Source: a bacterium
GTDB taxonomy: Bacteria; Eisenbacteria; RBG-16-71-46; CAIMUX01
DNA length: 64,000 nt
Reading direction: 5' to 3'
Assembly: GCA_030431975.1 (NCBI GenBank)
Contig: JAUIHP010000005.1
Coordinates: 124,001-188,000, forward strand
Positions 1 through 64,000 of this stretch are shown here, one piece after another. A model generated the notes under the pieces. It ran no database searches. It was not told the DNA's origin and saw nothing but the letters and a program-made list of their open reading frames with translations. Position 1 is the stretch's first letter; each line of letters opens with the position of its first letter. The translations under genes and the position numbers were made by a program.

Positions 1-6
1 AAACAG

Positions 7-1278
7 CTACGGAAGAATGGCGTCCAGCTCAGCGGCCAGCCGACCCGTTAGGCTCCTCCGCTCGTACCCGTCGATCGACTCACGAGTCGCACCCGTAGCA
101 TCGTCGGCGAGAACTCGCTCCAACCCTTCCGCTACCGTCTCGGGCTTCTCTGGATCCGCGACCCACCCCGCATCCAGCGCCCGGATCTGTTCCGCGGCCG
201 CACCATCAGGCGGCACGACCGCCAGGATCGGACGACCGGACCTCAGATACTCGAAGACCTTCCCTGGAAGAATGAGGGAACCGCGATCTGAGTTCTGCTC
301 CAGCAGCAACAAGACTCGTGCGCCGAGCAGCGCCGCCACCGACTCGGAGTGCGGACAGCTAGCCTCGAATCGAATGACATCCGCGAGCCCAAAGTCTGCG
401 ACGGCCTGCGCATGCTCATCGTAGTGGCCGCCCATGAACAACGTCCTTGCTTGCGGCAGCCCATTCGGATTTCGCTCCAGAAACAAACGCAAACCCTGAA
501 GGTAAGCGTTCAGCGGTCGCTCCGGGTTGAGCTGTCCCGCATGAAGCACGGGACAGTCCGCACGGTGATTCGCCGACGCCGGCACGTCCGCGAAGTCACT
601 TTCGTCGAATCCATTCGTGATGACCCGAAGCCGGTCTGCAGAAACCTGCGGCACCAACCGCTGAAAGTCGACTTTCGTCGCTTCCGACGTGACGACGATG
701 CGGTCCGCTTCGGTGAGGACCCGAGTCTCGAGATGCCGATGCAGCTTGTGGTGAGCCCCGGTCGGAGGTGCGTAGGACATTCGCCGCGTCCACGGATCCC
801 TAAAGTCCGCGAGCCACGGCAGTCCCTTTCGCCTGAGTCCGCGCCCAAGCAGATGCGCGCTGTCGGGAGAGGATGTCGTGATGACGGCGTCGAACTTCGT
901 CTCGCGCATCATGTCGTCCAAGACACGACGGGCAGGGATCACCCAACCGATGTACGCGTCGGGGACGAGAAGCGAACGAGCCACGGAACGCAACCAGCGA
1001 GTCTTCCGCGCCGAACGTCGCGTGCTCTTTCCGCCGCCTCCCAGGAAACGGGATCCCCAGTGCGGTGCGCGAACGACCTGGATTCCGGACGCTTCGCGGG
1101 CGAGCGTTTCATCCTGCAGCCAGTAGCCGGCCGGTCCGGTAAGTACGGTCGGTTCCCAACCGAACTCCGGCAGGTAGCGGGCGAACTTGAGCGTCCGCTG
1201 CACACCGGCGCCGCCATGCGGCGGAAAGAAATACGCGATGTAGAGAACGCGTTTGACGGATCCCGTGGCGTCGGTCAT
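7..1278 (-). CDS. GT4-like glycosyltransferase
   Basis: This 423-residue protein is a GT-B fold glycosyltransferase of the GT4 type. It probably transfers a sugar from a nucleotide donor to a lipid-linked or surface glycan on the cytoplasmic face of the membrane. The N-terminus has the glycine-rich acceptor-side motif of the family (YFFPPHGGAGVQR, about residues 16-28). The C-terminal half carries the donor-side segment FEYLRSGRPILAVV (about 340-355). The start is ATG at 1278; no clear Shine-Dalgarno lies ahead of it. It is the last visible gene of a minus-strand run with the propeller protein (stop at 1330), the fused GT2 and the Dol-P-Man-like synthase. The linkage made and the sugar used cannot be told from sequence. 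Family assignment is secure; the exact role is not. Confidence 0.85.
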   Translation of the reverse strand: MTDATGSVKRVLYIAYFFPPHGGAGVQRTLKFARYLPEFGWEPTVLTGPAGYWLQDETLAREASGIQVVRAPHWGSRFLGGGGKSTRRSARKTRWLRSVARSLLVPDAYIGWVIPARRVLDDMMRETKFDAVITTSSPDSAHLLGRGLRRKGLPWLADFRDPWTRRMSYAPPTGAHHKLHRHLETRVLTEADRIVVTSEATKVDFQRLVPQVSADRLRVITNGFDESDFADVPASANHRADCPVLHAGQLNPERPLNAYLQGLRLFLERNPNGLPQARTLFMGGHYDEHAQAVADFGLADVIRFEASCPHSESVAALLGARVLLLLEQNSDRGSLILPGKVFEYLRSGRPILAVVPPDGAAAEQIRALDAGWVADPEKPETVAEGLERVLADDATGATRESIDGYERRSLTGRLAAELDAILP

Positions 1279-1329
1279 CCGGGCAAACTCGTCACCGCCG
1301 TCGCGTCTGCCCCTCGCGTATCGCCGGGA

Positions 1330-3672
1330 CTAGCGACAGTCGCCATCGACGATCGCGACCCCGACGGACTCGGAGTCTTTCGGGCCAACCAACCGGACGA
1401 TGTAGAGGCCGACCGCGACGGATTCACCATCCTTGCGCCCGTCCCAAATGACGTCGCCCGGACTCACGTCGTCGAACTCCGCCATGATCGATCCGTCGAG
1501 ATCGAGGACCGTGCCCGAAACGCGGCCACCCGCCCCGAGGACGCGAAGACCGTCCGTGCACCCCATCACATACGGATTTGGGTAGATCCCGAGCGAAGCG
1601 GCGTCGTCGTCAGTCGACCCGGCGAAGGGTCGGAAGCTGGCAAGACCGCGTGAGGTTCCACACCATACGGTCAGACCGTCATTCGACACGGCCAAGGCAT
1701 TGACGTTCGGATTGGGAAGAAGTGGGGACTGATAGTTGGTGAAGAGAAATCCGGCTTCGTTCTCCGGATTGGGAACGAGACGGGTGATCCCGGTATCGCG
1801 CGAAGCCACCCAGGCCCCACCGTCCGGAGTGGTGACCAACGCCGTGATTTCAGCGGCGGGAACCCGATCGAAACGAGGTCCATAGCTCTGGATGCTTCCC
1901 CGGTCATAGAGCGAGAGTCCACTCGTCGTCCCGATCCAGACCCGCCCCATGGAATCGATCTCGAGCCTGCGAACCGCATCCCCAATGATGCGCTGTCCCT
2001 CCGGAGCCGTCGAACTCAGTTCCAGGAAGCTGTCATCGGAACCCTCTCCGTCCCCCTCGGGAATACCGTTTCGTCCGAAGTTCCAACGAACCACCCCGTC
2101 CCGGAACGTTCCGATCCACGCCACATTCCCCTGCAGCCGAATCGCGGGGATCTGGTTGCTGGTCAACGGCAGGTTCTCGCGGTCAAACAGATCGAAGTCC
2201 CCGGTTACAGGATCGACTCGATAGATCCCCTTCGAACGCGACTCGTTACCGTGGTTGGTCGTCGCCCAGATGAACCCGTTGTCATCCCGGTCCATGTCCC
2301 AAATTTCCTGGATCTCCGGAAAGTTGTCGAAGTTTCCCTGGGCATCGACCCGCTCGAGCAGACAGATCGGCGCATCCGCGCTGCAACAGCAGTGCGCGAG
2401 ATAGAACTCGTCATCGACCTCGAGGATGTTCCACGTCCACGCCCGAAGTGCATCATTCTTCCCGCCGTTGAGAATCGACCAGTTCTCTCCATCAAAGCTG
2501 CCGACCAGGGGAGTGCGGCCGCCTTGTGCCGTGGAGAACCAAACATTGTCGTCCGCGTCGACATGGACGCTGCGGTAAAAAGCCCGATCGGACGGTCCCG
2601 CAAGGCGCTGCTGCGTCCAACCGACCCCGGCTTGTGCGTACCAGTAGCCATCGTCGGTTTCGCTGGGGTCCGTCGCTCCGGCTACGGGTCCAACGCCGTT
2701 GCCTTCTCCGGACTCCTCGACCGGAACGTTGACGACACACGTCGCAGGGAAAACTCGATCTCCCACCCGCTCCCAACCGTTGGACCGTGTCCGTCGGAAG
2801 ACCCCGCCCTCGGCCCCCGTCGCCGTGAGGACAGCGCCCCCATCGGACAACGATGAAACAGAGAGAGAACTCGGCAACCCTTCCGAGTCGTCGGACCAAC
2901 TTCCGTCGGCAAAAACGAAAACGCGATTCCCGCCGGCCGCCCGAGTATCTCCGGATGAATGGCCAAGATGTTCGATCACGATCTCCGTCGGTGGATTCCG
3001 CTCTGACCAGGATCCATCCGCCGCCTGAACAACGACGCCGCCCGCCGTGGCCAGCCACACCTCGTCGGCACTCGAGTCGTAGGCGATGTCAAGGATGTCG
3101 TAGCTGGGTAGGTTGCAAATATCGACGCCTTCCTGACAGACGAACCGGAGGTCACCCTCGACGAACACGGAGTATCCCTGCGTCGTCGCGACGAGTAGGA
3201 CCTCTTCGTCTTCGGAGTTGCGCGCAAAGCGGAGGTTTCGGATGTCGTCCCCAGCGATCGGCTCGAGGAGACTTGTGAACGGAAACCACGTTTCCTCTTC
3301 GGGATTGAAAATGCTGATTCCGGCGCCTTCCGTACCGAACCAGACGTTTCCGGCGCGATCCACGTCGACGCAACTGAGAGAGTCGCTCAGCACCCCCAAC
3401 GGCTCGCGGTTCCACTGCTGGAAGTTGTCACCAAGGCGGACGACTCCGCCGGACGTCGCGGCATAGATGTCACCGCCGGAGACGGCCATGTCCCGCACGT
3501 CGTTCGCGTACAGATAGATCTGCCACTGTCCGTCATCCTGCGCGGACACCGGGTCCGCTAAGCGCAAGACGGAAACAAGCGAAACGATAAAGCAGAACAG
3601 AAGAGTCGAAACGAACCGCCGGGGAGAGAGCCGGAAGTCCGAGAGAAGTCGGGTCGTAAGGACGAAGCTCAA
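1330..3672 (-). CDS. Secreted beta-propeller protein with FlgD-like C-terminus
   Basis: This 780-residue exported protein has a hydrophobic signal segment ending near PVSA (about residue 44). It then has about eight blades with the two-component-regulator propeller signature, for example VWFGTEGAGISIF, AWIGTFRDGVVRW and VWIGTTSGLSLYD. The last 90 residues start with an NPYV motif and end in WDGRKDGESVAVGLYIVRL, the layout of FlgD-like or sorting-type C-terminal domains of FCB-related bacteria. No kinase, GGDEF or other signalling domain follows the propeller. It is therefore more likely a surface or periplasmic binding protein than a sensor kinase. Its ATG overlaps the stop of the upstream GT2 fusion by four bases (ATGA), so the two are translationally coupled. 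A possible role is assembly or monitoring of the glycan made by the neighbours; this is inference. Confidence 0.8.
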   Translation of the reverse strand: MSFVLTTRLLSDFRLSPRRFVSTLLFCFIVSLVSVLRLADPVSAQDDGQWQIYLYANDVRDMAVSGGDIYAATSGGVVRLGDNFQQWNREPLGVLSDSLSCVDVDRAGNVWFGTEGAGISIFNPEEETWFPFTSLLEPIAGDDIRNLRFARNSEDEEVLLVATTQGYSVFVEGDLRFVCQEGVDICNLPSYDILDIAYDSSADEVWLATAGGVVVQAADGSWSERNPPTEIVIEHLGHSSGDTRAAGGNRVFVFADGSWSDDSEGLPSSLSVSSLSDGGAVLTATGAEGGVFRRTRSNGWERVGDRVFPATCVVNVPVEESGEGNGVGPVAGATDPSETDDGYWYAQAGVGWTQQRLAGPSDRAFYRSVHVDADDNVWFSTAQGGRTPLVGSFDGENWSILNGGKNDALRAWTWNILEVDDEFYLAHCCCSADAPICLLERVDAQGNFDNFPEIQEIWDMDRDDNGFIWATTNHGNESRSKGIYRVDPVTGDFDLFDRENLPLTSNQIPAIRLQGNVAWIGTFRDGVVRWNFGRNGIPEGDGEGSDDSFLELSSTAPEGQRIIGDAVRRLEIDSMGRVWIGTTSGLSLYDRGSIQSYGPRFDRVPAAEITALVTTPDGGAWVASRDTGITRLVPNPENEAGFLFTNYQSPLLPNPNVNALAVSNDGLTVWCGTSRGLASFRPFAGSTDDDAASLGIYPNPYVMGCTDGLRVLGAGGRVSGTVLDLDGSIMAEFDDVSPGDVIWDGRKDGESVAVGLYIVRLVGPKDSESVGVAIVDGDCR

Positions 3673-5858
3673 GATCCACCTCCCGAGACCGGCCCCTGAC
3701 CGCGCAACGCCCGGAAGAGAATCCTCGCGTCACTCGCTCCGGACCAGTCTTGTGGATACCTTTGATTCCAATCGTGAATGTCACGCAGATCCGGGGCTCC
3801 CAGCCAGGGGCCAAGCACTCCGGGTTGTGCCGCCGGAGGGGCGGCGCGGTAGCCTTCGTCCAGTTGCTCCCACTCCTCTTCGGTGTACGGATAGATACCG
3901 ACCCAGCTCAGTTGGCCGGCGAAAATGTGTCCCCACGAAGGATAGTAACGCATGAGGGCGGACCCGGGTCCAGTCTGAGGCAAAGCGGCCAGATAGAGGT
4001 TCAGCGGCTGACCGGCACGTCCGCGCAGCTTGGCACTTTCCAGGACAGGGCGCCCTCGCAGCCGGCGCCCCAGAGCCCAGACCAGGAACGGAATCGCCCC
4101 GATCACTGCGTAGGCCAGAGCTCCCACCATATCCAACGCTCGCTTCGCCGGATCGGCCACGGCGGCTTGGCTCGCCCCGCTCAAGCGAATCGCCGGGATT
4201 CCGAGAAAGGCTTCGAGTTCGCCGCGAGCCGGAAGGACGTTGCGGATCCGTGGGACGACCCGAACCGGAACACCATCGCCGTGAAGTCCTGCGACAACGG
4301 CAGGCAGATCGATTCCCGAGCCCGACACGGAACCGGAGCCCGACGCGGAGCCGGATCCGGAGCCCGAGCCCGAGTCTGAGCCCGACCCGACATCGGCCCC
4401 TGCGTTGGACACAGCACCACTCTCCTCGAAGACCAAAACCTCACGCACCCGCTCGGCACGCAGCGCTCGCAACAGCGCTTGCGGCGTCTGCTCCTTCTGG
4501 GCTTCCAGAGGAACCGGAACCGGTTCCATTCCGAAGCGACCGTAGCGTTCAAACCGCGACATCACCTCAGCAACGTGGGCCTCCGAACCGAGAATGCCGA
4601 CACGGAGCAAACCGACGTCCCGTTCCTTGACCGAATCGATGGCGCGGGCCAGAAGCACACGACCCAACGTCACGAGAATGGCCGCCAAGGGCAGGAAGAG
4701 GATGACAACGACGCGCGAGAACGACCGGGCCGAGATCAGAAACGTCGAAATCATCATGAGCACCGACGTCCAGGCCAGGGCCCGCAGAACGGGAAAGAAA
4801 TTATCGAGAAACGCCGTGGGAAACCGCCGGCGGTAGTGACCAAGACCGAGAAACGTTCCCAATGCGGCGACGACGCTGAACCCGAGAAAGCGGGAGTACC
4901 GTTCCAGCGAAAAGAGCGGCTTGACCAGGATGTCCGCAGCCAACTTTCTGGCCTGGTAGGCGATCAGAAACGCAAGGACGACGGCAACGAGATCGACAGT
5001 GAAGAACGCCACCTTGCGGAAGAAACCCGAACGCCGTTTGAACCAGTAAAGGATGAACGACCACTTCTCGTAGAAGCGAACGGTCGAGGCCAGATGCAGA
5101 AAGAGTCCGCGACTCGGCTTCCATCCGGCGCTCGAGCGTTGGTAGTGATGGATCATGCGAGAGGCGGGGTGATAGACCACCTTCCAGCCTCTTTGGTGCA
5201 TGCGGTAACACCAGTCGACGTCTTCGAAGTAGAGAAAGAAGCGTTCGTCCATCGCTCCGACGTCCCGAATCGCTTCGCCACGGACAAGTAGCGCACCCCC
5301 AATCGCCCAGTCCACGACCCGAGTGTCCTCGTGATCCCAATCGAGCATGAGATGGTCGCGAATGATGCGCGAGTCCGGAAAGATCTTACCGAGAAACGTT
5401 CGGCGCAAAAGAAAGATGGGAAGGCTGTAAAACGTCCGACAGGAATCCTGCAGCGTCCCGTCCGCATAGTGCAGCCGCGGCGCGACGATTCCGCAGTCCG
5501 GGTTCTCGTCCAGATACTCGACCAGCGCTTCGATCGATCCTTCAGAGACTTCGACATCCGGATTCAGATTGAGAACATGGCGCCCGTCCGATTCCGCAAT
5601 GCTCTGATTGAGGGCGCGGGCCAGGCCAAGATTCTGGACGTTCTTTCGATACTTGAGCGGAGCGACACCACGGGCCGCCCATGCCTCTGCCACCCTCTCC
5701 GACCGGTCGTCTTCTGGAGCGTTGTCCTCGATAAAGACTTCGTACGAGAGTTTCGGCGCGACGCGAGCCAATGCGTCCAGGGCCCGCTCCAGAAAGTCCG
5801 GTGTGCGGTAGACGACGAAGACGATGGAAACGTCGAACGAACTCACAGAGTCGTGCAC
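3669..5858 (-). CDS. GT2 fused to a degenerate polyprenyl glycosylphosphotransferase
   Basis: The protein has 729 residues. Residues 1 to about 260 are a rhamnosyltransferase-type GT2 domain with NLNPDVEVS as the DXD-like region and FLYFEDVDWCYR as the acceptor-side motif. Residues about 285-400 hold four hydrophobic segments like the N-terminal membrane part of WcaJ/WbaP enzymes. A nucleotide-binding-like segment (VGILGSEAHV) follows. Then comes a Gly-Ser linker of about 30 residues near 4313-4400. The C-terminal part starts AKRALDMVGALAYAVIGAIP, the usual opening of bacterial sugar transferases. It then keeps only a poor match: the Lys-Phe-Arg-Ser-Met core is replaced by LNLYLAAL. Catalysis of sugar-1-phosphate transfer is therefore doubtful. 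The start is GTG at 5858. It sits between the Dol-P-Man-like synthase (32-bp gap) and the propeller gene (4-bp overlap). Confidence 0.75.
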   Translation of the reverse strand: MHDSVSSFDVSIVFVVYRTPDFLERALDALARVAPKLSYEVFIEDNAPEDDRSERVAEAWAARGVAPLKYRKNVQNLGLARALNQSIAESDGRHVLNLNPDVEVSEGSIEALVEYLDENPDCGIVAPRLHYADGTLQDSCRTFYSLPIFLLRRTFLGKIFPDSRIIRDHLMLDWDHEDTRVVDWAIGGALLVRGEAIRDVGAMDERFFLYFEDVDWCYRMHQRGWKVVYHPASRMIHHYQRSSAGWKPSRGLFLHLASTVRFYEKWSFILYWFKRRSGFFRKVAFFTVDLVAVVLAFLIAYQARKLAADILVKPLFSLERYSRFLGFSVVAALGTFLGLGHYRRRFPTAFLDNFFPVLRALAWTSVLMMISTFLISARSFSRVVVILFLPLAAILVTLGRVLLARAIDSVKERDVGLLRVGILGSEAHVAEVMSRFERYGRFGMEPVPVPLEAQKEQTPQALLRALRAERVREVLVFEESGAVSNAGADVGSGSDSGSGSGSGSASGSGSVSGSGIDLPAVVAGLHGDGVPVRVVPRIRNVLPARGELEAFLGIPAIRLSGASQAAVADPAKRALDMVGALAYAVIGAIPFLVWALGRRLRGRPVLESAKLRGRAGQPLNLYLAALPQTGPGSALMRYYPSWGHIFAGQLSWVGIYPYTEEEWEQLDEGYRAAPPAAQPGVLGPWLGAPDLRDIHDWNQRYPQDWSGASDARILFRALRGQGPVSGGGS

Positions 5859-5890
5859 CTGTTCCGGTGTGGCCTCACATGCCAGACCAC

Positions 5891-6769
5891 CTAACGAGCG
5901 TCCCCGTGATCCTGCAGCTCCGGACGCACATCATCCGGGCCGGCCATGCGAGCACTGAAGTTTCCGTGCGCCTGCCGCAACGAGCGGACAGCCTCCTGAT
6001 ACTCCGGATCGCGCGGAGCCGAACCGCCGCGGGCCAACGGACCGGTCTGCTCGGGACGGCCAAAGACACGGGACAGGGCGAGCCGCCAGACCATCCAGAT
6101 GGCTTCCCAAATAATCTTCCGACTCATCTTGGAGATTCCGACCCGACGATCGGCGAAGACGATCGGGATCTCGCGCACTCGAAAGCCGCGTCGGCGCAGT
6201 TGGAAGGTCATCTCGACTTGGAACGAGTATCCGTCCGACCGAATCGAACCCAGGTCGATCGCCTCCAAAGCTTCCCGCCGGAACGCTTTGAAACCTCCCG
6301 TCGCATCCATCAGCGGCAACCCTGTCATCAGTCGCACGTACGCGTTGGCGCCGTAGCTCAGGATCAACCGCTTGAGCGGCCAGTTCACGACGGTCACGCC
6401 GTGCAGGTAGCGGGAACCCAGGACGATATCGTTGTCGCCGATCACGTCGACGAACCCGGGCAAGGCTGAAGGATCGTGGGAGAAGTCGGCGTCCATCTCG
6501 AAGATGACGTCGTAGCCTTTCTCCAAAGCCCAACGAAATCCGGCGATGTACGCCGAACCCAGTCCCATCTTGCCCGGACGCTCCAACAGGTGAATGCGGT
6601 CGGTCGACTCGGCCATCTTCCGAACCGCGTCTGCGGTCCCGTCCGGCGAGTTGTCGTCGACGACCAAAACCTCGAACCCGTGAGGTAGAGCCAGAATCCG
6701 GGGCACGATGGCCTGGATGTTGTCGACCTCGTTGTAGGTCGGCATGACGATGAGGAAGCGGAGTGTCAT
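5891..6769 (-). CDS. Polyprenol monophosphomannose synthase-like GT2
   Basis: This 292-residue protein has a GT-A catalytic domain nearly identical in layout to dolichol/polyprenol-phosphate mannosyltransferases. It shows VMPTYNEVDNI at the N-terminus, VVDDNSPDGTADAV, and FEMDADFSHDP with the metal-binding DAD. It likely moves a hexose from GDP- or UDP-sugar to polyprenyl phosphate on the inner face of the cytoplasmic membrane. No C-terminal membrane segments are present, so it is the soluble or peripheral form. A longer reading frame exists, but the ATG at 6769 has AGGAG just upstream and starts exactly at the family's conserved MTLRFLIVMPTYNE. It is the first gene of the minus-strand glycan block. 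The product could feed the DUF2723 protein near 17.6-20.3 kb. Confidence 0.88.
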   Translation of the reverse strand: MTLRFLIVMPTYNEVDNIQAIVPRILALPHGFEVLVVDDNSPDGTADAVRKMAESTDRIHLLERPGKMGLGSAYIAGFRWALEKGYDVIFEMDADFSHDPSALPGFVDVIGDNDIVLGSRYLHGVTVVNWPLKRLILSYGANAYVRLMTGLPLMDATGGFKAFRREALEAIDLGSIRSDGYSFQVEMTFQLRRRGFRVREIPIVFADRRVGISKMSRKIIWEAIWMVWRLALSRVFGRPEQTGPLARGGSAPRDPEYQEAVRSLRQAHGNFSARMAGPDDVRPELQDHGDAR

Positions 6770-6995
6770 CGATCTCCTGTGTGGGGCCGCTCTCACTAAC
6801 CCGAATCGGCCGAAAAGGATCCAGCCTATGAGGGCCTAGCCAACGAAGATAACCCGCCCCCGCGCGGATGGAAAGGCGAGGCCGGGAAATGCCTCGGCGG
6901 GTGTATCCAAACGGGCGGATTCCGGCCCGTGCATTGGGAAGCCGATGGGAAGGAGCCAGGCATGAGGACAGGGGTCGCGATCGGGACCGGCGGAC

Positions 6996-7025
6996 TGCTA
7001 CTATCTTGGCAGTCTGTTGCCAATA
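6996..7025 (+). promoter_or_regulatory. Extended -10 promoter overlapped by an inverted-repeat operator
   Basis: TGC followed by TACTAT (6996-7004) forms an extended -10 element. Its start point falls near 7011, inside the inverted repeat TTGGCA-N6-TGCCAA (7008-7025). The ATG of the XRE regulator follows three bases after the repeat. No good -35 is visible. The layout fits autorepression by the regulator, which is inferred. Confidence 0.5.
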
Positions 7026-7027
7026 TC

Positions 7028-8095
7028 ATGTCAGACTCATCCATACACAGCCCGCACCCCGTTCGACAGGCCCGGAAGGCCCTCGGATGGTCCCAGGAAG
7101 AACTGGCCCGAAAGGCCAAGGTCTCCCGGGCAGCCGTCAGTGCCATCGAGCAGGGCCGGAGCGCTCCATCGGTCCAGGCCGCCCTGGATCTGGCGCGGGC
7201 GCTCGGCAAGACCGTCGAGGCCCTGTTTGGAACAGCGACAAGGGATCCGGCCCCCCAATGGGTGCGTCCGCCGTCTCTGGAAGTTCCCCGATTCTGGCAT
7301 GCGGAGATCGCGGGCCGAGTCCTCCGCTATCCGGTGGAAGCCACGAACGCCGGAGCGATCGCCCCGCACGGGGTCCAGGAGCCCGGCGCGAAGGCGCGCA
7401 CGAAGCTGCCCGGCGTCCCGGATCCTGAGCAGGTCCTCCTCGTCGCAAGCTGCGATCCTGCCGTCGGCCTCCTCGCGGAGGAGTACGCGCGTCAAACGTC
7501 CTTCCGGCTTATTCCTCTCGCACGTTCGAGTGGCCGCGCCCTTCGCATGCTCGAAGACGGTGAAGTGCACTTGGCCGGACTCCACTACAGTCACGCGTCG
7601 GATACCGATGGAAATCAGAACGCGGCGGCTGCTGAGTTGGGTTCTTCCTTCCACTTGCTGCGAATCGCCGAATGGGAAGCGGGGCTCGCCTTCACTCCGC
7701 GTCTTCGCCTGCGCTCGACGAGAAGCGCACTACGATCACATCTCAGTTGGATCGGACGGGAGGAGGGCTCCGGTGCCAGGGCCGGTTGGGACGAACTGTT
7801 TCCCGACATCGCGCCTCCCGAACGGATCGCATTCGACCATCGCGGTGTCGCGACCGCCATCCAGTCCGGGTGGGCTGAAGCTGGGATCTGTCTCCGTCTG
7901 GTCAGTGACGAAGCGGAGCTCGGATTTCTTCCGACGAGGACGGAGAGTTACGACCTCTGCGTGAGCGAACATCTGCGTGAGGATCCGCGTGTCCGCGCCC
8001 TGTTCGAAGTCGTTCGTTCGTTTCCGTACCGCCGACTTCTCGACACGCTGCCCGGCTTCGGGACGCAGTCGACCGGAGCCGAAATCCATTGCTGA
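7028..8095 (+). CDS. XRE-type regulator with periplasmic-binding-protein-like sensor domain
   Basis: This 355-residue transcription factor has an N-terminal helix-turn-helix (QARKALGWSQEELARKAKVS, about residues 13-32, then AVSAIEQGR). The rest resembles the PBP-like sensor found next to molybdate transporters: LLVASCDPAVGLLAEEY, GRALRMLEDGEVHLAGLHY and FDHRGVATAIQSGWAEAGI. In such families the C-terminal domain binds the transported oxyanion and controls DNA binding. A longer frame starts at 6929, but it would run over the promoter and operator. ATG 7028 lies at the normal N-terminus of the HTH. The stop overlaps the TTG start of modA, so regulator and transporter are coupled. Molybdate or tungstate as ligand is inferred from the neighbours. 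Confidence 0.82.
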   Translation: MSDSSIHSPHPVRQARKALGWSQEELARKAKVSRAAVSAIEQGRSAPSVQAALDLARALGKTVEALFGTATRDPAPQWVRPPSLEVPRFWHAEIAGRVLRYPVEATNAGAIAPHGVQEPGAKARTKLPGVPDPEQVLLVASCDPAVGLLAEEYARQTSFRLIPLARSSGRALRMLEDGEVHLAGLHYSHASDTDGNQNAAAAELGSSFHLLRIAEWEAGLAFTPRLRLRSTRSALRSHLSWIGREEGSGARAGWDELFPDIAPPERIAFDHRGVATAIQSGWAEAGICLRLVSDEAELGFLPTRTESYDLCVSEHLREDPRVRALFEVVRSFPYRRLLDTLPGFGTQSTGAEIHC

Positions 8096-8973
8096 ATCCT
8101 GGAAACACGGCCCCTGCACGAAAGAGCCGGGCCTTTGCATTCAACCTGGCGCTCATTGTTCTTTGCATCGCGGCGTGTTCGACTCCGTCAGACGAAACAA
8201 GACACGAAACCACCAAGGCTTCGGCCGAGCTTCCAATCGTGCAAAGAGACTCCGATGGATCCACCATCACCGTTCTGGCCGCCGCCAGCACGACGGAGGC
8301 CATGCGCGCTGTTTGTGATCTCTTCAAAGAGATTCACCAAACGCCGGTCCGGCTGAGCACCGGCTCCTCCAATGCCCTGGCCCAGCAGATTCTTTCCGGA
8401 GCTCCGGCGGATGTCTTCGTCTCGGCCAACCCGAAGTGGGTCGACGTTCTGAACGAAGAGGGAGACGTCCTTCGCTCGAAGCCGCTCCTCTCGAACCGGC
8501 TGGTTCTCATCACGCCTCGCGACAACCCGGCAAAGATCCAAGGGCCGGAGTGCCTCCCACGGAACGAAGTCCAACGCGTTGCGCTCGCCGGCCCGAACGT
8601 TCCGGCCGGTCGCTACGCCGAAGAGGCCTTGCGCAGCGTGGGACAGTGGCCCGCCCTGGAACGTGGCAGGAAAGTCGTTCGGGGTTCCAACGTCCGCATC
8701 GCGCTGGCCTACGTGGAAAGACAGGAGGCAGAAGCGGGAGTGGTGTACGAAACCGACGCTCGAAACGCGGACAACGTTCTTCCGGTGTTTCGATTCGACG
8801 CGAGTGACCACGAGCCGATCGTCTATCCCGTCGCTCTCCTCAATGGGTCTCGGGGCGAAGCGTTCTACCGGTTCCTCGACACTGACGCCGCTCGCGCCGT
8901 GTTTCTCGATCATGGTTTCTCCGAAGCTTCCGCATCGTCTCCCCCAGCCGAGACGGTGAGAACGGGACCGTAA
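8089..8973 (+). CDS. modA: Molybdate-binding lipoprotein ModA
   Basis: This 294-residue substrate-binding component of an ABC importer for molybdate (possibly tungstate) is anchored as a lipoprotein. The signal segment ends in the lipobox IAAC near residue 30. The mature part follows the ModA pattern: TITVLAAASTTEAM, STGSSNALAQQILSGAPADVFVS split over two stretches, FGVPTS-type hinge region replaced by VVRGSNVRIALAYVERQ, then EAGVVYETDA and IVYPVALL. The start is TTG at 8089, overlapping the regulator's stop. It sits directly upstream of the permease and ATPase genes. Specificity between molybdate and tungstate cannot be settled here. Confidence 0.9.
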   Translation: MLNPGNTAPARKSRAFAFNLALIVLCIAACSTPSDETRHETTKASAELPIVQRDSDGSTITVLAAASTTEAMRAVCDLFKEIHQTPVRLSTGSSNALAQQILSGAPADVFVSANPKWVDVLNEEGDVLRSKPLLSNRLVLITPRDNPAKIQGPECLPRNEVQRVALAGPNVPAGRYAEEALRSVGQWPALERGRKVVRGSNVRIALAYVERQEAEAGVVYETDARNADNVLPVFRFDASDHEPIVYPVALLNGSRGEAFYRFLDTDAARAVFLDHGFSEASASSPPAETVRTGP

Positions 8974-8978
8974 CGATC

Positions 8979-9665
8979 GTGTCTTTCAGCTCAGCGGAAA
9001 CCGCGGCCATTCTTCTCAGCCTTCAGGTGGCGTTCGTGGCCACGGCGTGCAGCCTGCCTTTCGGAGTGCTGCTCGCCTGGCTTCTGGCCCGACGGAATTT
9101 TGTCGGCAAGTCGCTCCTGGAAACGTGGATCAACCTTCCCTTGGTGCTCCCTCCCGTCGTTACCGGATACCTGCTACTCGTTGCCTTCGGAAGGAAGGGC
9201 GTCTTCGGCCCGTTCCTCGAGGACACGCTCGGCCTTCGTTTCGTTTTCGATTGGAAAGGAGCGGCGTTGGCCGCTGCGGTGGTGTCCTTTCCTCTCATGG
9301 TTCGGTCGATACGGATCGGCCTGGCAGCCGTCGATCCCCGGCTCGAGCAATCCGCGCGCACCTTGGGCGCGGGTCCCTGGGACACGTTCTTCTCGGTCAC
9401 CTTCCCGCTCGCGCGCCGCGCAGTCATTGCCGGTTCGGTTCTATCCTTTGCCCGAAGTCTCGGAGAGTTCGGCGCAACGATCATGATCGCCGGCAACATC
9501 GCCGGGGAAACGCAAACGATTCCCCTCTTCATTTATGAGCAGTTGGAAACGCCGGGCGGACTGGAACGAGCGACCGGTGTCGTCCTGGTCTCCGTTGGAT
9601 TGGCTGCGGCCGCGCTTATGATCGGAGAGTGGTTGGAGCGTCGTGGACGAGAGGCCATGCTCTGA
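8979..9665 (+). CDS. modB: Molybdate ABC transporter permease ModB
   Basis: This 228-residue inner-membrane permease has about five transmembrane segments. It contains the ModB family motifs LPLVLPPVVTGYLLL and the EAA loop region LEQSARTLGAGPWDTF followed by ITFP-like VTFPLARRAVIAGSVLSFARSLGEFGAT (split across residues about 135-165). The start is GTG at 8979, five bases after the modA stop. It pairs with the ATPase encoded downstream. Length and motifs match ModB and CysT-type permeases; the adjacent ModA supports ModB. Confidence 0.92.
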   Translation: MSFSSAETAAILLSLQVAFVATACSLPFGVLLAWLLARRNFVGKSLLETWINLPLVLPPVVTGYLLLVAFGRKGVFGPFLEDTLGLRFVFDWKGAALAAAVVSFPLMVRSIRIGLAAVDPRLEQSARTLGAGPWDTFFSVTFPLARRAVIAGSVLSFARSLGEFGATIMIAGNIAGETQTIPLFIYEQLETPGGLERATGVVLVSVGLAAAALMIGEWLERRGREAML

Positions 9666-9675
9666 GGCATTCCCT

Positions 9676-10308
9676 ATGAAACTCGTCGTCGAATGTCGAC
9701 ACCGGTTCGCCGGCGGCTTTCAGATGGACTTCGGTTTCCAATCGGAAGCCTCGATCACTGCGCTCGTTGGACCGTCAGGTAGCGGAAAGACAACTCTGCT
9801 CCAGGTCATCGCGGGACTTCTACGCCCCGAACATGGCAAGGTTCAGCTCGGTGGCGAGACCGTCCTCGACACCACGCGAGGCGTCTTCATTCCGCCGGAG
9901 CACCGTCGCACGGGATTTCTCTTTCAGGACCTCTGCCTCTTTCCCCACCTCTCCGTGCGCGAAAACATCGAGTTCGGTGCGCGTCGTCGAAACAACGGCG
10001 ATTCCGGGGTCACGTTCCCGAAGGTCGCAGAGACGCTCGAGTTGGGCGGGTTGCTGGACCGCTCCCCCGGCACCCTAAGCGGTGGAGAACAGGAGCGCGT
10101 CGCTTTGGCTCGCGCCATCCTCTCCGGCGCCCGCATCCTGCTGCTGGATGAACCTTTGACCTCTCTCGACCCACCCCTGCGCGCCCGCGTTGCCGAGTTC
10201 ATCGAGATCGTGGCCCGGGAGTTCCGTCTGCCCGTGCTGATGGTGAGTCATGATCGCGCCCTCGTGGAGCGACTCGCGGACCAGATCATCGATCTGGAGG
10301 CCAACTAG
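9676..10308 (+). CDS. modC: Short molybdate ABC transporter ATPase ModC
   Basis: This 210-residue nucleotide-binding subunit has Walker A GPSGSGKTT, Q-loop FLFQDLCLFPHL, signature LSGGEQERVALARA and Walker B ILLLDEPLTSLD, then the switch histidine in MVSHDRA. A GTG at 9643 is possible. ATG 9676 has GAGG ahead of it and begins at the family's MKL-type N-terminus, so it is preferred. Canonical ModC is about 350 residues and ends in a molybdate-binding MOP/TOBE domain. Here the protein stops right after the ATPase core. Feedback by molybdate through ModC is therefore unlikely, and sensing may rest with the XRE-PBP regulator. Confidence 0.88.
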   Translation: MKLVVECRHRFAGGFQMDFGFQSEASITALVGPSGSGKTTLLQVIAGLLRPEHGKVQLGGETVLDTTRGVFIPPEHRRTGFLFQDLCLFPHLSVRENIEFGARRRNNGDSGVTFPKVAETLELGGLLDRSPGTLSGGEQERVALARAILSGARILLLDEPLTSLDPPLRARVAEFIEIVAREFRLPVLMVSHDRALVERLADQIIDLEAN

Positions 10309-10324
10309 CCCCGGACCCGACAAC

Positions 10325-10353
10325 TGGAGAAACCGGGCACGATCTCGCATAAT
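10325..10353 (+). promoter_or_regulatory. Possible sigma-70 promoter for the GYF/CD225 gene
   Basis: TGGAGA (10325-10330) and CATAAT (10348-10353) are separated by 17 bases. They match the -35 and -10 consensus at 4/6 and 5/6 positions. They lie between the modC stop and the next gene, whose ATG at 10423 follows the ribosome-binding site AAGGGAG. Confidence 0.4.
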
Positions 10354-10422
10354 CCCGCAACGAAGCCATTGTCCTTTGCGTAGTCACAGGCAGAAGCTTC
10401 CATCGACACCCACAAGGGAGAG

Positions 10423-11133
10423 ATGCACGTGTCGGAAACGGTCTGGTACTACAGTTCCCATGGCAAGCCCGAAGGCCCTGTCTCTGAGGCCGACTTGCGG
10501 GCGCAACTACGGTCGGGAATTCTCGAACCGGATACCCTGGTTTGGTGCGAGGGGATGCCGGATTGGGCTCCGGCGACGACGATTACCACCTGGAAAGAGG
10601 TGCCCCTACCTCCTCCAGCCGGCAGCGCTCCGGGATCCGGGACCGGCATCCCGTCCAGACCCCCCGCCCCGACCGCCGATGAGATGGCCTCTCGTCTGGA
10701 ATCCTACTCGGACGAGACGCACCCAACCGGTCCCACTGCTTCGGGAACTCAAGGGTCGGCATCCGCGTCCGGGCCGGCTCCGGGCCAGTCCCAGTCGAAC
10801 GTCGGAGCAGGAACCAGCGGCATGGGCGGCATGGCTGGCGCCGGCCACGCCTCTCGAACCGGCTTCGGTCAGCCGGCGCCTCGAATCAATACCCACCTGG
10901 TCAAAGCCATTCTCGCAACGCTGTTCTGCTGCATGCCGCTCGGGATCGTCGCCATTGTCAAGGCTGCGCAGGCAAACAGCCTCATCGACTCCGGCAATTA
11001 CGAAAAGGCGCACAAGTCGGCGAAGGGCGCGAATGCCTGGGCTAACTGGAGCATCGGCCTCGGCATCATCGGGTACGCATTCTCAATCATTGTCGGAGCT
11101 TTGGGGGCCCTGTCCGAATGGACCGGAATGTAA
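10423..11133 (+). CDS. GYF_2 domain and CD225/dispanin-like membrane protein
   Basis: This 236-residue protein has an N-terminal GYF_2 domain (VWYYSSHGKPEGPVSEADLR, then LVWCEGMPDWAPA; residues about 6-50). A Pro/Ser/Gly/Thr-rich linker (about 60-150) follows. The C-terminus is a two-helix CD225-like membrane domain with ILATLFCCMPLGIVAIVKAA and ANWSIGLGIIGYAFSIIVGA. Such proteins often sit beside DUF2752 proteins, as here; the downstream DUF2752 gene starts 16 bases before this stop. The GYF domain probably binds proline-rich peptides on the cytoplasmic side. The role is unknown. ATG 10423 is supported by AAGGGAG seven bases upstream. Confidence 0.82.
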   Translation: MHVSETVWYYSSHGKPEGPVSEADLRAQLRSGILEPDTLVWCEGMPDWAPATTITTWKEVPLPPPAGSAPGSGTGIPSRPPAPTADEMASRLESYSDETHPTGPTASGTQGSASASGPAPGQSQSNVGAGTSGMGGMAGAGHASRTGFGQPAPRINTHLVKAILATLFCCMPLGIVAIVKAAQANSLIDSGNYEKAHKSAKGANAWANWSIGLGIIGYAFSIIVGALGALSEWTGM

Positions 11134-11486
11134 GCCGCGCACTCATCGGACTCGGCGTCATTTGGGCCGTGGCCTTGGCCTTCGACGCGGCCGGAAACGG
11201 TTTGTCACGGTGGCTTCCCCACTGCGCCTTCCACTCCCTGACCGGTTTGGAGTGCTTCGGTTGTGGAGGCCAGGCCGCGGTCGCATCACTTCTCTCCGGC
11301 GACATCGCGTCCGCGTTTCGCGCCAACCCCATCGTCCTTCTTGCGCTCCCCGCCATCACCTATTCCCTTCTGCGCACAGCAGAGATCCCCGGACTGAAGC
11401 TCCCGGCATTGCCTCCCCCACGACGGCTTCTGTGGGCCTTCGTTTTCGCCACGCTGCTTTTCGGAATCGGGCGCAACGTTCTATGA
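11118..11486 (+). CDS. DUF2752 membrane protein
   Basis: This 122-residue integral membrane protein has the DUF2752 signature HCAFHSLTGLECFGCGGQAA (about residues 35-54), followed by the usual SGDIASAFRANPIVLLAL. Three hydrophobic segments are visible. DUF2752 proteins have no established activity; their conserved cysteines suggest metal binding or a structural role. It overlaps the upstream CD225-like gene by 16 bases. Its stop overlaps the next start (ATGA), so the three genes are likely one operon. Confidence 0.85.
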   Translation: MDRNVSRALIGLGVIWAVALAFDAAGNGLSRWLPHCAFHSLTGLECFGCGGQAAVASLLSGDIASAFRANPIVLLALPAITYSLLRTAEIPGLKLPALPPPRRLLWAFVFATLLFGIGRNVL

Positions 11487-12487
11487 CTTCGCCACACCCC
11501 GTTTTCGGTACGCGCATCCTTGGACAGGCCTACCAGCCGCGTCCCGGGTCGTACGTCATTCTTGAAGACGAAGCGGGACGCATCGCACTGGTCTCGACTC
11601 CCCTCGGTGTTTTCCTTCCCGGTGGCGGGCAGGATCCCGGTGAAACCCACGAGGAGACCATTCGGCGGGAAGTCATCGAAGAGTGCGGCCGCGTCGTCGA
11701 AGTCACGTCACCACTCGGTCGCGCCGACCACTACCTTTGGTCTCCGAAGGAGGGCACGTTCTATTGCAAGGAGTGCTCGTTCTTCGCCGGTCGTATCGTC
11801 GGAGAGGCGGAGCCCGTCGAGCTCGATCACGAATTGATCTGGAGAGAACCCCAGGAAACCTGGACCCTGCTGCCGGCAAGCCAGCGGTGGGCCGTGCAAA
11901 GATACGTCCAGACGCGCCGGTCGCAGACGTACCGGCCGTCAAACCTGGAATCGAACTCCAAGGCGGTCGCGGAAACGAATGCCGAATCAGGCGCGAAGAC
12001 CGTCACCGTGCGCATGGCGGGCCCCGCCGACGCCGGCCGCCTGACTCGGGTCCATCCCGACGTGTTCGATCACGAACTTCACAACCATTGGACGCTTGAG
12101 TTCCTGCAGGACGAACGACACCACCTCGCCCTCGCCATCGCGGACGAGGCTCCAGGCGGACTGACCCTGGGCGGTGCTGACGCCATGCTTTCCAGGGACA
12201 GTCACCGCGCCCTCGACCAGATCGTCGGAATGGCCTCCGCAGTCCACTACGTCCATCCCGACAAACCACCCGAGCTATGGATCAACGAAGTCGGCGTCGC
12301 CACTCCGTACCGCGGTCAGCACATCGGCCGCCGACTCATCGAAGCTCTATTGAGCCACGCCCGAGACCTCGGCATCCAAACCGCCTGGGTCCTGACCGAC
12401 CCCGAGAACTCCGCAGCCCAAAACCTCTACGAGTCCACCGGCGCCCAACAAACCCCCACCCTGATGTACACCTACCAACTCCGCTAA
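11483..12487 (+). CDS. Nudix hydrolase-GNAT acetyltransferase fusion
   Basis: This 334-residue two-domain protein has an N-terminal Nudix fold with the box GGGQDPGETHEETIRREVIEE (about residues 45-65, slightly different from the GX5EX7REUXEEXGU consensus only in spacing of the first glycines). It would hydrolyse a nucleoside-diphosphate-linked substrate. After a polar linker (about 145-170), residues about 170-334 form a GNAT domain. The acetyl-CoA loop is VATPYRGQHIGRRLIEALL and the C-terminal strand is NSAAQNLYESTGA. A much longer open frame runs upstream to 10250 but lacks coding character. ATG 11483 overlaps the DUF2752 stop. Substrates are unknown. Confidence 0.82.
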   Translation: MTSPHPVFGTRILGQAYQPRPGSYVILEDEAGRIALVSTPLGVFLPGGGQDPGETHEETIRREVIEECGRVVEVTSPLGRADHYLWSPKEGTFYCKECSFFAGRIVGEAEPVELDHELIWREPQETWTLLPASQRWAVQRYVQTRRSQTYRPSNLESNSKAVAETNAESGAKTVTVRMAGPADAGRLTRVHPDVFDHELHNHWTLEFLQDERHHLALAIADEAPGGLTLGGADAMLSRDSHRALDQIVGMASAVHYVHPDKPPELWINEVGVATPYRGQHIGRRLIEALLSHARDLGIQTAWVLTDPENSAAQNLYESTGAQQTPTLMYTYQLR

Positions 12488-12540
12488 ACCACCCTTCCCC
12501 CACCCCCCAATCTCGGCAACAATCCAAAACAAGACACGCG

Positions 12541-12747
12541 CCCGAGGCGAGTCCGCGAACGCGGCGAGCCGCAACAAGGCAAAACACCGTCCTCGGCACC
12601 GTGCGGCCCGAACGGGCCGCCTCCGGAGGCGAGGCCGCGAAAGCGGCGAGCCGCAACAAGGCAAAACACGAGTCCTCGGCACCGTGCGGCCCAAAGGGCC
12701 GCCTCCGAAGGCGAGGCCGCGAATGCGGCGAGCCGCATCAAAATAGG
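12541..12747 (+). repeat. Structured repeat array, locus A (three copies)
   Basis: There are three copies of a 25-nt hairpin at 12546-12570, 12628-12652 and 12710-12734. Each has outer arms GGC/GCC, inner stem CCGC/GCGG and a GAAC, GAAA or GAAT loop. Copies 2 and 3 are each preceded by a second hairpin with arms GCGGCCC/GGGCCGC (12603-12620 and 12686-12702). Linkers share AACAAGGCAAAACA and CCTCGGCACC. The array ends in ATCAAAATAGGAG, which is the ribosome-binding site of the gene at 12756. Confidence 0.85.
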
Positions 12748-12755
12748 AGCAAGAC

Positions 12756-13073
12756 ATGGGATTTGACCAAACTACCGACCGCCTGCGCCGCGGCCACCTC
12801 GGCGCAGACTTCTTTTCACTGGAAGACCGCATCGCCGGTCTCGAGGCCGAAAACCGCGACCTGCGGGAGCGGCTCGAACGGCTCGAACGGAGCCTCGAAG
12901 GTCTCGGCGACGTTCTCAACGTCCGCCCCGGCGGCCGGCTGGAGATCAACGCCACCAGCATCGAAGCCAACTGTGCGATGAGTAACTTCACGGGCGTCGT
13001 TCGTTGCCACAGCATCGTCGCCACCACGGTGGTCGGTTCTTCCTACACTCCCGGCGCCGGAAACATCTGGTAG
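12756..13073 (+). CDS. Small coiled-coil protein with a spike-tip-like C-terminus
   Basis: This 105-residue protein has two parts. Residues about 18-52 are a strongly heptad-patterned coiled coil (LEDRIAGLEAENRDLRERLE and on). Residues 55-105 are a beta-rich tail with PGGRLEINATSIEAN and the ending ASYTPGAGNVW-like (here VVGSSYTPGAGNIW). I recall a closely similar ending at the C-terminus of VgrG/gp5-type baseplate spike proteins, where it follows a beta-helix; this was not checked against a database. No other phage or injection-system gene is nearby. AGGAG lies eight bases before the ATG and belongs to the end of repeat array A. The stop overlaps the GTG of the DinB-like gene (TAGTG), so they are coupled. 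Function is unknown. Confidence 0.7.
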   Translation: MGFDQTTDRLRRGHLGADFFSLEDRIAGLEAENRDLRERLERLERSLEGLGDVLNVRPGGRLEINATSIEANCAMSNFTGVVRCHSIVATTVVGSSYTPGAGNIW

Positions 13074-13639
13074 TGGCGGGAACCGAGTCGCACCGAGTCG
13101 CCTGGCAAGTGGGTCCCGCCGGACTGTCGGCAGACCTACGCTCGCTCGCAGCGCAGTGGGAAGAAGTCGCCGACATCCTCGAGGATCCCGAGGTCCGCTC
13201 CCTTCGTCGCGAAAACGTTTCCGCGTGGAGCTGTGGGGATCAGGCCCATCATCTCCTCCTGACCGGAGGCTGGATCGCCCGCCAACTCATCGAACGAACG
13301 GCGACGCAAAAGCCAGACGACGGGAGCTCTGAAGGCAGCACGTCTCCGGCAGCCCTCCACCTACTGGAAAGTGGAGTCATCCCCCGTGGGGCCGCCCAGT
13401 CACCGGCGCCGATGGTTCCGGAGGCCAAGGATCCCGAGTTCTGGACCGGCTTGCTTCAGCGAGTCCGTCAGGATTGGCAATCGATCCAAGAGAAGGCACT
13501 CGATCTGGAGACGAACTCAGTTCGGTTTCCACATCCCGCTCTCGGGTCTCTCAACGCGACAGAGTGGGTCCGTTTCTGCGCGGTTCACGGTGCGCATCAC
13601 CTGTCCATCGTCGAAGACATTCGAAAACCACACCCCTGA
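13073..13639 (+). CDS. DinB-like four-helix protein
   Basis: This 188-residue protein resembles the DinB/YfiT-like superfamily. It is a four-helix fold that often places three histidines around a metal. Visible family-like parts are WSCGDQAHHLLLTGGWIARQ (first histidines, about residues 56-75) and the C-terminal FPHPALGSLNATEWVRFCAVHGAHHLSIVEDI region (split; HGAHH near residue 174). Start at GTG 13073 overlaps the upstream stop and sits at the natural N-terminus; an upstream ATG at 13004 would run through the preceding gene. Enzymatic activity is not predictable. Confidence 0.72.
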   Translation: MAGTESHRVAWQVGPAGLSADLRSLAAQWEEVADILEDPEVRSLRRENVSAWSCGDQAHHLLLTGGWIARQLIERTATQKPDDGSSEGSTSPAALHLLESGVIPRGAAQSPAPMVPEAKDPEFWTGLLQRVRQDWQSIQEKALDLETNSVRFPHPALGSLNATEWVRFCAVHGAHHLSIVEDIRKPHP

Positions 13640-13684
13640 GTTGGCGGAACGACAGTCGGAACCGTATCTCGACGAGGCCGCGAA

Positions 13685-14293
13685 TCACGACGGCCGCGGA
13701 TCATCGTCAACAAACCGAGAGACGATGGGATGCCGCAGTAGGCTCATTCCCAGAAGCACGGGCAGAGACTGAAGGAGGACTTGCACCCAAACCGTCGCGC
13801 GCATCGCAGCCTCGACGTCGGCGGGCACCTCGAAGTCCTGCGCGGGCAGAAACGCAATCTCACGCATCTGCAGCGCAAAAACGACGGACAGCGTGATCGC
13901 CGCAAGTCCAGCCAAGACCAGCATCAGGCGAGACCAGGTCTCCCGTCTGAGCAGACGAACCCCACCATAGGCCGCAAGCAGCGCGGTCAGGATCCAGGGC
14001 CATCCAAACTTTCGGGCCAGGGAGCGTTTCGCGTCTTCCATCGCGATCTGCTCCACGACGGCGTCGGGAACGAACTCCGAATCCACTCCGGCCCATTGGG
14101 CCTCCAGGTTCGAGGATCCGACTTCGACCCTATCGATGACGCCGGCAAGCAGGATCAGGGCGTTGATGAAGCCGAAGAACCCCATAAGGGTCCACCCTCC
14201 TCCGAGGAGGCTCACCAGCAGCGGGCGGGCATCCGGTTTCGCCCATCCCGAGTCCTGGCTCGTCGAGTGTCTTCGTTTTCGAACGGCAACCAT
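13685..14293 (-). CDS. Multi-pass membrane protein of unknown family
   Basis: This 202-residue protein has four hydrophobic stretches: GGGWTLMGFFGFINALILLA (about residues 31-50), WPWILTALLAAYGGVRLL (about 98-115), LMLVLAGLAAITLSVVFAL (about 123-141) and VWVQVLLQSLPVLLGMSLL (about 168-186). A soluble loop of about 45 residues lies between the first and second. It faces the DinB-like gene convergently (45-bp gap). I recognise no motif or domain. It appears to be a monocistronic minus-strand gene separated from the UXS gene by about 190 bases. Confidence 0.65.
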   Translation of the reverse strand: MVAVRKRRHSTSQDSGWAKPDARPLLVSLLGGGWTLMGFFGFINALILLAGVIDRVEVGSSNLEAQWAGVDSEFVPDAVVEQIAMEDAKRSLARKFGWPWILTALLAAYGGVRLLRRETWSRLMLVLAGLAAITLSVVFALQMREIAFLPAQDFEVPADVEAAMRATVWVQVLLQSLPVLLGMSLLRHPIVSRFVDDDPRPS

Positions 14294-14399
14294 GCTGCCG
14301 GCCCCTGTCCATCCTGCGATGGTTTCTGCTCATTCCAGTTCGACGTCTTTCACCCAAGATCGGACGACGACGCCCCGGAATCGAGCACGGACTGCCGGA

Positions 14400-14473
14400 C
14401 CAATGCTTTCGCCAGGCAAAATGCCGCCCGCAGGAAGCGCAGAGTTTGTCCGATGGAGGCGCGCTCAGATAGA
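14400..14473 (-). pseudogene. Possible remnant of a DUF2256-type zinc-ribbon gene
   Basis: In one minus-strand frame the gap between two genes encodes DKLCASCGRHFAWRKHW. This matches the first half of DUF2256 proteins (CxxCGRxFxWRKKW). The expected second cysteine pair (VKYCSxxC) is missing, with only SPCSIPGRRR following. No start codon or ribosome-binding site precedes it. It may be a decayed gene or chance similarity. Confidence 0.25.
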
Positions 14474-14487
14474 GGACCCGTGAAGAG

Positions 14488-15417
14488 TCAGGAAGCGCTG
14501 ACTCGGAACCACTCCACCGTTTTGCGGAGAGCTTCCCGAACATCAACCTCGGGCTCCCAACCGAGAACTCGCTTGGCCTTGGTAATGTCGGGCTGACGGA
14601 CTTTCGGGTCATCCTCGGGAAGATCACGGTAAACGACTTCGCTGCGGCTTCCGGTGATCTCGATGATGCTGTCGGCCATCTCCTTGACCGTCATCTCCTG
14701 AGGATTGCCGATGTTGACCGGCTCGTTCTCGTCGGACATGGCGAGAAGAAGAAGTCCGCGCACGAGGTCGGTGATGTATCCGAAGCTTCGAGTCTGCGAA
14801 CCGTCACCGAAGATGGTGATCGGTTCCCCGTGCAGCGCCTGGTTGATGAAAGTCGGAACGGCGCGGCCGTCGTCTTTGCGCATCCGCGGACCGAACGTAT
14901 TGAAGATGCGAACGATCTTCGTGTCGACGCCGTGGTTCCGGTGGTAGGCCATGGTCAGAGCCTCAGCATAGCGTTTGGCTTCGTCATAAACTCCGCGAAG
15001 GCCAATCGGGTTGACGTTGCCCCAGTACGTCTCCGGCTGTGGGTGAATCTGCGGATCCCCATAGACTTCGGACGTCGACGCGAGAAGAAAGCGGGCCCCC
15101 TTGTTCCGGGCCAGGCCCAACGCCTTGTGGGTCCCCATGGCGCCGACCTTCAGAGTCTGAATCGGCCAGCGCAGATAGTCGATGGGCGACGCCGGGCTGG
15201 CGAAGTGAAGGACGAGGTCGACGTTCCCCTCGATGTAAAGGTAGTTCGTGACGTCATAGTCGACAAACGTGAACCGCTTGTCCCGGATGTGCGCGATGTT
15301 GTCGGGAGAACCCGTGAGCAGGTTGTCGATACAAACGACTTCGTGCCCGTTCTCGAGAAGGTAGTCGCAAAGGTTGGATCCAATGAATCCAGCGCCACCC
15401 GTAATGACCGTCCTCAT
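14488..15417 (-). CDS. UDP-glucuronate decarboxylase-type SDR
   Basis: This 309-residue extended short-chain dehydrogenase of the UXS group would convert UDP-glucuronate to UDP-xylose in the cytoplasm. It shows the NAD-binding [10 protein letters not shown] (residues 7-16), the UXS-typical [13 protein letters not shown], catalytic TSEVYGDP and YDEAKR (Tyr and Lys), and [10 protein letters not shown]. Length and motifs fit bacterial UXS proteins. The ATG at 15417 is preceded by AGGAG, which directly follows the tail of repeat array B. A weak hairpin (GAGTCAG/CTGACTC, 14485-14504) spans the stop codon and may end transcription. Confidence 0.9.
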
Positions 15418-15432
15418 CCTGGTTCTCCTATC

Positions 15433-15610
15433 TTAGTGCGGCTCGCCGACTGTTTTGATGCGGCTTGCCGCTTTCGCGGACTCGCCTTCGGAGGCGGCCC
15501 GTTGGGCCGCACGGTGCGGCTCCGGTTGTTTTGCCTTGATGCGGCTTGCCGCTTTCGCGGACTCGCCTTCGGAGGCGGCCCGTTGGGCCGCACGGTGCCG
15601 TGCCCGGTTC
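15433..15610 (-). repeat. Structured repeat array, locus B (two copies plus a truncated tail)
   Basis: There are two 25-nt hairpins at 15462-15486 and 15543-15567 in minus orientation. They have outer arms GGC/GCC, inner stem CCGC/GCGG and a GAAA loop. Each is preceded by the GCGGCCC/GGGCCGC hairpin (15494-15510 and 15575-15591). A truncated third tail (GGCGAGCCGCA on the minus strand, about 15437-15447) lies next to the ribosome-binding site of the UXS gene. The two copies are nearly identical to each other. Confidence 0.85.
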
Positions 15611-15659
15611 TTGCCTCATTGCGGGCTGCTGTCAAAGTGCACGAAATCAATGTGGTGGC

Positions 15660-16685
15660 CTAGTCTGCGCTGGGTGCGGGCTCGGCGGGGGCTTGTCGCG
15701 TGGCTAACGGGGTCAGGACCTCGGCGGCCTCGCGGGCCAGGACACGGTGCCTTAGTGGGTAGTCCCGAGCCCGGGAGCTCGGGGCGTGAATGAGGGCAGC
15801 CAACAAGCCAATCGATATGAACTGAATCCCCATGATGAGCAGGATCACTCCAAAGACGAGTAGCGGCCGGACTCGGAGCGCGCCGTCCATGACCCAAACC
15901 GCAAACATGTAACCCTCGATCAGGGTTCCCAGAACCAGGCAAAGAGTCCCGATCCCGCCGAAGATATGAAGCGGCGTCCGGCTGCCGCCGGCCAGAAACA
16001 TGACCTCGAGAAGATCGAGGAAGCCGTTGACGAAACGCGCCGCGCCGAACTTCGATTGCCCGTAGCGACGAGCATGGTGTTGCACCTCGCGCTCCCCGAC
16101 ACGAAACCCTTCCCGATGGGCCAGCACGGGAATGTAGCGGTGCATGTCCCCATAGAGATGAACCGCTTTGACCACGTCGTACCGATAGGCTTTGAGCCCG
16201 CAGTTGAAGTCGTGGATGGGAATCCCCGTACTCCACCGCGTCACCGAGTTGTAGAAACGACTCGGCCAAGTCTTGGTGATGGGATCATGCCGCTGCCGCT
16301 TCCAACCGGAAACGAGGTCGAGGCCGCCTTCCAGTTCGGCGATCAGAAACGGAATCTCGCCCGGGTCGTCCTGAAGGTCCGCATCCATGGTGATGACGAA
16401 CTCTCCGCGGACTTCCTCAAAGCCGGTTTTCAGTGCCGCAGACTTTCCGAAATTGCGCCGGAGCGAGAGAAGCCCGATTCGCGGATCCCGCTCGTGCAAC
16501 GAAAGCACGACTTCGGGCGTTTCGTCAGTGGAACCGTCGTCGACGACCCAGATTTCGAAGCTCCGTCCCGTCTCGGAACAGACCTGCACGACTTGCGGTA
16601 GGAGTTCGCGAAGAGACTCAGCCTCGTTGAAAGCCGGAATGACGACACTGAGTCCGAGGCTGGGCGATGTCTCCTCTGTCCGCAA
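15660..16685 (-). CDS. GT2 polyprenyl-phosphate glycosyltransferase with membrane anchor
   Basis: This 341-residue GT2 enzyme is of the DPM1/ArnC/GtrB layout. The catalytic domain has VVIPAFNEAES, VVDDGSTDETPEVV and ITMDADLQDDP with the DXD metal site. Two C-terminal membrane helices follow (HIFGGIGTLCLVLGTLIEGY and LLVFGVILLIMGIQFISIGL). It likely charges polyprenyl phosphate with a sugar for transfer outside the membrane. The start is TTG at 16685 with GGAG six bases upstream; the epimerase gene ends three bases before it. A proline- and alanine-rich tail of about 30 residues ends the protein. Confidence 0.88.
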   Translation of the reverse strand: MRTEETSPSLGLSVVIPAFNEAESLRELLPQVVQVCSETGRSFEIWVVDDGSTDETPEVVLSLHERDPRIGLLSLRRNFGKSAALKTGFEEVRGEFVITMDADLQDDPGEIPFLIAELEGGLDLVSGWKRQRHDPITKTWPSRFYNSVTRWSTGIPIHDFNCGLKAYRYDVVKAVHLYGDMHRYIPVLAHREGFRVGEREVQHHARRYGQSKFGAARFVNGFLDLLEVMFLAGGSRTPLHIFGGIGTLCLVLGTLIEGYMFAVWVMDGALRVRPLLVFGVILLIMGIQFISIGLLAALIHAPSSRARDYPLRHRVLAREAAEVLTPLATRQAPAEPAPSAD

Positions 16686-16688
16686 ACG

Positions 16689-17645
16689 CTACTCCACTTC
16701 CAGCAGTTCTCGAATCCAGTCGTTCATATGGAAGAGGCCGGTTCGGAGGTCGACTTCGGGTTGGAAGCCCAGCTCCGTCCGCGCCTTGGAGGGGTCTCCG
16801 CCGGTGTGGAGCGGATCTCCCTTCTGCTTGGGCAGGAAGTCGCGCTGGACCTCCCGGCCCGTCGCTTCTTCCATGATGGAGAGAACCTCCAGAACGCTGG
16901 CCCGGCTCCCTCCGTTGACATTGTACACCGCGCCGGGACGACCCACCGTACCTGCAAGAAAGTTCGCCGTCGTCACGTCGGCGATGTAGGTGAAGTCGCG
17001 CGTCTGCTCGCCGTCCCCGTAGACCGTGACCGGCTCCCCACCGTAGATCATCCGGTAGAAGCGATGGAAACCCATGTCCGGTCGCTGCCTGGGACCATAA
17101 ACCGTGAAGTAGCGGAGCGAAACCGTGGGGATGCCGAAGCTCTTGTTGTAGAGAACGGCCAAGTGCTCGCCCGCCAGTTTGCTCACCCCGTAGGGAGAAA
17201 TGGGATTCGTCGCCGAGGTCTCGGCGGCGGGAAACTCCGGGGCTTCCCCGTAGACCGATGAACTGGAGGCGTAGACGAAGCGGTCCGGCTTGGCCTCGAG
17301 CGCGGCTTCGAGCATGCGCTGAGTCGCCTGAATGTTGATCGTCGTGTAGGTCTCGAACTCCTTGCCCCAGCTGGCCCGGACTCCGGCCTGGGCCGCCAGG
17401 TGCCAGACTGCGTCGGCTTCCTTCATGTACTTGCCGAGATCCGCGGTCCGGAGGTCGACCCGCTCGAGGTCGAACCGGGGCTCATTGGCGAGACCGCGTA
17501 GATTTCGCTCTTTCAACGAAGGGTCGTAGTAGTCCGTGAAGCAGTCGATCCCGCGGACCCGCCATCCGTCGGCCACCAGGCGTTCGGACAAGTGGGAGCC
17601 GATGAATCCCGCGGCTCCGGTGATCAGGGCGGTCCTTTCCGTCAT
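16689..17645 (-). CDS. NAD-dependent sugar-nucleotide epimerase
   Basis: This 318-residue extended SDR resembles UDP-glucuronate 4-epimerase and UDP-glucose 4-epimerase. It has the GAAGFIGSHL dinucleotide site, HLAAQAGVRASWG, SSSSVYGEAPEFP, catalytic PYGVSKLAGE, and RYFTVYGPRQRPDMGF. The AQAGVR stretch favours the glucuronate/galacturonate branch, with low certainty. A longer frame reaches 17849, but ATG 17645 has GGAGGAGACGAG directly upstream and overlaps the DUF2723 stop (ATGA). It supplies an activated sugar to the neighbouring transferases. Confidence 0.9.
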   Translation of the reverse strand: MTERTALITGAAGFIGSHLSERLVADGWRVRGIDCFTDYYDPSLKERNLRGLANEPRFDLERVDLRTADLGKYMKEADAVWHLAAQAGVRASWGKEFETYTTINIQATQRMLEAALEAKPDRFVYASSSSVYGEAPEFPAAETSATNPISPYGVSKLAGEHLAVLYNKSFGIPTVSLRYFTVYGPRQRPDMGFHRFYRMIYGGEPVTVYGDGEQTRDFTYIADVTTANFLAGTVGRPGAVYNVNGGSRASVLEVLSIMEEATGREVQRDFLPKQKGDPLHTGGDPSKARTELGFQPEVDLRTGLFHMNDWIRELLEVE

Positions 17646-20344
17646 CTCGTCTCCTCCGATTCCTCCGAACCGAACGTTCGGAGCGAATCCTCGTACTCTC
17701 TGAGGACGGCGGCAACCTCCATATCCCGAGGATGGCGCTTCATCCAGTCTTCGAGGAGGGCAATGGCTTCGCGCCGCTTCCTCCGGACTTCCCACAGGTA
17801 GGAAAAAAGATCCTGGGTGCTCTCCAGGTTGTCCCGGTCCAGTTCCCAAGCCCGTATGTAGTTGAGTTCGGCCGCGTCGAGTTCACCCTGTAGCTCTTGG
17901 CTGCGACCGAGATAGCGAAAGACCCGAAGATCGGCCGAGCCGAGCCGCGCGGCCTCGGCCAAGGCCTCTTCCGCCTCCGCGTATTTGGACGCCCGAAGGT
18001 AGAGAATCCCCAGCGAGAAGTAGATCGTGGACGAGCCTCTCTCCGCCGGGAGCGCCAATGCCAAACGAACGTTTTCCCGGGCCTCCTCCTCCCGTCCCAA
18101 AGCGAAGAGCTCACCGGACACCTGAAGCAACGCCGCCGCATAGTTTTGCGCCAGACGGACGGTGTTCCGATCCAGGTACAGATCGGAGACCCGGTTGCCC
18201 TGCTCATCGACCAGCCCCCGAAACGAGTAGACGTCGTGCAGCAGTTGCTGCGTCTTCTCGATGTCGATGCGGTCGACTTCACCGGGAATGCGGTCCCGGA
18301 TCTCGAACGTCAGCCCCTGCATGACCATCCGTTCGTCCAGTCCCATCGCATCCGGAACCGTGACCGCGATGTGGAGGGGCCGGCGGCCGTACTCCCTCTC
18401 GACAATCCGAGCCACGGCCAAGTCACGTGTCAGGACCGGTGTCTTCAAGTCCGGCACGTAGGCGCTGAGGCCCGTCGACATCAGGTACCGACGCTGGCGA
18501 TCTTCGTTCCAACCTCCGTACCCGGCCTGGGACATCGCCTGGACCAGCGGGTACTGGACGGCCGCGTAGATGCCCTGCTCGTCCCAGCCCAGATCGACGC
18601 TCGGTTCGTACTCCTGGACCTGCTCCAGATACCAGTCGGTGTTGAGCAGTGAGAGATTGACGACCCGCACGTCCTGACGGAAGCCCTCCACCTCCTGAAG
18701 GTAGAAGAGCGGGAACGTGTCATTGTCCCCGTTCGTGAAGAGGATGGCGTTCGGACCGAGCCCGCCGAGCATGTTGCGGGCGTAGTCCTCAGCGACATGA
18801 AACTCCGTTCGATCGTGCGCGAACCACTGGTTGGCAATGAGGTTGGCGGGCAGACAGAGGAGCACGACGGCGGCGACTCCGGCCAACTTGGAAAGCGAGC
18901 CCCGAAAGAGGTCCAGAAGCGCGGACGCGCCCAACCCGATCCAAATGGCGAAGAAGTGGTAGGAGGCGACGAAGAAGTAGTCGCGCGCGCGTACCTCGTC
19001 CTCCTGAAAGTTCAGATAGAAGACGAGTCCGACCGTGCAGATGAGATAGACGACGGCAAGGAAGGCAAACGTACGTCGCTCTCGGGTGGCGTGGGCCCAT
19101 CCTCCACCCAGGCCGAACAGGTACGGAACGAGCGCACCAAGCCATGGGATCCCAATACCCAGCGCGTACTGCACGGCGGCGTAGTCGAAGAAGTGATCCT
19201 TGAACTGAACGAAGAAGGACGCCTTCCGAAACGTGAACGGATTCGGCGGCTTGTACTGGTCGCGGACGAGAACCTGCCAGAGACGTTCCCAGGTACTCGG
19301 ATCCCCTTCGTTGATCATCGGATCAAGACTTGCGCGGATGGGAAGGTAGGCGTGGGTCGAAACACCGATCAGAGCCACCACCACACATCCCGCAAGAATC
19401 CCTCGCGGAGCCAATGCCGGATGCAGGCCTCGGCCTCGTGACCACTGCGCCACCGATGAAAGAAGAATCGCGAGAACAGTGCCGCCGAAAACGATTCCGT
19501 AAGGCCAGGCTCCGATGGTCGGTAAGAGCCCGGGATGGAGAAGGAGAACCAACGCCGCCACGATCACCGCCGCGACCGGCTGAGTCGCAAACAGCCGACG
19601 ATCGACCAGTAGCATGTAGAGCAACACACCGGGCAGCACCAGGAACGTCCCCAGGTGGATGCCCATGGAAAGACACGACAGGTAGTAGATGAGCAGGAAG
19701 TAACCGAAGCGACGGCCGGGATCGGTCTGTCTCTCCCACCGCAGGGTCAGCCAGAACACCAGGGCCATGAGGAACGAACTGAGCGCGTAAACCTCGGCTT
19801 CGATGGCGTTGTTCCAAAAGGTGGAACCGAAAGCGGCGAAGCAGGCGGCGAAGACGCCGCCAACGACGCCCCGCCACAGGGCGGTCTCGGTCCCGCCGCT
19901 GTCGTCACCGGCCTCGCTCTTCGCCGTTTGGCCGGGAGCCCCAGAACCGACAGGTTTCCCACTTCCGGCGGCCGGCGATTTCGTTCGCGCCGTTGCAGCC
20001 GCGTCCGTCGATGCCATCCGCGCGTAGAGATCAAAGGTCGTCAGGTAGACGACCGCTGCGCACAGACTCGAAGCCAGGGCCGAGAGGTAGTTGACGCGGG
20101 TCGAAACCTCCTCGAACAGCGGAACCATCGAGATGACTCGTCCGATGAGGACGTAGAGCGGTGTTCCGGGCGGATGGGGGATCCCTAACGTGTAGGATGT
20201 CGCGATGTACTCGCCACTGTCCCAGAAAGGGCAGGAGACGGTCAGCGTCAGTAGATAGACGACCTGCGTCAGGACGAAGACGAAGGCAGCGCCACCCCAC
20301 TGCAGTCGCGGCGAGAGGACGTCGGACCGGCGAACGCTCTTCAC
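17642..20344 (-). CDS. DUF2723 membrane protein with C-terminal TPRs
   Basis: This 900-residue polytopic membrane protein carries the DUF2723 signature PFWDSGEYIATSYTLGIPHP then PGTPLYVLIGR near the N-terminus, with about a dozen hydrophobic segments up to about residue 540. The eukaryotic relative TMEM260 is an O-mannosyltransferase, so a lipid-linked-sugar-dependent protein glycosyltransferase is a reasonable guess. An exposed segment follows with NGDNDTFPLFYLQEVEG. The last 250 residues contain TPR-like helices (IYFSLGILYLRASKYAEAEEAL). Start GTG 20344 overlaps the GT4 stop (GTGA); the ATG at 20455 would lie well inside the upstream gene. Two polyprenyl-phosphate GT2 genes in this window could supply its donor. 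Confidence 0.85.
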   Translation of the reverse strand: MKSVRRSDVLSPRLQWGGAAFVFVLTQVVYLLTLTVSCPFWDSGEYIATSYTLGIPHPPGTPLYVLIGRVISMVPLFEEVSTRVNYLSALASSLCAAVVYLTTFDLYARMASTDAAATARTKSPAAGSGKPVGSGAPGQTAKSEAGDDSGGTETALWRGVVGGVFAACFAAFGSTFWNNAIEAEVYALSSFLMALVFWLTLRWERQTDPGRRFGYFLLIYYLSCLSMGIHLGTFLVLPGVLLYMLLVDRRLFATQPVAAVIVAALVLLLHPGLLPTIGAWPYGIVFGGTVLAILLSSVAQWSRGRGLHPALAPRGILAGCVVVALIGVSTHAYLPIRASLDPMINEGDPSTWERLWQVLVRDQYKPPNPFTFRKASFFVQFKDHFFDYAAVQYALGIGIPWLGALVPYLFGLGGGWAHATRERRTFAFLAVVYLICTVGLVFYLNFQEDEVRARDYFFVASYHFFAIWIGLGASALLDLFRGSLSKLAGVAAVVLLCLPANLIANQWFAHDRTEFHVAEDYARNMLGGLGPNAILFTNGDNDTFPLFYLQEVEGFRQDVRVVNLSLLNTDWYLEQVQEYEPSVDLGWDEQGIYAAVQYPLVQAMSQAGYGGWNEDRQRRYLMSTGLSAYVPDLKTPVLTRDLAVARIVEREYGRRPLHIAVTVPDAMGLDERMVMQGLTFEIRDRIPGEVDRIDIEKTQQLLHDVYSFRGLVDEQGNRVSDLYLDRNTVRLAQNYAAALLQVSGELFALGREEEARENVRLALALPAERGSSTIYFSLGILYLRASKYAEAEEALAEAARLGSADLRVFRYLGRSQELQGELDAAELNYIRAWELDRDNLESTQDLFSYLWEVRRKRREAIALLEDWMKRHPRDMEVAAVLREYEDSLRTFGSEESEETR

Positions 20345-21471
20345 TTCCCGTGGCGCTCGATGGAAAGCCGGAGAAGCGACTCCGTCTCGTCGGTCATCTT
20401 GTCCCAGCGAAACTCCTGCGCCCACTTCATTCCGTGACCCGACATCTCCGACCAACGCGCGTCATCCGTGAGCAGCTCTTGAAGCCTCGCCTGCAGAGCG
20501 GAAAGGTCTCCATGCGGCACGAGATATCCCGTGGAATCGTGGCGAACGGCTTCGCAGAGCCCCGGACTGTCACTGGCGACACAGGGGACCCCGACCGCAT
20601 TGGCCTCGATCACGGAAAGTCCCCATCCCTCTTTCGGGGACGTGTAGCAGAGCACGCGCGTCTTTCCGAGCAGCTCCTGCTTCTCGCGACCCTCGACGTA
20701 CCCGGTAAAGACCACACGATCCTCGACTCCGCAGGCGCGCGCCTTCGCCTCGAGTTCTTCGCGGTAATCTCCTTCACCGGCGATGTAGTACTTCACATCG
20801 GGCGAAGTCTTGGCGAGTTCGGCCAGAACCTGGATCGGAAACTCGATGCACTTGTACTTCTTGAGCCGGCCCAGGTAGAGAAGGTTGGGTCCGGGGAGGC
20901 TGCCATTGCGTTCCGCCGGCTGATAGAAGTCATGATCGATCCCGGTCTTGACGACGTGCAGTTGCTCGGGCGGAATTCCGCGCGACTCGAGGTCACCGCG
21001 CGTGCTTTCCGAAAGCACCTGGAACTGGCAGTCCCGGTAGACGCGTGGGATCAGGCGTTCCTGCAGATAGACATAGGCTGCGAGCGGAGGCAGAGCCTGC
21101 TGAAAAACCGTTGTCCCGAAGAGATGTGGGATGTTGACCAGCACCGGCAGGTCGGTGAAGGACGGAGTGTAGAACGGCAGCTTGTTCAGATCCTCGACGA
21201 CGACGTCGACGGACCCTTTCAGTTCCCGGTTGATGTAGCGCGACGTCAGGAAGTTGAAGTTGTAGAGATTCCCGATCCGTCGAACGGCCATCCCGTCGAT
21301 CTCGTCCCGGTCCCCGCCCCCGGCGAACTTACAGGTCAGAAACGTGACCTCATGCCCCTTGGCCTGCAGACGTCGGTAGACCTCGTGAATGATCACTTCG
21401 GCCCCGCCCTGCTCCGGGTGCCGGATGTCCCGGTAACTGACGATGAGGATTTTCAGCGAACGGTTTGTCAT
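20341..21471 (-). CDS. GT4 glycosyltransferase
   Basis: This 376-residue GT-B fold enzyme has the N-terminal glycine-rich motif HPEQGGAEVIIHEVYRRL (residues about 18-35). The C-terminal donor site contains NLLYLGRLKKYKCIE, VVFTGYV and SPKEGWGLSVIEANAVGVP, the last holding the EX7E motif. It likely adds a sugar from a nucleotide donor to the growing glycan on the cytoplasmic side. The ATG at 21471 follows AGAGG closely. The gene lies nine bases after the methyltransferase and its stop overlaps the DUF2723 start. Confidence 0.9.
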   Translation of the reverse strand: MTNRSLKILIVSYRDIRHPEQGGAEVIIHEVYRRLQAKGHEVTFLTCKFAGGGDRDEIDGMAVRRIGNLYNFNFLTSRYINRELKGSVDVVVEDLNKLPFYTPSFTDLPVLVNIPHLFGTTVFQQALPPLAAYVYLQERLIPRVYRDCQFQVLSESTRGDLESRGIPPEQLHVVKTGIDHDFYQPAERNGSLPGPNLLYLGRLKKYKCIEFPIQVLAELAKTSPDVKYYIAGEGDYREELEAKARACGVEDRVVFTGYVEGREKQELLGKTRVLCYTSPKEGWGLSVIEANAVGVPCVASDSPGLCEAVRHDSTGYLVPHGDLSALQARLQELLTDDARWSEMSGHGMKWAQEFRWDKMTDETESLLRLSIERHGK

Positions 21472-21480
21472 CCTCTGCAG

Positions 21481-22248
21481 TTACTTTCGCCCCAACGTAC
21501 CGATCATGGCGCAGGTATAAAGACCGATCCGCCGCTTGCGCAGGAATCCGCGCCAGGCGCGACCGATGGCGCCGAACGGCCAGATCTCCGGCGGATACTT
21601 GGGCAGCGTCTTGATCCCGGTACGCATGAGGAAGTAGCGGAAAGAGCGATAGAAGAATCCGGGAACGAACCACTCTCCGTAGGTATGGACGACATCGAGG
21701 TCCGCTCTTCGGACGTAGCCTTCCAGCTCTGATGGTGAGTACTGGGTCTCCCAACCCGCAAACCAACGGTCGAGCAGAATCATGATCTGTTTGCCGATGG
21801 TGTAGACGTGATAGCGCTGCGGCACGTCGACGAGAACGTGTCCGCCGCGATGCAAGACCCGCGCGTTTTCTTCCAGAAGCGGCATCGGATCGCGGAAGTG
21901 CTCCATCAATCCCTGATGGAAGACCAGGCTGAGGTCGCCCTCGCGAAACGGCATCTGTCGTGCGTCGGCACAGACCGGATAGACACGAAGACCGAGTTCC
22001 TCGGCCTGCTTCCCGATGACGTGAAACGAACTTCGGGTGTAGTCCAGGACGATGACTTTCGCCCCTCGTTTGGCCAGGGCCAGACTGTCCCGACCGGAGC
22101 CGGCGCCGACTTCCATGATCCACCGATCATGGATGTCCAGATCATCGCAGGCACGTTGTATCCGGTCTTCGTTGGTGTAGACGTCGTCGATTTCTTCGCG
22201 CTCGGCCCAGTAGCGCTCCCAATGGTCCGGTGTCGATTGTCTTTGCAA
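21481..22248 (-). CDS. Class I SAM-dependent methyltransferase
   Basis: This 255-residue protein has motif I VGAGSGRDSLALAKRG, the acidic motif II VIVLDYT, and the post-core VCADARQMPF and MEHFRDP typical of Methyltransf_11/25-type enzymes. The C-terminal third (WETQYSPSELEGYVRRADLD onward) is not specific. In this setting it probably methylates a sugar or lipid-linked glycan intermediate. The only suitable start is TTG at 22248, which places the WERYW segment near the N-terminus as in related proteins. It is 54 bases downstream of nusB. Confidence 0.82.
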   Translation of the reverse strand: MQRQSTPDHWERYWAEREEIDDVYTNEDRIQRACDDLDIHDRWIMEVGAGSGRDSLALAKRGAKVIVLDYTRSSFHVIGKQAEELGLRVYPVCADARQMPFREGDLSLVFHQGLMEHFRDPMPLLEENARVLHRGGHVLVDVPQRYHVYTIGKQIMILLDRWFAGWETQYSPSELEGYVRRADLDVVHTYGEWFVPGFFYRSFRYFLMRTGIKTLPKYPPEIWPFGAIGRAWRGFLRKRRIGLYTCAMIGTLGRK

Positions 22249-22302
22249 GAGCTCGCTTGTCCCCTGTTTCCCAGCCTGCGGTGAGCGTCCAGCTTTAGGA
22301 CA

Positions 22303-22752
22303 CTAACTGCTCGTCGTCTTTCGTGAACTGTTGTCGGTACCCGAACGGGCGTGGTCGCGTGAGACCGCATCGAGCACGCCGTTGACGAAGGCGTCCGACC
22401 CGTCCTCTCCGTACCGCTGCGCCAACCGAATCGCCTGATCCAGGATTACTTCCGCAGGCGTCTCTTCGAAGTAGATGAGTTCGGTGGCGCCCAAACGGAG
22501 AACGGAACGGACGACGACCGAGAGCCGGTCGAGGCTCCACGACTGCAGCCGGCTTTCGATTGCGGCGTCCACTTCGGATTGGTGGCGATCCCAGGTCTCG
22601 GCGAGAAAGAAAATGTACTCCCGCGCATCCTCAGTCAAATGATAGCGGCCGAGCGCGTACTCCAGGACTTCGATGGCATCGTCACCGGTGATCTCGACTT
22701 CGTAGAGAACCCGGCAGAAGATCTCCCGCGCTTTGGGACGTCCACCTTGCAT
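22303..22752 (-). CDS. nusB: Transcription antitermination factor NusB
   Basis: This 149-residue all-helical RNA-binding protein acts with NusE/S10 on boxA RNA in rRNA antitermination. Family features are the N-terminal KAREIFCRVLYE, the centre SWSLDRLSVVVRSVLRLGATELIY and the C-terminal PAEVILDQAIRLAQRYG with FVNGVLDAV. A longer frame exists, but ATG 22752 lies two bases after the ribH stop and begins at the normal NusB N-terminus. The ribH-nusB neighbourhood is common in bacteria. Confidence 0.93.
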   Translation of the reverse strand: MQGGRPKAREIFCRVLYEVEITGDDAIEVLEYALGRYHLTEDAREYIFFLAETWDRHQSEVDAAIESRLQSWSLDRLSVVVRSVLRLGATELIYFEETPAEVILDQAIRLAQRYGEDGSDAFVNGVLDAVSRDHARSGTDNSSRKTTSS

Positions 22753-22754
22753 GC

Positions 22755-23264
22755 TCAGCCTCGTACGTTCCGGGAAGTCTCGATGGAACGACGCAGCCTG
22801 ACCATTTCGATGGCCGCCAACGCGCAATCGTGTCCCTTGCCGCCGCCGTAGGCCGGGTCGGCGCGCCGCTCGGCCTGCGTGACATCGAAGGTGGTCAACA
22901 CACCGAGGATGAGAGGAGTCCGACTTTCCAAAGCGAGAGCCGTCAATCCTTCCGCCACAGCCTGGTTGATGTAGACGTTGTGGTCGGTCTCTCCCCGAAT
23001 GACACATCCCAGCGCGATGACGCAGTCGTGCCGTCCCCCGTCCAGGACCCAGGAAGCCGCGACCGGAAGCTCGAACGCGCCGGGCACGTGATGGATGTCG
23101 ATGTCGTCTTCCGAGACACCGTGAGCGGTCAGCCCGCTGACTGCAGACATCAGAAGCTGTCCGGTGATCTCCTCATGCCAGCGGCTGACGAGAATGGCGA
23201 TACGAAGTCCGTTTCCATCCAGATCCGAACGCACGGCGGGCGTTCGCGGTGTTGCCGAATCCAC
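22755..23264 (-). CDS. ribH: 6,7-dimethyl-8-ribityllumazine synthase
   Basis: This 169-residue enzyme is the penultimate one of riboflavin synthesis. It condenses 5-amino-6-ribitylaminouracil with 3,4-dihydroxy-2-butanone 4-phosphate. Motifs are VSRWHEEITGQLL, VPGAFELPVAASW, GCVIRGETDHNVYIN (catalytic His) and LTTFDVTQAERRA. The start appears to be GTG at 23264. A short structured gap with an 11-bp inverted repeat separates it from the ribBA stop and may control its translation. Confidence 0.95.
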   Translation of the reverse strand: MDSATPRTPAVRSDLDGNGLRIAILVSRWHEEITGQLLMSAVSGLTAHGVSEDDIDIHHVPGAFELPVAASWVLDGGRHDCVIALGCVIRGETDHNVYINQAVAEGLTALALESRTPLILGVLTTFDVTQAERRADPAYGGGKGHDCALAAIEMVRLRRSIETSRNVRG

Positions 23265-23266
23265 GT

Positions 23267-23332
23267 CTAGTGTCCCCCGTCAGCGATGAGGGCCGCTGGA
23301 GCTTGTGACGAACTTCCGATAGGGGACACTAG
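23267..23332 (-). promoter_or_regulatory. Inverted repeat between ribBA and ribH
   Basis: CTAGTGTCCCC (23267-23277) and GGGGACACTAG (23322-23332) are perfect 11-bp complements around a 44-base interior. The interior contains a smaller CAGCG/CGCTG pair (23281-23298). The upper arm includes the ribBA stop codon and the lower arm ends three bases from the ribH start. There is no U-tract, so a translational or processing element is more likely than a terminator. Confidence 0.6.
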
Positions 23333-24573
23333 GGCTCCAGATCCAGTAGGTGACCCAGTTTGGTCCGCTTGGTTTCGAGGTACTTCCGATTGTTGGGATT
23401 GGACGGCACTTCCAGGGCAACGCGCTCGACGACCTCCAGACCGAATCCCGAAATTCCGACGCGTTTGCGCGGATTGTTGGTGAGAAGGCGAATCTGACGA
23501 AGCCCCAGGTCACGGAGGATCTGCGCGCCGATTCCATAGTCTCGTTGGTCCGGTTTGAAGCCGAGTTGAACATTGGCTTCGACCGTGTCCAGTCCCTTGT
23601 CCTGAAGATGGTAGGCCTTGATCTTGTTGAGAAGCCCGATCCCGCGCCCTTCCTGCCTCATGTAGAGGAAGACGCCGCGGCCTTCCTGCTGAATGAGTTC
23701 CATGGCGCGTTCCTTCTGATCGCCGCAATCGCAACGTTCGGAACCGAGAACGTCTCCGGTCAGACACTGGGAGTGGACGCGAACGAGAACGGGTTCAGGC
23801 GTCGTGATGTCGCCGAGCACGAGGGCGACGTGCACATCGTCCTCGACCAGACCCCGGTAGAGGTGAAGACGGAAATCGCCGTGGTGGGTCGGCATCGACG
23901 TTTCGACGACGCGCTCCACGAGCTTTTCGTGGCTTCGCCGGTACTCGATCAGATCCCGGATGGTGACGACTTTGAGACCGTGCGTCTTTCCCAACTCGAC
24001 CAGTTCGGGAAGTCGGGCCATCGAACCGTCGTCACTGAGAATCTCACAGATGACTCCCGCCCCGCGAAAGCCGGCCATCTTTGCCAGGTCGACGGCCGCC
24101 TCGGTATGACCGGGCCGACGAAGGACCCCGCCTTTCAGGGCCATGAGAGGAAAGATGTGTCCGGGTCTCCCCAGGTCCTGCGGGCGGGTTTGGGGGTCGA
24201 CCAAGGCGGCAATGGTTCGGGAACGATCAGACGCGGAGATGCCGGTCGTCGTCCCCTCGAGCAGGTCGACGGAGACGGTGAAGTGCGTGTGAAGCTTGGC
24301 CGTACTCGTGTGCACCATCGGCTGCAAATCGAGTCGAATGAGGTCCCGTTCTTCCATCGGAGTGCAGATGAGCCCGCGACCGAACTTGGCCATGAAGTTG
24401 ATCGCGTCGGGAGTGACCGACTCGGCCGCCATGACGAAGTCGCCTTCGTTCTCGCGGTCTTCGTCATCGACGACGATGATCATGCGACCGGCGCGGATCT
24501 CGGCGATGGCCTCTTCAATCGTCGCGACTTGGCTCTCGGACTCGGTCATGACTCTAGGATCCCCCGACATCAT
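23329..24573 (-). CDS. ribBA: Bifunctional DHBP synthase / GTP cyclohydrolase II
   Basis: This 414-residue fused enzyme makes both riboflavin precursors. The N-terminal domain forms 3,4-dihydroxy-2-butanone 4-phosphate from ribulose 5-phosphate and has VVDDEDRENEGDFVMAAE and the HTEAAVDL histidine. The C-terminal GTP cyclohydrolase II domain has the zinc site in SQCLTGDVLGSERCDCGDQ and the catalytic YMRQEGRGIGL. Both halves keep their key residues. The ATG at 24573 overlaps the ribE stop. Confidence 0.96.
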   Translation of the reverse strand: MMSGDPRVMTESESQVATIEEAIAEIRAGRMIIVVDDEDRENEGDFVMAAESVTPDAINFMAKFGRGLICTPMEERDLIRLDLQPMVHTSTAKLHTHFTVSVDLLEGTTTGISASDRSRTIAALVDPQTRPQDLGRPGHIFPLMALKGGVLRRPGHTEAAVDLAKMAGFRGAGVICEILSDDGSMARLPELVELGKTHGLKVVTIRDLIEYRRSHEKLVERVVETSMPTHHGDFRLHLYRGLVEDDVHVALVLGDITTPEPVLVRVHSQCLTGDVLGSERCDCGDQKERAMELIQQEGRGVFLYMRQEGRGIGLLNKIKAYHLQDKGLDTVEANVQLGFKPDQRDYGIGAQILRDLGLRQIRLLTNNPRKRVGISGFGLEVVERVALEVPSNPNNRKYLETKRTKLGHLLDLEP

Positions 24574-25196
24574 GAGAGGTTCTGCGGTTTGGTCTCCGCG
24601 AGTTGTTGCGAGCGAAGGATGTACTTTCCGAGAAGGTCGACCTCGATGTTGACGACATCACCCGGACGGTAGCTGCCGAACAGGGTTCGCTCCCACGTCT
24701 CCGGAATGATGTACACCAGGAAACGGCACCGGTTGCTGCGGTCTTCGACAGGCCCCACGGTCAGACTCACGCCGTCGATGGAGATGGACCCCTTCTCGAC
24801 GATGTAGACTGCCAGGTTGGACGGCACGGAGATGGCAAAGGCGCGCTCTTCTCCGTCACCAGGAACCGAATCGACACTTCCCCGGACGTCGACGTGTCCG
24901 GACACCCAGTGACCACCCAGACGGTCCCCGACGCGAAGCGGGCGTTCGAGATTGACCTTGGAACCGACGGTCAGCGCCTCGAAGTTCGTTCGACGCAGCG
25001 TCTCCGGCACCGCGATGACTTCGAAGACGTCCCCGTCCCGGGCGACAACCGTTTGGCAAGCTCCGTTGATGGAAATGGAATCCCCGACGGTGAGATCCGA
25101 AGCCGCCACCGCAGCGCGAATCGCGAAACGGCGGCCTGCCGTTACTTCCTCGACCGCTTCGACGGTGGCGAGGTCTTCGACCAACCCGGTAAACAC
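24570..25196 (-). CDS. ribE: Riboflavin synthase alpha chain
   Basis: This 208-residue enzyme dismutates two 6,7-dimethyl-8-ribityllumazine molecules to riboflavin. Its two lumazine-binding repeats are visible: MFTGLVEDL with SINGACQTV and HWVSGHVD, then YIVEKGSISIDGVSLTVG. The start is GTG at 25196, eight bases after AGGAG. This start lies 55 bases inside the end of ribD, an unusually long overlap for this operon. Confidence 0.95.
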   Translation of the reverse strand: MFTGLVEDLATVEAVEEVTAGRRFAIRAAVAASDLTVGDSISINGACQTVVARDGDVFEVIAVPETLRRTNFEALTVGSKVNLERPLRVGDRLGGHWVSGHVDVRGSVDSVPGDGEERAFAISVPSNLAVYIVEKGSISIDGVSLTVGPVEDRSNRCRFLVYIIPETWERTLFGSYRPGDVVNIEVDLLGKYILRSQQLAETKPQNLS

Positions 25197-26551
25197 GAGA
25201 GCAACTCCTGAGCGACGGCCGGACGACGCAGGGTCAGCTTGAGATCTTGGCCGAACCGGCGTGTTTCGACCACCTCCAAACGCCGGGCCTGGCGCAATCG
25301 GCCGACGTCAAAGTTTCCGGACCAGGCGCGATCGCCTCCCAAGATCAGCGGGGCCTGGTAAAGACGCAGCTCATCCACGAGCTGTGCCTGCAGGAGACCC
25401 GCAGCCAAACCCGGCCCCGCCTCTGCATAGAGCGAGAACAAACCTTCCCGGCCGGCTTTTTGGACCAGGGCCGGAAGGGAGACCCGACCACTCCGGGTCG
25501 GTAGCGTCCAGACTTCCCAGCCGAGTTGGCGAAAAGCGGCCAGCTTGTCCGGGTCTCCGCCCCGTGCGGTCGCCAGAATCAGGCGAGGAGATCGAACCCA
25601 CCCCGTAGCCGTTCGGACGTACCCACCCTGACGAAGATCCACGACCTGACGAAGATCTTCGCCCTGTCGACGGTGCACGCCCTGTTGACTGCGCACGCCT
25701 CGTTGACTGCGCATGCCTCGTTGACTGTGCACGCCTTGTTGACTGTGCGCGCCCTGTCGACGGTGCAGGCGCTTCGGACCCTGGAGGCCCGCTTCGTCCG
25801 ATCCGTCGAGCCAGGCCTGGTAGATCCCACACTCCGGCGAAACCCGAAACTGGGAATCTATCACAATCTTCGAGGGTTCGGGGCCGGACACGTGCCGAAC
25901 CGTTAGGGCCGGATCGTCCGCCAGGACCGTCCCGCTTCCCACCACCACGGCATCGCTTCGAGAACGGTCCCTGTGGACGTCGACCCGGGATTCTTCTCCG
26001 GTGATCCACTGGGACTCCCCCCGGGAAGTCGCGAGCTTGCCGTCGAGACTGGCTGCCAGCTTGACCGTGACCCAGGCCCGCCCCTGAGTCCGCTGCATGA
26101 AGTACGGCAGGTTGAGGGAAACCGACTCCAGGGCTCCCACTCCGACGTCGACGGGAATCCCCGCCCGGCGCAGGCGCTGGACGGCCTTGCCCGTGACGCG
26201 GGGATCCGGGTCGAGCACGGCAATGGAGACCCGCTTCGGTCGGCGCTCCAAGACTGCGTCAAGGCAGGCTGGAGTCTTGCCGCGAAAGGTGCAGGGCTCC
26301 AGGGTGACCCAGAGTTCACCGTCGTTCGGCTCTGGCCCCAGTTTCTGAAAGAGGGCGGCTTCGGCGTGGGGGCCGCCGAACTTTGCGAAGTAGGCGGTCG
26401 TGACGGTTTCGCCCGACTTCCAGAGCGCTCCGACCCTTGGATTCGGCGAGAGAATCGGTCGCGCACGGGACGCGGCTTTCAGAGCCAGCTTCATTTCGGA
26501 GTCGGCCGGCCGAGTCTCAGGGAGGGCAGATCGACCCGTAGATGACGTCAC
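25142..26551 (-). CDS. ribD: Bifunctional deaminase/reductase RibD with hexapeptide insertion
   Basis: This 469-residue enzyme deaminates and then reduces the pyrimidine intermediate of riboflavin synthesis. The deaminase part keeps the zinc ligands in GGPHAEAALF and LEPCTFRGKTPAC. The reductase part has VTVKLAASLDGKLAT, ESQWITGEESR and SGTVLADDPALTVR. An insertion of eight hexapeptides (pattern VHSQRG) lies between PSKIVIDSQFRV and SPRLILATARGG, a surface loop in known structures. That explains the length above the usual 360-400. The frame is open far upstream; GTG 26551 overlaps the previous stop (GTGA) and keeps the ADSEMKLALKAA N-terminus, so it is preferred over ATG 26494. Confidence 0.9.
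   Translation of the reverse strand: MTSSTGRSALPETRPADSEMKLALKAASRARPILSPNPRVGALWKSGETVTTAYFAKFGGPHAEAALFQKLGPEPNDGELWVTLEPCTFRGKTPACLDAVLERRPKRVSIAVLDPDPRVTGKAVQRLRRAGIPVDVGVGALESVSLNLPYFMQRTQGRAWVTVKLAASLDGKLATSRGESQWITGEESRVDVHRDRSRSDAVVVGSGTVLADDPALTVRHVSGPEPSKIVIDSQFRVSPECGIYQAWLDGSDEAGLQGPKRLHRRQGAHSQQGVHSQRGMRSQRGVRSQQGVHRRQGEDLRQVVDLRQGGYVRTATGWVRSPRLILATARGGDPDKLAAFRQLGWEVWTLPTRSGRVSLPALVQKAGREGLFSLYAEAGPGLAAGLLQAQLVDELRLYQAPLILGGDRAWSGNFDVGRLRQARRLEVVETRRFGQDLKLTLRRPAVAQELLSCLPGWSKTSPPSKRSRK
25628..25771 (-). repeat. 18-bp tandem repeat inside ribD
   Basis: There are eight direct units of 18 bases, in frame with ribD. The central six are close to CTGTTGACTGCGCACGCC on the plus strand. 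The first two units differ more and have CTGACGAAGATC. They encode hexapeptides rich in Gln, Arg, Ser and Gly. The unit length is a multiple of three, so copy-number changes would keep the frame. Confidence 0.9.
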
Positions 26552-27036
26552 GGCCGTTCGAGCTCGTGACTCTGAAGGAACTCTTTGATGATGGACTTGG
26601 CCCGGACCAGGTCGTCCTTGTCGACGAGCAGCCATCCCCAGACGGAATGCGAACGGAAGAGGCCGTGATATCCGGCCGGCTCCAGGGAGCGGATCCACGA
26701 GCCTATGCCGAACCGCTCGAGTTCGGATTTCAGAGTCAGCGCATGAAACTCGTCGGGACTGTGGTAGGCGATCTCCCACTGCGTGGGCCGACCGACCTCT
26801 TCGCCGGTGCGCTCCGACTCTTCGTCGAGGGCTTCCATGTCGGGGAACTCCACGTCGGCGTGCATGGTCTCGTCGCCGGGCAGACCGGATGCCGACCCAA
26901 AGACGAGACGGGCCGACTCGATCAGATCGACCTGCTCACTCCCGCAAGCGGGGCAGACTGCGACACTGGAATCGAGGACGAGAAGCTTGCAGTCTCTACA
27001 ACGTCGGTGGGTACCCATCGGGATGAGTCTGACCAT
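26548..27036 (-). CDS. Zinc-ribbon and DUF2007-like protein
   Basis: This 162-residue protein has an N-terminal zinc ribbon (CRDCKLL then CPACGS, about residues 13-34) and an acidic middle. Its C-terminal domain (WEIAYHSPDEFHALTLKSEL, GIGSWIRSLE, LLVDKDDLVRAKSIIKEF) resembles DUF2007, described as a putative prokaryotic signal-transducing domain. No enzymatic role is evident. ATG 27036 is the longest start; ATG 27018 (MGTHRRCRDC) is equally possible and neither has a strong ribosome-binding site. The stop overlaps the ribD start. It may be the first gene of the riboflavin-glycan unit. Confidence 0.75.
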   Translation of the reverse strand: MVRLIPMGTHRRCRDCKLLVLDSSVAVCPACGSEQVDLIESARLVFGSASGLPGDETMHADVEFPDMEALDEESERTGEEVGRPTQWEIAYHSPDEFHALTLKSELERFGIGSWIRSLEPAGYHGLFRSHSVWGWLLVDKDDLVRAKSIIKEFLQSHELERP

Positions 27037-27097
27037 CCTGAGCGGGTGAAGTCAAGCAAGGCTCTGGCGGTGGGCTAAGGTGCGGTCGCGTTCCCGA

Positions 27098-27496
27098 CTA
27101 CGGTTCCCACTCGTGGTCCACCCCGCGGACGAGACACGTGATGTCGGAGACGACCCCTGCCGTGATCGTGATCTCGTAGTCAGCATAATCGGTCGACGTG
27201 CTGTGAGGACAGTCGCAGAGCCCATCCGGCAATCCACTCGCATGGAGCGTCGTCGAAGCCAGGGTTCCGTCGTAGATTCCGTTGTCCGACGCGTAGAGCG
27301 TGGCGTGCGGAACAATGTTTCGCTGATTGGAGATACAGTTCTTGTCCCGAGCCCGCTCGGTCATCCCGAAGTAATTCGGGATTGCGATCGACGCGAGGAT
27401 GCCAATGATCAGAACGACGATCATCAGCTCGATGAGCGTGAACCCCTCGTCATTCTTGCGACCGAAGGCTGCGGTCACCGGACCCGGATGCGACAT
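27098..27496 (-). CDS. Type IV pilin-like protein
   Basis: This 132-residue class III signal protein has prepilin cleavage after Gly18 in NDEGFTLIELMIVVLIIGIL. The mature protein thus starts with Phe, has Glu at position 5 and a typical hydrophobic helix. The rest contains several cysteines (DKNCISNQ, LCDCPHS, ITCLVRG) that could form disulfides. It could be a pilin or a pseudopilin of a type II-like secretion system; no assembly genes are in this window. ATG 27496 with GAGGAG upstream is chosen over the longer frame. A terminator separates it from the PorV-OmpA gene upstream. Confidence 0.85.
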   Translation of the reverse strand: MSHPGPVTAAFGRKNDEGFTLIELMIVVLIIGILASIAIPNYFGMTERARDKNCISNQRNIVPHATLYASDNGIYDGTLASTTLHASGLPDGLCDCPHSTSTDYADYEITITAGVVSDITCLVRGVDHEWEP

Positions 27497-27687
27497 GGTA
27501 CGGACTCCTCGCTGAATCGAACGGCTTCGAACTCGTCCCCTTCTTTCCCAATGAAAACGCCATGCCAAACAGTGCTTGGCGCTGATACGCAAGAGCCGCA
27601 GTCACTTAGGCGCCAGCCTGACATTGGGTGAGATGCCCCGTCCGTTGCACATCGCATGGGCCCTGTGCGCGACGCGGCTCGTGTTGC

Positions 27688-27724
27688 AAAAAACGACGAA
27701 GGCTACCCCAGCAAGGGGGTAGCC
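27688..27724 (-). terminator. Rho-independent terminator after the PorV-OmpA gene
   Basis: On the minus strand a stem GGCTACCCC/GGGGTAGCC (27701-27709 and 27716-27724) is followed after seven bases by TTTTTT (27688-27693). It lies about 80 bases after the stop of the PorV-OmpA gene and should isolate it from the pilin gene. Confidence 0.75.
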
Positions 27725-27803
27725 TCCGACAGGTTCACAAGGTCGGTGTAGCACTCAGACCACGCGGGTCAATCGGCCTGAGCTGATTCTCGTACTCCGA
27801 GTC

Positions 27804-29444
27804 CTAGGGCTGGATGACGGAGAACTCGATACGACGGTTCCGTGCACGACCCAGGTCGGTGTCGTTGGAATCGATCGGCTCGCTCTCACCCTTACCCTCG
27901 ATCTCGAAGCGGGATGCGTCGATCCCCTTCCGGACCAGATAATCGCGGACCCGGGTCGAACGACGCATCGAAAGCTGCTGATTCGAAGCATCATCACCGA
28001 TCGAGTCGGTGTGGCCCGTGATCTTCACGCGCATGTTCGGACGCTCCTTCATGACACGGACAACCTCTTCCAGAACCGGAATCGGGTCCGCACCACTGAT
28101 TTCAGCGGTACCGAACTTGAAGTTGATGTAGGCCAGCGTCGGAATGAGATCCGGCGCCGTATCCGGGCAACCGTCGGTGTCTTCAAAGTTGTTGAAGACC
28201 TCGGCAGCGTCCGGGCAGTTGTCGTTGACGTCGAGGACCCCGTCACCGTCGTTGTCCGGATCCGGACAACCATCGGCATCCTGGAAGCCATCGAAGTCCT
28301 CGGCCTGGTTCGGGCAGTCGTCGTTGACGTCGAGGACGCCGTCACCGTCATTGTCCGGGTCCGGACAACCATCGGTATCGGCAAATCCGTCGAAGTCTTC
28401 CGGAGCGTCCGGACAGGCATCGGAGTTATCCGGGATGCCGTCACCGTCACGATCCATGCCACTACGGCCCATACCCTGGTAATACATCATCTGCTCGTCG
28501 TCGCCGAAGGCCAGGCTGACGCCAAAGCGATGATTCTCACCGAGGAAGTCCTGCGGTTCGACAACATAGGCGTAGTCGAAGCGGAGGATGTTGAAACGGA
28601 AGCCGACTCCACCGGCGAAGTCCCCGTCGTCCACGCCAAGGCGGAGAGCGGCTCCAAGATCATCACTCAGGGGGAAGGCATACTCAGTACCGAAGTGGAA
28701 CTGGTAGTCCTCGTCGTCCCGAGTCTTTTCGACATCGAACGCCGCGGTGAGACCGCGCATCGGCCAGACCGCGAGGCCGGCACGAAGGGTGGCCGGGATC
28801 TCGTCAGCCGAGTTGTCGTTACCGAGCTTTCCAGCAATGTTCTGAACCGCCACGCCGAGGCGTGAGTATTCGGTGAGCTGGAGCCCGGCGCCGATATCGA
28901 GGCCGTATCCGTTGTCGCTGTCGTCATTGACGTTGGAAGCTCCAACGTTGTTGAACAGGTACTTCCCGGTCACACCGACTGAGAAGATGTCGTAGCGCTT
29001 GGCCAGCGAAGCAGCGATTGCGTTGTCGGAGTAGTCGAACTCCTCCAGGAGCGCACCACCCGCATCACGGGCTTCAATGTCCGTAACGCCGGCGTTGTTC
29101 CACTGGAGTGCGTAGGCACCCCAGTCGCTATTCCGCGACAAAGCCAGATAGTTGTGAGCACGGTCGACGTTCATGCCGCCCGTGTACATGCCCGAGAGCT
29201 CCCACCGGCCGATTCCGGCCCAGGTGAGACCCGCAGGATTCCAGTAGGCTGCCGTTGCGTCGTTGGCGACGCCGACGAAGGCGCCTCCCATACCGAACGC
29301 ACGAGCACCCGCACCGGCCCGCAGATACGGAGCATTTCGGTTGCTGCTGCTGTTCTGGGCGAGAGCATTCTCACTCGCAACCATGCAGAGCAGTCCGAAG
29401 CCGAGTGCGAGGGTTGCCCCCCATGCGCCTCGGGTCCTCTTCAT
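27804..29444 (-). CDS. PorV/PorQ-type barrel fused to TSP3 repeats and OmpA domain
   Basis: This 546-residue outer-membrane protein has three parts. A signal peptide ends near NALAQ (about residue 30). Residues about 35-330 form a PorV/UPF0164-type beta barrel with the family opening YLRAGAGARAFGMGGAFVGV and YWNPAGL. Residues about 335-430 contain calcium-binding thrombospondin type 3 units (DRDGDGIPDNSDACPD and two repeats of DPDNDGDGVLDVNDDCP). The end is an OmpA domain (ITGHTDSIGDDASN with the peptidoglycan-binding Asp, and RARNRRIEF with the Arg). It therefore ties the outer membrane to the wall. It follows the giant secreted protein gene and may help export or hold it, as PorV does in type IX secretion. 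ATG 29444 has AAGGAGGTAAGGAG upstream. Confidence 0.88.
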   Translation of the reverse strand: MKRTRGAWGATLALGFGLLCMVASENALAQNSSSNRNAPYLRAGAGARAFGMGGAFVGVANDATAAYWNPAGLTWAGIGRWELSGMYTGGMNVDRAHNYLALSRNSDWGAYALQWNNAGVTDIEARDAGGALLEEFDYSDNAIAASLAKRYDIFSVGVTGKYLFNNVGASNVNDDSDNGYGLDIGAGLQLTEYSRLGVAVQNIAGKLGNDNSADEIPATLRAGLAVWPMRGLTAAFDVEKTRDDEDYQFHFGTEYAFPLSDDLGAALRLGVDDGDFAGGVGFRFNILRFDYAYVVEPQDFLGENHRFGVSLAFGDDEQMMYYQGMGRSGMDRDGDGIPDNSDACPDAPEDFDGFADTDGCPDPDNDGDGVLDVNDDCPNQAEDFDGFQDADGCPDPDNDGDGVLDVNDNCPDAAEVFNNFEDTDGCPDTAPDLIPTLAYINFKFGTAEISGADPIPVLEEVVRVMKERPNMRVKITGHTDSIGDDASNQQLSMRRSTRVRDYLVRKGIDASRFEIEGKGESEPIDSNDTDLGRARNRRIEFSVIQP

Positions 29445-29506
29445 CTCCTTACCTCCTTGTTGAACCTGTCTCGAAAACAAAGTGCTTGATCAGCTACCGC
29501 GACTCG

Positions 29507-29536
29507 GGTGGGAGCCTTCACGTGAAGGCTCCCACC
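29507..29536. repeat. Perfect 30-bp palindrome after the giant gene
   Basis: GGTGGGAGCCTTCAC (29507-29521) is followed with no spacer by its complement (29522-29536). It starts 11 bases after the giant gene's stop and ends before the PorV-OmpA ribosome-binding site. On the minus strand it is not followed by a U-tract. It could act as an mRNA 3' stabiliser or attenuator between the two genes. Confidence 0.75.
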
Positions 29537-29547
29537 GTCGTGAAGTG

Positions 29548-32500
29548 TTACTCGCGCCAGAGGACGACCTTGAGGTTCGTCTCTTCTGTCCGGGCTCCAT
29601 CGCTCACCTTGACGTTCACGATGTAGGTACCGTTTGCGAGGTCCGTTCCATCGGCAGCGTCACCGCCCCACGGAATCTGAACGGCGCCCGCTTCGTAGTG
29701 CTCGTTCGCTGCAAGAGTCGTGACGTAGTTACCGCCGAAGTCGAAGACCTTAACGGTGACGTCAGAGCCCTTGCTGACCGTGAAGTTGATGTTTGCATCA
29801 CGCTCACCCGGGTTGAACGGGTTCGGCGCCGCGTAAGACTGCGTCATGGCCAAGAATGCGTTCTCGGACCTGACGGCCTTCGTGACGATGCACTCATTGC
29901 CGAGCCTATCCGTGGCCCTGATCCGAACCGTGTACTCACCCTGCTCCAGCGGACCAGAGACCGTACCCGTGACGACTCCGTCAGCAATCGAGACATCCTC
30001 GACTGCGACGACGTCGCCCATCGGATTCGTGACCACAACCGTGATCGATTCGTCGTCGATACCCGCACCGTCGTCGACGATCACGGCATGAATGTCGAGG
30101 TCGCCATCAGGACTGACAGAGGAGTTCGGACCGCTGATCTCGCAGACCGGAGGCTCCATGTCGATGATGAAACGCGTCTCAACGTACTTGCTACCGGTGT
30201 TACCGGCCCAGTCCAGGATGCCCTGTTCGTAGATGTGCATCTCCTGACTGTCCGCGTCATACGTGCAGTCGGAGTCGTACATGTAGAACACCTCGCCGCC
30301 CACGGTGACCGTGTCGACATAGCATCCGTACTCGTATCCAGGACCATCGTTGTAGCGCTCGATGGTCTTCTCGGAGTACCAGGTGATCTCGAGAATGTCC
30401 TTGTGGCCGATCATGCCGCCACCGAGGACCGGGACCGGAACCGTGACGGTGTCCGTCGCCGGGTTGTAGGTCTCGAGGCTCGGGCTCATCCAAGGCAGCA
30501 GCTCATCGGCCGTACCCTGGTGGATGAGGATCCGCTCTTCGATCTCGTCGATATCACGCTGGTCATCTTCGATGTCCACGAGCCAGACGTCATACTTCAT
30601 GCCCCAGTCAACCTGGTGCCAGCAGTTGATGTCGTCGTAGTCCGGGTAGCCCGTTCCACCGAGACCACCATCGATGATCCAGTCCGGAACCGCGTCGTAC
30701 TGCAGCTCGATGGCGTCGATGACGTCATCACAGTCGAAGTCCGGCAGGAACCAGCGACGGTTCGGCTTGAAGTGGATACCCGTTCCGCCGTCATACAGCT
30801 TCACGTGGAGACTGTCGTTCGACGGGTTCATGTAGCCCATGGCGTTGATGATGTCAGGGTTGCTCAACCAACCACCGTCGAACTCGATCGACGGGGACTT
30901 GCGGTCGACGTAGAACGTCTGGTCGCCGTCCAGCCACTCACCTGCATCGCTCATGAAGCGGACCGTAAGCGTGTGCTCACCGTCAGCCAGCCAGTCGCGC
31001 GGGAAGATCGAGTGGTAGTAGACGAGTTCCATGACCGTCGAGCTGGAGTTGACGTAGGTCAGCGTGGCTTGACCGCCACCGCGGATCCAGTCGGCCTCAC
31101 CCTCGCCGTCGAGCCAGGTTGCCCAGTACTCGCCGTCGATCAGAAGCTCGACTTCCGTCGCGTCCACGCCACCGCCTGAAGGATCGCGGAGATAGGTCAC
31201 CATGACCGGGTCCGCGTCCGTCCACCAGTCTGTCACGTACGGGCTGGCAGGCCAGACCGAGCTGAAGAAGACCGGAGCGGAGTCGTTGAGCAGGAACAGC
31301 TGGAAGATGTTCCCGTAGAGATCGCCACCCTGTGCCGCGACCTCGATTTCGCCTCCACTGAGGCTCGAGACGCGGAAGCTAACGGTGTTGTTCTCCGTGT
31401 CGACCTGCGTGTGGCTGATGCCGTTCGCACTCCAACCAGAGCTACCGCCACCCTGGACGCTTTGGACGTCGAAGATGTAGTCGCTCCAGCGGCGGACACG
31501 GATGTCCTCCTCGTTAGCTCCTTCAGGGAGCATCGTTTCGTCGTACTGGATCGTGATCAGCGGCTGGAAGCCATCGTTGAACGAGTCACCGAAGAAGCCA
31601 CCTGCCTCGACGTAGTAAGCCGTGTTCTCGACCGGAGTCAGGTACATGGCCTCGTCGTGATCGAGGATCGGAGCCCAGGTCGGGCTGACCAGGAGACAGC
31701 CGTCATCGTCCGTCGCACCCGGGTGGATATCGATCCAGATGCCCAGGTCACCGTAACCGGTCGTCTTGACGACGCCGTTGGTTCCAAGGACAGCCGTGAC
31801 CGGGTACTGGTCGATCTTGACGCCGTCGTGGTCAATCCACTTGGCGATGCCGGCTTCACCGTCGAGACCCGTGACGCACAGCTTGTAGCTGTAGCAGTCG
31901 TCATCGAAGTTCTCGAGGTCGACCCAGCCGCGCCAGACCGTCGGATCGTCGAGGCTACGCGTCAGCGACCACTCGTCGATGCCCGGTGAGTAGTTCTCCG
32001 GGTCGTCATCAGACGGGTAGTCCTGAGCGAAGGTCTCTTCCATGAGCATGATCAGGCGCGGCGTCTCGGCTGCGTCGACCATGTCCACGGTGACGATGTA
32101 GCGGTACGGAGCTTCGATCATCAGGTCAATGCTCTCGACGACCTGTGCACCGTTCGTGAGGTCCGCAGCGCGAACCGCCTCGAAGGTGATGGAGCCGTCG
32201 AAGTCTTCCACGATGTTGGCCAGCATCGTCGGGACGACATCCTCAGGATTGTCGCCGTAACGGTTACCGGCATCGTCCTTGGCGAGGGCCCGCAGCCAAA
32301 CCTGCGTCACCGTCTCGTCGAAGTCCGACAGGTCGATCGTGGAGGACCAGATCGTTTCGGTGGTGTAGTCGTCCTGCGAAGTCTCCTGCCTGGCGACTCC
32401 GAAGTTGACCCACTCACCGGCCGGCGTCTCTTCACCAGCCTCAACCATGTTGTACTGGAACTGGACGTCAACGATCGACGGGTCGCTCTCTGCGAGGGCG

Positions 32501-35500
32501 TAGACCGTCGTGCGCGACGGCGGGTTCACACCGTGCGGCTGGAGATCCGTATCCCAGCACATGATGCGTGCCACCGGCGGCTCGTTGTCGACGACGCGGA
32601 CGTTGGCCGGGTCACTGTACTGCCAACCCGGGTACGGGTTGCCGCACGTGTCCTTGGCACCAACGCGGACCAGGTACTGGCCTTCCGCGAGTCCGGTCGT
32701 GTTCCAGAAGACGGATCCGGTCTGAGCGGAGATGTCACCGAGATCACTCGGATCGAACTCGATCGTACCCAGATCGCGCCACTCCTCACCGTCGTTGGCG
32801 TCACCGTCCGGTGCGCCGAGCGGGAGGTCGATTGCAACCTCGAACTGCATGTAGCCGATCGCCGTCTCGTACCACTCGCCCGTCTGCGGGTCGGTGTAGT
32901 TCGGCAGTGCCGGCTCATCATCAGAGGCCGTACCGAAGATCTCGACGAGCGTGCCCGCCGTGACATCCGTGTACTGATCCTGATCGCTCGGATCCTGGGT
33001 GGTGTCGTCACCCTCCCAGCTGATGTTGGAGATCTGGACGTAGTCCGGTGCGTCGACGTCCACGACCTGCTTCCACTGGTAGGCCTTGCGGTAGTTACCC
33101 GCGTCGTCCACCAGGGTCACGCGCATGTCGTAGAGGTTCGAACCGGCCAACTCATTCAGATCGATCGTGTTCGAGTAGTAGTTCAGCGTGTCGTCATAGA
33201 GGTCGTCGCTGGTGGCGACACCAACCTCGGACCATTCGGTCGAGTCGGCGCTGGCCAGCTTGGTCTCCCAGATGACGTCATAGACGTCGTCGTGGAGGCC
33301 TTCCGTACCCCGGTCCACGTTGATGATGAGGTCCATGATCCGGCCGGTCGCCGTGTACTCGAAGTCGCACCAGTAGATGCTCTCCGTGCTCGGGCTGACC
33401 CAGCTGTACATCGGGGCCTCGTAGTCGACGTAGATCTTCACGATGTCCGGGTTCTGGTCGACGTTGCCGACGTTGTCGACACCGATCGCAGCGACCTCGA
33501 TCCAGGTGCCGGCGCCAATCGTGCGCAGGTCCCATGCACCGAGTTCCCAATTGATTCCATCCTCACTCGTGAGGTCGGCATCGATCAGGTTCCAGTTGTC
33601 CTCACCCATGACGCGCCAGACGAACTCGACGTACTCGAGGTCGCGGTGGCCCTCCAGGAGGCGAGCCTCGATGGACTCGGTCGCCTGAGCGTGGAACTGG
33701 GTCGGGTTGACGATCGGATCGCCGTCACCGTAGGTCACGCCGTCACGCACAGGCAGAGCCCGCGTGGCTTCGACGATCTCCAGATGCGGAGCGATCGTAT
33801 CGACGACCTTCACCGTGAGGTGGCGGGCACCGATGGTCGTGCTGTCCGCGTAGGCAGCGATGTGGCTGCTGGCGTTGCAGACCTCGTCCTCCACCGTCAT
33901 GACGAAGTTGTAGTACTCACCCACGGCGAGAGCCGGCTCATTGATCGGATCCGTCGGGTCCGTGAGCTCGCCGACCTGAACGTCGAACGAGTAAGGACGC
34001 GTCATATCCGGGTTGCCGTCTTCCGGCGTGAGACCGGCGTCGGCCGGAACCATGGCCCAGCTGTCAGGCAGGTTCAGGTCGCGGTCACGCTTGAAGTACC
34101 ACGTGATGCTGTTGTCTTCGTCGAGGATCTCGGTGCTCGTACCCGGCTCGAGGACGCGACTGTAGAGCGTGAACCACTCGTTGCGCTCAACCTCGAGCAT
34201 GTTCTCGATTTCAGCCGTGGCCGGGTCGGCATCCATGGTCGCCTCAGGCGCCGTGTTGTCGACCACGATGATGGCCTCGGTGAAGTCGAGGGAGCCCAGA
34301 TCCTCTTCGTTGCCCTCTTCGTCGATCGCGGAAGCGGTCAGCTTGTAGCGACCATCCGGGTAACGGAGAGAGCCGTCGATCTCGGTCTGCAGCGTGTTCC
34401 AGGTCACGTGCCAGTAGTAGAGCGGGAAGCCCGGAGCGACTTCGTCCTTACCGATCATGATCGGCTCGGTCGGGTTGTCCGAAGCGTCCAGCGGCCAGGC
34501 CCAGAAGGTGACCGTACCGATACCGTCGTCCGTCGGGACGCCGATACCGTCGTCATCTGCCCAGGTCCGACCAACCAGCGTGACCTCGCTGGCGACCTTC
34601 ACTTCATTACGTGCACTCGGATCGGAGAGGAAGCCCTCACCCACCCAGCGCGGGAAGGTGTTGCACTCGTCACCGACCATAACGATACCGTCGTCACCTT
34701 CGTCGTCCTGGACGCCGGTGGAGTAACCCTCAGAGACCAGGAAGTCTCCGTCGTCGTACTCACCATCACCGTCCATGTCGAACCAGACATCGTGCTCGCG
34801 GTGATCTTCCGTCGGGTCCGGCGCATCGCCGTCCTCGGACGTGTAGTTCACCTTGGCCAGGATGTCGACGATCTTGGTGCGATCCGGTGCCGCGTTGTCC
34901 TCAACCGTCAGGCTGAAGGAGTGCGGCGGCTCGTTGATCTCGCTGTTCCAGGCGGAGTCGTAGCAGACCACGCGGAACAGGTACTCGGTGTCACGGACGA
35001 CCCAGCTCGGTGCGACCCAAGCGAAGTTCGCCTCCCACAGACCCAGACCGGTGTCGATCTGATGTCCGACCAGTTCCTCGTCGGCCGCATAGAAGGACCA
35101 CGTGGAACCACCGTCGGAGCTGACCTCAAGCTGGACCGCGACGACATCGGTGTAGTCGTCCTGGGCCGTGATCTCGAAGTTGGTCGTGGAGCCGACCTCG
35201 ACCTGGTTCGTGATCGAGTCGTCGTTCCAGTCATAGAGAGTCGGACCGTCAGGATCAGCCGTCAGCTCCTGCTCGTTGACGAGACCCTGGAGGGCATTGC
35301 TGTTGCCCGCCTGGTCCACAGCCAGCGCGCGGAAGTGCATCGGGCCGCCTTCGAGGAGCTGATCCGGCCAGTTCTCCACATGGAGACGCCAGACGTGGCG
35401 CGTCTCGCCACCGTTCTCGAAGTTCAGGTTCGGCTCGTAGTCAAATGCGTCATCTGCGTCGTCCAGCAGTTCGCTGAGCGGACGCCAGAGACCCTGCGGG

Positions 35501-38500
35501 TCGCCGGCATGACGCCACTGCATCGTGATCGACTCGACGTCTGCGTCACCGGTGTTGACGGTGAACAGAGCGTCCCAGGTGTGCTGATCCGGATGGATCG
35601 CAAAGCTGCTGTGATCAACGATGCCGTCGTCCGTGTACTCGACGGAGTCGGTGAAGTTGGCGTAGTCCACGGACGGACCCTCACGGTCGATCTTGACCTG
35701 GATCCGCGTCGCGTCCTCACCTGCCGTCTCGTTGTCGTCGTAGTCCACGACCGTGGCGTAGATGACGTGCGTTCCTTCCGGATAGGCGTCGGCCTCCCAG
35801 AGGATCGAGAAGTCTTCATCAAAGTTCGTATCGACACCGATCAGGACCGGATCGCCGGTTCCGAACGGAACGATGTAGACATTGATGTGGGACACCGTTG
35901 CACCGTCGCCGCCGACGGAACCGCCGACCTCCACATCGCCGCTACCGGAGATGCAGTAGACCTCGACCGGGTCGACCCAGTCGCCGTCGATCATCATGAC
36001 GTAGGCGCGAGGATTGTTCTCCTCGGTGTCGTTGAGAATGATCAGCTTCTCGCACGGAGCGAAGCCATCGGCAGCCGTGTCCTCGTTTCCGGCGGTGTCT
36101 TTCGCCACCATCCGGATACGGACGTACTCGTCGATGTAGCCGCCATCTTCGTCGTAGCCGAACTCAGTGAACTGTGAACCTGCCGGAGTCCAAGTCATCG
36201 TGTACTCAGCGCCGTTGTTCGGAGCCTCGAGCCACGGGTCATCGGAGTTATCCAACGGGGTCGGGTCCAGGGTGAACCAGATGTTGGCGTCGCTACCGTC
36301 GAAGGTAGAGGCGATTCCATCGGCGCCCGGATACATGTTCACGTCGCCGGAGCTGAACGTGCGATCCGCGTCGGCGTCGAACCAGATCTCGTCGATGCCG
36401 TTGTCATAGTCTCCGCCGTGACCGTTGCCATTGAAGGTCTCGTCCACGAAGAAGAGGGCACTGAAGCGAGCCTGGAAGCGAACTTCCGCAATGTCGTTGC
36501 TACCGGCCGTCGCGACCCAGTCACCCTCCGGAATACCGGCGATGGTGATCGTGTCGGAGTACTTGTAGACCGCGCCGTCAAGCGGGCTGGTCGGACAAGT
36601 CGTCGGCTCGGCAGAGTCGATGAGGAGCTGGAACGGGTCACCGTAGACGATGTTGTAACCGCAGTCCTTGACCACGGCACGCAGCCATACCGGCGAGATG
36701 CGCTCGTCGTCCTCGTCGTAGATTCCATCCAGGTCGTTGTCGTAGCCATCGCTACCCTGATCGTCCGGGGTCCAGGAGACCCACCAACCGTCCTCCGTCT
36801 CGGAGTCGGTCTCGATCTCGAACCAGATACCGCCCTGGTTGGGGCTGTACTGGAACTCGACCCAGTCGATACGGAGGACGTTGAAGTCCTCGTACGGGTT
36901 GTCGTTGACGCTTGCCCAGATGTGGTACTCGTTCGCCGGGCTGACCCGATCGCCCGCGAACGGACGGTCGATGTCGGTAAGAACGGTGAGGTAGCCGTCC
37001 TCGAGGACCGGATCTTCAACATCGTAGATGAAGACAACCGGACCCTGCGGCTGATCACCGCCCGGCGTGTTGCTGTTCATCGTCGTGCCGCTATTGCCGT
37101 TGTCATCCGTCGCCGTGGCCACCGCACGGTGGACGCGGGCCGGATAGAGGTCCATGGAACCGTCAACATTGACGTGCCAGAACGGCGTGGACGGAACGTC
37201 GATGATCGAGACCGTCGCTGCACCCGGAACCGGATTCGGTCCGTTGTTCCGCGCATCGACGACTCGGTCCTGCGTATCACCGACCAGGTCAACCTCGAAC
37301 TCGTACCAGTGCGTCGTTCCGACGAAGAGGCGCGGGTTGATCTGGAAGCAGTCCTCCATCTCGTCCATCTCGAACTTGTAGGGCCAGCTGGCGCCTTCGT
37401 CCGTGGAGACGTAGAGGATCACGTTCTCGATGTCGGTCGGATCCCACTGCGTGTAGTCCTCCGGATAGAAGGTCACCGGCAGTGCGTCGATCGTGGTGAC
37501 CGACGTTCCAACCATATTCATGTCGTATGACATCTCGGCCGTCTCACCCGTCTCCGGGTTCTCGGACGTGATGTCGAGCGTGACCGACTCGATCGTGCCG
37601 CCACCAACATCCTCAGCAGTGACGAAGACGTCCGTCTCCTTGCCACTCAGGATGAAGGCGTGGTCGTAATCGCTGTCGTCGTTGATGTCATCACCACAGG
37701 TGAAGAGCGGGTTACCCGGGGTGTTCCAGTCCGGATATGCGTCCTGGTTGTCCCGCGGCTCTTCGCTGTAGGCCAGACCCCAGATCATGACCTCCGGACG
37801 ATCCTGATCCTCGAGGACCAGGTAGTTGCCCTCGGAGCGCGGCGTCTCGTCGACGTCGCAGTCACCACCGAAGAGCCAGTCGCCGTTGAGGTCGAAGCGG
37901 GCCTGAGCAATGAGGTCATAGGCATCGGTGTTGCCGACGTCCCAACCGAAGTCGGCCGGGTCCGGAACTCCACCGTCCTCTGCCGTCCATTCGACAGAGT
38001 AGGGGCCGAACTCGTCGCCGCTCTCGATGAGCGTCCAGGCACCGAAGTTGTAGCTGACCGTGACGACATCCTCAGCTGCCGGGCGGGCACCGAAGACGAT
38101 CGCGTTGCTTCCGGCGTCAACCGTGACGTCGAGAACCGTCGGAGCCGCAACTCCGGCCAGACTCTCGTGGCACGTGGCCATCTCGCCGTTGACGTAGACC
38201 GCAACACCGTCGCAGACGCCCTCGACACTGAGGACCGTCTCCGCGAGCGGCTCGGACACGTACGGAGCCAGCGGCTGCACCATGGTCGGATCGATGGACT
38301 CACCGAGGCGACGCGGAGCGAACCAGAAGCGAACCGAGGTCGTCTCCCAGCCGGCTTCACCGGTCGGGATGTCCGCGGTCATCGTGTACTCGTCGCCAAC
38401 GGCGGCCGTGTCCGGCTCAGCCGGCGGAGGCGCCGGAGAGTCGATGAAGGCAAAGTCAGCCGTACCGTTGCCGAACTTGTTGAACTCCCAAGGATTGGTC

Positions 38501-41500
38501 GGCGGGTTGGTCATGTTCCCGCCTTCGTCGGACGCACTCGGATAGAACTGGTAGGCACCATCCGGGATGAGGTCCGTGTTCACGATGAAGTCGTACGGGT
38601 AGACCGTGTCGACCATCGTCCAACCCTCGTCCGACATCGACTTCCACTGCATCTGCTCGAACGTCAGATCTGCGTAGCATCCCGGATCGAGACGCCACAT
38701 CAGGTCGACTTCGACGATGGCGGTGATGTCCTCAGCCGTAACGAAGACGGCCATGGAGTCGGTGTCGTCGCTGATCGAGGCCACACCGTCGCCGTCCATG
38801 ATGGCCGGGAAGACGTCGATCTCGGCGCCGTTCGGATCCTCAACTCGGATCACGTCGGCTTCCGGAGCCACGTTTTCGCCGATGATCACAGCCAGGACGG
38901 CCGGATCGTCATCAGCACGGTAGGTGTCGCAGTTGTAATCATAGGCCGTTGCACGGAAGAGGACGTTGACGTCCGCCCAGAGCGGCAGGGCCTGAATGTC
39001 AAGGTAGACACAGTAAGGATCACTGTAGTCTTCCGGACTTCCCGGTTCGTCGGCGGCAGGGTCCCCGGAAGTCGGGTCCTCGTCGACGACACCGTCGAGG
39101 TCGTTGTCATCACCGTCGATCGGATCTTCACCGACCAGCGGGCGCAGCGGCCATCCGTCCGGGGTATCGACGACGCCGTTCGCACCCGCGAAGCGGACGA
39201 AGTCGACGCCAGAGTCGTACATGAAGTTGCCGTTGATATCGTTGAAGATCTCGTCTTCGCCTTCGGCCTGGAAGCCGAGTTCATCGTCGATATCCGCGTA
39301 CCAGTCCTGATCGTTGTTGACGTCCAGGTTGTCCCAGGTCACACCGCCGTCGAGACTGATCTCGAACAGTACGCGGGCGATGTCGTCGGAACCGGCGGCG
39401 CAGAGCTCCAGCCAGTCATTGACACCAGCGACGTAAGGCTGAACGTCCGGAGCGGAGACGTCGAGTTCGGTTCCATCAGGCAAGGTGATGGTGGTGAACT
39501 CAGCTTCCGGCTCTTCGGTATCGATGCGAACTGCTTCGATCTCTTCCGGATTCTGGTTCTCCGGCTCGTAACAGGTGTACTCGATGACGTCTTCCTGGTT
39601 GGTCTCATCGATGGCGATCGACCGGACGAGGTAGTTACCTTCCGGCAGGCCGGTGCCATCCCACGAGACGTTCCAGCGATCGAGGGCATTGTTGTCACCC
39701 GTGAGGCGGTTCTCTTTGAAGATCCAACCCTGCGGACGGACAGCAGCGCCACCGCGGGCCGCGAGGGTCACGTCAGCGTAGTACTCATCGTCCTCGAACT
39801 CGGTCAGTGCGACGCCGTCCGGAATGTCAGTCGCATCTCCGATGACCACGTAGTCGCCGCCGCCGGCGAAGTCATCATCAACGAGGCTGAAGAATCCGTC
39901 GTTGTTGTCGTCGACGACGACCGGATCGCGGTGCGAGTAACCGTCGTTGTCCGGGTCCCAGTACTTGTAGTTCTCGTCTCCGTCGTTCATGTCGAAGACG
40001 TAGGCGATGTCTTCCAGCGCGGTTGCGTTCGTGACGCGCTCAGCCGACGGGAAGTAGAGAACGGCGTCGCCGCGTCCCGTGTCCTCGTCGTCCGTAGCGA
40101 TCGACAACCAGCTGCTGCCGACGTCGAGGTCGGTGGCGCAGTTGTCACCATCCATGTCGTAGAAGTACTCGAACCGCACGCGGTCGATCTCATAGTCATG
40201 GATGTAGTGGAGCGCATAGAGGTCGAACTGGGTCGTTCCAGCACAGACCTCAGGCTGGATGTAAGCCCGGAGCGGCTCGGAGCGAATGCAGACCGTCGTG
40301 ATGAAGGCGGTCAGCTCACCGCTGTTGCCTTCGATGTCGATCGCATAGGCCCGGATGTCGTAGTCACCGGTCTCCAGGTTGATCGTGTTCCAGGTCGCGA
40401 CGACCGGGTCCGTCCAGTCGACGGTCTGACCGCCGGTGCTGAAGGTGTCGCCGTGGACCGTTTCAATCGGGAGCCATCCCAGGTCCGGCATGTCGCCGAC
40501 CGGGTTGTACTCAAAGATGACCTGGACGATGTCATTGGTCTGGTAGTCGTCCGTCTCGCCGAAGTTGCCGGCAACGGAAGAACCGTTCCACTCGTCGTCG
40601 TCGGTGCCCGGGATACCGTCGAGACCGGCATCGTCGATGCCTTCCTCGTAGATTCCGTTGCCGTTGACGTCGTCTTCGTCCGTGTCTCCGTCACCGTCGT
40701 CATCGACGCCCGCGTCACCCGAGGCGACGTCAAGACCACCGGTCCAACCGATGTCGTCGTTGTCGTCGATGTCGGCGAAGAGCGCGATGCTCGAATCCGG
40801 CGGCACGCAGGCGCCATCTTCCAGGTTCGTGTCGTCGTGGATCTGGACCAACGTCGCCGTCGGCTCCGTTCCGTCGATCACGATGACCTGAAGGACGCAG
40901 AGATCTTCCTCAGCCGTCGTGTTGCCGAATTCGTCGGTGGCACGTGCGCGGAAGTAGACCGTGTCCGCGTTGGCGGCCGGGTAGTTGTCGACGAAGAACA
41001 TGGAACCGCCGTCCGGCCACTCTGCAGTGAACGGAGCGGTCATGTCCGTGACCGTGAAGTCGATGGTGTCGAACTCAGGGTCGCTGGAAGCCTCGAAGGT
41101 CATCTCGACGGCGTCCGCATCGGTCACGCCCGTAAGGGTGTATGTGCCCGGGTGCTTGCCCGCGTCGTAGATCTGGATGCCGTCCGTGTCCGGATCGACG
41201 TCAGCGAAGTCTTCCGGCGCATCGCCGCTGTCATCACAGCCCGGGATCTCTGCCGGCGGGGCCGTCAGGTCGAGCGTGAAGGAAATCGGCTCGCTCCAAA
41301 CTTCGCGCGTGTTACCGGCCTTGTCGGCGGCAACGAGGCGGAGCTGGTGCTGCGTCTCTCCGTCAGCGGTGAGTCCGTAGATATTCGTCAGGAGCTCGAA
41401 GTCCAGGTTCTCACTCGAGTGCGTGTCAAAGAAGTTGAACTCCATCGACGAGGTCGAGTCAGCGGCGCCGCCGAACGTGTATCCCGTGGTCGGGAAGGTA

Positions 41501-44500
41501 CGGGCGGAGGCCGTCAGGACTTCGTAACCATGGCCGACGACTTCGCTGTAGGCGACGCCGTTGCCGTAGAACGGCTCCGTATCGGAGTTCGTTCCAGTGA
41601 TCGGACGCGTACCCATGATGTGGGAAGCGTCGACATAGATCACGGTCGGATCCACGCCAGGTCCCGGCGTCGGGGCATCCCAGTCAGCCGGCATCGGCGG
41701 GTCGTTGATTCCGAGGGTCGAGAAACCGGAGTCGTCGAGCGAGACCGGAACCGCGACAGCTTCACCGTCGGCAATACCGTCCTCGTTGTCGTCGTTCTCA
41801 CCGTTTCCGTAACCGACGTTTTCCGGCTCTTCGTCCGCTTCGTCGACCTGACCGTCGTTGTCGTCGTCGAAGTTGTTCGTCCGGCTCTCGTCGATGTTGT
41901 ACCAACGGATCTTACCGACAGCGCCGCCTCCGGCGAGACCGCCGTTGGCGTAGGAGTCGTACACGAAGAACGCATCGTTGTCGTTGTCCGTGTAGTCGTT
42001 CATACAGTGGAGGCCGTTGCCGTAAGTGGCCGCGGCGTCGGCCGTCGAGTCCTGCGATGCGGCGTGGACCTCGCGGTCGCTGAAGTCGATACCTTCGCCG
42101 ACCTCGTCCGCCTCGCCGTCTTCGTCATCGTCGAATCCGCCAGCCTGCGTAGCGGTGGAGTCGGCGTCTTCGTCGTACTCCATGGCGCCCGGGAAGTTGT
42201 CCCCGTTGGCGTCGCTGGCAGAACCGAAGTCCGGACCCGGGTCAAGGGTCAGGTCGACCCAGTCACCGAGGCTCGGACGCAGACGGATGCGCGAGTAGAG
42301 GACGTCGGCATCGCTGAGCGACGAACTCGTGAAGTCGACCCAACGACCGAGGTTGTAGGTCGGGCTTCCCGGGGCGATCAGGTTGTCGCCGCCGTCACTC
42401 GTCATGTCGGTCTCGTTCGCCAGGTAGGTAATCTCGGCGTGAGTCGGCTCGCGGACATCAATCCGCGCAACGAAACGACGCTCCGGGTCACCACCGGCAT
42501 GAACGGTCAGGTGCGAGAGAGAGCGGTTGGAGTCTGCGATCGCGTCCGCGAACGGAAGGTTGCGATCGAAGGCATCCGGTCGCTCAGCACCGTCGATTCC
42601 GTTGTCAGAGACATAGATCGGAACCGGAGTGAACGGATCCAGGGATGCGTTCGGGTTCGGGTTGGCCAGCGGGTAACCCTGCTGGACCGTTCCGCGAACA
42701 CCATTCGCAACCTGGGAAGTCACTTCGTACCAACCGAACTCGTCGGGGTCCCGGGAGTCCAGGTCCGGCTCACCCGGATCCCAGATGTGATCACCGGAAC
42801 TGCCGTCGTCGGTGGTCTTGACGTTGAGGAACGTTTCACCCGGCTCAAACGTGCCGGAACCGTTCTCGTCGACGAACGGGTCGCCGAACGTCATCATTCC
42901 GTCACCTTCACCCGGGTCATTCGTACCGTCAACACCGTCGAGACCGACGTCATCGTTGAGCGGCTCGCCGAGGTCGTAGTCACCACTACCGTCGACGTCC
43001 GTGAACGTGTCCCAGTCGTTGTCGTTATCGACTTCGTCGGCACCGAGTGAGGTAAAGAGAATCGAGTCGGCAGGTGTACCGAATCCGGTCACATTGCCGC
43101 TCGTCAGGTCAACCTGGCTGAAGTCTGCCCAGATGTGGAGAAGAGCACTGCGTGCCTCCACCGTGGTTCCGGCGCAGTCCGTGTAGCCATCGTTGGCCAG
43201 GAGTCGGATATTGATGTAGTCCCCGTCGTTGTAGCAGCGATAGGGATTCCACGGGTCAAAGACGTAGTCGGGGTAGGTCGTACCCGCGTCTCCGAGAATT
43301 TCCGGATAGGTCCTGTCGTAGATGATCGTGGTCGCCGCCGAGTACTCCTCGTTCTGGCGATTGATCAGGTAGACGCAGTCCGTGTCCGGGCTTTCGATGT
43401 GAATCGGCGAGAAGCTTCCGTCCGGGTTCGGGATACCGCCGCCGAGGCGCATGTCCAGAGCCGGATCCGGGCCGTCGTAGACGAGAACCGAGTCCGCGTC
43501 GCACGGAATCGCACCGGAGTCACCGTAGACGTAGTGCCAGACCATACCGTCGAGGGAGTCGCCGACGACGTGAATGACGTCGTGGTCCCACAGCATGGAG
43601 TCCGGCTCGGATGGCAAGGATGCATCCGTGATGAAGTCGCGCGGAGAACACAGCGGACCAACGATGAACGGACCGAAGAACTCGGCCGATTCGTTGTTGT
43701 CCTGGATCCTCGCAACGTTTCCTTGGTAGTCCGCAGCCGCGATGATGACTCGCATCTGATCGCCGGTCGCGAGGACGATACCGTCCGTACTTAGCGAGAC
43801 GTTCTCGACGATCGTGAACCCGATCCGAATGAGGTCGTCCGTTCCGTACGGGTGGAGGTTGCCCAGCGGAATGGCATTGCTCAGATTCGCGTTCATCCAG
43901 TCGTCATCGAGATTCGGAGTCGCACTATAGAAAAGGAAGTACTGGTCGGAATCGTCACCGCCCGTCTCACTCCAAGCGATGAAGACCGAGTCCGTACCCG
44001 AGCCCGAATCGTAGATGTCGTAGGTCAGGTCGAGGTCTTCGTTGATCTCGACGGAATACGGACGGGACTCGTCCTCGATGCAGATCGGGCTGATGTCCGC
44101 CAGCTCGTCGCCGGAGACGCCTCCGAGGAAGCCACTGCCCGGCGCACCGTTGACCTGAGATCCCGGCATCGGAAACTGGCCGGATTCCCAGCCGTCGATC
44201 CGAACGCGAGTCAGGTCCCCGATGGTCTCGGTGGAGACGGTCAGGGTGAGCCCGGTGAGATCTACGTTCGTGAAGACGAAGTCACCGATGACCGCAGCGC
44301 GCGACATCGGCTCGTTGATCCAGATGATCAACTGGTCGTCCGTGCGGGTAACCGTACCCTGGTCGTCGAACGACGAGCGGATGATACCCGGACCGCGCGC
44401 GATCGAGACGACAGAGGCTGCACCAGCGTCGCCCTGATAGTCGAGCAGGTCGGTTGCACCGTCACCGATCGTACCCGCGCCGTCGGCCGGAGCCGCTGCG

Positions 44501-45540
44501 ACGTCGGTATTCGTGATGAGGAGCGCCGAAGTCTGGGAACCCGGGAAAGCCAGGTTCACGTCTCCGACCGACGGACCGAACGTACCGCCGACTGCGAAGT
44601 GATCGGTGACGCCACCGGTGATCGACACAGGATCAACCGGGTCGCTCATGATCACCCAGACGGAGTCGTCGGCGAGATTCAGATCCGTTCCGTTGTCGTT
44701 GTAGTAGGCCGCAACGACGTGGGGACCTTCGTTTTCAATCGGAAGCTGGTAGGAGAGGCTGTTCTCGGTGGCGACAGCGGTCCATTCGAACCGACCGTCC
44801 TGCACCCACAGCTTCGTCACACCCGGCTTCATCTGGAAGAGGTCGTTCGCCGAAGCGCCGTCCTGGGTAATCGCAACGAACGTACCGTCGTCCGTCGGAT
44901 CGTTTTCCCACGTGGCCTCGAGCGTCACGCCGCCGAATTCGGGAGTCAGCGTGAACGAATTGTTCACGTTGCCGCCCGAGGCGAACTCGACTTCTTCGTC
45001 GAAGGTGACCGTAAGAACGTCATTCGTCGGATCGTCGTCTTCGTATCCCGTGAGGACGATTCCGGTGATGACCGGTCCCTCTCCAACCTCGACCGGAGTC
45101 AGGTCGGAGCTCGGGGAACCGTCGGTACCCTCGATACAGCCGATCTCAGCCAGCTGAATCATGTGTCCCGCAACCGCCGTGGCGTCATTGAGCGTAATGA
45201 CGTTTCCGGCAACGGTGACACTGGCGAAGGTGAAGCCGGTCGCGATGAAGTCAACATTCGTCGCGGACCCGGAGGCGTCTACCGTCGCGGGGTTGATGTC
45301 TTCATTGAAGACAAGAAACGCTTCGCTCGCCGGAGCGCCCGAAACTGCTGGCGGACGCCACGTCACTTGCGTGATGTACGGTCCACCGGCGTTCGGAAAC
45401 GCCGGGAAGTTGATGACCGTGTTCACCGAAGGCTCGACGTTCTGTCCGTCCGCCAACACTGGGCTGACGCTCAGGACCGTACCGAGCACAAAGGTGAGCA
45501 ACGAGAGACCAGTGAGAAGTCTCTTTCCACTCCCTATCAT
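29548..45540 (-). CDS. Giant secreted multidomain protein (5,330 residues)
   Basis: A single uninterrupted reading frame of 16 kb encodes this protein. The signal peptide is RLLTGLSLLTFVLGTVLS ending near VLADG (about residue 30). The N-terminal domains have the Ig-like or SbsA-like pattern (SEAFLVFNEDINPATVD, NDVLTVTFDEEVEF). The long middle repeats modules of about 100-150 residues, each with a strand pair like VRFEISLDGGVTWDNL or VQLEVSSDGGSTWSFY. Asp/Gly-rich calcium-type loops (VDGSGDYDLGEPLNDD, VNGNGIYEEGIDDAG) recur. The last 90 residues are a FlgD-like sorting domain with NPFNPGERDANINFTVS, VKVFDFGGNYV and DGTDLANGTYIVNV. A surface adhesin, fibre or S-layer-like role is inferred; no enzyme motif was seen. 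ATG 45540 with AAGGAGG is preferred over 45645. Confidence 0.9.
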   Translation of the reverse strand: MIGSGKRLLTGLSLLTFVLGTVLSVSPVLADGQNVEPSVNTVINFPAFPNAGGPYITQVTWRPPAVSGAPASEAFLVFNEDINPATVDASGSATNVDFIATGFTFASVTVAGNVITLNDATAVAGHMIQLAEIGCIEGTDGSPSSDLTPVEVGEGPVITGIVLTGYEDDDPTNDVLTVTFDEEVEFASGGNVNNSFTLTPEFGGVTLEATWENDPTDDGTFVAITQDGASANDLFQMKPGVTKLWVQDGRFEWTAVATENSLSYQLPIENEGPHVVAAYYNDNGTDLNLADDSVWVIMSDPVDPVSITGGVTDHFAVGGTFGPSVGDVNLAFPGSQTSALLITNTDVAAAPADGAGTIGDGATDLLDYQGDAGAASVVSIARGPGIIRSSFDDQGTVTRTDDQLIIWINEPMSRAAVIGDFVFTNVDLTGLTLTVSTETIGDLTRVRIDGWESGQFPMPGSQVNGAPGSGFLGGVSGDELADISPICIEDESRPYSVEINEDLDLTYDIYDSGSGTDSVFIAWSETGGDDSDQYFLFYSATPNLDDDWMNANLSNAIPLGNLHPYGTDDLIRIGFTIVENVSLSTDGIVLATGDQMRVIIAAADYQGNVARIQDNNESAEFFGPFIVGPLCSPRDFITDASLPSEPDSMLWDHDVIHVVGDSLDGMVWHYVYGDSGAIPCDADSVLVYDGPDPALDMRLGGGIPNPDGSFSPIHIESPDTDCVYLINRQNEEYSAATTIIYDRTYPEILGDAGTTYPDYVFDPWNPYRCYNDGDYINIRLLANDGYTDCAGTTVEARSALLHIWADFSQVDLTSGNVTGFGTPADSILFTSLGADEVDNDNDWDTFTDVDGSGDYDLGEPLNDDVGLDGVDGTNDPGEGDGMMTFGDPFVDENGSGTFEPGETFLNVKTTDDGSSGDHIWDPGEPDLDSRDPDEFGWYEVTSQVANGVRGTVQQGYPLANPNPNASLDPFTPVPIYVSDNGIDGAERPDAFDRNLPFADAIADSNRSLSHLTVHAGGDPERRFVARIDVREPTHAEITYLANETDMTSDGGDNLIAPGSPTYNLGRWVDFTSSSLSDADVLYSRIRLRPSLGDWVDLTLDPGPDFGSASDANGDNFPGAMEYDEDADSTATQAGGFDDDEDGEADEVGEGIDFSDREVHAASQDSTADAAATYGNGLHCMNDYTDNDNDAFFVYDSYANGGLAGGGAVGKIRWYNIDESRTNNFDDDNDGQVDEADEEPENVGYGNGENDDNEDGIADGEAVAVPVSLDDSGFSTLGINDPPMPADWDAPTPGPGVDPTVIYVDASHIMGTRPITGTNSDTEPFYGNGVAYSEVVGHGYEVLTASARTFPTTGYTFGGAADSTSSMEFNFFDTHSSENLDFELLTNIYGLTADGETQHQLRLVAADKAGNTREVWSEPISFTLDLTAPPAEIPGCDDSGDAPEDFADVDPDTDGIQIYDAGKHPGTYTLTGVTDADAVEMTFEASSDPEFDTIDFTVTDMTAPFTAEWPDGGSMFFVDNYPAANADTVYFRARATDEFGNTTAEEDLCVLQVIVIDGTEPTATLVQIHDDTNLEDGACVPPDSSIALFADIDDNDDIGWTGGLDVASGDAGVDDDGDGDTDEDDVNGNGIYEEGIDDAGLDGIPGTDDDEWNGSSVAGNFGETDDYQTNDIVQVIFEYNPVGDMPDLGWLPIETVHGDTFSTGGQTVDWTDPVVATWNTINLETGDYDIRAYAIDIEGNSGELTAFITTVCIRSEPLRAYIQPEVCAGTTQFDLYALHYIHDYEIDRVRFEYFYDMDGDNCATDLDVGSSWLSIATDDEDTGRGDAVLYFPSAERVTNATALEDIAYVFDMNDGDENYKYWDPDNDGYSHRDPVVVDDNNDGFFSLVDDDFAGGGDYVVIGDATDIPDGVALTEFEDDEYYADVTLAARGGAAVRPQGWIFKENRLTGDNNALDRWNVSWDGTGLPEGNYLVRSIAIDETNQEDVIEYTCYEPENQNPEEIEAVRIDTEEPEAEFTTITLPDGTELDVSAPDVQPYVAGVNDWLELCAAGSDDIARVLFEISLDGGVTWDNLDVNNDQDWYADIDDELGFQAEGEDEIFNDINGNFMYDSGVDFVRFAGANGVVDTPDGWPLRPLVGEDPIDGDDNDLDGVVDEDPTSGDPAADEPGSPEDYSDPYCVYLDIQALPLWADVNVLFRATAYDYNCDTYRADDDPAVLAVIIGENVAPEADVIRVEDPNGAEIDVFPAIMDGDGVASISDDTDSMAVFVTAEDITAIVEVDLMWRLDPGCYADLTFEQMQWKSMSDEGWTMVDTVYPYDFIVNTDLIPDGAYQFYPSASDEGGNMTNPPTNPWEFNKFGNGTADFAFIDSPAPPPAEPDTAAVGDEYTMTADIPTGEAGWETTSVRFWFAPRRLGESIDPTMVQPLAPYVSEPLAETVLSVEGVCDGVAVYVNGEMATCHESLAGVAAPTVLDVTVDAGSNAIVFGARPAAEDVVTVSYNFGAWTLIESGDEFGPYSVEWTAEDGGVPDPADFGWDVGNTDAYDLIAQARFDLNGDWLFGGDCDVDETPRSEGNYLVLEDQDRPEVMIWGLAYSEEPRDNQDAYPDWNTPGNPLFTCGDDINDDSDYDHAFILSGKETDVFVTAEDVGGGTIESVTLDITSENPETGETAEMSYDMNMVGTSVTTIDALPVTFYPEDYTQWDPTDIENVILYVSTDEGASWPYKFEMDEMEDCFQINPRLFVGTTHWYEFEVDLVGDTQDRVVDARNNGPNPVPGAATVSIIDVPSTPFWHVNVDGSMDLYPARVHRAVATATDDNGNSGTTMNSNTPGGDQPQGPVVFIYDVEDPVLEDGYLTVLTDIDRPFAGDRVSPANEYHIWASVNDNPYEDFNVLRIDWVEFQYSPNQGGIWFEIETDSETEDGWWVSWTPDDQGSDGYDNDLDGIYDEDDERISPVWLRAVVKDCGYNIVYGDPFQLLIDSAEPTTCPTSPLDGAVYKYSDTITIAGIPEGDWVATAGSNDIAEVRFQARFSALFFVDETFNGNGHGGDYDNGIDEIWFDADADRTFSSGDVNMYPGADGIASTFDGSDANIWFTLDPTPLDNSDDPWLEAPNNGAEYTMTWTPAGSQFTEFGYDEDGGYIDEYVRIRMVAKDTAGNEDTAADGFAPCEKLIILNDTEENNPRAYVMMIDGDWVDPVEVYCISGSGDVEVGGSVGGDGATVSHINVYIVPFGTGDPVLIGVDTNFDEDFSILWEADAYPEGTHVIYATVVDYDDNETAGEDATRIQVKIDREGPSVDYANFTDSVEYTDDGIVDHSSFAIHPDQHTWDALFTVNTGDADVESITMQWRHAGDPQGLWRPLSELLDDADDAFDYEPNLNFENGGETRHVWRLHVENWPDQLLEGGPMHFRALAVDQAGNSNALQGLVNEQELTADPDGPTLYDWNDDSITNQVEVGSTTNFEITAQDDYTDVVAVQLEVSSDGGSTWSFYAADEELVGHQIDTGLGLWEANFAWVAPSWVVRDTEYLFRVVCYDSAWNSEINEPPHSFSLTVEDNAAPDRTKIVDILAKVNYTSEDGDAPDPTEDHREHDVWFDMDGDGEYDDGDFLVSEGYSTGVQDDEGDDGIVMVGDECNTFPRWVGEGFLSDPSARNEVKVASEVTLVGRTWADDDGIGVPTDDGIGTVTFWAWPLDASDNPTEPIMIGKDEVAPGFPLYYWHVTWNTLQTEIDGSLRYPDGRYKLTASAIDEEGNEEDLGSLDFTEAIIVVDNTAPEATMDADPATAEIENMLEVERNEWFTLYSRVLEPGTSTEILDEDNSITWYFKRDRDLNLPDSWAMVPADAGLTPEDGNPDMTRPYSFDVQVGELTDPTDPINEPALAVGEYYNFVMTVEDEVCNASSHIAAYADSTTIGARHLTVKVVDTIAPHLEIVEATRALPVRDGVTYGDGDPIVNPTQFHAQATESIEARLLEGHRDLEYVEFVWRVMGEDNWNLIDADLTSEDGINWELGAWDLRTIGAGTWIEVAAIGVDNVGNVDQNPDIVKIYVDYEAPMYSWVSPSTESIYWCDFEYTATGRIMDLIINVDRGTEGLHDDVYDVIWETKLASADSTEWSEVGVATSDDLYDDTLNYYSNTIDLNELAGSNLYDMRVTLVDDAGNYRKAYQWKQVVDVDAPDYVQISNISWEGDDTTQDPSDQDQYTDVTAGTLVEIFGTASDDEPALPNYTDPQTGEWYETAIGYMQFEVAIDLPLGAPDGDANDGEEWRDLGTIEFDPSDLGDISAQTGSVFWNTTGLAEGQYLVRVGAKDTCGNPYPGWQYSDPANVRVVDNEPPVARIMCWDTDLQPHGVNPPSRTTVYALAESDPSIVDVQFQYNMVEAGEETPAGEWVNFGVARQETSQDDYTTETIWSSTIDLSDFDETVTQVWLRALAKDDAGNRYGDNPEDVVPTMLANIVEDFDGSITFEAVRAADLTNGAQVVESIDLMIEAPYRYIVTVDMVDAAETPRLIMLMEETFAQDYPSDDDPENYSPGIDEWSLTRSLDDPTVWRGWVDLENFDDDCYSYKLCVTGLDGEAGIAKWIDHDGVKIDQYPVTAVLGTNGVVKTTGYGDLGIWIDIHPGATDDDGCLLVSPTWAPILDHDEAMYLTPVENTAYYVEAGGFFGDSFNDGFQPLITIQYDETMLPEGANEEDIRVRRWSDYIFDVQSVQGGGSSGWSANGISHTQVDTENNTVSFRVSSLSGGEIEVAAQGGDLYGNIFQLFLLNDSAPVFFSSVWPASPYVTDWWTDADPVMVTYLRDPSGGGVDATEVELLIDGEYWATWLDGEGEADWIRGGGQATLTYVNSSSTVMELVYYHSIFPRDWLADGEHTLTVRFMSDAGEWLDGDQTFYVDRKSPSIEFDGGWLSNPDIINAMGYMNPSNDSLHVKLYDGGTGIHFKPNRRWFLPDFDCDDVIDAIELQYDAVPDWIIDGGLGGTGYPDYDDINCWHQVDWGMKYDVWLVDIEDDQRDIDEIEERILIHQGTADELLPWMSPSLETYNPATDTVTVPVPVLGGGMIGHKDILEITWYSEKTIERYNDGPGYEYGCYVDTVTVGGEVFYMYDSDCTYDADSQEMHIYEQGILDWAGNTGSKYVETRFIIDMEPPVCEISGPNSSVSPDGDLDIHAVIVDDGAGIDDESITVVVTNPMGDVVAVEDVSIADGVVTGTVSGPLEQGEYTVRIRATDRLGNECIVTKAVRSENAFLAMTQSYAAPNPFNPGERDANINFTVSKGSDVTVKVFDFGGNYVTTLAANEHYEAGAVQIPWGGDAADGTDLANGTYIVNVKVSDGARTEETNLKVVLWRE

Positions 45541-45905
45541 TCCCTGTTCCTCCTTAGTTCCGGGTCGAAGCCCCCTCGCGGGACCCCTCCATTCATTGCC
45601 ACTTCGCGACAACGAAAGTCCGTTCAAACCTGATTCCACCAGCACGCCTCCTTACGCTGGATGACTTGCAAAAGACACAAGCCTCCCACCTTCACACCCA
45701 TCCGGTGCTGGTGAAGAGGTCAACTGCGGCCCACGCCGCAAAAAGCAAAATGCGCCCACTGCCGGAGCAGAAGCACCATCACAAGGTTGGAAATCTTTTC
45801 GAGAGCGACCGTCCAGATCGGCGCCGAAATACGCCATGTCCCTCCCTGGTATGGCCCCTATACGTACCCTCATAGACATTCGGGCTCTGTGGACAATCGG
45901 GCTGC

Positions 45906-45934
45906 AATGTGTCACAGGCCTATAAACGTGTCAA
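45906..45934 (-). promoter_or_regulatory. Candidate promoter of the giant gene
   Basis: On the minus strand a consensus -35 TTGACA (45929-45934) is followed after 17 bases by CACATT (45906-45911), a weak -10 with 3 of 6 matches. It points toward the giant gene. The -35 is convincing; the -10 is not. Confidence 0.35.
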
Positions 45935-46113
45935 CCTGAAATCCGTAGAGATCTCGGGCTCGATTCGCGTTCCCTCGCAAGCAGTTCCGTGGTTGGCGCG
46001 ATCGGACATCCGTTGTCCTTGCCTCGACGAAACCTTAGGCTTCCTGCCCTTCGATCACGAAAAGCGGGGAGAAGCTAGCATCGGTCCACGGAGGAGTAAA
46101 CCCCCGGAAAGAC

Positions 46114-46207
46114 CCGACGACGGAAAACCCGCCGTCGGAGTAAGGCTTCGGCCGATTTTGCCTGCGGCTTCACCGACAAAATCACCTCTTCCCGAACGGA
46201 GCGGGAA
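46114..46207. repeat. Three consecutive stem-loops downstream of the ychF-like gene
   Basis: Stem 1 is CCGACG/CGTCGG with an inner CGG/CCG (46114-46138). Stem 2 is GATTTTG/CAAAATC (46154-46183). Stem 3 is TTCCCG/CGGGAA (46189-46207). None is followed by a clear U-tract. They lie between the ychF-like stop and the candidate promoter of the giant gene. Confidence 0.5.
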
Positions 46208-46280
46208 TGTTTGGCCTGGGTGATTCGGATGGTTTCTGGACACACGAGCCGACGAGCACAGCAAACCGGCAGGATTCCGA

Positions 46281-47354
46281 TCACCCGCGGCTCTTTGCCA
46301 GCCCCGACCGGATGTTGACGATGTCACCATCCTGTATCACGTAATCCCTACCCTCAATCCGTAGTAACCCACGCTCCTTGGCGGCTCCCATGGAACCGAC
46401 CGAATCCCAGTCCTTATAGGCCGTGACCTCCGCCCGAACGAATCCCTTCTCAAGATCCGTATGAATTGCACCCGCCGCCTGGGGGGCAGTCGAGCCCCGG
46501 CGGACACTCCATGCCCTAACTTCGTCTTCACCCACAGTGAAGAAAGATTCCAGTCCCGCCCGGGAGTAGGCAGCACGAATTGTCTGATCGACCGCCGACT
46601 CGGTGAGACCGAACTCCTTCATGAATTCTTTTTGGTCGTCTGAATCGAGCTCCTGGATCTGCGACTCGACCTCGGCGCAAAAAACGATCCGCTCCGAAAC
46701 CTCATTTGATCCTTCGAACTCGATGGAGTCCACGTGCTCGCGCGCCTGCCCAAGATGCTCTTCACCCACATTGATAGCGGGAAGAACCGCCCGCTGGGTC
46801 AGGAAGGAAAAGCCCCGAAGCTCCTTCTCCTTCTCTTCGACCTCCGCCACCGTTCGCACGGGACGGCCCTCGGAGAGCACCTGCTGCAGTTCGTTGAGAA
46901 GTTCCGGTTCTCCCTGGAAGGCCGGCTTCTGTCCGGACTTGATGATCTTCTGCAGCCGCTCGAGCCGGTTCTCTACCGTCGAGAGATCGAGAATGGCAAA
47001 CTCCTCTGCAACCTCGCGAACCTGTGCTGCGGCTTCTTCGGCCCACATCTCGGGCGGAACGGCAAACAGCTCGACGACCAGAAGAACCAGATCCGCTTTG
47101 GAAAGCATCTCACGCCGTTCCGGGGACACCGCAGGATAGACAGGACCGCCCTTCTGCTCGAGGTCTTGGAACTCGATCCGCGCGGGGGTCGTCTTCTTCG
47201 GATTGAACGCTTCGGAGAGTTTCCGGAGCCGCGCATCGGGAACCTCGATGTGGGCAATCCGGAGCCCGGACGCCTTGTCCCCCGCGCCACCTTCCATGAG
47301 ATCGAACAAGGTCGACTTCCCCGACCCCGGCCGCCCCGCCAACGCAATCCGCAT
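46281..47354 (-). CDS. ychF: YchF-related P-loop ATPase/GTPase
   Basis: This 357-residue protein is of the Obg-HflX superfamily. Walker A is GRPGSGKSTLF (residues 7-17); canonical YchF has GLPNVGKST, so the loop is altered. The region PDARLRKLSEAFNPKKTTPA matches the YchF switch area and AINVGEE is the NxxE motif that gives the family ATP preference. The C-terminus is a TGS domain (FFTVGEDEVRAWSVRRGSTAPQAAG, about residues 268-292, and RIEGRDYVIQDGDIVNI). YchF proteins bind ribosomes and nucleic acid and affect stress responses. The ATG lies eight bases after TAGGAG, which ends repeat array C. Confidence 0.85.
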   Translation of the reverse strand: MRIALAGRPGSGKSTLFDLMEGGAGDKASGLRIAHIEVPDARLRKLSEAFNPKKTTPARIEFQDLEQKGGPVYPAVSPERREMLSKADLVLLVVELFAVPPEMWAEEAAAQVREVAEEFAILDLSTVENRLERLQKIIKSGQKPAFQGEPELLNELQQVLSEGRPVRTVAEVEEKEKELRGFSFLTQRAVLPAINVGEEHLGQAREHVDSIEFEGSNEVSERIVFCAEVESQIQELDSDDQKEFMKEFGLTESAVDQTIRAAYSRAGLESFFTVGEDEVRAWSVRRGSTAPQAAGAIHTDLEKGFVRAEVTAYKDWDSVGSMGAAKERGLLRIEGRDYVIQDGDIVNIRSGLAKSRG

Positions 47355-47362
47355 CTTTGCTC

Positions 47363-47569
47363 CTATTTTGATTTCGGCTCGCCGCGTTCGCGGACTCGCC
47401 GGCGGAGGGGCTCGCAGTTGCGAGCCCTTCGGTGCCTAGGCCTCTTGATTTCCTTTTTTCGCCTCGCCGCGTTCGCGGACTCGGCGGCGGAGGGGCTCGC
47501 TTTGCGAGCCCGTCGGTGCCTAGGCCTTGTGATTGTCTTTTTTCGCCTCGCCGCGTTCGCGGACTCGGC
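47363..47569 (-). repeat. Structured repeat array, locus C (three copies)
   Basis: There are 25-nt hairpins at 47376-47400 (outer arms GGC/GCC), 47461-47485 and 47545-47569 (both GCC/GGC), all with inner CCGC/GCGG and loop GAAC, in minus orientation. The first two are preceded by locus-private hairpins GGGCTCGCA/TGCGAGCCC (47408-47427) and GGGCTCGC/GCGAGCCC (47493-47511). Linkers share AGGCCTAGGCACCG. The array runs into ATCAAAATAGGAG ahead of the ychF-like start. No gene occupies 47355-47984. Confidence 0.87.
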
Positions 47570-47585
47570 GGCGGTTCTTTGCTTC

Positions 47586-47749
47586 GGTTGTGGACGGAAG
47601 ATTGCGGACGCCAAACTTCTAAGCTGCGACGACACATCGTCCTTGGTTATCCAATCAGGGGGAGCAACCAAGACGGCGGATCGTCGCGGCAATCTCAGTC
47701 ACTCAATAACACTTAGCCCAATCCTGTCCGCAATCTTCCGTCCACAACC
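47586..47749. repeat. 24-bp perfect inverted repeats bounding 116 bp
   Basis: Positions 47586-47609 and 47726-47749 are exact reverse complements (starting GGTTGTGGACGGAAG and ending CTTCCGTCCACAACC). The 116-base interior has further small pairings (GACGA/TCGTC; TTGGTT/AACCAA) and no gene. The short terminal-repeat layout resembles a miniature inverted-repeat element, but no target duplication directly abuts the ends. Confidence 0.65.
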
Positions 47750-47862
47750 CTTTGGTTCTGACAGATTGCCGCTGGGGCCCGGGGACGGCCCGGGAGGCGG
47801 CGCGTCAGGCAACAATGGTCTATTCGTCGATTCCTCTGCCGCAGGAAAGCTGGCCCAAACAC

Positions 47863-47984
47863 GACGGGCCCGCAAAGCGAGCCCGTCCTCATGCACAACT
47901 TCAGGCCTACGCACCGAAGGGCTCGCAAAACGAGCCCCCGCCGGCGAGTCCGCGAACGCGGCGAGCCGAAATCAAAACAGTCTT
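47863..47984 (+). repeat. Structured repeat, locus E, facing tRNA-Lys
   Basis: This is one 25-nt hairpin (47943-47967; GGC/GCC, CCGC/GCGG, loop GAAC) in plus orientation. It is preceded by hairpin GGGCTCG/CGAGCCC (47919-47937) and a longer imperfect stem GACGGGC/GCCCGTC (47863-47887). The tail ATCAAAACAGTC ends at the 3' end of tRNA-Lys, which is on the other strand. It mirrors locus C around the 24-bp inverted repeats. Confidence 0.8.
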
Positions 47985-48057
47985 TGACCCGTCAGGGGAT
48001 CGAACCCTGGACCGTCTGCTTAAAAGGCAGTTGCTCTACCAACTGAGCTAACGGGTC
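47985..48057 (-). tRNA. tRNA-Lys (UUU)
   Basis: This 73-base cloverleaf has acceptor GACCCGT/ACGGGTC, D-arm GCTC/GAGC, and an anticodon loop CTTTTAA with anticodon TTT between CTGC and GCAG. The T-arm contains GGTTCGATCC and the discriminator base is A. CCA is not encoded. It lies 47 bases after the purA stop on the same strand and may be co-transcribed with it. Confidence 0.95.
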
Positions 48058-48104
48058 GGGCAGACATTAGCTCAGTCGGCAATCATCCCGCCACAACCAA
48101 AGGA

Positions 48105-49415
48105 CTAAGCTGGGGCTGTGACCTGGGATCGGCTGCGGGGAACACGAATGACTTGGTTGCGGCCTGAGCCCACGGAAACAATCCCGACCGGGCACTCCAC
48201 CTGCTCCCCCACCCACTCGACGTAATCGCGCACCGCCTCGGGTAGGTCGGGGTAGCGTCGAACCTTGCTCAGGTCATCGCTCCAACCGGGCCGCTCTTCG
48301 ATAACTGGACGACACGCGTCCAGGGCCCGGGGATCCCGAGGTGGAATCGTCATCCTCCCGTTCGGGCCGTCGTAGGCAATCACGACCGGAACGGTGGTTC
48401 GCCCCGACAACACATCGAGTTTGGTTAGAACGAGAGACTGGATTCCGTTGACTCGGACCGCGTGACGGAGAGCCACCAAGTCAAGCCAACCCACGCGACG
48501 AGGTCGCCCCGTCGTAGCGCCGTACTCACCACCTTGCTCACGCAACGCTTCGGCTTCCGAACCGAGCAGCTCGGAAGTGAAGGGGCCTTCTCCGACACGG
48601 GTCGCGTAGGCTTTGCAAATACCGACTACCTTGCGGATTGCGCTCGGCGGAAGCCCCAGCCCGGAAGCCGCTCCCGCTGCGGTCGTCGTGGACGAAGTTA
48701 CGAACGGGTAGGTCCCCATGTCGACGTCCAACAGAGTGCCCTGCGCTCCCTCGCACAGGATCTTCTCACCGCGTCGCCACGCATCTCCCAACAGTGTCAT
48801 CGTCTCTGAGACAAAGCCGCGAATCTGGTCCGCTACTTTCGAGTACTCATCGACCCACTCTTCGATCGCTCGATCAATCGGCTGTGGCGGCTCGACTCCG
48901 GCCCCACGAAAGACTCGCTCCAACACCTCTCCGTGCTCCTGCAACCGCTGGCGAAAACGATCCGGATCGATGAACTCATACACGCGAATTCCCGTCCGCG
49001 CGTACTTTTGCTCGTAGGCCGGACCGATGCCACGCTTCGTCGTGCCGACACGTACGTCGTGAGCATCCAACGATTCCAGCCACTTGTGATACGGCAGAAT
49101 GACGTGAGCGCAGTCGCTGAGAAAGAGACGTCCATCGAGTTCGATGTCCTTCTCTCTCAGCATCTGGATTTCTTTCAGAAGTTCGATCGGATCGACAACC
49201 ACACCGTGGCCGATCACGCATTTCGTTTTCGGATGAAGGATGCCCGAAGGAACGAGGTGAAGGACGTAGGTCTTCCTTCCAATGACGACGGTATGACCGG
49301 CGTTTGCGCCCCCTTGGAAGCGCGCCACCCAATCCATGCTTCGGGACATCAGGTCGACGATCTTCCCTTTGCCCTCATCCCCGTACTGACACCCCACGAC
49401 CACCGTCGCCGACAT
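48105..49415 (-). CDS. purA: Adenylosuccinate synthetase
   Basis: This 436-residue enzyme joins IMP and aspartate with GTP to form adenylosuccinate in AMP synthesis. It shows the P-loop GCQYGDEGKGKIVD, the IMP-site QGGANAGHTVV, GTTKRGIGPAYEQK, EGAQGTLLDVDMGTYPFVTS (20 residues) and the GTP-site VLTKLDVLSG. A short segment deviating from the usual C-terminal half (PPRDPRALDACRPVIEERPG) still aligns in length. ATG 49415 has AAAGGA eight bases upstream. Confidence 0.96.
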   Translation of the reverse strand: MSATVVVGCQYGDEGKGKIVDLMSRSMDWVARFQGGANAGHTVVIGRKTYVLHLVPSGILHPKTKCVIGHGVVVDPIELLKEIQMLREKDIELDGRLFLSDCAHVILPYHKWLESLDAHDVRVGTTKRGIGPAYEQKYARTGIRVYEFIDPDRFRQRLQEHGEVLERVFRGAGVEPPQPIDRAIEEWVDEYSKVADQIRGFVSETMTLLGDAWRRGEKILCEGAQGTLLDVDMGTYPFVTSSTTTAAGAASGLGLPPSAIRKVVGICKAYATRVGEGPFTSELLGSEAEALREQGGEYGATTGRPRRVGWLDLVALRHAVRVNGIQSLVLTKLDVLSGRTTVPVVIAYDGPNGRMTIPPRDPRALDACRPVIEERPGWSDDLSKVRRYPDLPEAVRDYVEWVGEQVECPVGIVSVGSGRNQVIRVPRSRSQVTAPA

Positions 49416-49532
49416 CGAACCGTCCTTTCGTGTCGCATGTGCCCGGACACTCGACCAGGCTCAACATCCTTTGAATCCCGCTGCGACTTCCTGACGCGCG
49501 GGGTGTCAATCCTTCTGAATCGAACCAAGTTC

Positions 49533-49554
49533 GAACCCGAACCGACGGGTTCGG
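49533..49554. repeat. Stem-loop in the purA-serA gap
   Basis: CCGAACC/GGTTCGG (49537-49554) and the overlapping alternative GAACCCG/CGGGTTC (49533-49552) can each form a seven-pair stem. The 208-base gap between the serA stop and purA start holds no gene. No U-tract follows, so a terminator role is uncertain. Confidence 0.4.
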
Positions 49555-49623
49555 TTGTTGAACTTCGTCCAAGACAAGCTCGCGGGGTGCGGAAAGAAGG
49601 CCCGGAAGAGCCTCTCCCGCAAC

Positions 49624-50538
49624 CTAGGCCTTCGACAGGAACTCGACCAACGAGTCACCGAGCCGGGCCGCAATCTTTTCCTGTGCCTGCACCGTCGAGC
49701 CGCCGATGTGCGGCATCGCAAGAATCGACGGGTGGGAAACAAGAGTCTTTGGCAGCTCCGGCTCTCCCACGAAAACGTCCAGGGCAGCACCCGAAATCTC
49801 ACCGTCATCCAGAGCGCGAACGAGCGCTGACTCGTCGACGATTCCGCCGCGCGAACAGTTGATGACGAACGCGTCCTTCCTCATCGAACGCAGCTGATCG
49901 GTTCCAAGGAGTCCGCGCGTCTCTTCACTGAGAGGCACGTGCACGGAAACGAAACGGGATTTGGACAGGAGCTCATCCATGGAAACGATCTGTGTTCCGG
50001 CGGGTGGAGTGGCGTCTGCAGGCAGATACGGATCGAAACCGAGAACCTTCATGCCGAGGGCGTGGCCCCGCTCCGCCAGTTGCCTTCCGATGCGCCCGAG
50101 GCCGATGACTCCCAGCGTCTCGCCGGTGACCTCAAAGCCCATCAGCTTTGACTTGGCCCATACTCCGTCGCGCGTTGACTGCAGCCCGCTACCGAACTTG
50201 CGAGCCAAAGCAAAAACGAACGCGAGCGCCAGTTCGGCAACCGCAACTTCGTTTCCACCAGGAACGGTCAGAACGTCGACCGACCGCTCGGCGGCTGCGT
50301 CCTTGTCGATGTTGTCCGTACCAGCTCCGGCCCGGCCAATGACGCGCAGCGTCTTCCCTTTGGCCATGAGGTCGGCGGTAACCTTGGTCCGACTCCGGAC
50401 GATCCAGGCATCCGACTCGGCGTACTCGGCCTCAGAGGCGCCGTCGGCGCTGCGATCCAGGACTCGGAAGCCCGCCGCCTCGAGCTTTTCGGCAAGGACG
50501 GAAGATACAGGATCGAGGATCAGAGCGGTCCTGCTCAT
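49624..50538 (-). CDS. serA: D-3-phosphoglycerate dehydrogenase (short form)
   Basis: This 304-residue D-isomer-specific 2-hydroxyacid dehydrogenase would oxidise 3-phosphoglycerate in serine synthesis. It shows the NAD-binding GVIGLGRIGRQLAERG, the substrate-site GRAGAGTDNID, and catalytic Arg (NCSRGGIVDE), Glu (VFVGEPEL) and His (MPHIGGST). It lacks the regulatory C-terminal ASB and ACT domains, so serine feedback through ACT is not expected. ATG 50538 overlaps the aminotransferase stop (ATGA). The aminotransferase partner supports serine synthesis over other hydroxyacids. Confidence 0.88.
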   Translation of the reverse strand: MSRTALILDPVSSVLAEKLEAAGFRVLDRSADGASEAEYAESDAWIVRSRTKVTADLMAKGKTLRVIGRAGAGTDNIDKDAAAERSVDVLTVPGGNEVAVAELALAFVFALARKFGSGLQSTRDGVWAKSKLMGFEVTGETLGVIGLGRIGRQLAERGHALGMKVLGFDPYLPADATPPAGTQIVSMDELLSKSRFVSVHVPLSEETRGLLGTDQLRSMRKDAFVINCSRGGIVDESALVRALDDGEISGAALDVFVGEPELPKTLVSHPSILAMPHIGGSTVQAQEKIAARLGDSLVEFLSKA

Positions 50539-51626
50539 GACGTCACCTGCTTGCGCGATGCCTCGAGAGCGTCTTTGACTGCGGCAAGCGCGGCCTCGAC
50601 GTCGTCCTCTTTGAGATAACCCATGTGGCCGAAGCGAAGGACCTTCCCCTTCAGAGAATCCTGACCACCCGCCAATCGGATGTGATGGTTGCGCTCGACA
50701 AAATCGAGAACGAACTTGGCGTTCACACCTTCCGGCACGCGGGCCACGGTCAGCGAACGGGCGGGAGAGCTTGTATAAGCTTCGAGGCCCAGTTCACCCA
50801 GACCTGCACGGCACCGATCTGACATTCGAACGAAGCGCGTGAGAGTAGCGTCCAGGCCATCGTCGAGAATGAGATCGAGGGATCGATCCAGTCCCATGAT
50901 GAGCGTCACGGCCGGCGTGTAGGGAAAGTCAGCGGCTTCCCACTTCTTGAGGGCCTTGCGCAGATCCAGATAGTAGCGGGGCGACTTGGCTTCAGCGCAA
51001 GCCTTCTGCGCGCGCTTCGAGAGCGCAATGAAAGAGAGACCCGGCGGAAGCATGATGGCTTTTTGGGAACCGCAAACGACGACGTCTACTCCCCAGTCAT
51101 CCATAGGCAGCGGGTGGGCGATGAGACCGGTAATGGCATCGACGACGGAGAGAACGCCTCTTTCCTGTGCGATGCGGGCCAACTCTTCAATTGGGTGCAG
51201 TACGCCGGTCGACGTCTCGCTGTAGGTCAGGTAGACCGCCTTCGGTCGAACACGATCCAACGTCTTCGCAACCAATTCCGGATCGACCGCTTCTCCCCAC
51301 GGGACTTCGATGATCTCCGTCTCGATCCCGTACGCATTCGTCAACTGACCCCATCGCTCCCCGAACTTTCCCGAAGAGACGACCACCGCCTTGTCTCCCG
51401 GTGAGAGGAGGTTGCATACCGATGCCTCCATGGCGCCGGTGCCGGAAGTGGCCAGAGTCATGACGGGTTCATTCGTTTGAAAGACGCGTTGAAGCTTGGC
51501 GTTCGCTCCCTCGACGATCTTCTGAAACGTTTCTGTACGATGGTGGGGCATGGGCCGGCCCATGGCTTCCACGACTTGAGGTGGAACATTGACCGGACCC
51601 GGCGTGTGCAGAGATGTACGTGTCAT
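50535..51626 (-). CDS. Class V aminotransferase (serine-pyruvate/phosphoserine type)
   Basis: This 363-residue PLP enzyme of fold type I has the N-terminal TPGPVNVPPQVVEAMG, TLATSGTGAMEASVCNLL, the PLP-contacting VDAITGLIAHPLPMDDW and the Schiff-base lysine in VVCGSQKAIMLPPG. It resembles serine-pyruvate/alanine-glyoxylate aminotransferases. Next to serA it probably transaminates 3-phosphohydroxypyruvate in place of SerC. Start ATG 51626 is preferred over TTG 51638 because AAGGG is too close to the latter. Confidence 0.88.
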   Translation of the reverse strand: MTRTSLHTPGPVNVPPQVVEAMGRPMPHHRTETFQKIVEGANAKLQRVFQTNEPVMTLATSGTGAMEASVCNLLSPGDKAVVVSSGKFGERWGQLTNAYGIETEIIEVPWGEAVDPELVAKTLDRVRPKAVYLTYSETSTGVLHPIEELARIAQERGVLSVVDAITGLIAHPLPMDDWGVDVVVCGSQKAIMLPPGLSFIALSKRAQKACAEAKSPRYYLDLRKALKKWEAADFPYTPAVTLIMGLDRSLDLILDDGLDATLTRFVRMSDRCRAGLGELGLEAYTSSPARSLTVARVPEGVNAKFVLDFVERNHHIRLAGGQDSLKGKVLRFGHMGYLKEDDVEAALAAVKDALEASRKQVTS

Positions 51627-51798
51627 AGGTGCAGGCAAACCCTTTCTCGTGAAAAGGTGAACATCGAGGAGCCGCTACCTCGTTACCCGGCAGACCCCAG
51701 GCGACCGCAGCCCGAAAGGACCATGGCCGCATGGGACCCAAACCGGAGAGTCTAGCGCTCCAAATCCGATTCGTGAAGAAGATTGGTCCGTGGGACGT

Positions 51799-54171
51799 CT
51801 AGGCTGCGTAGAGGCGTCCCGAGCGACGCTTTCTCGGGCTTCGTCGCGCCCGGGTCAAGCCGGCTTTCAGGACCTGGTCCATTCGCTCGACCGGAACGAT
51901 CTCGAGTTCGTTCCGAATCTCTTCGGGAATCTCGGAGATGTGGCGGCGGTTGCCCTCGGGAACGAGAAGCGTGCGGACGCCTGTCCGGTGTGCTGCAACC
52001 GCCTTCTCCGTGATTCCTCCGACCGGAAGGATCTTACCGCGGAGGGTGATCTCTCCGGTCAGCGCGACCGTGCTCCTCGTCGAGCGCTCCGTCAACGCCG
52101 AGATCAGGGCCAGGGCGATAGCCGCTCCGGCGGAGGGACCGTCTTTGGGCACGGCCCCTTGGGGAACATGAACGTGAAGATCGAACTTCGCAAAGAAGTC
52201 GGGCTCGATTCCCAAGTCAGCCGACTCCGAGCGAACGAAGGAGACCGCGGCTCTCGCCGACTCTTGCATCGTCTCCCCGAGTTTACCGGTGAGTAGAAGA
52301 TCTCCCTTTCCCGGAAGAGCGCGCACCTCGACGAGAAGGACCTCTCCCCCCGCTTCGGTCCAGGCCAGGCCCGTGGCAACTCCCAGGCGTCCGGCCCGCT
52401 CCAAGACTTCGTCGGTGAAGCGGGGTGGTCCCAGTAGCTCCGGCAGGTTGGAGACTCCAACACTGACCCCAGACTTTGCGAGGTCTCCGCCGGCTTTGCG
52501 ACGGGCCATCTTTCGGCAGACCGAGGCCAGCTCCCGCTCGAGGGACCGAACTCCGGCCTCGCGGGTGTAGCCTCTGACGAGGCCCAGAATGGCCTCATCG
52601 TCCAGGCGAACGTCCCGGTTGGCCAGCCCGGCGGCTTCGACCTGCTTCGGCAGGAGGAATCGCTTGGCGATCTCGCGTTTCTCCGACTCCAGGTAACCGG
52701 GAAGGCGGATGAACTCCATACGATCGAGCAACGGTTGCGGGATTCCCGATGCTTCGTTGGCCGTCGTGATGAACAGGACCTGGGAAAGGTCGTAGTCGAC
52801 CTCGAGGTAGTGATCGTTGAACGCCCGGTTCTGCTCGGGATCCAGTACCTCCAACAGGGCGGCACTGGGATCGCCGCGATAGTCCGCTCCCAGTTTGTCG
52901 ATCTCGTCGAGAAGGATGACGGGATTGACGGTGCCGACCTTCTTCATGGCCTGGAGGATGCGACCGGGCATCGACCCGATGTACGTACGGCGGTGACCGC
53001 GAATCTCGGCCTCGTCACGAACGCCACCCAGGGCAATGCGAGCGAACTTTCGACCGAGTGCTTTGGCCACAGAACGGCCGAGAGAGGTCTTACCGACTCC
53101 GGGTGGACCGACCAGACAGAGGATGGGTCCCCGAACCTGCCGAGTGAGTTGAACCACGGCGAGATGTTCGAGCATGCGCTCCTTGACCTTGGCCAAACCG
53201 TAGTGATCGGCATCGAGAATCTTCTGTGCCTGGTCCAGGTTTCTACGATCCCTCGTTTTCTTCTTCCACGGAACGGTCGTCAGCCAACTGATGTAGCTGC
53301 GAGTCACCGTCGCCTCCGGAGAGAAGACAGGCATTCGAGCGAGGCGGTCGAGCTCCAAAAGGGCTTTCGTCTCTACCGCCGGCGGCATATGAACGCGCCG
53401 AATCTCGCGATCGAGTTCCTCGATCTCGGCCATCCCATCCCGATCGCCGTCCGACTCCGGCGCAGACGGGGACGGCTGCGGCTTTTTCGCCTGCGACTCC
53501 CGAACCACTTCCATCGTACGTCGACGAAGCTGGGCGTTCTCCTTGCTGAGAGCGCGGCGTAGGACCTCGAGTCGAATGGCCACGTCCTCGGATTCGAGAA
53601 GTTCCTGACGGGCCGAAACTCGAATCAGGATCTGCGAGGCGATCAGGTACGCCGTCTGAACGGGGTCTTCCAGCTCGAGCACCGACATGCGGACCTCATC
53701 CGGCACTCGGCCGGAGAGTTCTGCAAACTCGGCGAACTGGGCCTGAACTCGGTGGACCCGGCTGGTCAGGGCGCGATCCGACTCGCACTTCTCACTCATC
53801 GCTTCGATGGTGGCGAAGGCGAACCCCGCATCGGCATCCAAGGACTGGAGTCGAACTCGAGCCACGCCTTCCACAAGCACGCGCATCGTCCCGTCGGGCA
53901 ACCGAAAGATCTGAAGTACGCGGACCAGCGTACCCACGGCGTGGACGTCGGCCTGCTGTGGCTCGGAAACGTCCGGACGCTTTTGGGCAGTCGCAAAGAG
54001 GAGCCGATCCCGCGACTCCGCCCACTCGATCGCCGCCACCGACGCAGGCCGTCCCACGAAAAGCGGGAGGGTCATGTGGGGAAAGATGACGACGTCCCTC
54101 AGAGGGAGAAGGGGCAAACGTTCTGGGATGGGATTGGGAACAGAGGCGTCAAGGCGTTGGGCGCCGCTCAT
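51799..54171 (-). CDS. lon: ATP-dependent protease Lon
   Basis: This 790-residue cytoplasmic AAA+ protease has the N-terminal substrate-binding domain (LPLLPLRDVVIFPHMTLPLF, residues about 19-38), Walker A GPPGVGKTSLG and Walker B VILLDEIDKLG. The Ser-Lys dyad lies in PKDGPSAGAAIALAL and RGKILPVGGITEKAVAAHR. A 30-residue charged segment around KKPQPSPSAPESDGDRD precedes the coiled coil. ATG 54171 has GGAGGT nine bases upstream; the longer frame from 54198 is less likely. It ends the tig-clpP-clpX-lon series. Confidence 0.96.
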   Translation of the reverse strand: MSGAQRLDASVPNPIPERLPLLPLRDVVIFPHMTLPLFVGRPASVAAIEWAESRDRLLFATAQKRPDVSEPQQADVHAVGTLVRVLQIFRLPDGTMRVLVEGVARVRLQSLDADAGFAFATIEAMSEKCESDRALTSRVHRVQAQFAEFAELSGRVPDEVRMSVLELEDPVQTAYLIASQILIRVSARQELLESEDVAIRLEVLRRALSKENAQLRRRTMEVVRESQAKKPQPSPSAPESDGDRDGMAEIEELDREIRRVHMPPAVETKALLELDRLARMPVFSPEATVTRSYISWLTTVPWKKKTRDRRNLDQAQKILDADHYGLAKVKERMLEHLAVVQLTRQVRGPILCLVGPPGVGKTSLGRSVAKALGRKFARIALGGVRDEAEIRGHRRTYIGSMPGRILQAMKKVGTVNPVILLDEIDKLGADYRGDPSAALLEVLDPEQNRAFNDHYLEVDYDLSQVLFITTANEASGIPQPLLDRMEFIRLPGYLESEKREIAKRFLLPKQVEAAGLANRDVRLDDEAILGLVRGYTREAGVRSLERELASVCRKMARRKAGGDLAKSGVSVGVSNLPELLGPPRFTDEVLERAGRLGVATGLAWTEAGGEVLLVEVRALPGKGDLLLTGKLGETMQESARAAVSFVRSESADLGIEPDFFAKFDLHVHVPQGAVPKDGPSAGAAIALALISALTERSTRSTVALTGEITLRGKILPVGGITEKAVAAHRTGVRTLLVPEGNRRHISEIPEEIRNELEIVPVERMDQVLKAGLTRARRSPRKRRSGRLYAA

Positions 54172-54293
54172 AGTTGTCCGGACCTCCAGGCTCGGCACGC
54201 CCCCATCCGTCCGCAGCCCTGCGGTTGGAAGGGGTTCACATCGGTTACGTTAGGCCAATCCCTTGGCGTAACCGATGGGCCTGTGGATATGGA

Positions 54294-55544
54294 TCAGGCT
54301 TCTTTCTTGTCTTCTCGCGGCACCATCGTGGGTTCGTCTCCGGAGAGAATGACCCCTTCTTCGATGATGCAAGCCTCCACATCCTTCCTGGACGGAAGAT
54401 CATACATGATATTGAGCATGGCATCCTCGAGCACGGCTCGCAGGCCGCGTGCACCGGTTTTCCTGTCCAGTGCGATTCGGACGACGGCCTCCAAGGCCCC
54501 CTCCGAAAACTCGAGGCGGACGTTCTCCATCTCGAAGAACTTCTGATACTGCTTCACAATCGCGTTCTTGGGCTCGGTGAGGATGCGTTTGAGGGCTTCC
54601 TCATCCATCTCGCCCAACGTCGCAACGATGGGAAGACGGCCGATCAATTCTGGAATGAGACCGTACTTGGAGAGGTCCTGGGGTTCGATCTTGGAGTAGA
54701 GATCCCCGAGGGACAGGTCCTTCCGCTTTTCCTCATCCGCACCGAAACCGATCTCGGTCTTGCCGATTCTGGTCTGCACGGTCTTCTCGATGCCTTCGAA
54801 AGCACCGCCGCAAATGAAGAGAATGTCTTTCGAGTTGACCTCGATGTACTTCTGCTGCGGATGCTTCCGTCCGCCCTGCGGGGGCACGTTGGCCACCGTA
54901 CCTTCGAGGATCTTGAGCAGCGCCTGCTGCACACCCTCTCCGGAAACGTCGCGGGTGATCGAGGGGTTCTCACTCTTTCGCGCCACCTTGTCGACTTCGT
55001 CGATGTAGACGATGCCGTGCTCGGCGGCGACGAGATTGAAGTCCGCAGCCTGCAGCAGACGAACAAGGATGTTTTCGACATCCTCACCGACGTACCCGGC
55101 CTCGGTCAGACTGGTGGCGTCGATCATAGCGAACGGAACTTTGAGAAGCTTGGAAAGCGTGCGAGCGAGAAGCGTCTTACCCGAACCGGTCGGACCGATA
55201 AGAAGGATGTTCCCCTTCTCCAGTTCGACTTCGTTGTGGACGGCCGCCGGCTGATTGACGCGCTTGTAGTGATTGTAGACGGCGACGGAGAGGACCTTCT
55301 TGGCGTGGTCCTGTCCGATGACGTACTCGTCGAGGATGCGCTTGATCTCTGCAGGCTTGGGCAGGTTCTCTTTGTTCAGCGTGACCTGCGTGTCGCCCTC
55401 GCCCTCGAGGATGTCATTGCAGAGGCGAACGCACTCACTGCAGATGTAGACGGAGGGACCGGAAACGAGACGGGCCACCTCTTCCTGTCCCCGACCACAG
55501 AAGGAACAGCGGATCGGGTGGGGCGAATTGATGCGCTTCTTCAT
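54294..55544 (-). CDS. clpX: ClpXP unfoldase subunit ClpX
   Basis: This 416-residue AAA+ unfoldase feeds tagged proteins to ClpP. The zinc-binding domain has [14 protein letters not shown] and [11 protein letters not shown]. The ATPase core has Walker [12 protein letters not shown], the pore loop region [13 protein letters not shown], and Walker [12 protein letters not shown]. Sensor-type residues are in the C-terminal part ([13 protein letters not shown]). ATG 55544 follows GAGGAG. It lies 85 bases after clpP. Confidence 0.97.
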
Positions 55545-55629
55545 GCACTCTCCTCGGAGTTACGTCGGCTTCGTTGTCGATGCTGGCACACCGCCCTCGA
55601 GCGGTGGAAGGTACGGCCGCCGGCTTTCG

Positions 55630-56229
55630 CTAGGCAGACGTCTCCGATTTCTTTCTTTCGATGACTTCGTCGACCAGTCCGTACTCCAACGCTTCATTGG
55701 CTGACATGAAGTAGTTCCGGTCGGTGTCCTTACGGATCTTATCGACATCCTGACCCGTGTGCGACGCCATGATTTCGTTCATTCTCTCACGAAGGGCCAA
55801 AATCTCCTTCGTGTAAATGTGCATGTCCGAAGCCTGGCCGCGACTGCCACCCATCGGCTGATGAATCATGATGCGACTGTTGGGAAGGGCGGAACGCTTT
55901 CCCTTGGCGCCGCAAGCCAGCAGCAGCGCGGCCATCGACGCGGCCTGACCCATGCAGATCGTGGCAACGTCCGGCTTGATGAATTCCATCGTGTCGTAAA
56001 TGGCCAACCCGGCAGAAACGACCCCACCCGGAGAGTTTATGTACAGGTTGATGTCGCGCTCCGGATCCTCGGCAGCGAGGAAGAGCAGCTGGGCAATGAC
56101 GAGGTTGGCCACCACGTCATCAATGGCCGTGCCGACGAAGATGATGCGGTCCTTGAGCAGGCGGGAAAAAATGTCGTAGGAACGTTCTCCGCGACTCGAC
56201 TGCTCGACAACGATAGGCACCAATGACAT
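55630..56229 (-). CDS. clpP: ATP-dependent Clp protease proteolytic subunit
   Basis: This 199-residue serine protease forms the tetradecameric ClpXP core. Catalytic Ser is in [20 protein letters not shown], His in MIHQPMGG and Asp in [17 protein letters not shown]. The N-terminus ([20 protein letters not shown]) is the normal start of ClpP with a very short propeptide. It lies 24 bases after tig and shares its transcript direction with clpX. Confidence 0.97.
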
Positions 56230-56253
56230 CGATCCACACTCCCTCTGCGTTAC

Positions 56254-57549
56254 TTACGGGATAATGATGTTTGAGTCGGTCTGTTCCTTGGGGCGGGGCT
56301 GCGTAGACTGCTTCACCTCCACCTCCTCGAAGACCTTCTCGAAAACCTTTTCGTCCAGAACCTCGAGAGCCAGTCCGTTGATTTCACCGGACTTACTCAA
56401 CTGCTGCCGGACCCGCGGAACGTTGACCGACTCACCGAGCCGCTCCCGAATCCGCGCATCTATCTCCTCATCGGATACAGACAAAGACTCCTTGCGCGCG
56501 ATCGCGTCCAGAATGAGTCGTCTTTTCCACATGACGACAACCTGAGTACGGACTTCAGCCCTTACCTGCTCGGGATCGCCCCCAGGGTTCTGCTGGGCGG
56601 CACGGGTCATCCCACGGGAGATTCCCTCTTCGATGACACCCTCCGGAATATCGAAGGGAACCGTATCGACGATGCGAGAGATGAATTTAGCCTCCGACAT
56701 CTGACGCGCACGCTTGGCTTCCTGCTCCACGAGCTGCTCGCGAACCTTTTCGCGGAGGCCCGACATGTCCAGACCTTCCTCGACCTCAGCCGCGAAGGAA
56801 TCGTCCAATTCTGGCCGAATTCGCTTCTGCACCCGGTTGGCCCGGAGGATGAAGAACCGACGCCCCCCGGCCAAGTCCCGGTCGCGATGCTCATCCGGAT
56901 ACTGGACCTCGATCAGCTTCTCTTCGTTGACGGAGAGCCCAACTGTGGCCTCCCGGAACTCCGGAAGAAGATTGGGAGCACCCGCATCAAGCTGGAGTTC
57001 TCTTCGCTTCCCCTTGGGAAGCCGCTGCCCACTGTGGTCCGCCGGATAGATGTGGGCCTCGACCAAGTCGCCGACTTCACTCGGTTCGAGGGTCGGCTCC
57101 AGCTTGGCTGCCTGGTTTCGAAGTTCCTCGAGTCCCTTGTCGATGTCATCTTCTTCGAGTTCGAAGAGTTCTTCGTCGATCTCGATCGAGGCGAGGTCCG
57201 GCAGCTCGATCTCAGGCCACAGTTCGACCAGTGCGGTGAACTTGAGAGGCTCGCCCCGTTCGAAATGAAGTTCCTCGACGCGAGGCTGCGCCGCGATGCG
57301 GAGTTCTTCTTCCTCGACCACTTCATTGATGGCTTCGGGGACGATGCTCTGAAGCACTTCCTGTTGGATCGAATCCCAGTAGCGCTTTTCGACGACGTCC
57401 ACAGGCACTTTACCTTTGCGGAATCCGGGGAGCTGAACTTTGCGCCGGACGCGGCGAACCACTTCGTCAATCCGGGCGTCGACGACGTCGACATCGAGCT
57501 CGATCGCGATCGTCCTCTGCCCGGAACTCTTTTCCTCAATCGTGTACAT
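56254..57549 (-). CDS. tig: Trigger factor chaperone
   Basis: This 431-residue ribosome-associated chaperone and prolyl isomerase has an N-terminal ribosome-binding domain with the signature region LPGFRKGKVP (about residues 40-49). The FKBP-type domain spans about 155-240 (EVGDLVEAHIYPADHSGQRL, LPEFREATVG). A helical C-terminal domain follows. ATG 57549 has no separate ribosome-binding site. The only purine-rich stretch upstream is GCGAGGCG, which is the truncated tail of repeat array D. Confidence 0.93.
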   Translation of the reverse strand: MYTIEEKSSGQRTIAIELDVDVVDARIDEVVRRVRRKVQLPGFRKGKVPVDVVEKRYWDSIQQEVLQSIVPEAINEVVEEEELRIAAQPRVEELHFERGEPLKFTALVELWPEIELPDLASIEIDEELFELEEDDIDKGLEELRNQAAKLEPTLEPSEVGDLVEAHIYPADHSGQRLPKGKRRELQLDAGAPNLLPEFREATVGLSVNEEKLIEVQYPDEHRDRDLAGGRRFFILRANRVQKRIRPELDDSFAAEVEEGLDMSGLREKVREQLVEQEAKRARQMSEAKFISRIVDTVPFDIPEGVIEEGISRGMTRAAQQNPGGDPEQVRAEVRTQVVVMWKRRLILDAIARKESLSVSDEEIDARIRERLGESVNVPRVRQQLSKSGEINGLALEVLDEKVFEKVFEEVEVKQSTQPRPKEQTDSNIIIP

Positions 57550-57782
57550 ATTGATTTCGCCTCGCCGACTATTTTGATTTCGCCTCGCCGCTTGCGCGGA
57601 CTCGGCGGCGGAGCGTCGAACGCTCAGCGTTCGACGGTTGGCCGCATTCTTCTGGTCTTGCCTGATTTCGCCTCGCCGCTTGCGCGGACTCGGCGGCGGA
57701 GCGTCGAACGCTCAGTGTTCGACGGTTGGCCGCATTCTTCTGGTCTTGCCTTTTTTCGCCTCGCCGCTTGCGCGGACTTGGC
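57549..57782 (-). repeat. Structured repeat array, locus D (three copies plus truncated tail)
   Basis: There are 25-nt hairpins at 57582-57606, 57670-57694 and 57758-57782 in minus orientation, with outer arms GCC/GGC, inner CCGC/GCGG and a GCAA tetraloop. The first two are preceded by a private hairpin CGTCGAACGC/GCGTTCGACG (57614-57636; second copy 57702-57724 with one mismatch). Linkers share AGGCAAGACCAGAAGAATGC. The array fills the space between tRNA-Leu and tig, beginning eight bases after the tRNA 3' end. Confidence 0.87.
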
Positions 57783-57790
57783 GGGATACT

Positions 57791-57872
57791 TGCGAGAGGG
57801 GGGACTCGAACCCCCACGGGTCGCCCCACTGGAACCTAAATCCAGCGCGTCTGCCAGTTCCGCCACTCTCGC
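57791..57872 (-). tRNA. tRNA-Leu (UAG)
   Basis: This 82-base class II tRNA has acceptor GCGAGAG/CTCTCGC, anticodon stem CTGGA/TCCAG with loop TTTAGGT (anticodon TAG), a short variable arm and T-arm GGGTTCGAGTCCC. The discriminator base is A; CCA is not encoded. Its 3' end leads straight into repeat array D and the tig gene, so tRNA, repeats and tig may share a transcript. Confidence 0.95.
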
Positions 57873-57940
57873 GTTCCGAACGTAACGGTGGGCCGCCGGG
57901 CCGCGTTGGGCTGGATGGTGGCCGGTCGTGCCGTTCGATC

Positions 57941-57975
57941 ATTATATAGATTCACGTACGGCCCGGGGGCGTACG
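57941..57975 (-). promoter_or_regulatory. Probable tRNA-Leu promoter with CGTACG pair
   Basis: A perfect -10 TATAAT lies at 57941-57946 on the minus strand, about 70 bases upstream of tRNA-Leu. No -35 is found at 16-18 bases. Instead two CGTACG sites separated by nine bases (57955-57960 and 57970-57975) cover that position and could bind an activator or repressor dimer. Confidence 0.5.
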
Positions 57976-57991
57976 AACGGTCGAACCCCGC

Positions 57992-59053
57992 TCAGGACAG
58001 CGATTCCCGGACGCGGCGGCAGACGATGTCTCCCATGTCGTCTGTTCCGAGTCCGTTACGGGCGGACGCTGAAGGAATCTCTCCCTCGACGAGAGACGAA
58101 CTGACCGCGCCTTCGACGGCTGCAGCGGACGCCTCCTCCCCAAGAAAGTCGAGCATCATCTGCGCGGCCAGAATCGCCGCCAACGGATTCGCGGTGTTCT
58201 GGCCGGCGTACTTGGGAGCCGAACCGTGAATCGGCTCGAACATCGAGACCTTCCCGGGATGGATGTTCCCGGACGCGGCCAGCCCCATCCCGCCTTGGAT
58301 CATTGCGCCGAGATCCGTGATGATGTCTCCGAAGACATTCGAAGTGACGACAGTGTCGAACCACTCCGGATTCTTGACCATCCACATGCAGGCCGCGTCG
58401 ACGTAGGCATGGTCGCGCTCGACTTCCGGATAGTCCTGGCCGATTTCTTCGAAGGCCCGCGTCCAAAGGTCGAAGGCCCGAACCGCGTTTGCCTTGTCGA
58501 CCATGGTCAGCTTCTTTCCGCGCTTCATGGCCAGATCGAATGCGTACTTGAAGAGTCGATCGGCGCCGCGACGCGTCAGCAGCATCTCCTGCACGGCGAT
58601 CTCGTCCGGCGTTCCCTTCTTGAAGAATCCGCCCATGCCCGTATAGAGGTCTTCCGTGTTCTCGCGAATCACGACCATGTTCACGTGCTCGGGTCCCTTG
58701 TCCTTCAACGGACAAAGCTTCGCGTCGAACAGTTTGATCGGGCGCAAATTGATGAAGAGATCGAGTTGGAAGCGAATGCCGGCGATGATGGCGCGCTCCA
58801 ACATCCCCACCTCAATGCGGGGATCTCCGATCGCTCCCAGGAGAATGGCGTCGTACCCGCGCATCTCATCGATGACTTCCTGCGGGAAGGCCTCGCCCGT
58901 CGCAAGGTAGTGATCGGCCCCGTGGGGATAGTGCGTCTTCTCGAAACGTACGCCGGTACATTCCCCGACCGTGTCCAGAACCCGGACGGCCTGCGTGGTG
59001 ACTTCGGGTCCGATGCCGTCTCCGGGCAGGACCGCGACGCGGTAGGACTTCAA
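57992..59053 (-). CDS. leuB: 3-isopropylmalate dehydrogenase-type enzyme
   Basis: This 353-residue beta-decarboxylating dehydrogenase opens with [20 protein letters not shown] and has LLGAIGDPR, the substrate arginines in [13 protein letters not shown] and [16 protein letters not shown], the catalytic Lys in TMVDKANAV, and the metal-binding Asp in [13 protein letters not shown]. The C-terminus has [22 protein letters not shown] specificity and IPM versus other 2-hydroxyacid substrates cannot be fixed; no leuA, C or D is nearby. Start TTG 59053 has GGAGG seven bases upstream and overlaps the thiolase stop (TTGA). Confidence 0.83.
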
Positions 59054-60273
59054 GATTTGGCCTCCGGATTCTCGATGAGAAGAGCAATGCCCTGCCCTCC
59101 CCCGATACACGCCGAGGCGATTCCGTAACGGCCTCCGCTGCGACGAAGCTCGTGAGCCAGCGTCAGCACGAGACGGGATCCGGTCGCACCGAGCGGATGC
59201 CCGAGAGCGATGGCCCCCCCGTTGACGTTGACCTTGTTGCGGTCGAGGCCAAGGTCTTTCTCGACGGCCAGGTACTGTCCGGCGAAAGCTTCATTGATCT
59301 CAAAGCGATCGACGGCGCCCAGCTCGACGGAAGCGCGCTTCAGGACCTTTCGAATGGCGGGCGCCGGACCGATTCCCATTTCGGACGGATCGACACCGAC
59401 GGATGCCCAGTTGCGAATCATCGCCAGCGGCTTTTTCCCGGATGCGGCTGCCGTTTCCTCACGGACGAGCACGAGCGCCGCCGCACCATCCACGATTCCC
59501 GATGCGTTACCGGGAGTGACGAAACCGTCCTTGGAGAAGGCCGGGCGGAGCTTGGCCAAACCCTCGATCGTCGTGTCGGGCTTCATATGATCGTCTTCGG
59601 TCACCGCCACCATGTCCCGCTTGACCTTGACCTCCACCGGGACGATTTCGACGTCGAAGAGACCGGCTTCCTTGGCCTTGGCCGCACGCTGTTGCGATTG
59701 CAGCGCGAACTCGTCCTGTTCTTCGCGGGTGACTTCGAAACGGCGCGCAAGTTTCTCCGCCGTCTGCGCCATGAAGAGCCCGCAGGTCGTATCCATCAGA
59801 GAGACCATCAAAGAGTCTTCGAGCTGAGCGTGTCCGAGCCGCAGCCCGGACCGCGAACCACGCACGACATGGGGCGCCTGGGAGAGGTTTTCCATTCCCC
59901 CGGCGACGACGGTGTCTGCTTCGCCGTTCTTGAGAAGGTAGCTGGCGGAAACCAACGACTGGATGCCGGAGCCGCAAAGACGGTTCACCGTCAGTGCGGG
60001 CGTCGACTGCGGCAGTCCAGCTCGAATAGCGACGTGACGCGCACCGTACAATGCGTCTCCACTGGTTTGGAGGGCGTTGCCCATGACGACGTGATCGACG
60101 TCATCAGCGGAGACGCCGGACTTGTTCAGCGCCCCCTCGGTGGCTTTCGCTCCCAACTCGATGGCGGAGACTCCGGCAAAGAGTCCCCCCGGACGTCCGT
60201 CGCCGCGCTTCCCGCCTTCCCATTCGGCCATGGCCGTGCGGGCTCCGCCCAAGATGGCGATCGCTTCGCTCAT
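59050..60273 (-). CDS. Acetyl-CoA acetyltransferase (thiolase)
   Basis: This 407-residue thiolase has the nucleophilic Cys in VNRLCGSGIQSLV, the second-site NVNGGAIALGHPLGATGSR and the C-terminal IASACIGGGQGIALL. It would cleave or form acetoacetyl-CoA or 3-ketoacyl-CoA. ATG 60273 with GAAGGGAAG upstream is preferred to the frame start at 60333. It overlaps the leuB-like gene and follows an enoyl-CoA hydratase by 16 bases, so it fits beta-oxidation or butanoyl metabolism. Direction and chain length are not known. Confidence 0.93.
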   Translation of the reverse strand: MSEAIAILGGARTAMAEWEGGKRGDGRPGGLFAGVSAIELGAKATEGALNKSGVSADDVDHVVMGNALQTSGDALYGARHVAIRAGLPQSTPALTVNRLCGSGIQSLVSASYLLKNGEADTVVAGGMENLSQAPHVVRGSRSGLRLGHAQLEDSLMVSLMDTTCGLFMAQTAEKLARRFEVTREEQDEFALQSQQRAAKAKEAGLFDVEIVPVEVKVKRDMVAVTEDDHMKPDTTIEGLAKLRPAFSKDGFVTPGNASGIVDGAAALVLVREETAAASGKKPLAMIRNWASVGVDPSEMGIGPAPAIRKVLKRASVELGAVDRFEINEAFAGQYLAVEKDLGLDRNKVNVNGGAIALGHPLGATGSRLVLTLAHELRRSGGRYGIASACIGGGQGIALLIENPEAKS

Positions 60274-60289
60274 GTTGTCGACTTCCCTT

Positions 60290-61072
60290 CTACTTTCCCT
60301 TGAACTCGGGCTTGCGCTTCGAAAGGAAGGCATCGGTGCCTTCCTTCCAATCGTCTGTGTTGGCAGCGAGGCCGAACTGGCTGACCTCGAATGCGAGGCC
60401 TTCCGCCAACGGCATGTCCCGTCCGCGAACGGCGGCCTGCAAGGCCAGGCTGACTGCCCGGGGTCCCCGTTTGTTCATAGATGCCGCAATCCCGCGGCAG
60501 GTCTCCATCAGTTCCTTGGCCTCGACGACCTTGTTGGCAAGCCCGATACGGTACGCTTCCTCGGCGTCGATCATGTTGCCGGTCAACGTCATCTCGAGAG
60601 CGCGTCCCAAGCCGACGATGCGGCCGAGACGTTGCGTGCCGCCGTACCCCGGAATGACGCCGAGGCCGACCTCGGGAAGTCCGACGCTGGCCGACGATAC
60701 GAAGACCCGCACGTGACAGGACATCGCAAGTTCCAGTCCGCCGCCCAAAGCAAATCCGTTGACGGCCGCAATGAAGGGCTTGCGGGCGTTCTCGATCTTG
60801 GAGAAGACGCCTTGTCCCCGCGCGGCGTGCGCCATCGCCTGTTCTGCGGACAGATCGGACAGCTCCCCGATGTCCGCGCCGGCTACGAACGCCTTTTCCC
60901 CGGCTCCGGTCAGAATGACTCCGCGGATTTCATCCTTCCCATGGACCTCGTCGACCAGGGCGTCCAGGTCGTTCATGGTGTCGTGATTGAGGGCGTTGAG
61001 CGCCTTCTGACGGTCGATCTGCACCTCGAGCCACGAGGCGTTCTCTTCGACGACTAGGTTCTTGTAGCTCAA
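60290..61072 (-). CDS. Enoyl-CoA hydratase/isomerase
   Basis: This 260-residue crotonase-fold enzyme has the oxyanion-hole segments GEKAFVAGADIGEL and GFALGGGLELAMSC. Both catalytic glutamates are present (GGGLELAMS and GLPEVGLGVIPGYGGTQRL). It would hydrate trans-2-enoyl-CoA, probably crotonyl-CoA or longer chains. The start is taken as TTG 61072 with AAAAGGAG upstream; the frame is open further. It lies between the two thiolase genes. Confidence 0.92.
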   Translation of the reverse strand: MSYKNLVVEENASWLEVQIDRQKALNALNHDTMNDLDALVDEVHGKDEIRGVILTGAGEKAFVAGADIGELSDLSAEQAMAHAARGQGVFSKIENARKPFIAAVNGFALGGGLELAMSCHVRVFVSSASVGLPEVGLGVIPGYGGTQRLGRIVGLGRALEMTLTGNMIDAEEAYRIGLANKVVEAKELMETCRGIAASMNKRGPRAVSLALQAAVRGRDMPLAEGLAFEVSQFGLAANTDDWKEGTDAFLSKRKPEFKGK

Positions 61073-61199
61073 GACTTTGTGTCTCCTTTTGGTAGCTCGG
61101 GACACCGCCCGGGGCCGACGCGGGCCGAAAGGAGGACAATAGTAAAGATCCTCCCGTTCTGCGAATGCAAACCGAGGCTCATTGGAGCTTCCGGAGGGC

Positions 61200-62402
61200 T
61201 TACTGACCCCGCTCCAAAAGCATGGCCATCCCCATCCCGCCGGAGACGCAGAGAGTGGCCACTCCGCGCTTCACGTCCCGCCGAATCATCTCGTGAAGTA
61301 GCGTCACCACGATCCGGGTTCCGGTGCAGCCGATCGGGTGTCCCAGCGAAATGGCTCCCCCGTTGACGTTCAGCGTTTCGCGATCGAGTCCCAGGTCCCG
61401 GTCGCAAGCGAGGACCTGAGCGGCAAAGGCTTCGTTCAGTTCGACGAGGTCGATGTCGCTCAGCTCGAGGTTCGTTCTTTGCAGCAGGGATCGCACCGCG
61501 GGAACCGGGCCGATTCCCATCGTCCGCGGGTCGACCCCGGCCGACGTCCAGTCCGTCATCGTAGCCATGACTTCGAGCCCCAGCCGCTCGGCCCGAGACT
61601 TCGACATGAGAACGAGTGCGGCCGCTCCGTCGGTGATTCCGGAAGCGTTGCCCGCGGTGATCGTCCCGTCCGACGCAAACACCGGTTTCAGCTTGGCCAG
61701 ACCTTCGGCGGTAACTCCGTCCCGGGGATGCTCGTCTTCCTCGACAACGGTGTCCCCTTTCCTTCCTGGAACCGTGATCGGAACGAGTTCCGAAGCAAAT
61801 CGCTTGGAGGCCCTCGCCTCGGTTCCTTTGCGCTGGCTTTCGGCGGCAAACTCGTCCTGTTCGGCGCGCGGGATATCGTACTCGCGCGCGAGCGTCTCCG
61901 CCGTCTCGCCCATGATCTGTTGCGCCAACGGACAGTTGAATCCGTCTTTGTACATCGCATCGACCAGGGTGGAGTGTCCCAAGCGGTATCCGGTGCGGAA
62001 CCGGTCGGCGAGAAAGGGAACGCGACTCATGGACTCGGTTCCACCCACAACGACCGTATCGGCTTCGCCCGCGCGGAGAAGACGCGCGCCCTGGGCGATG
62101 GCCTCCATTCCTGAGGCGCAGGCCATATTGATCGTGGAGGAAACCGTCGTGTCGGCAAGGCCCGCGCCGAGCGCGATTTGTCGGGCGGGATTCGGCCCGG
62201 TCCCGGCCTGACGGGCGCAACCGATGACCACCCGGACCTCTCCCCGGTCTTCGGGCAGGTCCTGTAGAGCGTCCCGGACGACCTGAACACCGATCTCGAC
62301 ACCGGTCAGGGGTGAGAGTGCGCCCAGAAACTTTCCGATCGGAGAACGACGGGCTCGAACGATCGCGATGGAATCGCGTTGGGCGCCGGAAGCATCAGAC
62401 AT
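61200..62402 (-). CDS. Acetyl-CoA acetyltransferase, second copy
   Basis: This 400-residue thiolase has the nucleophile in INMACASGMEAIA, NVNGGAISLGHPIGCTGTRI and the C-terminal LCVSGGMGMAMLLERG with the acid-base Cys. It differs clearly from the first thiolase gene, so the two are not a recent duplication. ATG 62402 follows GAGGAGGAGGG. It probably heads the minus-strand acyl-CoA unit. Either thiolase could be degradative or biosynthetic. Confidence 0.93.
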   Translation of the reverse strand: MSDASGAQRDSIAIVRARRSPIGKFLGALSPLTGVEIGVQVVRDALQDLPEDRGEVRVVIGCARQAGTGPNPARQIALGAGLADTTVSSTINMACASGMEAIAQGARLLRAGEADTVVVGGTESMSRVPFLADRFRTGYRLGHSTLVDAMYKDGFNCPLAQQIMGETAETLAREYDIPRAEQDEFAAESQRKGTEARASKRFASELVPITVPGRKGDTVVEEDEHPRDGVTAEGLAKLKPVFASDGTITAGNASGITDGAAALVLMSKSRAERLGLEVMATMTDWTSAGVDPRTMGIGPVPAVRSLLQRTNLELSDIDLVELNEAFAAQVLACDRDLGLDRETLNVNGGAISLGHPIGCTGTRIVVTLLHEMIRRDVKRGVATLCVSGGMGMAMLLERGQ

Positions 62403-62848
62403 GGCGGTCCCTCCTCCTCGAACTGAAAAGTACTCGGCCAAGGCAAACGCACAGCCTAACGCTCGAAAAGACCCCAAATCAATCCGTGAGCGGTACGGAG
62501 CCCCTTCCAGCCGGCCCTGCCCTACCTCGAGGAGAGTTCGAACCGTCCATCCTGGCTCGAGGCGGGCGGAGTGGGTCCTGCCACAAAACGCGCCGTCGCA
62601 GGCTCCCGCGGTCCGTTTTTGCGCCCACCTGTGGCACCGGATTCACAGGTCCCCGTTCTCCCGAGCGGGTCGCCTTGCCTGTATACTCCTCCCTCGCAGT
62701 AAGTTGTGAACTCAACCCTGCCACCCCCACCGTCCGGCATGACACTTACCCCCGTGTAGTGAGCCGGCCGCGAAATGAACAGGTGCGGGAGGCTGGAAAG
62801 AACGCAATCCGGCAGCGGAAACCGTTCGCACGACTCTGGGGACTTTCT
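62403..62848. other. Gap between divergent genes
   Basis: This 446-base spacer lies between the second thiolase (minus) and the Omp85-like gene (plus). A TATACT (62682-62687) could be a -10 but has no matching -35. The open frames in it have no recognisable product. The true start of the Omp85-like gene may lie up to GTG 62759. Confidence 0.5.
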
Positions 62849-64000
62849 TTGACCGCGACCGCTCGACACTGCAGCCGCCTGGTGCTGTTCGTACTTCTCC
62901 TCTCGCTCTGCGCGACCGTGTTTCCGGTGAGTTCCCGGGCAAACCCCGGGCCGGGTGACTCCAGATCGCTGGAAGTCACGGGTTTGGAGTTCGAGGGACT
63001 CGAGAAGACGCGCGAAACTCTGGCCCGACGGGCTGCGGGAATCGAAGTGGGCCACACCGTGACGCCTGCGCAACTGGCCGGTCTGGAGTCACGGCTCGAA
63101 CGCTCCCGGCTCTTTCGGAAGGCCGAGGTCCGAGTCCTTGCGGGAGCGGAACGAGGTGAGGTTCAGCTCGTCATTCGAGTCGAGGAGAGCCGGCCCCACT
63201 TCCGATTCGGGCTGGGCCACCAGGACCTGGACGGTTGGTTCCTCGAACCGGTCGAATTCAACCTCGACAACCTTACCGGTCGCGGCGAGCACTTCGACCT
63301 GTCGTGGCGGATCGGCTTCCGAACGAACGGGCTCCATCTCAACTGGCGCCTTCCCTCGCCCGAGTCCCATCGAACCTACGTCGGTTGGGGATGGCACGGG
63401 GTGTCCCACGATCGACTCTACTTCGCCGAGAGCACGGAAATCGCTCACGAGGTGCGTCGGCAGAGTTTCGACGTCAACGGTTCGGTTGATTTAGGGCGCG
63501 GGTTCTACTGGGAAGGCAGCGTCGCCTACGAGAGAACGGCCGTCGACTCCTCGGCACGTGTCTATGTCGACTCGCCCAGCGGCGCCGAATCCGGTACCGA
63601 GATTCGCTACGCACAGCTCCCTGAGACGATTCAGGCGTCGGTCGACACGACGATGGGAGTTCGTGTTCGGAGCGCGTGGATTTTCGACGGACGTCGCGGG
63701 CAGGAATTGGCTCGTGAGGGCACCTGGGGTCGTGTCGTTTACGAAGCCCTCAGCTCGGAGAGAAGACCGATCCACCGCGGAGAGTTGGATCTACGCGCAT
63801 ACAAGGCACCCTTTCCCGGCTGGCAATTGGCCGCGCGGCTCCATGTCGAAGCGGTCTCCAAGAACTCACCGTTCCATGAACGCATCTACCTCGGTGGGCT
63901 CTACACGGTCCGCGGATACGCCACCCATGTCTTCTCTCCGCCGGAAGGACACCGACGTCGAGTCGTCGTCTCGGCGGAGATTCGTCGCGTCTGGGTAGGA
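62849..64000 (+). CDS. Omp85/BamA-family outer-membrane protein (3' end outside window)
   Basis: At least 384 residues are visible and the frame is still open at the window edge. A signal peptide (RLVLFVLLLSLCATVF then VSSRA) precedes one POTRA-like domain (EVTGLEFEGLEKTRETLARR, ERSRLFRKAEVRVL and VQLVIRVEE). A beta barrel follows, with FNLDNLTGRGEHFDLSW and the conserved loop YLGGLYTVRGYA, the counterpart of the VRGF motif. A single POTRA points to a TamA/TpsB-like or patatin-associated variant and not BamA itself. TTG 62849 is chosen because it gives a normal signal peptide and has GGGGA upstream; GTG 62759 is possible. Confidence 0.78.
   Translation, partial: MTATARHCSRLVLFVLLLSLCATVFPVSSRANPGPGDSRSLEVTGLEFEGLEKTRETLARRAAGIEVGHTVTPAQLAGLESRLERSRLFRKAEVRVLAGAERGEVQLVIRVEESRPHFRFGLGHQDLDGWFLEPVEFNLDNLTGRGEHFDLSWRIGFRTNGLHLNWRLPSPESHRTYVGWGWHGVSHDRLYFAESTEIAHEVRRQSFDVNGSVDLGRGFYWEGSVAYERTAVDSSARVYVDSPSGAESGTEIRYAQLPETIQASVDTTMGVRVRSAWIFDGRRGQELAREGTWGRVVYEALSSERRPIHRGELDLRAYKAPFPGWQLAARLHVEAVSKNSPFHERIYLGGLYTVRGYATHVFSPPEGHRRRVVVSAEIRRVWVG

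Follow-up and report, generated by a model that had tools for sequence, protein, structure and literature searches.

Tandem arrays of two alternating hairpins at gene edges in an Eisenbacteria genome: a probable lineage-specific interspersed repeat family

Mycobacterial interspersed repetitive units (MIRUs) are tandem units of roughly 50-100 bp that occupy short intergenic gaps and often overlap the start or stop codons of the neighboring genes. MIRUs are not known for carrying a constant and a covarying hairpin in each unit. The BOX elements of Streptococcus pneumoniae are short intergenic modular repeats, in which the boxB module is absent or reiterated between constant ends (PMC3049150). 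They show strong predicted RNA folding, are limited in the species that carry them, and may affect co-transcribed genes (PMC3049150). The REP, BIME, and REPIN sequences are imperfect palindromes of 20-40 nt that are intergenic, repeated, and clustered, and that form subtypes in each genome (PMC3733652, PMC3116915, PMC2817692). In this study, we analyzed hairpin arrays in a window of 64,000 nucleotides (contig C28:124001-188000) and in the genome to which it belongs, which comprises 6.19 Mb in 59 contigs and is 97% complete; 0.84 Mb of this genome was read directly, and the remainder was searched with models. The arrays are nearest in style to BOX and MIRU-type repeats, yet they are classed as a separate new family and a member of none of these. 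It is likely that the family is a lineage-specific, modular, non-coding interspersed repeat in the style of BOX, MIRU, or REP sequences, inserting at gene edges and expanding in tandem.

A first-pass annotation of the window had reported twelve copies of a 25-nt hairpin (hereafter H1), and all of their coordinates were confirmed. The layout that it described, namely an outer 3-bp stem, an asymmetric internal loop, an inner stem, and a tetraloop, was found in 12/12 copies. The inner stem CCGC/GCGG is constant, the outer stem is GGC/GCC in seven copies and GCC/GGC in the other five, and the loops are GAAC, GAAA, GAAT, and GCAA, all as reported, while the loop class, given as mostly GNRA-like, is corrected here to GNAN. 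The 25-nt hairpin is only half of a repeat unit of 77-88 nt, in which H1 alternates with a second hairpin (H2). The five arrays of the window (i to v) consist of the following parts:

12546-12570, plus strand: array i, first H1 copy, without a preceding H2 (GGCGAGTCCGCGAACGCGGCGAGCC)
12603-12620, plus strand: array i, H2 with stem GCGGCCC/GGGCCGC, framed by GCACCGT and CTCCGGA
12628-12652, plus strand: array i, second H1 copy
12686-12702, plus strand: array i, second H2 copy
12710-12746, plus strand: array i, terminal H1 and 3' tail GCATCAAAATAG, then the ATG of the ORF at 12756-13073
15543-15591, minus strand: array ii, H2 (15575-15591) and internal H1 (15543-15567)
15450-15510, minus strand: array ii, H2 (15494-15510), terminal H1 (15462-15486), and tail GCATCAAAACAG
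15428-15449, minus strand: array ii, remnant TCGGCGAGCCGCACTAAGATAG, immediately 5' of the UXS ribosome-binding site
47545-47569, minus strand: array iii, first H1 copy
47461-47511, minus strand: array iii, H2 (47493-47511, GGGCTCGC/GCGAGCCC) and second H1 copy
47364-47427, minus strand: array iii, H2 (47408-47427), terminal H1 (47376-47400), and tail GAAATCAAAATAG; the YchF-like gene starts at 47354
47919-47980, plus strand: array iv, H2 (47919-47937), single H1 (47943-47967), and tail GAAATCAAAACAG, facing the 3' end of tRNA-Lys
57758-57782, minus strand: array v, first H1 copy, 8 nt past tRNA-Leu
57670-57724, minus strand: array v, H2 (57702-57724, CGTCGAACGC/GCGTTCGACG, one change) and second H1 copy
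57569-57636, minus strand: array v, H2 (57614-57636), terminal H1 (57582-57606), and tail GAAATCAAAATAG
Between this tail and the tig start codon (57549), minus strand: array v, remnant TCGGCGAGGCGAAATCAAT

The remnant TCGGCGAGCCGCACTAAGATAG looks like an H1 that was shortened, presumably by a deletion between the two GGCGAG repeats. Between arrays iii and iv (window 47586-47749) lies a 164-bp MITE-like element, whose terminal inverted repeats are 24 nt long (GGTTGTGGACGGAAGATTGCGGAC). The genome contains 53 matches to its ends with up to 3 mismatches, against 0 for a reversed control, which corresponds to roughly 27-30 elements, and a further copy lies beside array ix (C37:123669-123833).

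The consensus of H1 is N3-RA-G-K-CCGC-GNAN-GCGG-C-RA-N3. The outer stem has 3 bp, or 4 bp in many copies, and the internal loop is a tandem purine-A, usually GA/GA and less often AA/GA or GA/AA. Above it lie a G-C pair, one bulged base, the 4-bp inner stem, and the GNAN loop, and RNA folding reproduces this shape at -13 to -15 kcal/mol. The compensatory change that the first-pass annotation had stressed is real, but it is confined to the middle pair of the outer stem. Among 28 distinct aligned copies, 7 of the 8 pairs are invariant, and the middle outer pair is G-C in 16, C-G in 7, and A-U in 5, compensated every time. The invariance of the inner stem is partly a matter of construction, because the aligned copies were fetched by a pattern that fixes it; exceptions under a looser model are few (GCGT for GCGG in three copies of array vi).

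The stronger covariation sits in H2, which the first-pass annotation had missed. Successive H1 copies are separated by a linker starting with (A)GGCAA, the block GCACCGNN, H2, and then CTCCG followed by AA, CC, or GA. H2 is a perfect or near-perfect hairpin of 6-13 bp whose sequence differs between arrays, with about 10 kinds of stem (GCGGCCC, GGGCTCGC, CGTCGAACGC, CGGCGAC, CCGCCC, CGGCGC, AGGCGCCGTTGC/GTGGC, AAAACGGGCGCCC, CGGCGCGC, and GGCTTCGC). When base-anchored pairs were counted by hand, 94 of 97 stem positions were paired, compared with 47% in a control that combined the 5' arm of one array with the 3' arm of another. In addition, two adjacent units of array ix carry a compensated pair (GTTGC/GCAAC versus GTGGC/GCCAC), and the strong covariation is assigned to H2 on these two grounds. 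It demonstrates that a palindrome is maintained at that place, and by itself it does not distinguish RNA from single-stranded DNA as the selected form. Such tight pairing in a freely varying module suggests selection or a palindrome-generating mechanism beyond mere duplication, which counts against reading the family as a simple repeat.

The unit is reiterated 1 to 5 times per array, and each array is closed by a terminal H1 and a distinct tail. Thus, as in BOX-like modular repeats, a constant module is joined to a module of variable copy number and the whole is strongly folded, with z values of -4.1 and -3.9 for the unit. All 12 arrays known from the genome end in H1 and a tail that ends in AG (TCAAAAYAG in 9/12), and at internal H1 copies a GGCAA-type sequence usually replaces the tail, with exceptions in arrays vii, viii, and ix. 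Arrays i and ii, which are 2.7 kb apart and oppositely oriented, have their H2 in common. The same is true of arrays iii and iv, 0.4 kb apart, where the H2 stem of array iv is identical to that of array iii on the opposite strand. These shared H2 sequences in oppositely oriented neighbors suggest local inverted spread.

In the 6.19-Mb genome, a strict core pattern gave 29 exact matches, and the reversed pattern gave 0, so the H1 family is not a product of chance. A covariance model of 48 nt built from these 29 copies found 32 copies at E<1e-7 (9e-15 to 7e-8). A second, looser model, which also takes in a diverged subtype, found 36 copies at E<1e-4, and the next best match had E=1.5. All of these copies, the 32 close ones and the 36 that include the diverged subtype, fall in the 12 arrays, and scores elsewhere are at background. 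Besides the five in the window, array viii lies farther along C28, array vi on C5, vii on C18, ix and x on C37, and xi and xii on C49. The arrays are also clustered, as 5 of the 12 fall inside 45 kb, which occurred in 0 of 20,000 random placements. The diverged subtype (for example GGCAACGCCGCGAAGCGGCAAGCC and GGGGACGCCGCGAAGCGGCACCCC) adjoins arrays vii and viii. Its hairpins precede these arrays (C18:69290-69460 and C28:257890-257980), show GAA triloops together with internal loops of the AA/AA or A/A type, and alternate with other palindromes. A generic descriptor of a hairpin plus GGCAA gave matches no more numerous than in controls. It pointed to C49:73217-73318, where a hairpin GCGGAGCCGGCRAAGCCGGCAATCGC followed by AAAGGCAAACCCC forms two tandem 48-nt copies directly after a MITE copy; this hairpin may represent a diverged H1 relative whose inner stem differs.

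The junctions with genes are of an insertion type, since the 3' tail either runs up to the start codon or ribosome-binding site of a gene or provides the stop codon of a converging one. In arrays i, iii, vii, ix, and xii the gene starts 0-12 nt past the tail, and in arrays ii and v tail and gene are separated by what remains of a shortened H1 (TCGGCGAGSCG...). In arrays vi and xi the opposite strand of the tail encodes the last codons and the stop of a converging gene (CTR TTT TGA, for a protein ending in LF), and array x is directed at the 3' end of a converging gene. The hairpins had been described as placed ahead of genes. This holds for 8 of the 12 arrays genome-wide, which run in sense into a start codon, while the other four run toward the 3' end of a gene or tRNA; in the window, the copy at 47943 is not ahead of a gene but is directed at the 3' end of tRNA-Lys. 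The 3' tail is so consistently near start codons that it possibly has a role in expression, a point that counts against a mere repeat. The eight sense arrays, most of them within 0-12 nt of the gene, would also suit a cis-acting mRNA leader, in which hairpin arrays in the 5' UTR control translation or processing, for example by CUCC-GGAG pairing at the ribosome-binding site or through a protein bound at the tandem-GA hairpin. Consistent with this, the end of the element falls within the ribosome-binding site in arrays i and iii, and the full leaders of these two arrays fold better than shuffles (z of -2.8 and -3.8, respectively). However, the orientation bias of eight against four is not significant (one-sided binomial P=0.19), and CUCC occurs equally in internal units and in arrays without a ribosome-binding site behind them. 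Furthermore, the genes that follow the window arrays are not related to one another; they comprise a 105-aa ORF that has no match in Pfam, an epimerase of the UXS type, a GTPase of the YchF type, and trigger factor (tig). Given also the four arrays that face 3' ends, a leader of this kind is unlikely.

The same positions can be read from the other side, with the clustered hairpins serving the upstream gene or tRNA, either as transcription terminators or by protecting the mRNA 3' end. Arrays i, ii, v, viii, x, and xii directly follow a sense gene or tRNA, and each unit has two strong hairpins. Yet U-runs are absent after both H1 and H2, the genes that receive their stop codons from arrays vi and xi lie antisense to them, and the arrays are not conserved in relatives. 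This function was judged the least probable of the explanations weighed here.

Comparison with relatives bears most directly on a regulatory leader. The first-pass annotation had proposed a covariance-model search, and this search bore out a structured family with many copies in the genome but gave no credible copy in 146 related genomes or in 47 genomes of the phylum. Weak matches in G016, G026, G027, and G044 were dismissed as apparently protein-coding sequence. A two-copy pattern searched over 84,980 species, a collection that may omit the source genome and its near kin, returned 15 stretches, all unrelated by eye. The tRNA-Leu/tig gene order is conserved across the order, and the spacer upstream of tig is array-free in 7/7 relatives read. 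Likewise, at the glycosyltransferase/UXS locus, the spacer before UXS is short and array-free in the relatives with a readable locus. Thus the upstream regions of tig and UXS in relatives hold no homologue that would mark a conserved cis-regulatory RNA, and no equivalents of the arrays in other sequence were evident among the tandem repeats of 0.79 Mb sampled from three relatives. Because the arrays are absent from relatives and the spacers are array-free within conserved gene order, they most likely arrived in this lineage. For the same reasons, the role in mRNA processing or translation control that the first-pass annotation had offered is disfavored in the form of a conserved leader, and its last alternative, a REP-like element, is on the favored side.

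H1 has the general properties of REP sequences listed above, being an imperfect palindrome of 20-40 nt in many intergenic copies (36 copies in 12 arrays). A REP/RAYT-type element, which a Y1 (HUH) transposase would recognize by its H1 hairpin and mobilize in the form of single-stranded DNA, would accord with the short, imperfect, GC-rich hairpin with an internal loop, the gene-edge sites, the clusters, and the diverged subtypes. However, the tag and the RAYT that define REPs (PMC3733652) are lacking in the H1 family. No GTAG or CGTC adjoins either edge of aligned H1, GTAG being found only within some 3' tails (viii and ix), about 8 nt off. The 97%-complete genome contains 0 PF01797 proteins, and the same search was positive in 5/14 controls. 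The arrays are in tandem same-strand order rather than in head-to-head BIME pairs, and the copies, about 36, contrast with the high numbers typical of REPs. A REP/RAYT origin is therefore very unlikely.

The likeness to BOX elements is closer, as both are modular, intergenic, and strongly folded, with a reiterated middle module and constant ends (PMC3049150). This is a likeness by description, and no Rfam family matches the arrays. BOX elements have terminal inverted repeats, whereas none were seen by inspection at the 5' and 3' ends of the arrays. They also have target-site duplications. None was established for the arrays, as the spacers of relatives are too diverged for a base-by-base empty-site alignment; nor was a clean 5' boundary, and both points count against an inserted repeat. 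The alternation of two hairpins, one constant and one free in sequence, is unlike BOX, and 12 arrays compare with 125 BOX elements (PMC3049150). Two classes of enzyme that might move such a repeat were searched for, and neither a Y1 transposase nor a reverse transcriptase was found in the 97%-complete assembly, which counts against a mobile repeat. The arrays also resemble MIRUs in their tandem intergenic units at gene edges, while lineage and sequence differ.

The interspersed repeat favored here has the unit H2, CUCCG with AA or CC, the constant H1, and the (A)GGCAA linker, with a terminal H1 and ATCAAAAYAG tail closing the array. Such a repeat would have entered intergenic gaps at gene edges, and its arrays may have grown by tandem duplication, with homogenization within arrays and local inverted spread between neighbors. 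The family could also be a non-autonomous mobile repeat of a new kind, in which H1 and the ATCAAAAYAG tail form a fixed recognition end, H2 is a module defined by its structure alone, with paired arms of any sequence, and a putative enzyme targets gene edges; this version is doubtful, though a little less so than the leader. The transcribed strand would fold into a row of hairpins. Because transcribed arrays would fold in this way (unit z of about -4, and the leaders of arrays i and iii as given above), they could plausibly affect expression, and those located in a 5' or 3' UTR probably change the stability or translation of the mRNA somewhat as a by-product. Relatives have the same genes but no arrays, so such effects would be a consequence and not a conserved purpose.

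These results add a previously unmodelled interspersed repeat family from an uncultured lineage, and they indicate that a second hairpin, free in sequence but always paired, can travel with a constant one. They also advise caution, as hairpins ahead of unrelated genes that show a compensatory change need not be regulatory RNA. For such hairpins, array-free spacers in relatives are the informative test.

The statement that no known family has this layout agrees with Rfam, which contains no matching family. The Rfam search that had been proposed gave no match to the arrays at the gathering threshold, where only two tRNAs were found in the window, and a permissive search gave only weak chance matches. 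Among these was one array against the raiA-hairpin RNA (RF03059), at 17.3 bits and E=1.9, far under the gathering cut-off of 43.7, and this identity was rejected as a chance match. A resemblance to glycine and c-di-GMP riboswitches, seen by eye, had no Rfam support. A phage origin was set aside, as viral contigs gave 27 single matches, mostly without the outer stem, and so was CRISPR, the "spacers" of which turned out to be near-identical units. Several arrays are open in several frames, but unit lengths of 77-88 nt are not kept to multiples of three, and a protein-coding repeat was rejected. A separate hairpin-rich tandem repeat with 77-nt units (TTCGCTGCGAAGAAACTTCGACGAGGCGGGATCTC...), unrelated in sequence, is present at C37:256348-256527.
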